This document shows positions 1 through 41,579 of a stretch of 41,579 nt of DNA, in pieces. Location of the stretch: positions 1 to 41,579 of the forward strand of contig DUOS01000061.1 in the NCBI GenBank assembly GCA_012838745.1, read 5' to 3'. The position numbers and the translations under genes were made by a program. The notes beneath the pieces were generated by a model, which saw only the letters and a program-made list of their open reading frames with translations, was not told the DNA's origin and did not search any database. Position 1 is the stretch's first letter; each line of letters opens with the position of its first letter. This DNA comes from Treponema sp. Its GTDB lineage: Bacteria; Spirochaetota; Spirochaetia; Treponematales; Treponemataceae.

Positions 1-23
1 AAAAGGTGAGCTTTTCTAAAATA

Positions 24-95
24 AGGCGCCGATCAGAATCGAACTGATGCATAAAGGTTTTGCAGACCTCTCCCTTACCGCTTGGGCACGGCGCC
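24..95 (-). tRNA. tRNA-Cys (anticodon GCA)
   Basis: Read on the minus strand this folds as a complete cloverleaf. The 7-bp acceptor stem GGCGCCG/CGGCGCC is perfect, the D arm is closed by CCC/GGG, the anticodon loop CTGCAAA carries GCA on a 5-bp stem, and the T arm ATCAG-TTCGATT-CTGAT is perfect. The discriminator base is U, the expected identity base for cysteine tRNA. CCA is not encoded, so it must be added after transcription. It is divergent from the genes to its right. Confidence 0.95.
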
Positions 96-228
96 AATTG
101 CGAAGCACGGATAGATCCTTACCTCGTCAGCAGAATATAGCAAATGTTTGCCTTTTTGGCAAGCGGGGCACAAGAAAACGGGTGTTCAAACGAGTCCCGA
201 TGCGATACCATTAGACTGGGTGGTATAT

Positions 229-681
229 ATGTACGAAATGAAGCCGGGTATTTCAGTCGAAATCAAGAACGAAGAAGCATATTATACTCTTATATGGTCG
301 CCTCTTACTAAGGCCGATAAATACGAAATTACACTCAAGGTACCGTCCGTTTCTGGTATTTTTGAGCTCTATCGTATGGACGAAAATAAAAAGCTCAATC
401 TCCTTTCAGTTACCCATGCCTGGTATGGAGGGTTGCGTAGCCAGATTCGAGCTTCTATTGACCCTGAAGCTACCCATGATCCGGTTAAAATCGCGGAGTT
501 AGAAGACGCCGAGCTGTATTATCGCTACAGCATGTCAGATTCTTTTCCTATGATGCTTGATGTCGTGTGGTTTTTACACACAACCTATTTCCCCAATGAC
601 GTTCGAGTTGAGCATTCTGGCCGTTTTGAGCGTATGTATTTGAACGAAAAAGCTCCAGATAAAATTTACTGGCTTGACTGA
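229..681 (+). CDS. Conserved-looking protein of unknown function, upstream of trxB
   Basis: I do not recognise this 150-aa protein. It is soluble-looking, rich in acidic and aromatic residues, with no signal peptide, membrane segment or Cys motif. I chose the ATG at 229 because GGGTGG lies 5 nt before it; the frame stays open upstream to a TTG at 148, which would add 27 residues but has no ribosome site. It lies 28 bp before the preferred trxB start and is probably cotranscribed with it. Coding quality (no stops, normal composition) supports a real gene, but nothing in the sequence gives a function. Confidence 0.7.
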   Translation: MYEMKPGISVEIKNEEAYYTLIWSPLTKADKYEITLKVPSVSGIFELYRMDENKKLNLLSVTHAWYGGLRSQIRASIDPEATHDPVKIAELEDAELYYRYSMSDSFPMMLDVVWFLHTTYFPNDVRVEHSGRFERMYLNEKAPDKIYWLD

Positions 682-709
682 ATCCCTCAACACTCCGTAC
701 ATTATAGCT

Positions 710-1660
710 ATGGAAACACTGTATGATCTAATAATTGTTGGTGCAGGACCTGCGGGTCTTTCTGCTGCTCAATACGCTGGGCGCTCGAACCTTAAAACCC
801 TTGTTATCGAAGAAAAAAGCGAGGGTGGGCAAATGGTGCTTATTGACCGTTTAGAGAACTATCCTGGTATTCTTGAGCCTGTTAATGGTTTTGACTTTTC
901 TCAAACTATGAAAAAACAGGCTGTTCGTTTTGGCGCCGAGTTTACTTACGGTAAAGTTACTGGATTAGGCAAAAAAGATGGGCATTTTATCGTTCCCATT
1001 GAGTCGCCAGAAGAAAACCCCGTTACCTTTACTGCCCACACGGTTCTTGTGGCTACTGGTGCAGACCACCGCCATCTAGATGTTCCCGGTGAAGATACAT
1101 ACTACGGCAAAGGTGTTTCGTACTGTGCTACATGCGATGGTCCTTTTTTTAAGGATCGTCATATTGTTGTTGTTGGCGGTGGCGACGCAGCGTGCGATGA
1201 AGCAGGGTTTTTAGCCCACCTTACCGATCGTGTCACCATTGTTCACCGTCGGAACGAATTCCGGGCTCAAAAAGCCCTCGCAGAAAGAACCTTAAAAAAC
1301 CCACATATTACTACACGCTTTAATCAGAAGGTCTTGGAAATTAAGGGTGACGATACAAAGATTACCGGTGTTCAGCTTGAAAACACTGAAACTGGCGAAA
1401 AAGAACTCTTTGCCTGCGATGCAGTGTTTATTTTTGTGGGTATGATTCCCCGCACTGAATTAGCCACGATAGCTAAAAAGGATGCGGGTGGATATCTTTT
1501 AACCGACGAATATATGCAAACTTCTATTAAAGGGATGTTTGCGGCTGGAGATCTTCGGGCAACCCCCTTCCGTCAAATTGTGACGGCAGCCGCCGACGGT
1601 GCAATTGCTGCGCACGCCGCGGCAAAATGTATCGACGAGCAACGATGCGGAATAAACTGA
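710..1660 (+). CDS. trxB: Thioredoxin reductase (NADPH, FAD)
   Basis: 316-aa flavoprotein that transfers electrons from NADPH through FAD to a redox disulfide and on to thioredoxin in the cytoplasm. Visible motifs: FAD-binding GAGPAG at residues 11-16; the active-site CATC (C139, C142) in SYCATCDGPF; the NADPH Rossmann motif GGGDAA near 156; and a C-terminal FAD motif FAAGDLR. Length matches low-molecular-weight bacterial TrxB. I start at the ATG at 710, just before the usual N-terminus (LYDLIIVGAG); a TTG at 674 overlapping the previous gene is possible. No clear Shine-Dalgarno precedes 710, so coupling to the upstream gene is plausible. Its 3' end overlaps the GH3 gene. Confidence 0.95.
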   Translation: METLYDLIIVGAGPAGLSAAQYAGRSNLKTLVIEEKSEGGQMVLIDRLENYPGILEPVNGFDFSQTMKKQAVRFGAEFTYGKVTGLGKKDGHFIVPIESPEENPVTFTAHTVLVATGADHRHLDVPGEDTYYGKGVSYCATCDGPFFKDRHIVVVGGGDAACDEAGFLAHLTDRVTIVHRRNEFRAQKALAERTLKNPHITTRFNQKVLEIKGDDTKITGVQLENTETGEKELFACDAVFIFVGMIPRTELATIAKKDAGGYLLTDEYMQTSIKGMFAAGDLRATPFRQIVTAAADGAIAAHAAAKCIDEQRCGIN

Positions 1661-3318
1661 ATCGTATAATCTTAGTGGCTGCAGGAAGTGCGGCCACATT
1701 TCTCATTATAGCGCTTTTACTTTCTACCGCTGCCGCGCGTGGTTCCGATCCAAACTTTTGGGATCCGGTTCCCACAGATGAGCTTGCAGAAAGCATTATT
1801 TCGCGTATGACAGACGAGGAAAAACTCGCGCAAGTTCTCATGTTTGGCTGGGCTGGTATGGATCCCTCTCCGCAAGTGGTGGCGTGGGTTGAGCGCCGTT
1901 CACTCGGCAGCATTAAGGTTTTCGGATGGAATACTGACGACACGTTCAAGGTTGCCGAGGCTATTACCCTCCTCCAAGAAAAAGCTGCATCAAACCGATT
2001 TGGGATTCCCCTTTTTGTTGCGACCGACCAAGAAGGTGGCTTAATTCGCCATGTTAAAGGCCGTACTTCGCAAACACCGGGAAACCTTGCTATTGGTGCA
2101 AGTGGTCTTTCCTCGGATGCGTGGTTTTCTGGCTACTATATTAGCCGTGAATTAGCCGCCCTTGGTATTAATCTTAACTTCGCTCCCACTGTGGATTTAT
2201 ATACCGATCACAATTCAACCGTTATCGGTACTCGTTCTTTTGGAGAAGACCCAGAAGGCGCTGGTATCCTCGGAGCTGCCTTTGTTTCAGGTAGCAAAGC
2301 GGCTGGAGTACTTACCACGGCTAAGCATTTCCCCGGTCATGGGCATACAGGATTAGACAGCCACGGTAGTACTCCCATTATTTTTATCGATGAAGAAACA
2401 CTTTTTCAGCGAGAGCTCGTTCCTTTTAAGCGGCTTATAGACGCAGGTGTTCCCGCTATCATGGGCGGTCATCTTTGTTTTCCAAATATTACCGGTTCGC
2501 GCACTCCTGCAACTTTTTCTTCCTTTTTTCTAAAAGATGTTCTTCGCGAAAAGATGGGCTTTACTGGTCTTATTATAACTGACGATATTATGATGAACGG
2601 TGCTACTCATTATGCTGGTAGTGTATCCCGAGTTGTTGAGCTCGCTATTGAAGCCGGAAATAATATTGTTGAGTCTTCCACTACTCCGCATTTTTCTGAT
2701 TCACTATGGGCTAACACTTTGAAAACTATGCGAGAATCGCCGGATTTTAAGGATAAAGTTACTGATTCAGCTCGCCGCGTTTTGCTTGCTAAAATTGATT
2801 ATTTTAAGGACGACAACTCCGTCTATATTTTTCCCGAGATAACTAAAATCGAGGCCCGAGTTCCCGATCCAGATGCCGCTCATTTTTTCCAGTCTCAAGC
2901 AGTCCGTTCGGTTACAGTAATTCGCGACCGCACCCCATCACGCATAGAGGCATCTTCAAAATCGGTGCTCATTGCCTCTCAATTTCCAGCCTTTTTAGAT
3001 GCTGGTAGAAAGCGTTTTCCCAATGCTGAAATTGTTGGTGTAAACGACTATCTACTGCGTATAGCCGGCAATTACGATACCATTGTATTTTGTCTTTCGG
3101 GCGCACAAAGCCTATCTACTTTACAGAACCTCCACCATCTAAAAGACCGTATTATTGTAGTTTCAGCCATGTCTCCCGTATTTCTTTCTGCAGTCCCCTG
3201 GGTAAACAGCGCTATCGCGGTATACAGTTATTCACCATGGTCATTTACCGCAGCCTTTGGCGCCCTTGCAGGAGATTTTACTCCTGGAGGAACCCTTCCC
3301 CTCAAGGATATCGAATGA
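1645..3318 (+). CDS. Glycoside hydrolase family 3, beta-N-acetylhexosaminidase-like, exported
   Basis: 557-aa protein with an N-terminal hydrophobic export or anchor segment (residues 8-30, ending STAAARG), so it should act outside the cytoplasm. The GH3 catalytic domain covers about 40-400: ATDQEGG near 127, the KHFPGHG...DSH block (residues 227-240, containing the His of the NagZ Asp-His dyad) and TDDIMM near 312 with the likely nucleophile Asp. These are hallmarks of NagZ-type beta-N-acetylglucosaminidases that trim peptidoglycan or chitin fragments. The remaining roughly 150 C-terminal residues resemble the extra domain of long, exported NagZ proteins such as the Bacillus type. Start: ATG 1645, or ATG 1627 six codons earlier; both overlap trxB. 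Substrate is inferred from the family. Confidence 0.87.
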   Translation: MRNKLNRIILVAAGSAATFLIIALLLSTAAARGSDPNFWDPVPTDELAESIISRMTDEEKLAQVLMFGWAGMDPSPQVVAWVERRSLGSIKVFGWNTDDTFKVAEAITLLQEKAASNRFGIPLFVATDQEGGLIRHVKGRTSQTPGNLAIGASGLSSDAWFSGYYISRELAALGINLNFAPTVDLYTDHNSTVIGTRSFGEDPEGAGILGAAFVSGSKAAGVLTTAKHFPGHGHTGLDSHGSTPIIFIDEETLFQRELVPFKRLIDAGVPAIMGGHLCFPNITGSRTPATFSSFFLKDVLREKMGFTGLIITDDIMMNGATHYAGSVSRVVELAIEAGNNIVESSTTPHFSDSLWANTLKTMRESPDFKDKVTDSARRVLLAKIDYFKDDNSVYIFPEITKIEARVPDPDAAHFFQSQAVRSVTVIRDRTPSRIEASSKSVLIASQFPAFLDAGRKRFPNAEIVGVNDYLLRIAGNYDTIVFCLSGAQSLSTLQNLHHLKDRIIVVSAMSPVFLSAVPWVNSAIAVYSYSPWSFTAAFGALAGDFTPGGTLPLKDIE

Positions 3319-4211
3319 ACCGTAGAGTTTGCCCTCTTTCTCCTGAAAACTTTGATGAATGCACCGCATTTCTCCTTGCTCACGAACACCGGTGTGTTTC
3401 CCTTGTTTCAAATATTCTGGAAGATGGAAAACCTATTTTTGAAAAAAAGAAATCTTCTTTATTTATAGTTCTTTCGCGTACAGCTGCCGATGGAACCCGA
3501 GTAATCGATGGAGTTATATACCTATCTCCAGGGGGCACGCTTCTTCATCTTCTTTCAGATGCGGTAGAAGCGACCCAATACACCCGTTCTCTACGGTACT
3601 GGCTAAAAGGCCGGCGTATCCATTGTATAATGGGCACAATGGAGGGCAACCTCATTTTAGAGAAGGTTATGTTACAACAATCGTATCGAACACTGGACTA
3701 CGATCTCATGGTTTTAACTAAACCTCCACAGGCCGCAGCTGGGGTCTTGCCCCAGCTACCAGAACCCCATCCCTTAGCTCATAAAAAACCGTCTATACGC
3801 AAAGCCTCTTTGAGGGATGCAAACCTTCTCCTCCCTCTTCAATTAGGCTATGAAAAAGAAGAGGTTCTTGCTCCAGGAAACACTCCGAACACAGCGAGAA
3901 CCCTTACAGCTTTACGCCTTGCGCTGTCTCAGCAGCAGATATATGCCGGATTTTACGGAGATCAGGTAGTCGCTAAGGCAGGAACCAATGCCCGCGGTGT
4001 TAATTGGGATCAACTCGGCGGTATATATACCGATACGAACTATCGTGCCCTCGGCATAGCTTCGGCCCTTGTTGCCCATGTGGTTCGAAAACAAACGAAA
4101 GAAGGAAAAAAAATATGTCTTTTTGTTAAAAATAACAATTTATATGCAAAAAAAGCTTATGCTCGGGTAGGATTTGAACCTGATTCGGCATTTAGAATCG
4201 CTTATTATTGA
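3315..4211 (+). CDS. GNAT-family N-acetyltransferase, two-part
   Basis: 298-aa protein. The C-terminal half (about 165-298) has the GNAT acetyl-CoA fold: the beta4 strand LGGIYTD followed by the pyrophosphate loop NYRALGIASALV, and a late AKKAYARVGFE segment typical of motif B. The N-terminal half looks like a diverged GNAT-like domain. The ATG overlaps the GH3 stop codon (ATGA) and is preceded by AAGGA at a 6-nt spacing, which fixes the start. Last gene of the trxB cluster. The acetylated substrate cannot be told; with a GH3 hexosaminidase next door an amino-sugar or peptide substrate is possible, but that is a guess. Confidence 0.85.
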   Translation: MNRRVCPLSPENFDECTAFLLAHEHRCVSLVSNILEDGKPIFEKKKSSLFIVLSRTAADGTRVIDGVIYLSPGGTLLHLLSDAVEATQYTRSLRYWLKGRRIHCIMGTMEGNLILEKVMLQQSYRTLDYDLMVLTKPPQAAAGVLPQLPEPHPLAHKKPSIRKASLRDANLLLPLQLGYEKEEVLAPGNTPNTARTLTALRLALSQQQIYAGFYGDQVVAKAGTNARGVNWDQLGGIYTDTNYRALGIASALVAHVVRKQTKEGKKICLFVKNNNLYAKKAYARVGFEPDSAFRIAYY

Positions 4212-4220
4212 TTTTCAGGC

Positions 4221-4247
4221 CTTATTTCTCCAATAAGTCTTGTTTTT
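4221..4247 (+). terminator. Weak, AT-rich terminator-like hairpin after the trxB cluster
   Basis: CTTATT and AATAAG form a 6-bp stem around a 5-nt loop, followed within three bases by a T-rich run (TTGTTTTTT). The stem has only two G-C-type pairs, so termination is likely to be partial. The T-run overlaps the candidate -35 of the next gene. Confidence 0.4.
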
Positions 4248-4266
4248 TCCTGTATATCACTATACT
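4240..4266 (+). promoter_or_regulatory. Candidate promoter of the lone receiver gene
   Basis: TTGTTT and TATACT are 15 bp apart (16 if CTTGTT is read as the -35). The -10 is good and the spacing is short. The transcript would have a leader of about 36 nt that includes a GGGAG ribosome site before the ATG at 4309. Confidence 0.4.
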
Positions 4267-4308
4267 TAAAACAACATCATTATTTGATGTGCATGGGAGA
4301 TCAAATTT

Positions 4309-4683
4309 ATGTCACCAGTGTTGATTGTAGAAGACAATGAAATTAACGCAGAAATTATTACCATGCTCCTAGAAGAGCATGGGATTCCAAACGAACTTGC
4401 CGTAGACGGAGTGGACTCAATAGAAAAGTGTATTACAAAGCCCAAAGACTATTATTCCCTCATTCTTATGGATATTCACATGCCCCGGATGAATGGTTAT
4501 GAAGCTGCTAAAAAGATTAAAAAGGAACTAGGGATGACGGCGCCCGTGGTTGCTCAAACGGCAACCCATACAACGGAAGCATCCATCTATGAACATCGCA
4601 GTTACATAGACGACTACCTTTTTAAGCCATTTAAACCCGAACAGTTATTTTCTGTAATTTCACGGTATATTTCGATAATCTAA
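4309..4683 (+). CDS. Single-domain response regulator (CheY/Spo0F type receiver)
   Basis: 124-aa stand-alone receiver. All conserved residues are present: acidic pair E8-D9, phosphoacceptor D55 in LMDIHMPRMNG, switch T84 and K106 in LFKPFKP. There is no output domain, so it should act as a phosphate shuttle or by protein binding. The DIHMPRMNGYEAA and KPF blocks are typical of receivers attached to hybrid kinases, and they resemble the second receiver of the hybrid kinase at 28577, which makes a phosphorelay partnership plausible but unproven. It stands alone between the trxB cluster and the convergent pro operon. GGGAG ribosome site upstream. Confidence 0.92.
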   Translation: MSPVLIVEDNEINAEIITMLLEEHGIPNELAVDGVDSIEKCITKPKDYYSLILMDIHMPRMNGYEAAKKIKKELGMTAPVVAQTATHTTEASIYEHRSYIDDYLFKPFKPEQLFSVISRYISII

Positions 4684-4720
4684 AAAAGTTCGATCTTGGA
4701 AGCCCATAATCAGTTTACAG

Positions 4721-5524
4721 TTATTTTCCTAACTCGATAGAACGTTCCCAAGCTGCTAAAGCCGCCTTAATAATAGCTGAGCGAAATCCGTTTGCTTCTA
4801 GGGTTTCTACCGCAGCAATCGTGGTACCCGCTGGTGAGCACACTGCGTCTTTGAGCATTGCCGGATGGGTTCCTGTGCGTAAAACCATTTCTGCTGCACC
4901 TTTGAGGGTCTGTGCGGCAAAGCGAAGAGATTTTTCGCGGCTAAGACCCATACGAACACCCGCATCCGAAAGAGCTTCTATAAAAAGAAACCCGTATGCC
5001 GGGCCAGATCCAGAAACAGCAGTTACCGCATCCATGAGAGATTCGTCAGTTAATTCAGTTAAACCTGCACCACCCAAAAGGCGCTGCAGTTCCTGCACTT
5101 CTGAAGTACTAACCGTAGAATCAGGAGAGATCACTATCATTCCCATGCCCACCGATGCGGGAGTATTAGGCATAATCCGCATACAGCGCACATTTTTCCC
5201 AACGCTTGCATGAATAGACTTTAGAGTAACGCCTGCTGCCATGGATACGAGCACGACATCAGAATTAAGAACCGGTGCAATTTCTACAAGAACACTGTGA
5301 ATATATTGGGGCTTAACGGCAAGAAAAATGTAGCCACAGCTACGAGCAATTTCACTGGCAGAACCCGCAATACGGCATTCTGTTTTTCGAGAAAATATTT
5401 CAGCTTTTATGGCGTCAGTATCATATACGATTACTTGTTCAGGGCCAGCTACTGCCACCACCGATTCCATGAGGGCCGAACCCATTACGCCTGTGCCTAT
5501 GCATCCTGCTTTTATTCGTTCCAT
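4721..5524 (-). CDS. proC: Pyrroline-5-carboxylate reductase
   Basis: 267-aa enzyme that reduces pyrroline-5-carboxylate to L-proline with NAD(P)H, the last step of proline synthesis. The N-terminal Rossmann motif GCIGTGVMGSAL is at residues 8-19; AVKPQ near 69, MPNTPASVGMG near 119 and the C-terminal SGSGPAYGF block with the SPAGTT motif are all present. Length is normal. GGGGGGAG ends 4 nt before the ATG. It lies 21 bp after proB and ends the proA-proB-proC run. The convergent gap to the receiver gene (4684-4720) holds no clear hairpin. Confidence 0.96.
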   Translation of the reverse strand: MERIKAGCIGTGVMGSALMESVVAVAGPEQVIVYDTDAIKAEIFSRKTECRIAGSASEIARSCGYIFLAVKPQYIHSVLVEIAPVLNSDVVLVSMAAGVTLKSIHASVGKNVRCMRIMPNTPASVGMGMIVISPDSTVSTSEVQELQRLLGGAGLTELTDESLMDAVTAVSGSGPAYGFLFIEALSDAGVRMGLSREKSLRFAAQTLKGAAEMVLRTGTHPAMLKDAVCSPAGTTIAAVETLEANGFRSAIIKAALAAWERSIELGK

Positions 5525-5545
5525 AGTCTCCCCCCTTAATTGCTA

Positions 5546-6337
5546 TTATTTAGCGAGAAAAATTGTTCCCAAACGAGTTCCGTTCACAAGCGATTCGAGG
5601 CAACGGGGAGCACCACCGTTTGCCAGCAACATGGGTATACCGTACGAGGTTACTTTTTCAGCAGCCTCAAGTTTTGTTGCCATGCCACCAGTTCCAAAAC
5701 TGCTGGAAGACCCAATCAAGATAGTATTGCGCAGTACTGATATATCCGGCACAACCTCTATAAGTTTTGCGTCGGAGTATTCTTTGGGGTTTTTTTCGTA
5801 TACTCCGTCAATATCACTAAAGAGCATTAAAAGATCGGCTCCCCAGAGAATCGCAGTATACGCGCTCAAATTGTCGTTATCACCTATTTTTATTTCTTCA
5901 CAAGAAACAGAGTCATTCTCATTAATTATTGGTACAACATGTTCGTCAACGAGGGTAAAAAGGGTGTTACGCATATTGAGGGTACGATGGTCATCTTGAA
6001 AATCATCCTTAGTGAGTAAGAGTTGTCCAATATGAATCCCGCGTTTTATAAACGCTTGTCGCCAGCTATCCATGAGTTCAACCTGGCCTATTGCGCATAA
6101 AGCTTGACGATAATGAATATCTTTTTTTCGCGCCCATCGATGCAGTGTGGAAAGTCCCGCAACTTGTGCGCCGGAAGAAACAATAACTAATTGTTTACCG
6201 CTTTCAATTAAATCAGCACATTGAGAGGCAAAATCGCACATGAACTCACGATTTATTGTGCCATCTTCTTTAGCGAGGGTATTTGATCCTAGTTTTATAA
6301 CAATCTTGCGAGCAGTGGCTAAGCTTTCTTTAATCAT
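5546..6337 (-). CDS. proB: Glutamate 5-kinase, short form without PUA domain
   Basis: 263-aa amino-acid kinase that phosphorylates L-glutamate to gamma-glutamyl phosphate, committing it to proline synthesis. The kinase fold is complete: IKLGSNTL near residue 14, VSSGAQVAG near 53, INENDSVS near 136, GDNDNLSA near 151, DIDGVYEKNP near 173 and the late GTGGMATKLEAA block. The C-terminal PUA domain of the E. coli-type enzyme (about 367 aa) is absent, as in many short bacterial GK enzymes. The start overlaps the proA stop by 4 bp (ATGA), indicating translational coupling. Proline feedback inhibition is likely but cannot be read from sequence. Confidence 0.95.
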   Translation of the reverse strand: MIKESLATARKIVIKLGSNTLAKEDGTINREFMCDFASQCADLIESGKQLVIVSSGAQVAGLSTLHRWARKKDIHYRQALCAIGQVELMDSWRQAFIKRGIHIGQLLLTKDDFQDDHRTLNMRNTLFTLVDEHVVPIINENDSVSCEEIKIGDNDNLSAYTAILWGADLLMLFSDIDGVYEKNPKEYSDAKLIEVVPDISVLRNTILIGSSSSFGTGGMATKLEAAEKVTSYGIPMLLANGGAPRCLESLVNGTRLGTIFLAK

Positions 6338-7623
6338 GTACGGACGTGTCCTTCTCCGTCGATGTAATACTTAATCGTAGTAAGGGCAGAAAGACCCATT
6401 GGACCGCGAGCATGAAGTTTTTGTGTGCTTATTCCCAGCTCTGCGCCCATTCCAAATTCACCACCGTCGGTAAAACGAAGAGAAGCGTTCACATAGACAC
6501 AGGATGAATCGATTCGTTGCTGGAAGCGCCGCGCATTTGTGCGGGATTCTGTAATAATAGAATCAGAATGTTTGGTGTTGTGCTGGTTAATGTAATCAAT
6601 AGCTTCATCAAGGGAATCCACAACCCGTACACACATAATATAATCGAGGTATTCATACCCCCAGTCATCATCCGTAGCGGCTAGTACATTGGGAGCCTTT
6701 CCCAAAATGGCGAGAGCGCGTTCATCGCAGCGAATCTCAACGCCACCGGGTTTACCAGTTTTTTCTTCGTATTTTTCAAAAACAGTTTTAAGAGCAGGGA
6801 GTACATCGGCCGCGCGATCAGCATGAACGAGTAAACATTCCAGTGAATTACACGCTGCCGGTTTTTGAATTTTGCTGTTTTCTGCTATAGAAACTGCCAT
6901 TGCTAAATTCGCAGATTCGTCTACATAAATGTGGCACACACCAGAACCGGTTTCAATAACCGGAACCTGTGCTGTTTCTACAACGCGTTTAATCAAGGCG
7001 GCTCCACCACGGGGAAGCGCTACGTCTATCTTACCCACAGCCTTAAGAATCCAATCCACATCGCCATAGCGATCTCCTTGGGAAGAGGGTTCAGATAAGG
7101 CAACTGCTTCGCTTTCTCCACCAGAAGCAGAAAGACCACTTTTAATAGCCGATACTATAGCTCGGTTTGAATCGAGTGCAGAGGAACTACCCCGCAGAAG
7201 CACCGCATTGGAACTCTTGTAGGCAAGAGCAAAAGCGTCAACCGTAACATTTGGGCGAGATTCATATATTACCGCTGCTACTCCGAGCGGTACTCGTACT
7301 TGTTTTATTTGCATGCCGTTGGAAACAGACCATCCTGAAATAACTTCCCCAATAGGATCAGTTTGAGAAACGAGTTCCCCAATCGCGGTGAGAATAGCAT
7401 CTATACCAGAATTAGTGAGTTCAAGGCGCGCTATCATGCTTTCGTTCATGCCACCGGCACGAGCGCGTTGTACATCTCGAGCATTTGCCGCGAGGATTTC
7501 GTCACGAGCAGCATCTAATGCCGTTCCCACACCGAGCAAAGCCCGGTTTTTTTGGGCAGCCGTACACAAGGCAAGCCGTTCAGAAGCCGCGCGTAACCGT
7601 GAACAGACAGCATCGAGATTCAT
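6334..7623 (-). CDS. proA: Gamma-glutamyl phosphate reductase
   Basis: 429-aa aldehyde-dehydrogenase-fold enzyme that reduces gamma-glutamyl phosphate with NADPH to glutamate semialdehyde. Visible landmarks: VPLGVAAVIYESRPNVT near 111, PRGGAALI, ETGSGVCH(I/V)YVD and the catalytic Cys in KPAACNSLE; the C-terminal block TDGGEFGMGAELGIS is intact. The region between about 165 and 200 (rich in Ser/Gly/Glu) is less conserved than usual. AGGAG at 6-nt spacing supports the start, and the stop of the upstream unknown gene lies within that ribosome site, so the two are cotranscribed. Confidence 0.96.
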   Translation of the reverse strand: MNLDAVCSRLRAASERLALCTAAQKNRALLGVGTALDAARDEILAANARDVQRARAGGMNESMIARLELTNSGIDAILTAIGELVSQTDPIGEVISGWSVSNGMQIKQVRVPLGVAAVIYESRPNVTVDAFALAYKSSNAVLLRGSSSALDSNRAIVSAIKSGLSASGGESEAVALSEPSSQGDRYGDVDWILKAVGKIDVALPRGGAALIKRVVETAQVPVIETGSGVCHIYVDESANLAMAVSIAENSKIQKPAACNSLECLLVHADRAADVLPALKTVFEKYEEKTGKPGGVEIRCDERALAILGKAPNVLAATDDDWGYEYLDYIMCVRVVDSLDEAIDYINQHNTKHSDSIITESRTNARRFQQRIDSSCVYVNASLRFTDGGEFGMGAELGISTQKLHARGPMGLSALTTIKYYIDGEGHVRT

Positions 7624-7632
7624 GAATAACTC

Positions 7633-8202
7633 CTAGAAATTCGCTAAGAAACAGATACCAAGGAGTACCGCAGCCCGGCACTTCTCCTCCGACCAGTCTT
7701 TGTGTGGAGGAAGGGTGTTTATATAGTACCAGAAGAATCCAAAATCAGGATCAATACGCACGGCGTATTCAAGGAAATTATCACTCTTTGCTAGTGAACC
7801 AAACAGTAGGAAGACAACGTCGTGAAGTACCGGAAGGAACTCTGAAAGCGACGAATTATAGTCATGACGTGACAAGTTACCACATAAGGTCGAAATGCGT
7901 GAAAGCATTTCCTCTTTTATGGACTCATCAGCCTTTTCTACCCATGTTTTCTGAACCAGCAACTCAAGATTTTTTTGAAAACTTGTTACAAGCTTCTTCT
8001 CCGCCTCGTCTCGTACGGTATCCTTATCGGTAACAATACCCTTGAAATACCCCATATCACCAAAAGCCTCAGCTAGTAGTAAGGAGTTAGATGCCAAGGT
8101 TGCGTCATCCGTTGAACTATAAAAAAGAGGCAATACTTTTGTCACTGCAGTTTTGACGGCTTTCGGAATCCCGTCGTCATTTTCAAAGATGGAAGTTTGC
8201 AT
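7633..8202 (-). CDS. Unknown helical protein, first gene of the pro operon
   Basis: 189 aa, not recognised. It appears mostly helical and soluble, with no signal peptide. The most distinctive part is the C-terminus (FWYYINTLPPHKDW... then a hydrophobic AAVLLGICFLANF end). It is 9 bp upstream of proA with its stop inside the proA ribosome site, so it should be translated from the same message. A role linked to proline synthesis is not shown by sequence. No Shine-Dalgarno lies at a normal distance before the ATG; see the promoter entry. Confidence 0.75.
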   Translation of the reverse strand: MQTSIFENDDGIPKAVKTAVTKVLPLFYSSTDDATLASNSLLLAEAFGDMGYFKGIVTDKDTVRDEAEKKLVTSFQKNLELLVQKTWVEKADESIKEEMLSRISTLCGNLSRHDYNSSLSEFLPVLHDVVFLLFGSLAKSDNFLEYAVRIDPDFGFFWYYINTLPPHKDWSEEKCRAAVLLGICFLANF

Positions 8203-8207
8203 ACCTA

Positions 8208-8236
8208 AAGTTGACTTTTTATGCCCCTTTTGTCAA
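8208..8236 (-). promoter_or_regulatory. Candidate promoter of the pro operon, perfect -35
   Basis: On the minus strand TTGACA (8236-8231) is followed 17 bp later by CAACTT, a poor -10 match, and the ATG comes 5 nt after that. The consensus -35 and its position 28 nt before the start codon suggest that transcription starts at or very near the ATG. The weak -10 keeps confidence low. Confidence 0.35.
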
Positions 8237-8252
8237 GGGTAGCCAGTACCCT
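8236..8252. promoter_or_regulatory. Inverted repeat next to the pro-operon -35
   Basis: AGGGTA-GCCAG-TACCCT is a perfect 6-bp inverted repeat with a 5-bp centre that abuts the -35 of the pro operon. An overlapping CCAG/CTGG pair extends over 8243-8257. It is shaped like an operator, but the regulator is unknown. Confidence 0.35.
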
Positions 8253-8292
8253 CGCTGGTCATAACCCGCCCTCTTGAACAGTTTCTGCCTTA

Positions 8293-8321
8293 TTGACGAT
8301 TAAATACCAAAAGGTTACCTT
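8293..8321 (+). promoter_or_regulatory. Candidate def promoter placed for a leaderless start
   Basis: TTGACG, a 17-bp spacer and TACCTT, then 6 nt and the def ATG at 8328. A start site 7 nt past the -10 would fall on the A of the ATG. The only purine-rich stretch, AAAAGG (8309-8314), is 13 nt from the ATG, too far for a usual Shine-Dalgarno. The -10 is weak (3 of 6). Confidence 0.45.
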
Positions 8322-8327
8322 ATTACT

Positions 8328-8822
8328 ATGAATGTACGAATATTGGGTGATCCGGTTCTCCGCGAAATATCCCAACCTATATTAGAAATAACTGACGAAA
8401 TACGCGAGCTTGCTAAAAGAATGCTTGTGGTTATGAAAGAGACTGACGGAGTTGGTCTTGCCGGCCCACAAGTTGGTATAAGCAAGAGAATTTTCGTAGT
8501 TTGTGCAGACGACGGCATCGATCGTGTGTTCATCAATCCACAAATTATTGAAACATCTGTGGAAACCTGTGGCTATGAGGAAGGGTGCTTAAGCATTCCT
8601 GGATATTATGAACAAGTTGAGCGGCCAAAATATGTTACTATTCAGGCTTTGAACGAAAAAGGCCGCCGGGTTACTATGGAAACACAGGGGTTACTTGCCC
8701 GAGTCGTACAGCACGAAAACGACCATCTTGAGGGAACGATGTTCATAGACCGGATTGATTCCAAAAAGAAAGAAAAAATCGAAGCTAAATTCCTCAATAA
8801 AACCAGCTCAAAAGGAGCCTGA
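8328..8822 (+). CDS. def: Peptide deformylase
   Basis: 164-aa metalloenzyme that removes the formyl group from the N-terminal Met of nascent proteins. All three motifs are present: GVGLAGPQVG (41-50), EGCLS (85-89, metal-ligand Cys) and QHENDHLEG (128-136, with the HExxH-type H129, E130, H133). The N-terminus MNVRILGDPVLRE is canonical, which fixes the ATG. First gene of a plus-strand run with fmt, the enzyme that adds the same formyl group to initiator tRNA; this pairing is common in bacteria. Confidence 0.97.
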   Translation: MNVRILGDPVLREISQPILEITDEIRELAKRMLVVMKETDGVGLAGPQVGISKRIFVVCADDGIDRVFINPQIIETSVETCGYEEGCLSIPGYYEQVERPKYVTIQALNEKGRRVTMETQGLLARVVQHENDHLEGTMFIDRIDSKKKEKIEAKFLNKTSSKGA

Positions 8823-8826
8823 CGGA

Positions 8827-9813
8827 ATGCTTCGCGTTGTCTTTGCCGGTAGCCCCGATTGCGCTGTTCCTGCTCTTGAAGCTGTTGCCCTACAACACCA
8901 AATTGTAGCAGTTTTATCAAATCCCCCCGCTTCTATGGGGAGATCAAGAAATCTAGTTCCTACTCCAGTTGCTAAGGCAGCAGCAGAACTCAAGCTAGCA
9001 GGGCATATAGCAGAAGATGTACCAATTATTACACCAGAACACATCACAGACGAAATACGCGCGCAAATTGCTGCGGTTAAACCAGACGCCATAGCTTGTT
9101 TTGCCTATGGAAAGATATTTGGCCCTAAAACACTTGCCCTTTTTCCCCGCGGTGCAATTAACCTCCATCCCTCTCTTCTACCCCGCTGGCGCGGATGTGC
9201 TCCCGTTCCTGCCGCAATTCTTGCGCAAGACAAGGAAACGGGAATCAGTATACAACAAATGGTCCGTGAAATGGACGCTGGAGATATTTTAGCCCAAAAA
9301 CGCTATCCGCTGGATGGCTCAGAAACTGCCGGAGACTTACTAGATACGCTCGCCCACGAAGGAGCACCACTCTTAGTCGAGGTTCTTAACCGCATTGAAG
9401 CAGGAAATCTTACCAGAACACCTCAAAACCACGATAAAGCTACCTATTGTGGTATGCTATGCAAGGATGACGGCGAAATAGACTGGAATACATCAGCGGA
9501 AGAAATAGCCGCAAAGATCCGTGCGTTTCACCCCTGGCCAGGTGCTTTTACACGCGCAAGGGAAACCGTTCTTCTCATTCATCAAGCGCATCCGTATGAA
9601 ACCACGGAAGCTACAAATACTCCACCAGGAACCGTTTTCGACGTGGACAAAAAAACTGGGATTCTAGTACAAACGGGAAACGGTGTACTTGCTCTTGAGA
9701 CACTACAATGGTGTGCAAAAAAACAACTCGACTGGAAGTCGTTTCTAAACGGAACGAGAAATTTTACCGGCACAGTTCTTGGAACTACCGCACAACCTGA
9801 AACAACACCATAA
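8827..9813 (+). CDS. fmt: Methionyl-tRNA formyltransferase
   Basis: 328-aa enzyme that formylates Met-tRNA(fMet) with 10-formyl-tetrahydrofolate. The N-terminal Rossmann-like domain opens with RVVFAGSPD; the catalytic triad appears as N112 and H114 in NLHPSLLPRWRG and D150 in REMDAGDIL. The C-terminal tRNA-binding domain is present (HPWPGAFT near 235). AAAGGAG lies about 9 nt before the ATG at 8827, 4 bp after the def stop. An in-frame extension back to 8755 inside def is not needed. Operon with def. Confidence 0.96.
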   Translation: MLRVVFAGSPDCAVPALEAVALQHQIVAVLSNPPASMGRSRNLVPTPVAKAAAELKLAGHIAEDVPIITPEHITDEIRAQIAAVKPDAIACFAYGKIFGPKTLALFPRGAINLHPSLLPRWRGCAPVPAAILAQDKETGISIQQMVREMDAGDILAQKRYPLDGSETAGDLLDTLAHEGAPLLVEVLNRIEAGNLTRTPQNHDKATYCGMLCKDDGEIDWNTSAEEIAAKIRAFHPWPGAFTRARETVLLIHQAHPYETTEATNTPPGTVFDVDKKTGILVQTGNGVLALETLQWCAKKQLDWKSFLNGTRNFTGTVLGTTAQPETTP

Positions 9814-9826
9814 AAGGGATACTAGC

Positions 9827-10885
9827 ATGAAGTTCAATCTTTCTGATTTCCGTATAGACTTTAATACACTTGCCGATCGTTTACGAGAAAACTCCCGTAT
9901 TGTGCTCATAACCAGTGCAACTGTTTTATTAGTGACCGCCGCGGCCGCAGTTGTCGTGTTTTTTCTTTCCTTGCGTAGCGCAGAACAGGTTATGGTTCCT
10001 TCACTAACTGGTAAAGATATGGCCGTCGCCATGATTGAAATGCAAGAAAAAGAACTCTATCCACGAATCCAACTCAAATATTCAGATAAAATAGATGACA
10101 AGGGAATGGTTATGGCTCAAAGCCCTGCGCCAGGATCAATTGTTAAGGCGGGGCGACGAATAGATCTCACGATAAGCCGAGGAATCGTTATAGACAAGAT
10201 GGAAAACTATGTGGGTCAAAGTGTAGACAATGTAAAAATGAATTTACAGTCGTTATTTGCTTCAATGGATACTCCACTCATCGCTATCGAAGATCCCCCC
10301 CTCTATCGTTTTTCTTCGGAACCAGCAGGAACAATTCTTGAGCAAACACCGCTTTCTGATACTGCTATAACGGGCCCCACAACAGTTGCAGTTGTTGTAA
10401 GCCGTGGGCCAGAATATGACCGTGTTAAAGTACCTGTAATAAATGGGCTTTCTATCGCTGATATGCTTTCTCGACTTTCAAATAGTGAAGTTGTGTTCGA
10501 TTTTGCCACACGCTTCCCAGAAAGAGATGAACAAGCGGGTACTATTGTTGCTCAAACACCAGCAGGTGAAACCTTTGTCCCCAGCTTTTCCCGTGTAGCT
10601 GCTGTTGTTGCCATACCAGTAACACCGACAGAGGGCATGGTCTACGGTGTTTTTGAAGAAACTCTCCCCGAATACCCCTACCCATTCCAAGTACAAATTT
10701 CGGCAATCAGTCCCATGGGAGACCGTTATCAACTCGCATCGTTTAAACATCCTGGTGGATCACTTTCAATGCCCTATGCCGTTGAAGATGGTACCCTTCT
10801 CGTACTGACTATACTCAACAAAGAAGTCGGTACGTACGAAATCCACGAAAAAAAACAGCAGGACGACACTAACCAGGAGCAGTAA
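9827..10885 (+). CDS. Membrane-anchored PASTA-domain protein, no kinase domain
   Basis: 352 aa. A short cytoplasmic N-terminus is followed by one membrane segment (about 25-48) and three PASTA-like repeats outside the membrane (about 55-118, 122-193, 200-264), each with a VP/VxxGxS start, a central QxPxxG turn and a terminal VSRG/ISRG-type strand. The last 85 residues form an additional unassigned domain. PASTA domains bind muropeptides or peptidoglycan and usually sit on Ser/Thr kinases or PBPs; here no kinase or transpeptidase is attached, so it is probably a wall-sensing or scaffolding protein. AAAGGGAT ribosome site; 13 bp after fmt and immediately before aroDE. Confidence 0.88.
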   Translation: MKFNLSDFRIDFNTLADRLRENSRIVLITSATVLLVTAAAAVVVFFLSLRSAEQVMVPSLTGKDMAVAMIEMQEKELYPRIQLKYSDKIDDKGMVMAQSPAPGSIVKAGRRIDLTISRGIVIDKMENYVGQSVDNVKMNLQSLFASMDTPLIAIEDPPLYRFSSEPAGTILEQTPLSDTAITGPTTVAVVVSRGPEYDRVKVPVINGLSIADMLSRLSNSEVVFDFATRFPERDEQAGTIVAQTPAGETFVPSFSRVAAVVAIPVTPTEGMVYGVFEETLPEYPYPFQVQISAISPMGDRYQLASFKHPGGSLSMPYAVEDGTLLVLTILNKEVGTYEIHEKKQQDDTNQEQ

Positions 10886-12373
10886 ATGCGTACAAAGGTA
10901 TGTTTGGTTCTCACCGCGCCCACCCTTAAAGAAAATTTAGCTCTCGTAGAATTATATCGCCATTGGATAGATATCGCAGAGCTACGAGTTGATTGCTTGT
11001 GCCACGAAGACCGCCTCGAGTTTCGCCAGTTCCCCGAACAAGCAAATATTCCTTGCATACTCACCGTGCGCCGTAAGTCTGACGGTGGCCAGTACGTTGA
11101 AGGCGAAGGTGCTAGAATAGCCCTACTTGCCCGAGGTCTCGCCTTTGCAGATATCAACCCAAAAAAGAATTTTGCCTATATTGATCTCGAGGAAGACCTA
11201 CAAGTTCCTAGCCTTGAAGAAGCTGCTCGAGCCTTTAACACACGGATTATCCGCAGTGTGCATAATCTAAAAGGTCCTGAAACAGATATTTTAAACCGAG
11301 TACAAAAATTAAGACGTACCAAGGACGAAATTGCAAAAATTGCCTTTGTACCGCGCAACCTATCGGATGTAACCCGTCTTTTCCACGAAGCAAAAAGCTG
11401 TTCAAGTGAGGAGTTTATCCTCATCGCTATGGGGCAGTACGGGTTGCCGTCGAGAATTTTAGCCCCCTTGATTGGCTCATCTATCTGCTATACCTCAAGT
11501 GAACAGGAAATCCGTAGCTCCGATAATCCAATGGGGCATCTCGATCCTATTACCATGAATGAGATATACGCAATCCGATCCATTAATGAAAGAACCCGAG
11601 TTTTTGGCGTAACCGGCAGTCCGCTTTTGGCAACATCGAGCCCTCTCATTCATAACAAAGGCTATCGTACTCAAGCTATTAACGCGGTGTATATTCCGAT
11701 TAAATCAGATTCTATTGAAGAATCAATTGAGTTTGCCGAAGAAACCGGAATTACTGGTATTTCTGTTACCTTTCCGTTTAAAGAAACCGTACTTCCCAAC
11801 CTTTCAGAAATATCAGCAGAAACAGGCGAAATTGGAGCATGCAACACTATTATGCGCACTGGCCACGGCTGGAATGGCTATAATACCGATGGACCTGGGT
11901 TTGAGCGTGCAATTCTTGCTTTCCTCGGTACGCGTGACTTACGCAAATTCCATGTTTCTATAATTGGGGCAGGCGGAGCCGCACGAGCGATTGCTCATGC
12001 AGTTAAAGCACTACGCGGTAAAGCGTGTGTTTTTAACCGTACAACAGATAAAGCCTATGAACTGGCTCGCCAATATAATTTTAAGTGGGCACCACTCGAA
12101 ATGGGCAGCACAACACTGATAGAAAAATATTCAGACCTCATTATTCAAACCACAAGTGTGGGTATGTCCCCAAACACAGAACAGGATCCACTCGATTTTT
12201 ATGTTTTCGATGGCCATGAAGCCGTATACGACGTTATATACAAACCCGAAAAGACACGATTTCTTAAGCGAGCAGAAAAAGCGGGATGCCGCGTTTGTAA
12301 TGGGTATACGATGCTCTTATATCAAGCATTCATGCAGTACAAATTGTTCACAGGAGTAGATTATGCCGAATAA
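10886..12373 (+). CDS. aroDE: Fused 3-dehydroquinate dehydratase / shikimate dehydrogenase
   Basis: 495-aa bifunctional enzyme for steps 3 and 4 of the shikimate pathway. Residues 1-225 are a type I dehydroquinase: ELRVD (32-36), catalytic H126 in RSVHN and Schiff-base K151 in AKIAF. Residues 236-495 are shikimate dehydrogenase: FGVTGSPLLATSSPLIHN, catalytic K299 in VTFPFKE, D335 in YNTDG and the NADP loop GAGGAARA (361-368). The same D-E fusion is known from chlamydiae, plants and spirochaetes. The ATG directly follows the previous TAA, with AGGAG in the end of the PASTA gene. The 3' end overlaps rpiA by 11 bp. Confidence 0.96.
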   Translation: MRTKVCLVLTAPTLKENLALVELYRHWIDIAELRVDCLCHEDRLEFRQFPEQANIPCILTVRRKSDGGQYVEGEGARIALLARGLAFADINPKKNFAYIDLEEDLQVPSLEEAARAFNTRIIRSVHNLKGPETDILNRVQKLRRTKDEIAKIAFVPRNLSDVTRLFHEAKSCSSEEFILIAMGQYGLPSRILAPLIGSSICYTSSEQEIRSSDNPMGHLDPITMNEIYAIRSINERTRVFGVTGSPLLATSSPLIHNKGYRTQAINAVYIPIKSDSIEESIEFAEETGITGISVTFPFKETVLPNLSEISAETGEIGACNTIMRTGHGWNGYNTDGPGFERAILAFLGTRDLRKFHVSIIGAGGAARAIAHAVKALRGKACVFNRTTDKAYELARQYNFKWAPLEMGSTTLIEKYSDLIIQTTSVGMSPNTEQDPLDFYVFDGHEAVYDVIYKPEKTRFLKRAEKAGCRVCNGYTMLLYQAFMQYKLFTGVDYAE

Positions 12374-13097
12374 GACTATGACAGCAGAAGAACAGAAAAA
12401 ACTTGTTTCACACTATGCGCTCAACGACCTTGTATCCCGCGGAGTTCTTCGTTCTGGCATGAAAGTAGGACTGGGAACAGGCTCAACCATGATGCCGGCG
12501 ATACATGTACTCGCACAGCTTCTAGCCGCCGGGAAACTCTGCGAAATCAAGGCGGTTTCAACAAGTTTTGAGACAACCATTGCCTGCGAGGAATTAGGGA
12601 TTCCAGTGTATTCGCTCAACTCGCGAGAAATTAGCGGGTCTCTCGATCTCGCTATTGACGGTGCAGACGAAATTGATCCAGATAACAATCTCATTAAAGG
12701 CGGCGGTGCTGCCCTTTTGCTAGAAAAAATTGTGGCGTATAATGCAGATCAATTCGTAATACTTGCAGACGAATCAAAGGCAGTTCCTAATCTTGGAACT
12801 CGGTTTCCCCTCCCAGTGGAAGTTATTTCCGAAGCGCGTACAAGCGTAACACAACAATTGATTCGTCTAGGGGCTACGGCCGCCGTGCGCTACGGGGTAA
12901 AAAAAGCGGGACCGGTAATCACTGATAACGGAAATATTATTTTAGATTGTTTGTGGCCGTCGGATTCAAAATGCAATCCAAAAAGCCTAGAAGGCATAAT
13001 AAACGAAATCGTCGGTGTAGTGGAAAATGGTTTTTTTACAAAACTCCGGCCAACAGTATACCTAGCCCACGCAGATGGCACCGTTGAGCTGCGCTAA
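12363..13097 (+). CDS. rpiA: Ribose-5-phosphate isomerase A
   Basis: 244-aa cytoplasmic enzyme interconverting ribose-5-phosphate and ribulose-5-phosphate in the non-oxidative pentose phosphate pathway. Motifs: GLGTGSTM near 37, DGADEID (about 98-104), KGGGAALL with the catalytic-region residues, and the C-terminal VVENGFF segment (usually VEHGLF). CAGGAG lies 10 nt before the ATG inside aroDE, and the 11-bp overlap implies translational coupling. Last gene of the def run. The 32-bp convergent gap to era (13098-13129) shows no obvious terminator. Confidence 0.95.
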   Translation: MPNKTMTAEEQKKLVSHYALNDLVSRGVLRSGMKVGLGTGSTMMPAIHVLAQLLAAGKLCEIKAVSTSFETTIACEELGIPVYSLNSREISGSLDLAIDGADEIDPDNNLIKGGGAALLLEKIVAYNADQFVILADESKAVPNLGTRFPLPVEVISEARTSVTQQLIRLGATAAVRYGVKKAGPVITDNGNIILDCLWPSDSKCNPKSLEGIINEIVGVVENGFFTKLRPTVYLAHADGTVELR

Positions 13098-13129
13098 TTG
13101 GCACAGACTGAGCTGACCGGAATTTCATA

Positions 13130-14023
13130 TTAGCGTTTCAAAATCCGACTGAGTATTGGATCTTTTTGTCGCCAGTTTTTATTAACCTTTACCTGCAAGT
13201 CGAGTCGCACATGATAGTCAAATATTTTTTTAATTTCTGCGTTCGATTCTGTCCTGATTTTTTTAATCATAGACGCACCCTTGCCAATTACCATAGCCTT
13301 TTGACTTTCTCTCTCCACCATAATAAAGGCACGAACCCATAACTCTTTCCCATTTGGTTTCATTTCCATATCTGCAATTTCAACATAGAGGGCATGGGGA
13401 ATTTCATCTCGGGTATTGAGCATAGCCTTTTCTCGAATAATTTCTGCAATTCTAAAATCAACTTCCTGATCAGTATAGTATTCTTCAGGATACATTGGCT
13501 CTCCAACAGGAGCTATTTTATATATGCAGGAAAGCAGTTTTTTAACACTTTTTCCCGTTTCAGCAGAAATTTCAACTATACGATCGGTAGGAACTAAGGG
13601 CAGTGCAGTCTCAATAAAAAGATGCACCATTCCCGGGCGTGCTTCCGGCAAATCAATTTTATTTATACCTATAATGACGCGGTCTGAAACACCGGTAAGC
13701 AATTGGGCAATGGCAGCTTCTTCTGGCCCTGCTTCTCGAGTAGAATCAATTAAATACACAATACAGTCTGATTCAGGGAGACGATCTCGCGCGATTCCCT
13801 TTAAAAGCAAGTTCATTTTTTTCTCTGAATCGTGGTATCCGGGGGTATCTATAAAAACAAGTTGCCCCTCCGGAGTATTCACAATTCCACGAATAGCGTT
13901 TCTAGTCGTCTGAGGGAAAGGAGACACAATTGAAACCTTTTCCCCGGAAGCAGTATTAAGAAACGTTGATTTTCCCGCAGAAGGGCGGCCGATTATTGCA
14001 ACTATCGCAGATTTTTTTTCCAT
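13130..14023 (-). CDS. era: GTPase Era (16S rRNA-binding)
   Basis: 297-aa GTPase that binds the 3' end of 16S rRNA in 30S assembly. G1 GRPSAGKST, G3 DTPGY, G4 NKID and G5 ISAETG are visible, followed by a C-terminal KH domain (VIGKGASMIKKI near residue 250). I start at the internal ATG 14023 because AAGGAA ends 3 nt before it and the remaining N-terminus matches the family. The ATG at 14044 overlaps the rnfB stop by 4 bp (ATGA) but has no ribosome site; if used it adds seven residues (MSENKEI). G1 has Ser-Ala where NxGKS is usual. Cotranscribed with the rnf genes. Confidence 0.95.
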   Translation of the reverse strand: MEKKSAIVAIIGRPSAGKSTFLNTASGEKVSIVSPFPQTTRNAIRGIVNTPEGQLVFIDTPGYHDSEKKMNLLLKGIARDRLPESDCIVYLIDSTREAGPEEAAIAQLLTGVSDRVIIGINKIDLPEARPGMVHLFIETALPLVPTDRIVEISAETGKSVKKLLSCIYKIAPVGEPMYPEEYYTDQEVDFRIAEIIREKAMLNTRDEIPHALYVEIADMEMKPNGKELWVRAFIMVERESQKAMVIGKGASMIKKIRTESNAEIKKIFDYHVRLDLQVKVNKNWRQKDPILSRILKR

Positions 14024-14040
14024 TATTTCCTTGTTTTCGC

Positions 14041-14856
14041 TCATTTAATACGCACGAGGTCTTCAACTAAGGTTAGCACGCCAGTTGGACACACGCTGAC
14101 ACATTCACCGCAGGAATCACAGACAGCGTAATCTATAACGGGGATACCGTTAATCACCTTAAGACAGTCTTTTGGGCATGCCTTTTCGCACTTTAGACAC
14201 TTAATACATCCAACCTTGCAATCTTTAAATACCTGTGCTTTTCGTGGGTTCCGATTAGAACACAGGGCTATAGCACCAGTACGTTCCACAGGCACTAATT
14301 CTAGCAGAAGGTTTGGGCAAACTTCTGTACATAAACCACAGCCAGTACACTTTGCGTAATCTACATGGGGTATTCCGTCGGCTCTCACGTGTATGGCGTC
14401 AAAGGGGCAGGCTGCTTCACAGTCGCCAAAACCAATACAACCATAATCACAGAGTTTTGTGCCATTTACCGAGAGCTTTGCCGCCTGGCAGGTTTTCACA
14501 CCAATATAGTCGGCCTTAGTGGGGCATTTTTCCAGGACTCCCTGGCATAAAAGAACCACTACCTTCGTTACTGCGTCAGTTTTAACGCCGATTATATCCG
14601 CTATTTTATTCGCTACTTCCGCGCCACCAACCGGGCAACTGGAGGCCAGCACTTCTCCGCGCACAATCGCGGTAGCAAGAGCATCACAGCCAGCATACCC
14701 GCAGGCTCCACAGTTTGCACCGGGAAGCACCTCTCGTATTTCTTCTTCGGCAGGATCTACCTCAACGTAGAATATCTTCTTAAAGAATCCAAGTAAAAAG
14801 CCCAACAAGGCCGCAAGGGCAAGGGAAACAACCAGTGTTGCAATAATTAAATTCAT
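14041..14856 (-). CDS. rnfB: Rnf complex iron-sulfur subunit B
   Basis: 271-aa subunit of the ferredoxin:NAD+ oxidoreductase complex. One N-terminal membrane anchor (1-25), then the RnfB-specific Fe-S site C49, C52, C57, C74 (CGACGYAGC plus a later Cys), then four ferredoxin-type CxxxxxC/CxxCxxCxxxC clusters beginning near C136, C170, C217 and C246, the last three ending in CP. This supports a cytoplasmic electron-entry module for reduced ferredoxin. AGAGG lies 6 nt before the ATG. 9 bp after rnfA. Cluster number is read from Cys spacing only. Confidence 0.95.
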   Translation of the reverse strand: MNLIIATLVVSLALAALLGFLLGFFKKIFYVEVDPAEEEIREVLPGANCGACGYAGCDALATAIVRGEVLASSCPVGGAEVANKIADIIGVKTDAVTKVVVLLCQGVLEKCPTKADYIGVKTCQAAKLSVNGTKLCDYGCIGFGDCEAACPFDAIHVRADGIPHVDYAKCTGCGLCTEVCPNLLLELVPVERTGAIALCSNRNPRKAQVFKDCKVGCIKCLKCEKACPKDCLKVINGIPVIDYAVCDSCGECVSVCPTGVLTLVEDLVRIK

Positions 14857-14865
14857 TATCTACCT

Positions 14866-15444
14866 CTATTTAATAAGGCCTTCGAAGCCGCCAAATGCCA
14901 TAGAAAGAAGGCCAGCGGCTACAAAGAGAATGGGCATACCTTTAAGAAACGCCGGTACAGGCGCAATTTTTAACCGTTCACGAATACCTGCAAGGAGTAC
15001 AAGAGAAAGAAAAAATCCGCAAGCAACACCAATGGCATACACCAACGATTCAATAAAAGAATACCCTTTGATAATCACATCAAAAGTTACGGCAAGAATG
15101 GCACAGTTTGTGGTAATGAGGGCAAGGTACACTCCCATGGAACTATAGAGAGCAGGAGCCGTTTTTTTAAGGTAAAACTCAACTAACTGTACAAGACTTG
15201 CAATTACAAGAATGAATACCAAAATCTTGAGAAATTCCAATTTAAAAGGAACTAATATTCCATTATACAAGGGCCAAGTTACTGCGGTTGCCAGCACCGT
15301 TACAAAGAGTACGGCTACGCCCATTCCGGTAGATTTTTTTAAATTGGTAGACATACCGATAAAGGGACAGAGGCCTAAAAAACGCATGAGAACGATGTTT
15401 TCAATCAGCATGGCTGATATAAATATTTTTACTAAATCGGTCAC
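14866..15444 (-). CDS. rnfA: Rnf complex membrane subunit A
   Basis: 192-aa integral membrane protein with about six hydrophobic helices; the first contains the conserved ENIVLMRFLGLCPFIG segment and a later one has TTNCAILA, both RnfA/NqrE hallmarks. I chose the GTG at 15444: GGAGG lies exactly 6 nt upstream, the GTG overlaps the rnfE stop as GTGA, and the resulting length is the family norm. An ATG at 15468 would lie inside rnfE and add eight unrelated residues. RnfA and RnfE are the inverted pair that carry an iron-sulfur centre across the membrane. Confidence 0.95.
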   Translation of the reverse strand: MTDLVKIFISAMLIENIVLMRFLGLCPFIGMSTNLKKSTGMGVAVLFVTVLATAVTWPLYNGILVPFKLEFLKILVFILVIASLVQLVEFYLKKTAPALYSSMGVYLALITTNCAILAVTFDVIIKGYSFIESLVYAIGVACGFFLSLVLLAGIRERLKIAPVPAFLKGMPILFVAAGLLSMAFGGFEGLIK

Positions 15445-16049
15445 TGTATGCCTCCACGAACGACACATTTTTTAATGAACATATTAAGAGCGATAAACAT
15501 CCCAAAAACAAAGAAGCCGCCAGGAGCCTTTGCAAAGAACTCCATAGTGTAGGGTTCGGGGAGCAGCCGGAAACCGAGAATTGTTCCGGCTCCAAGGATT
15601 TCACGCACAGCCGAAATAGCAACAAGAACCCAGGTATACCCCAGACCCATACCGAGGGAATCAAAAATAACCTTATCCATACTTTGTCGAGAAGCAAAGG
15701 ATTCAACCCGCCCCATGATAATACAATTAACTACAATGAGCAGAATAAAAACTCCCATAGCACTAGACAGTTCAGGAGTAAAGGCTTTCATCATCATATC
15801 CACGATAGTTGTAAAGGACGCAATCACTACAATAAAAATAGGGATACGAATGGACTGGGGTATCACTTTACGGAACAAACTAATAATCAGCTCACTCATC
15901 AATAGTACAAAGGTCATGGCGAGCCCCATACCAATACCATTTGCCACGGTAGTAGTAATAGCAAGCGCCGAACACAACCCAATCATGAGTGAAAGCAGGG
16001 GGTTTTCTTTAATTATGCCATTACTAAATATTTCTTTATAACTTTTCAT
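15441..16049 (-). CDS. rnfE: Rnf complex membrane subunit E
   Basis: 202-aa integral membrane protein, paralogous to RnfA. Landmarks: NGIIKENPLLSLMIGLC near the N-terminus, the VVNCIIMGR segment and a conserved SVREILGAGT-like block (here AVREILGAGT). About six helices. AGGGAG at 6 nt before the ATG. The 3' end overlaps the rnfA GTG by 4 bp. Some annotators call this subunit RnfE/NqrD-like; identity to the family is clear. Confidence 0.95.
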   Translation of the reverse strand: MKSYKEIFSNGIIKENPLLSLMIGLCSALAITTTVANGIGMGLAMTFVLLMSELIISLFRKVIPQSIRIPIFIVVIASFTTIVDMMMKAFTPELSSAMGVFILLIVVNCIIMGRVESFASRQSMDKVIFDSLGMGLGYTWVLVAISAVREILGAGTILGFRLLPEPYTMEFFAKAPGGFFVFGMFIALNMFIKKCVVRGGIQ

Positions 16050-16058
16050 ATCTACTCC

Positions 16059-17180
16059 CTATTCTTGTTCCGGAATTTCGTTTAAGACAATCGGAGCAGA
16101 AAGAACTTTTCCTGCTTTTCCGCCCTGAGCTTCGGCTAAATATCTGCTCCCTTCTAGCGCGGCAACCTTAATTATATTTGCAACACCAAGGGTAGAAACA
16201 GTAGCGCTAGAAATTGCGTCTATGTCTCCATCGAGGGTCGTTGGGGCAACTAAAAAGGCATCATCTACCGATTTTCCAGTAAACGTTTCATAGAATTCAG
16301 GTTCAACCATTACATACCCGTAGTTCTGGGTATCCGTCGTTTCATTAATACGAACACCCGCTATCCTGCGGTCTGGCCCTATGCCCACCAAAACTGTAGA
16401 AGCCTTATAGGTTTGTCCACGAGCTTGAATTGCAATTCCAGAAACGGTAGTTCCGTTTCGAACAATCCAAGCGCTATCAAAAACTACTGACCGTTCAATA
16501 GTATTGGAAACTTCTGACGATACGTCTTCAAAGCTATGGCCAGGCCAAATATCCTCAAGGGCTATTTCCAGAGGCATTGGTGCAGCTTCTTTGATTATTG
16601 GAGCTGCTGCACTACCCTCTGCCGCACCATGGTTTGTTGCTAAATATTCGCCTGCTTGATATCCCGCAAGCTGCACTAATCGAGCTACACCTTTAGCAGA
16701 AATTGTTGCGCCAGAAATAGTATCTAAATCATCTCCGAGGCTAAACGGATCATCTAAGGATTTTCCGGTAAATTGATCCACAAAGGGAGACTCTGCTGTT
16801 TTAGTACCAATCTCGGGAGTATCAGCATTTTCTATAAAGACAAGCGGTTTGAGTTTTCGTTCAGTATCAGCGGCAACCAAAATAGTGGAGCTCTTATACG
16901 TGGGGCCGGTAACTCGAACAACTATACCTAGAACCTGATCGCCAGCAACCGCTAGATACGCGCCATCGAAACTGATGGAAGAAATCTTGCTTACTGGGAA
17001 ATCTTCTAGAGTATCAAAACGTTCAGCTTCAGGGAAAAGCTGGTGCAAGCCCTTGGTAAGAGCACGAGCCTCATTTGCCGCGATGTAGGGGGCGGTCAAC
17101 TGGTACACCAATGCAAGACACAGGCAGGCGGTTACCGTAAATGCAGCTAAAATTGACGAAAGTTTTATCATGCTTTTCAT
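16059..17180 (-). CDS. rnfG: Rnf complex FMN subunit G with duplicated FMN-binding domain
   Basis: 373-aa subunit with an N-terminal membrane helix (about 8-28) and two tandem FMN_bind domains facing outward. Domain 1 has TYKSST near 94, IENADTPEIG near 116 and the flavinylation motif DTISGAT (acceptor T159); domain 2 repeats the pattern with TYKAST near 258, TGKSVDD and DAISSAT (acceptor T327). Ordinary RnfG is about 180-220 aa with one domain, so this is a duplication in one reading frame. Start: ATG overlapping the rnfD stop (ATGA), with AGAGG 7 nt upstream. The covalent FMN would need an ApbE/Ftp flavin transferase, not in this window. Confidence 0.95.
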   Translation of the reverse strand: MKSMIKLSSILAAFTVTACLCLALVYQLTAPYIAANEARALTKGLHQLFPEAERFDTLEDFPVSKISSISFDGAYLAVAGDQVLGIVVRVTGPTYKSSTILVAADTERKLKPLVFIENADTPEIGTKTAESPFVDQFTGKSLDDPFSLGDDLDTISGATISAKGVARLVQLAGYQAGEYLATNHGAAEGSAAAPIIKEAAPMPLEIALEDIWPGHSFEDVSSEVSNTIERSVVFDSAWIVRNGTTVSGIAIQARGQTYKASTVLVGIGPDRRIAGVRINETTDTQNYGYVMVEPEFYETFTGKSVDDAFLVAPTTLDGDIDAISSATVSTLGVANIIKVAALEGSRYLAEAQGGKAGKVLSAPIVLNEIPEQE

Positions 17181-18193
17181 GCGATGGCCTCTTTGCTTTT
17201 ACGCCGGGAGGGCTTACCGTATTTTCGAGGGATCATCCGGTTAAGAAAGGGTACAACCGCATTCATAATCAGAATGCTAAACATAACTCCTTCGGGAAAT
17301 CCGCCAAAGACCCGAATAAGGGCGGTGATCAAACCACAACCCGCACCAAAAAACAGGCGACCAAGAGGCGTAACAGGGCTTGTGGCATAGTCAGTTGTCA
17401 TAAAAACTGCGCCAAACATAAGCCCGCCGGAAAGAAGGGTAAGAAGAGGATCAATACCCGCGAGAGCAGTTACGCCAACCGCGGTTACTAGCATCGCAAG
17501 AGGCGCACGCCAGTCAATTATTTTAATAACAACAAGAAAAATAAAAGCTGCAACAATAAGAAAGATTGCCGATTCTCCAATGCAGCCACCGCGATGGCCA
17601 AAAAAGAGGTTTGTATATACTTCGGAAGGAGAAAAGAAACCAGTTAAATCGGCAACCTCTTCGGCAGAGTGTACAAAACCTTCAACTGGTTTAATAAGGG
17701 TAAGAGGGGTTGCCGTAGTAATAACATCGGGAACAAGGGCCGTTTGAGGAGAAAGCCAGGTTGTCATTGGTTTAGTAAAACTCACCACCAAAAAAGCCCG
17801 ACCAATAAGAGCTGGGTTAAACACATTTGCACCTAAGCCACCAAAAAACTCTTTACCCACTACAATAGCAAAGAAGGAGCCGAGAACAACCATCCATATC
17901 GGTGTGGCTGGTGAAACCACCATACCAAGGAGCAAGCCGGTAATAACGGCACTAAAATCGCCAATACGAACATCCTGCCGAGTAGCCAAACGAAAGAGGG
18001 CTTCAAAAACCACACAGGAAACCACAGATGCTATTAAAATAACTAGTGCAGGTAGGCCAAAGAGATACACTCCCCAGCCGGCAACCACCAGCAAAACAGC
18101 GACCACGATCATCATGATTTTTCGTGTTGAAAACTTAGACCCAAAATGCGGGCTCGAAGATAAGTAAATCTCATTTTTATCTGACGGTGCCAT
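17177..18193 (-). CDS. rnfD: Rnf complex membrane subunit D
   Basis: 338-aa polytopic membrane protein that carries covalent FMN in RnfD/NqrB families. The flavinylation site reads DVITTATPLTL with acceptor T162 (T in the position of SGAT). Other family marks: GKEFFGGLGANVFNPALIGRAF near 113 and DYATSPVTPLGR late in the protein. The frame is open upstream to 18313, but I start at the ATG at 18193, which has AAGGAG 8 nt upstream and gives the family N-terminus; this overlaps rnfC by 17 bp. Confidence 0.94.
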   Translation of the reverse strand: MAPSDKNEIYLSSSPHFGSKFSTRKIMMIVVAVLLVVAGWGVYLFGLPALVILIASVVSCVVFEALFRLATRQDVRIGDFSAVITGLLLGMVVSPATPIWMVVLGSFFAIVVGKEFFGGLGANVFNPALIGRAFLVVSFTKPMTTWLSPQTALVPDVITTATPLTLIKPVEGFVHSAEEVADLTGFFSPSEVYTNLFFGHRGGCIGESAIFLIVAAFIFLVVIKIIDWRAPLAMLVTAVGVTALAGIDPLLTLLSGGLMFGAVFMTTDYATSPVTPLGRLFFGAGCGLITALIRVFGGFPEGVMFSILIMNAVVPFLNRMIPRKYGKPSRRKSKEAIA

Positions 18194-19550
18194 CAACTGA
18201 CTCCTTATTTTTCTTTTGCCTAGCAGCGCGTACACGTTGTTTACCCACTCGGAATCGCTGCACAAGCTGTATTTGTGCGGGGCACACATAGGAACAAGAT
18301 CCGCATTCCACACAGTCCAACAATCCGCAACGGATTGCTTCTTGAAGGTTATCGGCCCTGAGTGCCCGATCCATCAATACCGGAGAAAGGCCGCAATTAC
18401 AGGCCACGATACACCGACCACAGCCAATACAGGCAGATTCTTCCTGCAGTATAGTTTCTTTTTCGGTAAGAAATAAAATCCCTGATGTACACTTTTGTAT
18501 TGGGAATGCAGCACTCTTCATGGCGCACCCCATCATAGGACCACCAGAAAGAATTTTTACAACCCCAGGATATAAAGGAATAACTTCAGGGATAAGATCC
18601 CCCATTAAGGTTCCCACTGGAACAACATAATTCCCTGGGGCCCCACAGGCACCCCCAGAAATAGTCAAAGCTCTTTCAATGAGAGGTTTTCCCAGCCGAA
18701 ATGCTTCGGAAAGCGCCTTAAGCGTTCCCACATTTTGAACCACGCAGCCAACGACAGAGGGAAGCCTTCCCGAAGGTACTTCGCGCCCCACGGCTGCTTT
18801 AATAAGCATTTTCTCGCTACCCTGAGGATACTTTGTTCGGCACACTTTAACAGAAATTGAATGGGCCCCTGCACCTACAGGATTCGATTTTTGATCGGCA
18901 ATTGCCTTTGTGAGGCTTGGAAGAAGCCAACGCTTGTTATCTTCTATAAGGAGGAGGCCGGTTCGCGCACCAGTAATATGCATGGCTATGGCAATACCAT
19001 CAACCACAGCGGCCGCATGTTCTTCCATTATACGCCCATCCACCGTTAAAAAAGGTTCACACTCGGCACCATTGGCTAATAAATATTCAATTTGTGTACC
19101 AACGGGAGGTTTTAGTTTTACATGAGTTGGAAACGATGCTCCGCCCATTCCGACGAGTCCTGCATCCCGTATCCGTTCTAAAGCAACTTCTTTTGTGCAA
19201 GTAAACGGATCCATGGGAGGCATAAACGCCGTTGCACCACTTTCATCGGCCTCAATAACAATACAGGGAACCTCAATGTTCCCTGGAACAAGACGATTCT
19301 CTATCTTTTTAACTATTCCTGAGATGGAAGCATGAACGGGAACCGACATATTTGTATCAGCTGCAGCTATTTTTTGGCCAAGTGCCACAATATCGCCCGG
19401 CTTTACCAGCGGTGTATTAGGCATTCCACCTTGGGTTACCGGAATCCATACCATTTTAGTTGAAGGAAAAGCAGGAGTTAATGGAAAAGACTCCGTAGTC
19501 CTTTTCCGTTCGGGCGGATGGATGCCGCCCTTGAAGGATTTGGTTTTCAT
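18177..19550 (-). CDS. rnfC: Rnf complex NADH/Fe-S subunit C
   Basis: 457-aa peripheral subunit that binds NADH/FMN and two [4Fe-4S] clusters. N-terminal FKGGIHPPERK is the RnfC signature; GLVGMGGASFPTHVKL near 130 and NGAECEPF near 160 form the nucleotide/FMN site; cluster motifs are CIGCGRCIVAC (from C374) and CVECGSCSYVCP (from C413). The first cluster ends in CN rather than CP. First gene of rnfCDGEAB-era. No Shine-Dalgarno at normal distance: the six G run is 13 nt from the ATG, and a good promoter ends 6 nt before the ATG, so the message may be leaderless. Confidence 0.96.
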   Translation of the reverse strand: MKTKSFKGGIHPPERKRTTESFPLTPAFPSTKMVWIPVTQGGMPNTPLVKPGDIVALGQKIAAADTNMSVPVHASISGIVKKIENRLVPGNIEVPCIVIEADESGATAFMPPMDPFTCTKEVALERIRDAGLVGMGGASFPTHVKLKPPVGTQIEYLLANGAECEPFLTVDGRIMEEHAAAVVDGIAIAMHITGARTGLLLIEDNKRWLLPSLTKAIADQKSNPVGAGAHSISVKVCRTKYPQGSEKMLIKAAVGREVPSGRLPSVVGCVVQNVGTLKALSEAFRLGKPLIERALTISGGACGAPGNYVVPVGTLMGDLIPEVIPLYPGVVKILSGGPMMGCAMKSAAFPIQKCTSGILFLTEKETILQEESACIGCGRCIVACNCGLSPVLMDRALRADNLQEAIRCGLLDCVECGSCSYVCPAQIQLVQRFRVGKQRVRAARQKKNKESVDGTVR

Positions 19551-19556
19551 ATAAAA

Positions 19557-19585
19557 ATACTACCCCCCGAGTCAGTATACGTCAA
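19557..19585 (-). promoter_or_regulatory. rnf operon promoter placed for a leaderless start
   Basis: On the minus strand TTGACG (19585-19580), a 17-bp spacer containing a G6 run, then TAGTAT (19562-19557) and the ATG of rnfC 6 nt later. Start of transcription would fall on the ATG. The -35 matches 5 of 6 and the -10 4 of 6 consensus bases. Confidence 0.55.
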
Positions 19586-19668
19586 GTGAACCTTTTCTAT
19601 TAAATACGAATAGAAAATAATACGATTGTTAAATCAACGAAAAAATCATATCATGAACTATCAATTAC

Positions 19669-19691
19669 GTAAAACCATGTCTAAAGTAACG
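19669..19691 (+). promoter_or_regulatory. Upstream box shared with the ackA promoter
   Basis: GTAAAACCATGTCTAA followed by AGTAACG is nearly repeated upstream of ackA at 24767-24788 (GTAAAA-AATGTCTAA followed by TGTAACG; one gap, few changes). It lies just upstream of the -35 here. It could be a regulator or UP-type element, or chance. Confidence 0.35.
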
Positions 19692-19692
19692 A

Positions 19693-19720
19693 TTGGTTTT
19701 TTTCTTTGTTATAGTATAAA
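19693..19720 (+). promoter_or_regulatory. Promoter of the OmpA-domain giant protein gene
   Basis: TTGGTT, a 16-bp T-rich spacer and TATAAA. Transcription would start near 19727, giving a 17-nt leader made almost wholly of the palindrome described next. Confidence 0.5.
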
Positions 19721-19726
19721 CGGAAC

Positions 19727-19740
19727 ATCCTCTGGAGGAT
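19727..19740 (+). promoter_or_regulatory. Palindrome that contains the ribosome-binding site
   Basis: ATCCTCTGGAGGAT is a perfect palindrome whose right arm is the GGAGGA Shine-Dalgarno 3 nt before the ATG. In RNA it can fold as a 5-bp stem with a 4-nt loop at the 5' end of the leader. A second palindrome (19820-19834, CGCCTCC-T-GGAGGCG) lies inside the signal-peptide codons and also holds CCTCC, which could pair with the same ribosome site. Confidence 0.5.
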
Positions 19741-19743
19741 ACT

Positions 19744-22700
19744 ATGATTTTCTCACGACATTTTCTTTTCAGCATAATTCTATTTTTTTGTGCTGCCCCA
19801 CTAATTTTCTCCTACAATCCGCCTCCTGGAGGCGATTCAACTAACACTTTTTTTTCCCCTGAACTACTCGGTGGTAACTCCAGTGTAACCGGTGGCCCTT
19901 TTGCGGCTTCACTTCCCGGTGAACTCACGGTGAATCCGGCACTTTCAGCTGGAGAACAACGCATTGCACTAGACGCATCTTATGCGTCAATTATTAGTGC
20001 AGGAAACGAATCGGGGATTGGTCACTTAGTTAATATTGGTGCACTCTATCCCACTCGCAAAGGGGTTTTCGGCGGTAGTGTTCACTTTATTACCTCTCCC
20101 TTTATAAGCCTTCCGCTCAATACAGCGGGCTTTTTGCATGGAAGCTTTTCCAAAGACCTTACCGATAGTCTCTATATGGGAGTCGGGTTGCTTGCATCTA
20201 CCGGAGACGGATGGGGGCTCAGTGGAGAACTGGGAATCCTGTATCGTGCAGGTGATATAGCCTTCCTTAAAGATGCAAAAATTGGATTTTCTCTCACAGG
20301 TCTCGGCCGAGCCTTTACTCCAGACACCTGGGGTCTTGACGGCGCTAATCCAACAGGGTATCCGTCTGCCTTTACTCCTCACGCTGGTATTGCTGGAACG
20401 CTCGTGAGTACCAATGATGTAAAACTAGGCATGTCGGTAGATGTTTCAACACCTACCGTTCAAAACTTTGTGCTTGATACCGGTATAGAAGCAGTAATAA
20501 AAGACCGCGTTACCCTGAGAACTGGCTGGAACTTTAATATGAAGGAGAGCATAAAGAAGGCGCAAACCTATATTCCATCTTTTGGAGTAGGTGTAAACCT
20601 CAAACTAAATTCTCCTAAAAAAGACTCCTTCCTTGATCGAAAGGGTTGGGCACAAAGCGAAATGACTCCCTCTCTTGGTGTAAAACCGCTGTACGAAGAC
20701 TTGTACGCAATTGGCGGTGGAGTAAACATTCGTTTAGGCATAACCGACACCAAACCACCGGTTATTTCGCCTGATTATCCTAAACCAGCATATTTTTCAC
20801 CAAATAACGACGGTGTACAAGACGTACTCTTATTTCCGCTGAGTATAAAAGATCAAAGAGACATTAGCGCTTGGTCCTTCGTTGTACAAAACAAATCAGG
20901 CGAGGTCATCAGAACCATTGAAAACAAGGAAGCCCGCCCCGAGATGGAAGATCTCAGGTCTTTCTGGAAACTCGCTACGCGGGTTAAGCAGGGAGTAGCC
21001 CTACCCGAACACATCCGCTGGGATGGTTCAACAGATTCCGGAGAAACTGCCCCGGACGGCACCTACACCTTCTATTTAACAGCAAAAGACGATAATGGTA
21101 ATTTTGCCCAAACCGAAAACTACACGGTCTATATAGACAACACACCTCCCCAGGTAACAGCACAAACTCCTACTGGAGCGAATGCTATGATATTCAGTCC
21201 AGATGGCGACGGAAACAAGGATACGTTTACGATCGCCCTTTCAGGATCTACTGAAGATCTGTGGAAAGCAGAGTTCCTCGATGCCGCCGGTACGGTACTA
21301 CGTACCATTGATGTTTCCGGTAGTCCGAAGGACAGTGTTTGGAATGGTAAAACGGATAGCGGAGCTATAGTACCCGATGGAGTTTATTCTTACCGAATCA
21401 GCGCTATTGACCGCGCAGGAAACTCAGTATCAGAACAAATTTCTAACATTATTGTAGATACCGTAAAACCGGCAATTAATATAACCATTAATACTAACGC
21501 CTTTTCTCCAAATGGAGATGGCAAACTTGACACAGTAAACCTTGAGCCGAGCATGCCAATTACATCGGGGCTTGTAGATTGGTCTATCAGCATAACTAAT
21601 CCCGACGGCACGGCTGTTCGTACCTACACAGGAACTGAAAAGCCTGTTTCCATCGCCTTTGATGGTAAAAATGATTCTGGGAAAACCATTCCCGAGGGCA
21701 ACTACCAAGCGGTGTTTGCAGCCCTTTATACTAACGGGCACGCACCTCAGGTTAAGTCCGCACCATTTGAACTGGACATAACACCACCTGAAGCACAGGT
21801 TCGAGCAAAAGAATCTATATTCTCACCCGTGGGTGATGGAAAACTTGATACTGTAACCTTTATCCAACAAGCGAGCAAAGAAGCCGGCTGGACGGGAGAA
21901 ATATTCGCACTCACTAAGACAGGAGAGCCTCGCGGAGAATCTGTACGAAACTTTGACTTAGGGCCCACTCCTAATCCAAACCTCCTATGGGATGGCCGCG
22001 ACAACGACGGTAAGCTCGCCCAAGACGGCATATACGGCTACCGACTCACTGCGACCGATCGAGCTGGAAACACGGGATATTCCCCTATCGCTAAGGTTGA
22101 ACTAAACACCGAAAAAGCAGATGTAATACTGCAGATCAACACGACAGCCTTTTCTCCAAACGGGGACGGAAGTCAGGATAATATTGTGTTCGCTCCTATT
22201 CTCAAGGCCACTACGCCAACAGACCGTTACAGCCTCAGCATAGCGAATAATTCTGGCACTGTAATAAAAACATTTAGTGGCACGGGATCAATTCCCGCTA
22301 CCATTTCTTGGAACGGTATTATGGATACTGACGGTGCAGCCACGGGAACTCGCGCTCCAGACGGTACCTACCGGGCGATCCTAGTAGTAACACTGATCAA
22401 CGAGCAAACATCACAGTCTGCCTCTCCCGACTTTGTGTTAGACACCGTATTCCCTGCTATAGAAATTGTAGCACCATATACGGTTTTCTCTCCAAACAAG
22501 GATGGCAACCGAGATACCGTACCTATTACTCATAAATCTTCTCAAGAAGATTTGTGGACTGGAACGATAATCTCTGAAAAGAAAACCATTGTACGCACGC
22601 TCTCCTGGCGTGGAGAAGCGGGCGATTTCGAATGGAGTGCCACTGATGATACCGGCAACCGAGTTCCCGATGGAAACTACTCCTATAGCGTTACTAGTAC

Positions 22701-23817
22701 AGACAAAGCTGGAAATAAAACAACGCGCAACCTCAACGGCATTGTCGTGGACTCTCGCATTCCTAAGGGATATATAACAGCAGAATCACCGGCTTTCTCG
22801 CCAAACGGAGACGGTATCCTTGATACACAACGTTTAACCATAGTAACGAGTATTCCAGAAGGGCTTGCTTCTTGGCGAATACGTATACTCTCCGATGGAG
22901 AAAAAGATACCAAGGCTGCAAAAACCTGGGATTCATCAACATCTAATACTCTTCCCGCAACTATTCGCTGGGATGGAAAAGACGATGCAGGCACAACTCT
23001 CTTGGGTAAATACTACGCAGAACTTAACCTCGCCTACCACAAGGGAGACGTGGTAACCGTTCGCTCTACTTCGTTCTTAATTACAACCCAAGCGCCTGAA
23101 CTAAATGTTACGTTACGACCGAGATACTTTAGCCCGGATAATGATGGTATTGACGATGAATTATTTATAGATCTATCTGCGAAATCGGTAGCGTCCTTTG
23201 TAGACTGGTCCTTTGAAATCCGCGAACCTCAGGGAAGCGCTGGAAACATTTTCTGGAAAACTGGTGGAACTAATAAAATTACGGAACGAATTGTCTGGGA
23301 CGGTCGTTCACTCAAGGGTGAACTAGTACAGGCAGCAACCGATTATCCGTTTACCTTCACGGTAAAAGATTCTGTGGGCATGGTATCGGTAGTACGCGGC
23401 TACATCCCCGTAGATGTTCTGGTTATCCGCGATGGCAATCAACTCAAGATTGCTGTTCCATCCATAATTTTTCGCGAAAACGCGGCAGACTTTAACGGGC
23501 TTGATCAAGGAATCGTAGACAAGAACGTTCAAGTTCTCAAACGTATTGCCGAAATAATCAACAAGTTCCGCGATTACCGTATCCAAGTTGAAGGACACGC
23601 AAATAACGTGACCGGAACTCAGAAGGAAGAAGAAACAGAACTGATTCCGCTATCTCGAGAACGTGCACAAGCAGTACGTGAGTTCTTAATCCGTAACTCT
23701 GTAGATGGCTCTCGCCTTTCCACAGTAGGTATGGGAGGAACGAAGCCTGTTACTGAGCGCGCTGACCGCGAAAACTGGTGGAAAAACCGGCGAGTAGAGT
23801 TCATTCTGCTCAAGTAA
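19744..23817 (+). CDS. Giant outer-membrane/periplasmic protein: barrel-like N-terminus, eight Ig-like repeats, OmpA C-terminal domain
   Basis: 1357 aa. Signal peptide 1-23 (ends PLIFS). Residues about 35-335 are Gly-rich amphipathic strands that look like an outer-membrane barrel of the PorV/UPF0164-like sort. Then come eight FlgD/CHU_C-type Ig-like modules, each with a (Y/I/A/V)FSPxxDGxxD motif at about residues 350, 483, 586, 692, 802, 914, 1017 and 1128, and most with a WxGxxDxG...PDGxYxYxxxAxDxAGN motif between. The C-terminal 125 residues are an OmpA-type peptidoglycan-binding domain (GHAN at 1284-1287 where GHTD is usual; LSRERAQAVREFL; NRRVEF end). It should tie the outer membrane to peptidoglycan across the periplasm. 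Single-gene unit between its own promoter and a strong terminator. Function beyond that is inference. Confidence 0.88.
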   Translation: MIFSRHFLFSIILFFCAAPLIFSYNPPPGGDSTNTFFSPELLGGNSSVTGGPFAASLPGELTVNPALSAGEQRIALDASYASIISAGNESGIGHLVNIGALYPTRKGVFGGSVHFITSPFISLPLNTAGFLHGSFSKDLTDSLYMGVGLLASTGDGWGLSGELGILYRAGDIAFLKDAKIGFSLTGLGRAFTPDTWGLDGANPTGYPSAFTPHAGIAGTLVSTNDVKLGMSVDVSTPTVQNFVLDTGIEAVIKDRVTLRTGWNFNMKESIKKAQTYIPSFGVGVNLKLNSPKKDSFLDRKGWAQSEMTPSLGVKPLYEDLYAIGGGVNIRLGITDTKPPVISPDYPKPAYFSPNNDGVQDVLLFPLSIKDQRDISAWSFVVQNKSGEVIRTIENKEARPEMEDLRSFWKLATRVKQGVALPEHIRWDGSTDSGETAPDGTYTFYLTAKDDNGNFAQTENYTVYIDNTPPQVTAQTPTGANAMIFSPDGDGNKDTFTIALSGSTEDLWKAEFLDAAGTVLRTIDVSGSPKDSVWNGKTDSGAIVPDGVYSYRISAIDRAGNSVSEQISNIIVDTVKPAINITINTNAFSPNGDGKLDTVNLEPSMPITSGLVDWSISITNPDGTAVRTYTGTEKPVSIAFDGKNDSGKTIPEGNYQAVFAALYTNGHAPQVKSAPFELDITPPEAQVRAKESIFSPVGDGKLDTVTFIQQASKEAGWTGEIFALTKTGEPRGESVRNFDLGPTPNPNLLWDGRDNDGKLAQDGIYGYRLTATDRAGNTGYSPIAKVELNTEKADVILQINTTAFSPNGDGSQDNIVFAPILKATTPTDRYSLSIANNSGTVIKTFSGTGSIPATISWNGIMDTDGAATGTRAPDGTYRAILVVTLINEQTSQSASPDFVLDTVFPAIEIVAPYTVFSPNKDGNRDTVPITHKSSQEDLWTGTIISEKKTIVRTLSWRGEAGDFEWSATDDTGNRVPDGNYSYSVTSTDKAGNKTTRNLNGIVVDSRIPKGYITAESPAFSPNGDGILDTQRLTIVTSIPEGLASWRIRILSDGEKDTKAAKTWDSSTSNTLPATIRWDGKDDAGTTLLGKYYAELNLAYHKGDVVTVRSTSFLITTQAPELNVTLRPRYFSPDNDGIDDELFIDLSAKSVASFVDWSFEIREPQGSAGNIFWKTGGTNKITERIVWDGRSLKGELVQAATDYPFTFTVKDSVGMVSVVRGYIPVDVLVIRDGNQLKIAVPSIIFRENAADFNGLDQGIVDKNVQVLKRIAEIINKFRDYRIQVEGHANNVTGTQKEEETELIPLSRERAQAVREFLIRNSVDGSRLSTVGMGGTKPVTERADRENWWKNRRVEFILLK
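20791..23161 (+). repeat. Eight coding repeats of an Ig-like module
   Basis: The FSPNGDG-like motif recurs eight times, with intervals of 133, 103, 106, 110, 112, 103 and 111 residues. The DNA copies (for example around 21499, 22147 and 22789, TTTTCTCCAAA-type) are diverged, so the array is old and not an unstable tandem repeat. The Asp/Gly-rich loops look able to bind calcium. Confidence 0.85.
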
Positions 23818-23826
23818 CATAGCTAA

Positions 23827-23855
23827 GGACCCCGGTTATCGGGGTCCTTTTTTTT
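23827..23855 (+). terminator. Strong intrinsic terminator
   Basis: GGACCCCG and CGGGGTCC form a perfect 8-bp stem with loop GTTAT, followed by eight T. It ends the giant OmpA-protein transcript. On the minus strand there is a shorter A-rich flank, so it is mainly one-directional, facing the convergent methyltransferase gene. Confidence 0.93.
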
Positions 23856-23888
23856 AGTTTTAGTATAAATATATTGAATAAAAAAGAA

Positions 23889-24716
23889 TTATTTACGTGC
23901 TACTAGAACCATGGTACGAGCTTTTTCGTTATAGGGAGAAAAATCAAAATCACCGTATATTTCCACTGAAGAAAAACCGGAAGCAATCATGAGCCGTTTG
24001 AGTTCAATTGCGGAATAGAGGCGTTGTACATATACATGATCAACTTTTGTACCATTCTTATCTATAAGCATCCAGCGGGAACGCAATCCTTCCCAAGCAC
24101 CTTCTACAGAAAACTCGGTAAGTACGGTAAACCCACCGCGTTCAAACCATTCCCCCTCGGTAAAATCGCGTACCGCAATTTCTCTGCCGGTCATTTCAAG
24201 AATAAACCAGCCACCGGGTTTAATGGATTGTGCGATATTCGACAAAATCTGTAAGTCTTCTTCTATAGTGTCGCAATAGCCAAAACTCGTATATAAACTC
24301 ACCGCAGCATCAAAGGCTTCAGGGCGAACAAAAGATCTCAAATCTGCCTGTACAAGCTCAACATATACTCCTTCTCCCTGCGCTGTATCCAACGCAGCAT
24401 TAAGAAAAGGACGTATCAAGTCTACGCCGGTTACATGGGCGCCACGTAACGCAAGTTCCACCGAAATACGCCCAGGGCCGCATCCAGCGTCTAGAATTGT
24501 AGGTCCGTCGGACTGGTCTCCGTCTGTATGTTCTCCATCGGAGGGTTCCCCTTCAGAAATATTTATCTCTGTACGAGGGTCTCGAATTTTTGCCCCTATT
24601 ATGCGCAAAACACTTTCCGCTACCGTGGGAGCTTCGGCCCAGCGCTGTGCATCAAAAAGAACTGGAGAATATTGGGCCCAAAAAGACTCATTTTCAAACC
24701 AATCGCGTTTTTTCAT
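23889..24716 (-). CDS. Class I SAM-dependent methyltransferase with pentapeptide-repeat insert
   Basis: 275 aa. Motif I ILDAGCGPGR (74-83), motif II GVDLIRPFL, an acidic post-II segment (VQADLRSF) and the motif IV region FDAAVSLYTSFGYC are all visible, giving a Rossmann methyltransferase of the Methyltransf_25/11 type. Substrate unknown. Directly before motif I sits an acidic, flexible insert made of four five-residue units (52-71). GGGAGAGG at about 5-10 nt before the ATG. It is a single gene, convergent with the giant OmpA gene and divergent from ackA; a TATACT -10-like element lies 25-30 bp upstream. Confidence 0.87.
   Translation of the reverse strand: MKKRDWFENESFWAQYSPVLFDAQRWAEAPTVAESVLRIIGAKIRDPRTEINISEGEPSDGEHTDGDQSDGPTILDAGCGPGRISVELALRGAHVTGVDLIRPFLNAALDTAQGEGVYVELVQADLRSFVRPEAFDAAVSLYTSFGYCDTIEEDLQILSNIAQSIKPGGWFILEMTGREIAVRDFTEGEWFERGGFTVLTEFSVEGAWEGLRSRWMLIDKNGTKVDHVYVQRLYSAIELKRLMIASGFSSVEIYGDFDFSPYNEKARTMVLVARK
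24504..24563 (-). repeat. Four 15-bp tandem coding repeats in the methyltransferase gene
   Basis: Four 15-bp units lie head to tail at 24504, 24519, 24534 and 24549; on the plus strand they begin TCCGTCGG, TCCGTCTG, TCCATCGG and CCCTTCAG. They encode NISEG, EPSDG, EHTDG and DQSDG, a consensus of acidic-x-Ser/Thr-acidic-Gly. The period keeps the frame, so copy number can change without a frameshift. Confidence 0.8.
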
Positions 24717-24766
24717 ACTATTCCTCTCCCTTGCAAGTATAGCATAATCGCCTTATAATTAGTTAT

Positions 24767-24808
24767 GTAAAAAATGTCTAATGTAACGTTGCAAAAACGT
24801 ATTATAAT
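24767..24808 (+). promoter_or_regulatory. ackA promoter region with shared box and inverted repeat
   Basis: A perfect TATAAT is at 24803-24808, with no good -35 at 17 bp. Upstream are the box shared with the giant OmpA gene (24767-24788) and an inverted repeat ACGTT-GCAAA-AACGT (24786-24800) that would lie between -35 and -10. The lack of a -35 and the presence of dyad symmetry fit a promoter that needs an activator. Confidence 0.5.
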
Positions 24809-24828
24809 ATTCTTTCAGGAGCTTTTAC

Positions 24829-26178
24829 ATGGTCATTCTCACGCTTAACTGCGGCAGTTCTTCAGCTAAATACCAGGTTTTCAACTGGACAACACGAGAT
24901 GTTATCGCATCGGGTGTTGTGGAGCGCGTAACCCAGGAAGGCGGTTCTATTACTCACATTGCACCGGGAAAACCCGAATATACGATGAAGCATGAGTGTC
25001 CCAACCACACCATAGCAGTTGAATTAATTATTCGAACCCTCACCGATCCAGAAGTTGGCGTTATCTCCGGCATGAACGTAATAAAAGCCGTTGGGCACCG
25101 TGTGCTTCACGGGGGAACTAAGTTTATTAAATCAGTAATCGTTACCCCGCAAGTTCTAGAAACATTCCGCGAAGTACAAGATCTTGGCCCATTACATAAT
25201 CCGGCTAATATCATGGGAATTGAGGCTGCTCAAAAAGTTATGCCCAATGTTCCCCATTGCGCCGTGATGGATACAGCTTGGCACCAAACCATGCCAGACA
25301 CTAGTTTTATGTATGCAGTTCCCTACGAGTGGTACGAAAACTACGCAGTACGCCGATACGGCTTTCATGGAACAAGCTTTTTATATACAGCAAAACGCGC
25401 CTCGGTACTTCTCGGTAAAAAACCTGAAGATACCAATGTCATTATTGCTCATATTGGAAATGGTGCATCCATGTGCTGTGTAAAAAATGGTAAGTGCCTC
25501 GATACATCCATGGGGCTTACCCCGCTCGAAGGCCTTGTTATGGGAACTCGCTCGGGAGACTGTGATCCAGCGCTTTCGTTTTACATGATGCGAAAGGCCG
25601 GCATGAGCGTTGAAGAAATAGATACTGCTCTCAATAAAAAGTCTGGACTTCTCGGTATTACCGGCAAATATGCAGACCGACGAGACGTAACAAAAGCATA
25701 TCAAGATGGAGATAAACGAGCGGCACTCGCGTTCAATATGGAAACATACCGGGTGCGAAAATATATCGGTTCATATATGGCCGCAATGGGAGAGGCTCCC
25801 GATGCCCTTGTGTTTACCGCCGGTGTTGGAGAATTTCATGCCCCCATGCGAGAAGGTTTTTGCAAAAACCTTGAACACATGGGAATAATACTAGACCCAG
25901 TTAAAAACGACCTTGCTCGCACACGAAACGCAGAAACGTGCATTAGTGCCGACAATTCCCCTATCAAGGTTTTTGTTATTCCCACTGATGAAGAACTCGT
26001 TATGACCGAAGATGCTTACGCACTCATGAAGGGCACCTACGATGTTCACACTAATTTCACCTATTCGTTCCAGTCGGCTGACTATGAAAACAAGGGAAGA
26101 AAAGAAAGCCTCAAGGCAGATTTAGAAAAAACCCCAGGGCTAGCTGATATAATCGTAAAAATACCAGGAAAAAAATAA
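24829..26178 (+). CDS. ackA: Acetate kinase with C-terminal extension
   Basis: 449-aa enzyme that makes ATP and acetate from acetyl phosphate and ADP, the ATP-yielding end of acetate fermentation. Family blocks: NCGSSSAKY (7-15), GHRVLHGG near 88, [10 protein letters not shown] near 146, [35 protein letters not shown] and FTAGVGE. Most acetate kinases are near 400 aa; here about 45 polar residues follow the usual end ([12 protein letters not shown]), a tail I believe is typical of treponemal enzymes. AGGAG 7 nt before the ATG. The PfkB-type kinase follows after 21 bp. Confidence 0.97.
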
Positions 26179-26199
26179 CAGTTGTAAAAGTGAGGGTGT

Positions 26200-27237
26200 A
26201 TGGACATTCTTGGAATCGGAAACGTACTACTAGATATTTTCTGCTTTTCTGAAGAAGACACTGCGCTCTCGCTGGGTTTACATCCTAATAGCTCCGTGCG
26301 AGTAAGCCCAGAACGCCTCGATGAGCTACTTCTTGCTATCACGAATCCCGTATATGTTTCGGGTGGAGCCGTTTCAAACTCCCTTAAAACAGCTTCAGCT
26401 CTTGGCTTTACTTGCGGTGCTATTGGCTGCATTGGGCAAGAGGACAGAGAAAATGATCGTTGGGCCCGTATCATTACTGCAGACCTTGCAGCCTACGGAG
26501 TTCAACAAATACTAGAAGAACGAAATGTTACTACTGGGCGCCGTCTTATCTTGCACATGCCAGGAGGCGTTACCTCCATTGCTTGGGCACCAGGAGCTGC
26601 GCCCACTCTGCGCCCCGAACAAATTGAAGCAGATCTTGTAGCTCGAACCAGCATGGTCTATCTTGACGGCCACCTTCTAAAAAACACTGCAATCACCGAC
26701 CGAATAATAACCCTGTGCAAAGGATTTTCCGTACCCCTCGTTATTGATATTGGAACGGTAGAAACAGCGTCAAAAAGAAGCTCATCCATACCTGAATTTC
26801 TCACCAGAACAGACTGCGTTCTCCTCGTGAACGAAGATGAAGCTTTTCCGCTTGCCGTTACCCTTGAATCAATCGTGCCCGGAGATCGTGGTATGCAAAG
26901 TGCCTCTTCCTTTGTCGATTCTATTTTTTCTTTTTTTACTACAAAAAAACAGGCTTTCCCCTGTATTGTTCGAAAAGAAGGACCGGGAGGCGCCACAGCG
27001 TGGCATCGCGGCACCCGGATACACCGTGATACCCAAGAGGTAGCCCACTGTATAGATAAAACAGCAGCAGGTGATGTTTTTGGCGGCGCGTTTATGTGCG
27101 CTTTTTTGAAAAATGCTCCCCTTTCGGATGCTCTTGACTTCGCCAATACAGCCGCTAGGCATGCACTCTTCGTTCCTGGAAGCCGCCTCGACTGGAACGA
27201 TTTTGTCGCACTGCGAGATGAACTACCTTTAAGCTAA
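26200..27237 (+). CDS. PfkB/ribokinase-family carbohydrate or nucleoside kinase
   Basis: 345 aa. N-terminal GIGNVLLD, the substrate-lid/N-box GGAVSNSLKTASALG (55-69, close to PfkB signature 1), and signature 2 as DKTAAGDVFGGAF with catalytic D292. The usual GAGD reads AAGD. Overall it resembles adenosine- or fructokinase-like PfkB members; the exact sugar or nucleoside cannot be told. GAGGG lies shortly before the ATG. Operon with ackA. Confidence 0.85.
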   Translation: MDILGIGNVLLDIFCFSEEDTALSLGLHPNSSVRVSPERLDELLLAITNPVYVSGGAVSNSLKTASALGFTCGAIGCIGQEDRENDRWARIITADLAAYGVQQILEERNVTTGRRLILHMPGGVTSIAWAPGAAPTLRPEQIEADLVARTSMVYLDGHLLKNTAITDRIITLCKGFSVPLVIDIGTVETASKRSSSIPEFLTRTDCVLLVNEDEAFPLAVTLESIVPGDRGMQSASSFVDSIFSFFTTKKQAFPCIVRKEGPGGATAWHRGTRIHRDTQEVAHCIDKTAAGDVFGGAFMCAFLKNAPLSDALDFANTAARHALFVPGSRLDWNDFVALRDELPLS

Positions 27238-27252
27238 CTAATATTGTAGGTC

Positions 27253-27315
27253 GTTGTACAACCAACAACAGTGGCAGTAGTAATAACGGTTTTAGCTTTA
27301 TAAAACCTTGTACAA
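27253..27315. promoter_or_regulatory. Two TTGTACAA palindromes, 54 bp apart
   Basis: TTGTACAA occurs at 27254-27261 (within the 10-bp palindrome GTTGTACAAC) and at 27308-27315. Their centres are 54 bp apart, about five helical turns, as for paired operators. Between them GGTTTTA-GCTTTA-TAAAACC (27288-27307) can form a 7-bp hairpin. The second palindrome lies in the promoter spacer of the next gene. Confidence 0.4.
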
Positions 27316-27325
27316 AGGATATACT
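27297..27325 (+). promoter_or_regulatory. Candidate promoter of the REC-STAS-REC operon placed for a leaderless start
   Basis: TTTATA (weak -35), 17 bp, TATACT, then 8 nt and the ATG at 27334. A start site would be 27332-27334. AAAGGA is 14-15 nt before the ATG, too far for a usual ribosome site. Confidence 0.45.
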
Positions 27326-27333
27326 GATCTCTT

Positions 27334-28575
27334 ATGAAACAAGTACTGATCATCGACGAATCAAGCATTTTCCGTGATTACATTAGTGAAAAGCTCGAAT
27401 CCCATAATGTTGAAATTACTGTCTGTGTTGGAAAGCTTGATAGTTTATCCAAGATGCGTAGCCTTCTCCCTGATCTTGCAATCATAGATTACGCCTCAAG
27501 CAAAGAGTTTCTTTTCGAACTTCTTGAAGAAAAGAGCCGCGATCCTAATGCAAAAAAAATACCAATAATTCTTATGGCACAAGAACTTGATACCAAAATT
27601 GTTACCAATCTAGCTTCGTTTGGAGTCCGTAAGATTATTCCAAAACCTATAAAAATAGATCAGCTTTTCCTTGCTATCTCTCATTTTCTATCAATCGACT
27701 TTAATATAGATGTTACCCCCTGCATTTTGGAAGCTCGGCTAAACGACAACGTCATTTTTATTGAAATTGCCCAAGGTCTTAATCGTGAAAAGTTCGGATT
27801 ACTTAAATACCGGATTAGAGAACTCATCGAACTATACAAACTCGCAGTGCCTAAAGTCCTGGTTATGATGACCGACCTAGCGCTATCCTTTGCTGATGGT
27901 GCTAATCTTGAATTGCTCATGGCAAGCATTCTTTCTGATCATCGAATACACAACCGAAATATCAAAATTTTAACCATGGATAGTTTTACTCGTGAATTTA
28001 TCGAAGGAACAAAAGAATACCGAGAAATTGAAGTATTGGATAACCTCACCAAAGCTATAGATTCTCTTATAAAAGATTCCGTCCCAGGAGATACAGTCTC
28101 CTCTGTAATTTCAGAAAAAATATTAAGTGTTGGAACCACGAACGGTGCTCCGGCAAACTTCGAAATGCGTTTCAAGTCTGAGCTGGAAACACTGCGCTCG
28201 GTTGCTAAAGACATTCACATCGCCGTAATCGACGATGATGTAGTAATACGCAATATACTGGCTAAAACATTTCAAGCAATAAATGCAAAAGTAACTCTTT
28301 TTGAATCCGGAATAGCCTTTCTTGCTCAAAGCAATTCAAAGCAGTTTGATCTCGTCTTTCTCGATCTTATTATGCCCGAAATGAACGGATTCCAGGTATT
28401 GCAAAGACTTCATGATAAAAATTTTACCAGCCCAATTATAGTGCTTTCTGCAGTAAGTAAACGCGAAGCCGTTATGAAAGTTCTTTCGTCCGGTGTAAAA
28501 AGCTATCTCATAAAGCCACTTGAGCCGGAAACTCTCCTAAGAAAGACCATAGAGGTTTTAAAGGCAGCAATCTGA
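27334..28575 (+). CDS. REC-STAS-like-REC signalling protein
   Basis: 413 aa, three domains. REC1 (1-122): D8-E9, D52 in LAIIDYAS and K104 in IIPKPIK are kept, but the switch Thr/Ser position is hydrophobic (IILMAQE). Middle (about 135-245): a beta-alpha pattern like STAS domains, with PKVLVMMTDLALSFADGANLELL in the place of DxSGVxFxDSSGLxxL and a closing segment FIEGTKEYREIEVLDNL. REC2 (295-413): D300-D302, phosphoacceptor D344 in FLDLIMPEMNG, S372 and K394. No DNA-binding output. Lies 1 bp before the hybrid kinase, its likely partner. The N-terminus MKQVLIIDES is canonical, so the ATG is secure. Confidence 0.85.
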   Translation: MKQVLIIDESSIFRDYISEKLESHNVEITVCVGKLDSLSKMRSLLPDLAIIDYASSKEFLFELLEEKSRDPNAKKIPIILMAQELDTKIVTNLASFGVRKIIPKPIKIDQLFLAISHFLSIDFNIDVTPCILEARLNDNVIFIEIAQGLNREKFGLLKYRIRELIELYKLAVPKVLVMMTDLALSFADGANLELLMASILSDHRIHNRNIKILTMDSFTREFIEGTKEYREIEVLDNLTKAIDSLIKDSVPGDTVSSVISEKILSVGTTNGAPANFEMRFKSELETLRSVAKDIHIAVIDDDVVIRNILAKTFQAINAKVTLFESGIAFLAQSNSKQFDLVFLDLIMPEMNGFQVLQRLHDKNFTSPIIVLSAVSKREAVMKVLSSGVKSYLIKPLEPETLLRKTIEVLKAAI

Positions 28576-28576
28576 T

Positions 28577-31009
28577 ATGTCAAACATAGACAACTCTGCA
28601 GACGATTATCTGAGGCGATCGCGCATCCCTTACTTGGTTCTTGATGAAACAGGCATTCCCATTGAATGGAACGCCTATGCTGAAGCCTTGTTATCTATAT
28701 CTGGGGAAAGCCCCACAGGTAAGGGAAAACTTCCTTCAATCCGTAAGCTTATTTTAGAACGAACCCATCCAGGCGATACCGAAAAGTTTGATGCATTTAT
28801 GGCGGGGGAACAGGATTTTTTTGCCTATGATTTTACGCGAAAAAATGAAACAGAAGATGCTTCTTGGTACCGGATGAATGTGTACCGTCAAGAAAAAAAC
28901 CGTTTTTTTGCCCTTATAGACGACATTACTCCGCAAATAATCAAAGAAACGCATCTAATCGAAGCGAAAGAAAACGCAGAAAAAGCAAGCCTTAACCGGA
29001 GTCAGTTTCTTGCAAACATCAGCCATGAAATCCGCACACCTATCCAGACCATTATCGGCATGGGGGAACTACTGGCTGATACTGAACTTGATGAAGAACA
29101 AACAGAATATGCACGGCAAGTACAGTTTAGTGCCGATGTCTTGCTTACCCTTATTAACGACATACTCGATATTTCTAAGGTAGAAGTTGGAAAGTTAAAA
29201 ATAGAATCTATTGATTTTGATCCAGTCGATGTAATTGAACGCACGGTAGATCTCGTTTCGATGGAAGCCTATAAAAAGGGCCTAGAAGTTAATATTGATA
29301 TCAGCTCTGATATTCCTGCTGCTATTGTTGGAGACCCGCACCGGCTACAACAAGTAATACTCAATCTGGTAAAAAATGCAGTAAAATTTACTGAATCCGG
29401 AGAGATCCTCCTACGAGCTTTTCCCGGTACCGGAGATCCTGAAAGATCGAGCATCAGTCGACTAGACCAAATTCTGTACGTCGAAGTAACCGATACTGGA
29501 ATTGGGCTAGAAGAAGCCGTTATGAAAAAACTTTTTACAGACTTTTTTCAAGCCGATAGGTCTACAACAAGAAAATACGGTGGAACAGGGCTGGGGCTTT
29601 CTATTTCACGGAATATCGTTTCACTTATGGGTGGAAAAATAGGTGTTTCGGCAAATGATCCACGGGGCAGCCGCTTTTGGTTTGAAATACCCCTAATCCC
29701 CGCAGAAACACAACCGACCCCGAGAAAGCTTCTCTTATCTAGTCAAACTCGGTTCTTACTCGTGGACGATAATCCCCGTACACTCGACATACTTACCGGT
29801 ATGCTCGCCGCACACGGATACTATCAAGTATCTCGGGCTGATTCTGGCAAACAAGCTCTTTCCCTCATGCATCTATCCAACCACGCAGGAGCACCATTTA
29901 ATATACTTTTTATTGACATGGTAATGCCCGATATGGACGGATGGCGGCTTGCTGCGGAAATTAATAAAGACCCTGAAATAAACCATGCGCAGCTATATCT
30001 CATGGTACCCGAAGGTAGCTTTGGCGCAGAAGCGAAGATGAAGCTCCTTGACTGGTTCAACGGCTATTTATATAAACCGATAAAAAGACGCCTCCTCTAT
30101 GATTTACTTCGCGATCATTCACAAGCATCTCTTGATCTTGAAGTCCTAGAGGAACTAGAACCCGTTGAAGATGACGTTCCCATACCGGAACCATATCCTA
30201 ATACGGCTGAACCACCAGACCTCGCTTCTTCTGTCATCATACAACCACAAAAAAGCAAGCCTGAATCAGAAACTGTTGCAAAATACCAAGAAGATATCGC
30301 CGCAGGACTCACTATTTTAGTAGCAGAAGACCACCCGGTTAATCGCCGCTTACTAGTTATTTTTTTGGAAAAAGCTGGAGCCACAGTAATCCAAGCAGTA
30401 GATGGTCAGGAAGCAATAGAAGCCATGCAGGTAAATGATATTGATCTCATTTTTATGGATATTCAAATGCCCCGTAAAAATGGATATGAGGCCGCTGCTT
30501 GGATACGTAAAAAAGGTATAAAAACGCCTATAATCGCCTGCACAGCCAGTGCTCAGGAAAATGAAAGAGAAAAGTGCCTTGCCTGTGGCATGAACGAAAT
30601 ACTACCCAAACCCTTCAAGCGTATAGATGTTTCAAAACTTTTAACGCGTTTTGCTCCAAAAAAAGACAAAAAACAAGAGGATCCCCTTGTTTTTAATTCA
30701 ACTCAGTTCTTTGATATTATGATGGGAGACACCGACGCCATGGCTTCCCTTGCCCGAGAATATACGGCACAAACAGACGAACACCTAAAGATTTTAGAAA
30801 TCGACCTAGCAGAAAATAACATTTCTGCAATACGGGCAACCGCACATTTAATTAAAGGAAGCTCTCTTTCTATTACCGCAAACCGGGTAGCAGAAATTGC
30901 AGAAGAAATTGAATTAAACCCCGAAGGAGATATTCAAATACAGGTTTTTCGCATACACGATGCCTTTATTTCACTCAAAAAACGTTTTACCCAGGAGGGT
31001 TATATATGA
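28577..31009 (+). CDS. Cytoplasmic hybrid histidine kinase, PAS-HisKA-HATPase-REC-REC-HPt
   Basis: 810 aa with no membrane segment or signal peptide. Order: PAS-like sensor (about 12-125); HisKA with H150 in FLANISHEIRTP; HATPase_c with N-box NLVKNAVKF (263-271), DTGIG (306-310) and GGTGLGLSIS (335-344); REC1 (about 392-515) with D397-D398, D447, K500 but no Thr/Ser at the switch position (LYLMVPEG); REC2 (about 578-693) with E584-D585, D628, T656 and K678; HPt with H757 in ATAHLIKGSS. This supports an internal phosphorelay with output to separate receivers, such as the upstream REC-STAS-REC protein. The only purine-rich site (AAAGG) is 13 nt upstream, so coupling to the previous gene is likely. 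Confidence 0.94.
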   Translation: MSNIDNSADDYLRRSRIPYLVLDETGIPIEWNAYAEALLSISGESPTGKGKLPSIRKLILERTHPGDTEKFDAFMAGEQDFFAYDFTRKNETEDASWYRMNVYRQEKNRFFALIDDITPQIIKETHLIEAKENAEKASLNRSQFLANISHEIRTPIQTIIGMGELLADTELDEEQTEYARQVQFSADVLLTLINDILDISKVEVGKLKIESIDFDPVDVIERTVDLVSMEAYKKGLEVNIDISSDIPAAIVGDPHRLQQVILNLVKNAVKFTESGEILLRAFPGTGDPERSSISRLDQILYVEVTDTGIGLEEAVMKKLFTDFFQADRSTTRKYGGTGLGLSISRNIVSLMGGKIGVSANDPRGSRFWFEIPLIPAETQPTPRKLLLSSQTRFLLVDDNPRTLDILTGMLAAHGYYQVSRADSGKQALSLMHLSNHAGAPFNILFIDMVMPDMDGWRLAAEINKDPEINHAQLYLMVPEGSFGAEAKMKLLDWFNGYLYKPIKRRLLYDLLRDHSQASLDLEVLEELEPVEDDVPIPEPYPNTAEPPDLASSVIIQPQKSKPESETVAKYQEDIAAGLTILVAEDHPVNRRLLVIFLEKAGATVIQAVDGQEAIEAMQVNDIDLIFMDIQMPRKNGYEAAAWIRKKGIKTPIIACTASAQENEREKCLACGMNEILPKPFKRIDVSKLLTRFAPKKDKKQEDPLVFNSTQFFDIMMGDTDAMASLAREYTAQTDEHLKILEIDLAENNISAIRATAHLIKGSSLSITANRVAEIAEEIELNPEGDIQIQVFRIHDAFISLKKRFTQEGYI

Positions 31010-31878
31010 GACTCGCTTCCTACCATATTCACACAACATTCTGCGACGGCTTAGACACACCCGAACGCATGGTTAAGGCAGCCATCAAAGCTAAGGTCCA
31101 AGAATTAGGCTTTAGCGCTCATAGCGCTTGGCCTCTTACTACTGAGTGGCATCTTTCAACAACTAGATTTGCAGAATATATCGATACTGTGCGCAGCCTG
31201 CAAGAAAAGCACAAAAAACGAATCCGAATACTTTGCGGATTCGAGGCGGACTATATTCCGGGTGTTACTGCCCCAGACTCGTCGATCTACAAACAATTTT
31301 CGCCAGATTATCTAATAGGATCAATCCACATGCTACTATCTCCTTCACGCAAAACTTCTTTCGGATTATGGTCTGTAGACGGGGCCGTAGAAGACGTTGC
31401 ACACGGCCTTGCACAGGTGTTCAGGGGCAACGGTAAGCGTGCAGTACAGTTATACTGGCATACTGTTCGAGAAATGGTTTCTAGCTGTGATTTTGATATT
31501 GTTGGTCACCTTGATCTAATACGTAAAAGAAACGGTGTATTGCACTTCTTCGACGAAAATGAGGGTTGGTATAAACGTGAACTCGCTGAAACTGTTCGAA
31601 CCATCGCCCGTTCAGGAAAAATTGTTGAACTAAACACTGGCGGCATGGCTCGAAAAGCTATTGACGGGCTGTATCCTTCAGACACCTTACTTTCCCTGCT
31701 TTATAAAAGAAATGTTCCGGTTACCCTTTCTTCCGACGCCCACTGCGCCGATGATTTGGTTTTTGGCTACGACAGCGCGTTAGCGGCTGCTCGGAGAGCA
31801 GGGTACCAGGAAATTCATTTCTTAGGGCGCGATGGGATCGAGGCGGTTAAAATCGATACCGTTGGTAGCAGTAGCTAA
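31006..31878 (+). CDS. PHP-family phosphoesterase, histidinol-phosphatase-like
   Basis: 290 aa. The PHP metal site is complete: HIHTTFCDG (7-15), GFEADY near 83, IGSIHML near 104, GHLDLIRK near 166 and SSDAHCADD near 244. It is closest in layout to HisJ/HisK histidinol-phosphatases, but no other his gene is present and it is cotranscribed with a signalling pair, so another phosphorylated substrate is possible. ATG overlaps the kinase stop (ATGA) with GGAGGG 6 nt upstream. Its stop overlaps the convergent dksA-like stop within CTAA. Confidence 0.82.
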   Translation: MRLASYHIHTTFCDGLDTPERMVKAAIKAKVQELGFSAHSAWPLTTEWHLSTTRFAEYIDTVRSLQEKHKKRIRILCGFEADYIPGVTAPDSSIYKQFSPDYLIGSIHMLLSPSRKTSFGLWSVDGAVEDVAHGLAQVFRGNGKRAVQLYWHTVREMVSSCDFDIVGHLDLIRKRNGVLHFFDENEGWYKRELAETVRTIARSGKIVELNTGGMARKAIDGLYPSDTLLSLLYKRNVPVTLSSDAHCADDLVFGYDSALAAARRAGYQEIHFLGRDGIEAVKIDTVGSSS

Positions 31879-32207
31879 CGATTCCTGCGCTCTTCGTCAC
31901 TTTGACATTCTATACACATAAGAGCATAGGGAATTGCTTCAAGGCGTTCCTTGGGAATCTTTTTCCCGCAACGCATACAAGCACCAAACTTTCCCTGTTC
32001 AATACGTGTAAGAGCTGAATCAATAAGACGCATTCGTTTCATATCTTTAGAACCAATAGTTTCAAGCATCTTTCGATCAATATCGTCTGTGGCAACATCA
32101 ACAAAATCTTTAGGATCGAGGCCTTCGACAATAGCCTTAAAATCTTCATTGTTTGAAACGAGGGTATTAATAATTTCCTGCTTCAGCGTAACAAGGGATT
32201 CTTTCAT
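31875..32207 (-). CDS. DksA/TraR-type zinc-finger transcription factor
   Basis: 110 aa (134-residue-class DksA is longer). A helical hairpin with a D34-x-x-D37-x-A39 tip, matching the DxxDxA motif that DksA inserts in the RNA polymerase secondary channel, is followed by a four-Cys zinc finger C77-x2-C80...C98-x2-C101. It probably modulates rRNA and other promoters with ppGpp. Start: ATG 32207 with GGAGGG 4 nt upstream; ATG 32231 (GGAG 8 nt upstream) would add eight residues and is also possible. A TATAAT on the minus strand at 32257-32252 is its likely -10. Confidence 0.88.
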   Translation of the reverse strand: MKESLVTLKQEIINTLVSNNEDFKAIVEGLDPKDFVDVATDDIDRKMLETIGSKDMKRMRLIDSALTRIEQGKFGACMRCGKKIPKERLEAIPYALMCIECQSDEERRNR

Positions 32208-32245
32208 GGTCCCTCCGAAATCTTTCTCCATACCAAGTACTCCAG

Positions 32246-32274
32246 TTGACAATTATAGTGATAGACCATAAGAT
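32246..32274 (+). promoter_or_regulatory. infA promoter, overlapping the divergent dksA-like -10
   Basis: TTGACA (32246-32251), 17-bp spacer, TAAGAT (32269-32274); leader about 59 nt with GGAGG before infA. Immediately adjoining the -35 is ATTATA (32252-32257), which on the other strand is a perfect TATAAT for the dksA-like gene. RNA polymerase cannot occupy both. Confidence 0.6.
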
Positions 32275-32339
32275 TATACGTACGAAATCTGTAAAAATCA
32301 AACTAATTTTACATTTTTCGCATCATTTTTGGAGGAATT

Positions 32340-32558
32340 GTGGCGAAAGAAGAAGCTATTGAAGTAGAAGGGGTTGTAAAAGAATCCCTCCCAAACACCA
32401 TGTTCAGAGTTGAACTGAAAAACGGACATTTAATCCTTGCCCACCTATCAGGAAAAATGCGCAAACATTATATTAGAATTGTGCCCGGCGATAACGTTAG
32501 AGTAGCACTTTCTCCGTACGACTTGAATCGCGGACGAATAATTTATCGAGAAAAATAA
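32340..32558 (+). CDS. infA: Translation initiation factor IF-1
   Basis: 72-aa S1/OB-fold protein that binds the 30S A site with IF-2 and IF-3. The sequence is typical ([40 protein letters not shown]). It starts with GTG, with GGAGG 4-5 nt upstream. Own promoter. Ends 2 bp from the convergent dnaJ-like stop, with no room for a terminator outside coding sequence. Confidence 0.98.
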
Positions 32559-32560
32559 TC

Positions 32561-33073
32561 CTACGAATCGGATCTTAATAGCAATCTTATTGCACGAAGT
32601 GTATTTATAAAGCCCTTACCAATCGCGGTAACGCAGATAAGAAAACCGAAAATACCAAAAAATAATGAAAACCGCAGAAGGAGCGTGCCGCCTACCATTG
32701 TAAGCACGCTCCGCAGGAGCATTTCAAATGCCTGCTGCTTAGTATACTGCTCAGGCTGAGGCCTCTGCCAATCTCCGGAGCCCCCAAAAGGACCATAATA
32801 TGTGCGAGAAAAATCTTCAAAGGGGTTATCTCGAGTTTGATAGTGCCCGCTCGCTGTTTGACTAGCATATCCACCCATATCATATCGAGACTTTTTTTCT
32901 GGATCCCCTAAGACAGAATATGCTTCGCTTATTTCTTTGAAACGTTCTTCTGCAGCAGGGTTGCCAGGGTTTTTATCTGGATGATACTTAAATGCCATTT
33001 CCCGGTACGATTTTTTTATTTCGCTCTGGGGTGAGGTGCGAGTAACGCCCAGTGTTTTGTAATAATCTGTCAT
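32561..33073 (-). CDS. DnaJ-domain membrane protein
   Basis: 170 aa. A J domain at 1-67 with the HPD motif (31-33) in [10 protein letters not shown] can stimulate an Hsp70 ATPase. A Gly/aromatic linker (70-110) is followed by one or two hydrophobic helices (about 120-152) and a basic tail, so it is membrane-anchored with the J domain in the cytoplasm. It lacks the zinc-finger and C-terminal substrate domains of true DnaJ, so it is a specialised co-chaperone. GGAGAG is 11 nt before the ATG. Could be read from its own promoter or from the Bat operon. Confidence 0.9.
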
Positions 33074-33109
33074 TGCTTTCGGGTCTCTCCATTACGACTC
33101 TCGTCTTGT

Positions 33110-33138
33110 AAGGTACTAAAATAGGTAGGCAGTTACAA
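33110..33138 (-). promoter_or_regulatory. Candidate promoter of the DnaJ-domain gene
   Basis: On the minus strand TTGTAA (33138-33133), 17 bp, TACCTT (33115-33110). The same TACCTT hexamer serves as the candidate def -10. The leader would be about 30 nt, with GGAGAG in it. Confidence 0.4.
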
Positions 33139-33141
33139 GGA

Positions 33142-33630
33142 CTATTTCAAAATAACCCAAGTTGAACCCGTCCCACCTTCGGTTTTCGTAGAAAATCCTG
33201 ACTCACCAGCATGCGGATGTTTTTCTAGAAAATGCTGAACCATCTTACGCAACACTGGGTCTTCAGGCGAATGCGTCCCCTTTCCATGTATTATAAGAAC
33301 CTTTTGCAAATTACTGCGAACACAGTCCGCAAAAAATGATTCTAAGCGAATCCACGCGTCATCTTGTGTAAGACCATGCAAATCGATTTCCGCTTCACTT
33401 TTGATTGATCTAAGCCGGCGTCGCCGTTCATGTGGAGCTTCCTCGTTTTCCTCCGACTCCGCATCCTTATCGGTTACGCCGTACCGACGCATCCAAACAT
33501 CTAGGGGGTGAGCCTGGGGAAGTGGCTGCGTATCTTCTGCAGAAGATTGCATTTCTGGATTATTTTTAGATTTACCACGCGGCTTTGCCGTTTCTTTTTC
33601 CCATTCATCAAGTATGTTACCAAAGTCCAT
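33142..33630 (-). CDS. Smr-domain protein
   Basis: 162 aa. A charged, low-complexity N-terminal half (1-80) precedes an Smr domain: IDLHGLTQDDAW near 83, IIHGKGTHS near 115 and a Gly-rich TEGGTGSTWV end. Smr domains are nucleases or nucleic-acid binders (MutS2 C-terminus; SmrB-like proteins cut mRNA at collided ribosomes). The length matches small stand-alone Smr proteins. AGGA 5 nt before the ATG; the start overlaps the batD end by 14 bp, so it is the last gene of the Bat operon. Confidence 0.9.
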   Translation of the reverse strand: MDFGNILDEWEKETAKPRGKSKNNPEMQSSAEDTQPLPQAHPLDVWMRRYGVTDKDAESEENEEAPHERRRRLRSIKSEAEIDLHGLTQDDAWIRLESFFADCVRSNLQKVLIIHGKGTHSPEDPVLRKMVQHFLEKHPHAGESGFSTKTEGGTGSTWVILK

Positions 33631-35041
33631 AAAATCCTGCCGTTGTATAAATAATGAGTGAATCTTCTTCTACCCAGCCTTCTAAGGCAGAGGGAAGCCG
33701 AATATAGCACCAACTAGCAATTTGGTTAAGTACCACCGCAAGCGAGCCTTCGGGAATTGTGCTAATTACTGCTGCCGTTTGTTCTGGAATTTGCCGAAGG
33801 GGACCACTCTTGCAAACAGCAGCAGGTTTTAAGGCGTATGTGAATAAAGTAAAACAGACAACAAAACAAATAAAGAAACAAACAGTCACACACGCTACAA
33901 GAACCTTAAAAATTGTTGTGCAGGTTGCCGAGCGCTTTCTAAAAGGAAGTACAATCAATAACAAGATAACTGACGCTGCCAATGCAATGAAAACTAGTTG
34001 TATCCTGGGAAGTGAGGGAACTGGCATAGTCCCCGCAAAACCGAGAGCCGATTCTGCGTCTTTACGGATACTCCGATATTTCTTTGGAAAAAACGCAGTG
34101 TGCTCAAGATGGCGCAAAGCGGCTAAAGATTCAGCATAGCTTCCCGCATCCCAGCTGCTGACAACTGAGGCAACTTGAACTGCGGTGCTTTCACGCAGAG
34201 AATCAGGTGCCGGCACCACCAGTATGGGTGTTTCGTTATCAAAAACCGGAAGTGCCGATTCGCTAAAAGCTTCTACAATAAGTGCGGAAACAGAAGTATC
34301 AGATTCAAGGTGGATTGCTGGTAAAACGGTGCTCGTACTTCGCCGTGTTCCAGCAGTTGCAGTAGTACCGTCTCGGCTTCGGTATTCAAGGCGAGCGAAG
34401 GGAAACACCTGCTCCCCCGAAAAAAGCGGTGTCCACAGGAAAGCTGCTATTCCTTCCCAAGCACCAACGCTATCTACTGTTTTGGGCAGGGTTGGTGAAA
34501 GATTTTTAAGAAGGGCATTTTTTGGTGCAGGGCAATCTAAAGAAATGAGCTCATAAATATACCGTGCTTCTAATCGCAGAGATACTTCGCTTCCAATGCG
34601 AACGGGTTCTGAGGCTACTAAAACCCACCGAATTTCTCCGTTTCCTGCGGTATCTCGAACATGTGCGCGTATTTCCAGCGGAGCTAAGACCTCCTCTACG
34701 CCTTTGTAAGTTACAACAAACGGACCAAGGGAATAAGTTCCCGGGGTTTCAGCGAGCCATTCCTGAATAAAAACAACAGATTCTACACGATCTTCTAAAA
34801 AAAACGAGGGGTCCTTTTTACTTCTTTTTTCCTTCTGTGAGGAAACAAGAGAAAGAGCCTGAGGGATATTTTCGATAAATAGAGTTGTTTGCGCAGGACT
34901 AGCAGGAAACACTTGAATTTCTATAACGAGTGATTCTCCCGTGTAACAGTCTGTTACTGGAGCTACTAATTCAACTTGAAAAGCAACCGCTAAAACAGGC
35001 AGGAAAAGAATAATTGCAAGACAGACTATAATTCGCTTCAT
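33617..35041 (-). CDS. BatD-like membrane protein with C-terminal SH3-like domain
   Basis: 474 aa. Signal peptide 1-21 (ends AVAF). An outside-facing beta-rich region (about 22-270) starts QVELVAPVTDCYTGESLVIEIQV, the BatD/oxygen-tolerance pattern of binding-like Ig strands. A TPR-like helical patch (about 300-335) follows, then two membrane helices (about 342-362 and 372-398), then an SH3-like domain (about 404-468: VCKSGPLRQIP...IPEGSLAVVL...WCYIRLPSALEGWVEEDSL). Start ATG 35041; an in-frame ATG at 35095 lies inside the previous gene and would precede the signal peptide. Works with the adjacent BatA/BatB in the membrane. Confidence 0.85.
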   Translation of the reverse strand: MKRIIVCLAIILFLPVLAVAFQVELVAPVTDCYTGESLVIEIQVFPASPAQTTLFIENIPQALSLVSSQKEKRSKKDPSFFLEDRVESVVFIQEWLAETPGTYSLGPFVVTYKGVEEVLAPLEIRAHVRDTAGNGEIRWVLVASEPVRIGSEVSLRLEARYIYELISLDCPAPKNALLKNLSPTLPKTVDSVGAWEGIAAFLWTPLFSGEQVFPFARLEYRSRDGTTATAGTRRSTSTVLPAIHLESDTSVSALIVEAFSESALPVFDNETPILVVPAPDSLRESTAVQVASVVSSWDAGSYAESLAALRHLEHTAFFPKKYRSIRKDAESALGFAGTMPVPSLPRIQLVFIALAASVILLLIVLPFRKRSATCTTIFKVLVACVTVCFFICFVVCFTLFTYALKPAAVCKSGPLRQIPEQTAAVISTIPEGSLAVVLNQIASWCYIRLPSALEGWVEEDSLIIYTTAGFYGLW

Positions 35042-35043
35042 AC

Positions 35044-35691
35044 TCAATAATCTTCCACACCGTAAGCGGGTTGTTCCGCCTGCTGATTTTTCCATCGTTC
35101 CTGTTCCTTTCGTCGCACTAGATTAAACAGAATTTCTGACTCACCGCTTTTTTCATGGGTTTCACTCACTCCCGGTGGAGCTGTTGATCCACCAGACTCT
35201 CGCGTTAGCATACTACGATGGCATAATTCTAGATTTATTTTTGAGTCCATGGCAGAAGGATCCAGAGTAAGATTCTTTTTAAAGTAATCTGCCGCCTGTG
35301 TGTACTTTCCTTTACGATATGCTGCAATCCCAATCTGATACCATATTCCCGCAAGAATTTCTTCGGAAGTATTATCAGATATTTCTGCCAAACGAAGAAG
35401 AGCTGCATCATACTCTTCTTGAGCAAGATACGTTGCAGCAAGACCATACACCGCGTAATCACGTACAGCAAGATCACCTGCAATCTCTGCAGCCTCTGCG
35501 GCTTTAAGAAAGCTGGCAGTTGCACTATTCCAATCTTGGCGTGCCCAGGAAAAGACCCCGGAAAGAATGTTAAAACGGTCGGAGTTCCCAGAAGAGCACG
35601 ACACTAATAATGCTAAAAAAACAAGGAATAGCAGTTGAATTAAATTAAAGTGAAAGGTTGTGGATTTTCGTTTACTCACGACTTTTTCCAT
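35044..35691 (-). CDS. TPR lipoprotein of the Bat operon (BatC/BatE type)
   Basis: 215 aa. Lipoprotein signal: basic N-terminus, hydrophobic stretch and a lipobox LLVSC with the acylated Cys near residue 32. At least three TPR-like helix pairs follow (about 45-150), including ALLRLAEI and YTQAADYFKKNLTLDP. The C-terminus is charged and Pro/Ser-rich. Anchored to the periplasmic face and suited to protein binding. Overlaps batB by 16 bp, with GGGGGA before the ATG; ends 2 bp before batD starts. Confidence 0.88.
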   Translation of the reverse strand: MEKVVSKRKSTTFHFNLIQLLFLVFLALLVSCSSGNSDRFNILSGVFSWARQDWNSATASFLKAAEAAEIAGDLAVRDYAVYGLAATYLAQEEYDAALLRLAEISDNTSEEILAGIWYQIGIAAYRKGKYTQAADYFKKNLTLDPSAMDSKINLELCHRSMLTRESGGSTAPPGVSETHEKSGESEILFNLVRRKEQERWKNQQAEQPAYGVEDY

Positions 35692-36653
35692 ACGCTTCCC
35701 CCTATCGCCAATGCTAAAGAAAAAGACAAGAGCGCTCCAATCAAAAAGAGAGGATACCGTTTAACAATTTTTGCGGTATGAACTGTTTTTCTACCACTAA
35801 GGGAATCTGATTGTATCTGTGTGATAATTGAAAGTGCCGACCCCGGCTCTGATGCAAAAATATACCGGCTTTCCCCACCAGCAACTTGTGCTCCTTCTTT
35901 TAAAAGGCCTTCATTGAGCTGAGTACGGTGCATACGAGTTTTATCTGGACCAGGAAATGCATCAAGTTCAGCCCCGGATTTCGTACCAACACCGAGAGTT
36001 ATCAAGGTAATTCCTTTTGCCTTAAGCTCGGATGCGGCATCAGCAATAGAACCAGCTGTTTCTTCCCCATCGGAAAAAAGAAGAATATACCGTGAAGCTG
36101 CTTGTGCCGAAGGGAAGGCTTTTACAGCAGTATTCAATGCAGAGCCAGGAGAAGAACCAGGAACCGAAATCATATCGGGATTTGCAATACTGAGCATATC
36201 CATTAAAGCCCGCCGGTCAGTTGTAAGCGGGATGGAAAGAACTGCGTCCCCTTTAAATAAAACAAGGCCACAGGGAATACCCTGGAGTTCTTCGGCTAAA
36301 AGAGAAATATACTGAGCTGCAAAAGAGAGGCGGTCTGGTGAAATATCAGAAACAGTCATGCTTCGTGAAATATCCAATGCAAATATAATTGTTGAACCCT
36401 GTTCACGCACCAGTTCAAACCGTGTTCCCCACTGCGGCCCGGAAGCTGCGAGGGATAAGAAGACCCATGCAAGAGAAAATAAAATGGTACGAAAATATAT
36501 AGAAGCAGAAAAAAAGCGTCGACCTAGCCCTGTATGACCAGAAATTAACAACTGCTCACATATTCGCTTGAAACGATATATCACAAAAATAGCAGCAGGA
36601 ATTACAGCAAAAGTCGCAAGTAATACTAGAGGCCTTTCAAAATATTTATTCAT
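35676..36653 (-). CDS. batB: BatB-like von Willebrand A membrane protein
   Basis: 325 aa. Membrane helices near 8-26, 52-71 and at the C-terminus (about 300-320) flank a vWA domain with a metal site DISRS (94-98), a later SSPGSALNT and LFSDGEE. The MIDAS is complete enough to bind a divalent cation and a protein ligand. Start ATG 36653 overlaps the batA stop (ATGA); an ATG 12 codons upstream is inside batA. Paralogue of the preceding BatA. Exact role of Bat proteins (stress or oxygen tolerance, envelope) is not settled. Confidence 0.9.
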   Translation of the reverse strand: MNKYFERPLVLLATFAVIPAAIFVIYRFKRICEQLLISGHTGLGRRFFSASIYFRTILFSLAWVFLSLAASGPQWGTRFELVREQGSTIIFALDISRSMTVSDISPDRLSFAAQYISLLAEELQGIPCGLVLFKGDAVLSIPLTTDRRALMDMLSIANPDMISVPGSSPGSALNTAVKAFPSAQAASRYILLFSDGEETAGSIADAASELKAKGITLITLGVGTKSGAELDAFPGPDKTRMHRTQLNEGLLKEGAQVAGGESRYIFASEPGSALSIITQIQSDSLSGRKTVHTAKIVKRYPLFLIGALLSFSLALAIGGSVWKKS

Positions 36654-37651
36654 AAAACAGCCCCCATAAAAACTCGTCGAAATACCCAAGATACTGCAGC
36701 AAGAATGAGTGCAAAAATTAGAATATCATTAGCAAGAGACGTTTCAATCGTACGTGTCCAGGAAGATCGCACCACCGGAATTGAGCGGTCGAGGATATCG
36801 AAAATATCCTGAAGCCCTTTGCGGTCTTGCGCGGAAACGAAAGTGCCACCACCAGCGGTGGCTATGGCAATGAGGGCGGCTTCATTATAATCGGATTCAA
36901 GAACGCCTGAATAATGTGTTCCAGAAATTGGATCGAGATACTCAACCGGCACAGAACCCCGGGATCCTATTCCTAAGACGTACAAGTCTATTCCACGAGA
37001 AACAAGTAAGCGTGCAGCTGTTTCAGGATGAACTTCGCCGGCATTATTTTCGCCGTCGGTTATTAAAATCACCGTAGCAGGATTTTCGCTATAAGAAACA
37101 GTATGGGCAGCAGCAACGGTAATTCCCAGACCGAGGGCAGTCCCGTCACCAAACTCTCCTATGGTAAGCGCATCAAGGCGTTCAAGAAAAGTTTTATGAT
37201 CAGCAGTGGGGGGAACTAAAAGAGCCGCGGTGGAACCCAAGGCAGAAAGACCAAAGGCTGTGCCTGGTCTATCGGAAACAAAGGAACGGATATATTGACG
37301 ACCCGTTTCAAGACGGGTAAGCGTGTCCATATCCTTAGCCGCCATAGACGGGCTCACGTCAAGAACAAAGAGCACGGTATTTCCCGTACCAGAAAAAATA
37401 GATTCACGATGTATTTTTACCGGCCCAGCGAGGGCAAATATCACACAAAGAAAAGTCAAATATAGTGAAGAGATAGAAACTACGCGTAAAAAGCGAATCC
37501 AAGGGGAACGCCATACCAGTGGCTGGCCTCCCCAATCTCGAAGAATCAAAGGAAACGCCGGCTTGCTAAGCATTCCTGTTTTACGAAACCATAAAAAGAT
37601 TGGAATGAGAAAAAGCAGCAACAAACTTGCAGGGCGTTCAAGATATATCAT
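36650..37651 (-). CDS. batA: BatA-like von Willebrand A membrane protein
   Basis: 333 aa. N-terminal helices (about 6-22 and 55-76), a vWA domain with MIDAS DVSPS (98-102), GDGTALG and ITDGENN, and a C-terminal helix (about 308-327). The N-terminus (LERPASLLLLFLIPIFLWF) is the usual BatA/aerotolerance pattern. GGAGGATA is 12 nt before the ATG, within the previous gene. Fourth gene of the operon after moxR. Confidence 0.92.
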   Translation of the reverse strand: MIYLERPASLLLLFLIPIFLWFRKTGMLSKPAFPLILRDWGGQPLVWRSPWIRFLRVVSISSLYLTFLCVIFALAGPVKIHRESIFSGTGNTVLFVLDVSPSMAAKDMDTLTRLETGRQYIRSFVSDRPGTAFGLSALGSTAALLVPPTADHKTFLERLDALTIGEFGDGTALGLGITVAAAHTVSYSENPATVILITDGENNAGEVHPETAARLLVSRGIDLYVLGIGSRGSVPVEYLDPISGTHYSGVLESDYNEAALIAIATAGGGTFVSAQDRKGLQDIFDILDRSIPVVRSSWTRTIETSLANDILIFALILAAVSWVFRRVFMGAVL

Positions 37652-38564
37652 AGGTAGCTATATCCTCCAAAGTCCTCGAAAGCTCACGTACTGAATCAAG
37701 TAGCCCTTCTTGGGATACCCCAGTATCAAGCCCACCAAAGCGAGCCCGGTCGATTTGTGTAAACAGGTCGCGTATCATTCGTGAAGCGTGATCCCATTTT
37801 TTAGTGGCGGGGTGTTCAGTTATCGCAGGGTGCTCAACAACAACAGCAGCAAGTAGAGAAAGCTCTTTGCCCGTTGCAGCTACATAGGCGTCATCCTTTC
37901 CAGCAAAATACAACCCAAGGTAGCGTCTTAGGCTAAGAGAAAGCCGAGAAAACCACTGCGTACTATCCATTCTATGCCGCCGAGAAAGCATATTAAGCTC
38001 ACGAGAAAGAAATTTAACACGTCGGGCTACCCTTCTGCGGGCCGGACTAGAAATAAGCCATGTGCGGAACTTGCCTGATAAAAACCAAAGAAGCCCTGCT
38101 ACAAAAAAGAAAGCGATAATTCCACCATACAAAAGGTAGGTTGTTCCCGGAATAAGCAAGGGAGAGCGCGAGGGTGCGGGAGTCGTAATTCCATCGCGGT
38201 CTAGCAAGGATGCTATTGTTACCGTAGGCGGAATTATCTGATGATCCTCCACTGTAATAGGCGGTAATTCTAAACTCCCAGATTTCCAAGGAATAAACTG
38301 GATGCGTATCTCTGCATCACCTTCCCGGTACCGCACTCGTACTTCATCAATCCGTGCCGTATTGGTCTGGGGAATATCTTCTTTAGGCAAAAGCCGTTCA
38401 AAGCCCATTTCAAACATGGTGTTGGGAATTACCGCAGTAAAAGAAACTACCGCAGTATCTCCAACATACACATCTCGGGGAACAAGCACACCGGCGCTTG
38501 TTGTTTCGGCAAAGGTAAGCGTACAAAAAACAAGAAATACAAAGAATAAACACCACTGTTTCAT
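37638..38564 (-). CDS. Membrane protein of the Bat operon (DUF4381/BatD-N-like)
   Basis: 308 aa. Signal peptide 1-19, a beta-rich external region (about 25-130, VLVPRDVYVGDTAVVSF like a shortened BatD N-domain), one membrane helix (about 142-165) and a basic, helical cytoplasmic region. It occupies the slot between DUF58 and BatA where MoxR clusters often have a DUF4381-like protein. I cannot assign a reaction. GGAG 8-9 nt before the ATG; ATGA overlap with DUF58 gene. Confidence 0.78.
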   Translation of the reverse strand: MKQWCLFFVFLVFCTLTFAETTSAGVLVPRDVYVGDTAVVSFTAVIPNTMFEMGFERLLPKEDIPQTNTARIDEVRVRYREGDAEIRIQFIPWKSGSLELPPITVEDHQIIPPTVTIASLLDRDGITTPAPSRSPLLIPGTTYLLYGGIIAFFFVAGLLWFLSGKFRTWLISSPARRRVARRVKFLSRELNMLSRRHRMDSTQWFSRLSLSLRRYLGLYFAGKDDAYVAATGKELSLLAAVVVEHPAITEHPATKKWDHASRMIRDLFTQIDRARFGGLDTGVSQEGLLDSVRELSRTLEDIATYDIS

Positions 38565-39469
38565 ACGCCATCTCCAAGAAAAGTGGTATTCCTTGATGCA
38601 GATCGGCGTCGACCAGAAAAAAACTGGGTTAATACGGCGCCGGGGTCATCCTCAGTTGTCATTATTAAAGGAAAAGCTCCAAGGCGTAAACAGCGATATT
38701 CCCAGCGAGTAATTGATTCTTGCGCTTCCCTTTCCCAGTACGAACGAAAGGCTGGCGAACCAGTTGGATACTCTTCTTGATGGCCACTTTCTGGATCACG
38801 AAATGATAGATAGCCCGTATTCGGGAGAATAGAGTCGGAAGGAGAGGTAATACGAATGGCTAAAACGTCGTGGCGGCGAGAGAGTATGCCAAGGGATTTT
38901 TCATATCCTGCAGAGCGAAAGTCTGAAACAATAACCACTAAAGCCCGCGCACGAAGCACTCGGCTCGCTCCAGAAATCGCCGCAGAAAGCACTGAACCCT
39001 TCTCTATGCGCTTTCGCTGCTCAAGATCACTTAACAGGGAAAGAACATGATCGCGGCCTGTGCGTGGCTTAAACACTCGACCTACTGCGCCATCAAAAAC
39101 AACGGACCCAAAGGGGCTCGCATTATACTCCGAGGCAAAAGCTAAAAGTGCACAGGCTTCCAAAGCGGTTTCCTTTCTTGAAACGCCTGCGGTACCTGTA
39201 ATCATAGAAAGTGAATCATCAACAACTAAAAAAACAGTTAATTCTCTCTCTTCACGATATAACTTTATAAAGGGATTCCCCGTGCGAGCCGTTACGTTCC
39301 AATCTATAGAGCGGATATCATCGCCTGGTTCATATTCGCGAACACCGTCAAACTCCATACCACTTCCACGAAAACATGAACGGAATGCTCCCGTTCGCAT
39401 TCCCTCTGAAAGGGTAAAAGCGGAAAGTTTGAGATACCGGGCTTTTTCTGCAATTCTAGAAGTATCCAT
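38561..39469 (-). CDS. DUF58 (vWA-like) MoxR partner protein
   Basis: 302 aa. The DUF58 signature is clear: GSGMEFDGVREYEPGDDIRSIDWNVTAR (about 36-63, of which G..EF, GDD and IDWN are the conserved bases of the motif), then IKLYREERE and a vWA-like fold with VVDDSLSM near 88 as a MIDAS-like site. Cytoplasmic; expected to be a client or adaptor of the MoxR ATPase just upstream (6-bp gap). No good ribosome site, so translation may be coupled. Confidence 0.93.
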   Translation of the reverse strand: MDTSRIAEKARYLKLSAFTLSEGMRTGAFRSCFRGSGMEFDGVREYEPGDDIRSIDWNVTARTGNPFIKLYREERELTVFLVVDDSLSMITGTAGVSRKETALEACALLAFASEYNASPFGSVVFDGAVGRVFKPRTGRDHVLSLLSDLEQRKRIEKGSVLSAAISGASRVLRARALVVIVSDFRSAGYEKSLGILSRRHDVLAIRITSPSDSILPNTGYLSFRDPESGHQEEYPTGSPAFRSYWEREAQESITRWEYRCLRLGAFPLIMTTEDDPGAVLTQFFSGRRRSASRNTTFLGDGV

Positions 39470-39475
39470 AATGCG

Positions 39476-40483
39476 TTACGGCAGCGGCACAATAGCTAAA
39501 ATGAGATCTATAATTTCATCGGCGCTGAGGTTTTCTGCACCAGCCTCATAAGAAAGTACAAGCCGATGCCTGAGCACAGGATGAGCTACAGCCTTAATAT
39601 CTTCTGGAAGTACATATCCGCGCCCTTCAAACAAAGCATGAATTTTTGCAGTTTGACACAGAGCAATACTCGCTCGAGGAGACGCTCCAAAAGAAATATA
39701 TTTTATGTAGTCTTCTCTATTGCGTTTTTCGCTTCGAGCAGACTGAACAGGACGAGTTGCCGCAACCATTCGCACAATGTAGTCTATAAGTGATCCCTCA
39801 CAAGTAACTTTGCGAACATCTTTGCGAACAGACACTAAATCCTCTGCGGATATTACTTGTTTTTTAGAAAGAGCAGACCGGTCTCGGCTAGTGAGGGTAT
39901 CCGCCATAGCTACAATACGGCCTTCTTCTTCCATTGATGGATACGGCACATGAAGCTTAAACAGAAAACGATCAAGCTCCGCTTCGGGCAAGGTATATGT
40001 GCCTTCCTGCTCAATGGGATTTTGTGTAGCTAATACAAAGAAAGGATCAGGCAATATGTGAGTAACATCTCCAATAGTAACTTGCCCTTCTGCCATTGCT
40101 TCCAAAAGTGCAGATTGAACCTTAGCAGGTGCACGGTTAATTTCGTCGGCAAGCACTAAGTTTGCAAAAATAGGCCCTTTCCGTGCAGAAAACTCGGCCT
40201 TATCACGATTATAAATAAGGGTACCCACGAGATCTGCTGGTAGTAAATCTGGAGTAAACTGAATTCTTTTAAAAGTAAGTGCAGAAAGTTCTGCAAAAGT
40301 TTTTACGGCGAGTGTTTTTGCAAGCCCGGGGACTCCCTCCAAAAGGACATGGCCTCCCGCGATACAAGCAATTAAAATCCCGTCTACTAAGGATTCTTGG
40401 CCTACAATTGTTTCCGCCATAGCAGAACGAACTGCCTGTACGATTTGGAGACTTTTTTCAAAGTTTTCTTCCATTTTTTTCAT
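39476..40483 (-). CDS. moxR: MoxR-family AAA+ ATPase
   Basis: 335-aa AAA+ ATPase, likely a chaperone for vWA-domain partners. Walker A EGVPGLAKT (49-57), Walker B LVLADEIN (109-116), sensor 1 VLATQNPIEQEGTY near 150, and the MoxR-specific ISFGASPRASIAL near 268. GGGAG lies 6 nt before the ATG at 40483; a second ATG three codons on is less well placed. First gene of moxR-DUF58-DUF4381-like-batA-batB-TPR-batD-smr. Confidence 0.95.
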   Translation of the reverse strand: MKKMEENFEKSLQIVQAVRSAMAETIVGQESLVDGILIACIAGGHVLLEGVPGLAKTLAVKTFAELSALTFKRIQFTPDLLPADLVGTLIYNRDKAEFSARKGPIFANLVLADEINRAPAKVQSALLEAMAEGQVTIGDVTHILPDPFFVLATQNPIEQEGTYTLPEAELDRFLFKLHVPYPSMEEEGRIVAMADTLTSRDRSALSKKQVISAEDLVSVRKDVRKVTCEGSLIDYIVRMVAATRPVQSARSEKRNREDYIKYISFGASPRASIALCQTAKIHALFEGRGYVLPEDIKAVAHPVLRHRLVLSYEAGAENLSADEIIDLILAIVPLP

Positions 40484-40512
40484 TCTTTACTCCCGAAATT
40501 CCGGTTTTTTTT

Positions 40513-40541
40513 ATTGTACGCGGACAGTGATACATTGACAA
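40513..40541 (-). promoter_or_regulatory. moxR/bat operon promoter
   Basis: On the minus strand TTGTCA (40541-40536), 17-bp spacer, TACAAT (40518-40513), both 5 of 6 to consensus. The leader is about 23 nt and contains GGGAG. Its -35 overlaps the plus-strand -35 of the aminotransferase gene in TTGACAA. Confidence 0.65.
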
Positions 40542-40564
40542 CCAGGTACAAATCGTTGTATGGA
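40535..40564 (+). promoter_or_regulatory. Aminotransferase promoter, placed for a near-leaderless start
   Basis: TTGACA (40535-40540), 18 bp, TATGGA (40559-40564), then 8 nt to the ATG. The spacer and -10 hold an inverted repeat TACAA-ATCG-TTGTA (40547-40560). The only ribosome-site-like bases, GGAT, are within the -10 itself. Confidence 0.5.
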
Positions 40565-40572
40565 TAACTATC

Positions 40573-41579
40573 ATGGTTAACAACAATCGAACACATCCAC
40601 TTGCAGAAGAACTAAATGGTATCCTCGCCCAAACTCTGGCGGGGCGTTTTTTATCCGATCTTGGAACCCGTTTATATTTTCCTAAGGGTATAATAGCACA
40701 AAGTGGCGAAGCAAAGAAGTTTGGAAAAACTGCTAACGCGACTATTGGCATGGCAGTAAAAGATGGCGAGCCACTCATGCTGAGTGCATTACGCGACCAG
40801 CTCCCGAACTTTCAAGCACATGAAGCCGTTGCCTATGCTCCTACTGCCGGTAATGACCAGCTGAGATCCCTATGGCGAGATGCTATCATTAGAAAAAACC
40901 CATCGCTCAAAGATGCATCCTTTTCTCTGCCGGTACTCGTGCCTGGCCTCACCGCCGGGCTTTCCTATCTTTCGGATCTCTTCCTCGACGAACAAAGCAC
41001 CTTGCTCACAGGCGATCCAGCCTGGGACAACTATGTTCTCATCGTTGAAGCCCGGCGCAATTCCACCCTCAAGGGTTTCCCACTGTTCAAGGGAGACGGA
41101 TTTGATATCGAAGGTTTTGAAGCAACCATTAAGGAAGAAGCAAAAAGCGGTTCAATTCGAATTTTACTTAATTTCCCCCAAAACCCTGCAGGCTACACAC
41201 CAACCAAAACTGAATCAGCTCAACTTGTGCGTATCCTAGTAGACGCTGCAGAAGCAGGAACCGACATAATGGTTTGGTCTGATGATGCATATTTTGGGCT
41301 TGATTACGAAGAAGATATTGAACCAGAATCGCTCTTTGCTAAACTTGCCAATGCCCACGAACGTATTCTAGCCATAAAGATTGACGGACCCACCAAAGAA
41401 AACTATGTGTGGGGCCTCAGAATTGGTTTTATTACCTTTGCATCAAAAGGTATGACCAGCGAACACTACGATGCGCTCATTCGCAAACTAATGGGTGCAA
41501 TCCGTTCTTCAGTTTCCTGCTCGGCTACACCATCTCAAACCCTCATGCTTCACATGCTCGAACATAGCAAAATGGAACC
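40573..41579 (+). CDS. PLP-dependent aminotransferase, class I/II fold, 3' end missing
   Basis: The open frame runs off the window after 335 codons. Fold type I residues: G92/G93-region PTAGNDQLR, GDPAWDNY (148-154) for ring stacking, NFPQNPAGY (200-208, equivalent to PNNPTG), SDDAYFGL with D238 and Y240, the PLP lysine K275 in DGPTKEN, and R283 in GLRIGF. The DGPTKE lysine context differs from the usual SxSKxFG of aspartate aminotransferases. Amino-acid substrate not determined. Leader is minimal; see promoter. About 50-100 residues are probably missing. Confidence 0.9.
   Translation, partial: MVNNNRTHPLAEELNGILAQTLAGRFLSDLGTRLYFPKGIIAQSGEAKKFGKTANATIGMAVKDGEPLMLSALRDQLPNFQAHEAVAYAPTAGNDQLRSLWRDAIIRKNPSLKDASFSLPVLVPGLTAGLSYLSDLFLDEQSTLLTGDPAWDNYVLIVEARRNSTLKGFPLFKGDGFDIEGFEATIKEEAKSGSIRILLNFPQNPAGYTPTKTESAQLVRILVDAAEAGTDIMVWSDDAYFGLDYEEDIEPESLFAKLANAHERILAIKIDGPTKENYVWGLRIGFITFASKGMTSEHYDALIRKLMGAIRSSVSCSATPSQTLMLHMLEHSKME

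Follow-up and report, generated by a model that had tools for sequence, protein, structure and literature searches.

A two-receiver regulator beside a hybrid kinase

The window, the whole stretch of 41,579 nucleotides of Treponema sp. DNA that was analysed, contains a gene for a 413-residue regulator in which two receivers recognised by Pfam (REC1 and REC2) enclose a stretch without a Pfam match. The gene is followed by that of a hybrid kinase, the ATG of which lies one base after the regulator's TGA stop, and then by a gene for a PHP-domain protein. A PfkB-type gene, also assigned with Pfam, is located upstream. The features of the locus are:

27334..28575 (+), REC-STAS-REC regulator, exact open reading frame, 413 residues
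27343..27678 (+), REC1, residues 4-115; Pfam E 3.5e-9 with this piece scanned alone
27697..28083 (+), middle domain of predicted STAS fold, residues 122-250; model and fold search, weak sequence support
27781..27792 (+), N150-R-E-K153 in the β2-α1 loop; residue counts in the family
27886..27888 (+), S185, directly N-terminal to helix α2, possible alternative phosphosite
27892..27909 (+), ADGANL, residues 187-192, in place of the DSSG of STAS antagonists
28084..28212 (+), poorly conserved linker, residues 251-293; pLDDT <50 at 249-273 in the whole-protein model
28219..28542 (+), REC2, residues 296-403; Pfam E 4.1e-33 in the whole protein
28577..31009 (+), hybrid kinase of 810 residues: HisKA 141-203, HATPase_c 252-373, two REC, HPt 726-780 (Pfam)
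30752..30916 (+), HPt domain of the kinase, proposed phosphate donor to D344; PF01627 E 6.5e-8
31006..31878 (+), PHP-domain protein, overlapping the kinase gene by 4 bases (Pfam)

The kinase thus combines the HisKA, ATPase, receiver and HPt modules of an HPt phosphorelay protein (ArcB/BarA-like), and the adjacent HPt-bearing hybrid kinase named by the first-pass annotation, an earlier reading of this DNA, is indeed present. The Pfam scan of the adjacent genes (PfkB, hybrid kinase, PHP) indicated no partner for the regulator. Other matches listed for the regulator in its own genome span the REC2 region only. Further upstream, the open reading frame at 24829-26178 was read as an acetate kinase, and several other genomes also have acetate kinase-like genes close to the regulator.

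The two receivers differ in their active-site residues, as had been suspected from the window alone. REC2 carries the canonical set (D300/D301, D344, S372, Y391, K394), and in the family D344 is kept in 156/160 members, S372 in 150 of 158 with Thr in a further 8, and K394 in 158/161. In REC1, D8/E9, D52 and K104 are present, but the set is incomplete because A82 occupies the position of the switch threonine of CheY. This position is G in 82, A in 44, S in 30, T in 5 and E in 2 of 163 members, and is hence G or A in 126/163. D8 is kept in 142/163, D52 in 135/163 (with E in 18 and N in 7) and K104 in 152/163, but the second acid varies across the family. REC1 may play an ancillary part, its switch being atypical.

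Predicted fold and missing phosphoserine motif of the middle domain

By sequence, the assignment of the middle domain to STAS is weak. Scanned alone against Pfam, the domain from the window gave no match, and no STAS match was found in 34 orthologs. TIGR00377 was matched by 10 of the 34 (E limit 10), but the best value, E 6.4e-4, was no better than that of a chance-looking match to EccA in the same scan (E 3.5e-4). Among six distant cousins of the family that were scanned, PF01740 was matched in one (L156; E 0.0018, 18.5 bits against a cut-off of 22.6). The domain therefore scores below the cut-offs of the curated STAS families (PF01740/TIGR00377) and is not a member by the Pfam threshold. When aligned with hhalign to 12 ordinary spirochaete STAS sequences, three query sets gave pairwise P values of 2.1e-5, 4e-4 and 0.021; an earlier, faulty STAS set had given P 0.4. 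In sequence searches of the PDB, SpoIIAA was the top match for a profile of diverse members, at E 0.025 only, and with close orthologs it fell to E 0.9-1, behind unrelated matches.

Modelled alone with AlphaFold (34 orthologous domains), the middle domain reached a pLDDT of 94.5 and displayed the β-β-α-β-α-β-α-β-α order of the STAS fold: β1 131-137, β2 140-146, α1 151-168, β3 174-180, α2 186-199, β4 210-214, α3 217-225, β5 233-235 and α4 238-247. A Foldseek search with this model returned STAS proteins at all of ranks 1-26 (best E 3.6e-4), with E <0.001 in two rows only. With VIA-align, SpoIIAA came first (1til_B; Z 12.3, rmsd 2.9 Å over 115 residues), and STAS chains of the stressosome were among the close matches (6jhk_A, Z 11.2; 7b0u, Z 11.1). 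The middle domain is thus predicted to have a STAS fold, as the first-pass annotation had proposed on the order of its elements. A non-STAS fold was rejected on the fold search; sequence evidence alone would not have been decisive. The whole-protein model (pTM 0.61) does not give the arrangement of the domains.

In serine-regulated antagonists such as SpoIIAA and RsbV, the phosphorylated residue belongs to a DSSG motif, the first Ser of which we take to be Ser58 of SpoIIAA. The regulator has ADGANL at 187-192 instead. The first Ser of DSSG falls on A187 in HMMER alignments against SpoIIAA chains and in hhalign with diverse members, and on G189 in hhalign with the other two query sets, as it did in the original reading. 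Ser or Thr is uncommon at both positions (7/165 members at 187, 28/164 at 189). The intervening residue, position 188, is D in 150/164 members; D188 was considered as a phosphoserine-aligned, built-in acidic mimic and rejected, the alignments giving A187 or G189. In contrast, S185, directly before predicted helix α2, is Ser or Thr in 129/165 members, and the phosphoserine of SpoIIAA presumably sits near the start of α2 and hence near the equivalent of S185, although none of the HMMER or hhalign alignments places the DSSG serine there. Of the first-pass description, the domain order, the predicted fold and the missing DSSG therefore stand. The aligned residue is not Ser/Thr, but the conclusion that Ser phosphorylation is not possible there was too strong, since the alignments leave a two-residue uncertainty in the register and α2 is preceded by a conserved Ser/Thr.

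Conservation and genomic context in spirochaetes

The regulator belongs to a conserved, apparently unnamed family that is widespread in Treponema-like spirochaetes. At E 0.001 its middle domain was matched in 123/392 sampled genomes of the spirochaete phylum, a few of them by weak cousins only. The orthologous region (rows with E <=1e-50) occurs in 42/59 genomes, its own included; among these 42, G033 has it only as pieces without REC2 and G048 as two pieces. Length is uniform (411-431 residues in 70 aligned rows). Conservation of the STAS domain equals that of the receivers: in 70 orthologs, the columns carry on average 2.62 bits of information for residues 121-250, 2.53 bits for REC1 and 2.60 bits for REC2. 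N150 is kept in 165/165 members and K153 in 164/165. A decayed STAS domain was rejected on account of this equal conservation. A mobile origin was likewise rejected, as phages and plasmids yielded no match to the middle domain at E 1e-3.

In the scan of genome contigs, the best 80 loci fell into orthologs with spirochaete titles, scoring from about 240 bits upwards, and another group of 34 loci from other phyla at about 46-75 bits. The middle-domain profile, which beyond spirochaetes was run on these fetched loci only, matched 0/34. Distant cousins are longer (467-573 residues): STAS is separated from the last receiver by about 105-150 residues, against about 45 in the core family, or a third receiver is present. 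One cousin (L148:3431-5149) has three receivers in the order REC-STAS-REC-REC. Three others (L153, L156, L157) carry between STAS and the last receiver a 'VYDxxGxLIK' segment without a Pfam match that is similar, in our view, to the N-terminal domain found in some HD-GYP proteins. Middle domains below 80 bits, that is, the cousins, were excluded from residue counts, context counts and the tree.

The association with the kinase is frequent but not universal. In 90 of 162 distinct members REC2 co-occurs with a complete, HPt-bearing kinase downstream; this count includes L045, whose REC2 is interrupted by a frame break. Another 14 distinct members retain REC2 next to a kinase without a fused HPt; these include L006, probably a broken frame, and L247. 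Pfam was used to verify that HPt is absent from seven kinases and present in one control (L146). In L247 the kinase reading frame (1978-4134) ends after the last receiver and a separate 112-residue frame matches the HPt profile, a split relay. Twenty members whose kinase is cut by the end of the stretch and two broken frames (L016, L187) were left out of the kinase counts. No downstream kinase was found at 30 of 134 scorable loci, those with <700 bases downstream not being scored, and 29 of these 30 have REC2; the no-kinase group among the 162 members includes L096, at a contig end. D344 is D in 31/31 rows without the kinase. A PHP gene is next in line at 78/134 scorable loci, and at 20 of the 30 no-kinase loci it directly follows the regulator. 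One of the 30, L159, has a kinase-like reading frame upstream instead.

When G048 and 13 genomes of genus group g3, all without the neighbouring kinase gene, were searched for the kinase at E 1e-60, it was found in 0/14; the remote ortholog in G033 scored 2.9e-129 in this search. The kinase as an obligatory partner was rejected on this result. Group g3 includes a member with a middle domain identical to that of Treponema parvum L030.

REC2 is missing from two lineages, L142-L144 (one genus group) and L042, both without an HPt; three further cases, L045 with a frame break and L044 and L141 at contig ends, were not scored as losses. L142-L144 are reduced to REC1-STAS and have a kinase that lacks HPt by Pfam; L142 itself, at a contig end, begins within the middle domain and comes from the same genome as L141. 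L042 is also reduced to REC1-STAS, with no kinase found and PHP after 4 bases. On the tree, which excludes rows of <180 residues and hence L142, kinase presence changed at least 13 times, HPt at least 7 times and REC2 at least twice. Both losses of REC2 fall where HPt is absent, as a relay predicts, but the association carries no statistical weight because there is only one independent pair. A strict dependence between HPt and REC2 was rejected: members without REC2 lack HPt, whereas the reverse often fails.

Possible control of the STAS domain

As the usual phosphoserine motif is absent, the receivers may control the STAS module instead. The regulator would then be a two-component output protein whose STAS effector is governed by the flanking receivers and not by a classical DSSG serine, a reading to which a probability of roughly 0.45 is assigned, slightly short of even. 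In the scheme considered, the downstream hybrid kinase would autophosphorylate and relay phosphate, by way of the receiver and HPt within the kinase, to D344 in REC2. Once phosphorylated, REC2 would alter the interaction of the STAS domain with a protein partner. The partner site may be the conserved end that includes D126, T128/P129, G148-N150-K153 and region 185-191. By fold topology these residues probably lie on the phosphosite-bearing end of the sheet, the end at which SpoIIAA meets SpoIIAB. An ordinary STAS gene that adjoins an RsbW-like gene in the same genome is a possible target. The first-pass annotation had suggested that the STAS domain could bind a partner, perhaps an anti-sigma factor, constitutively and be gated by D52 or D344.

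The downstream kinase would be the usual, not the only possible, input. Because the regulator persists without it, other donors may feed the regulator in some species; acetyl phosphate is conceivable, if speculative, given the acetate kinase-like genes nearby in several genomes. The frequent survival of REC2 after its supposed HPt donor (14 + 29 members) counts against a strict relay. A narrower form of receiver control, in which a STAS domain free of serine control is switched by aspartyl phosphorylation of the flanking receivers, with neither an RsbW kinase nor a PP2C phosphatase setting its state, is doubtful. If true, a phosphorelay would drive an anti-sigma-antagonist-like output within one polypeptide.

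The likeness to SpoIIAA and RsbV lies in the predicted fold, with SpoIIAA chains as the best structural matches, and in weak sequence links. The regulator departs from them in having its STAS domain fused between two receivers, in lacking DSSG and in scoring below the family cut-offs. Serine control may nevertheless persist, since S185 is so often Ser or Thr: S185 (or, in some relatives, S/T189) would have taken over as the phosphosite, with the receivers as extra inputs to an otherwise ordinary partner switch. The genome has RsbW-like candidate kinases among 8 HATPase_c_2 matches, 4 of which are above the cut-off; one of the 8 lies beside the ordinary STAS gene. However, no RsbW/SpoIIAB-type anti-sigma kinase was recognised with Pfam among the adjacent window genes and no alignment puts the DSSG serine at 185, so this possibility is judged unlikely. 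The STAS domain could also serve as an assembly module, with oligomerisation modulated by the receivers, as in the stressosome proteins RsbR and RsbS, which share a STAS domain with a regulatory role and are close in fold; retention of the gene without its kinase would suit such a function. Receivers on both sides of STAS set the regulator apart from these proteins, none of the adjacent window genes was recognised as RsbS- or RsbT-like, and the conserved residues appear, from conservation and model topology, to lie mostly at one end of the sheet. An assembly role is accordingly rated quite unlikely.

The match to SpoIIAA crystallised with SpoIIAB and the tight pairing of the regulator and kinase genes raise the further idea that the target of STAS is the GHKL ATPase domain of the neighbouring kinase, by analogy with the action of SpoIIAA on SpoIIAB, which would give a feedback on the phosphorelay. 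The persistence of the regulator in genomes that gave no match for the kinase, and the 20 loci with PHP directly after the regulator and no kinase between, make this improbable. The regulator might instead be mainly a phosphate store or branch point in which two receivers, one with an atypical switch, compete for HPt and STAS is a structural spacer. A spacer should be less conserved than the receivers and should not keep N150 in every member, and the chance of this being correct is also put very low.

The proposed receiver control of the STAS domain has partial parallels. RssB and PhyR are response regulators that take part in sigma-factor control through protein-binding outputs; their output domains are PP2C-like and sigma-like, respectively, whereas that of the regulator has a predicted STAS fold. 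RssB is the best NCBIfam match of the receivers, far below the cut-off (98 versus 329 bits). RsbY is presumably another REC-controlled regulator of partner switching. In reports on RsfR of Mycobacterium smegmatis, SypE and PA3346, phosphorelay input reaches partner switching through a receiver protein that acts by phosphatase and/or kinase activity (PP2C or RsbW-like) on a separate STAS protein (PMC10950880, PMC12826045, PMC8256260). In contrast to these cases, the STAS domain of the regulator is itself fused to receivers. The conserved fusion would be a shortcut between partner switching and two-component phosphorelays, which matters because a phosphatase or kinase intermediate joins the two systems in the three examples. 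No description of REC-STAS-REC was found in searches of open-licence papers, in agreement with the first-pass remark that the arrangement was not familiar as a named family.

Elsewhere in the window, a 1357-residue reading frame (19744-23817) has, as read by eye, repeated 'FSPNGDG'-like segments and an OmpA-like C terminus, and a cluster on the reverse strand (33617-38564, -) reads by eye like a Bat operon (von Willebrand A/TPR/BatD-like).
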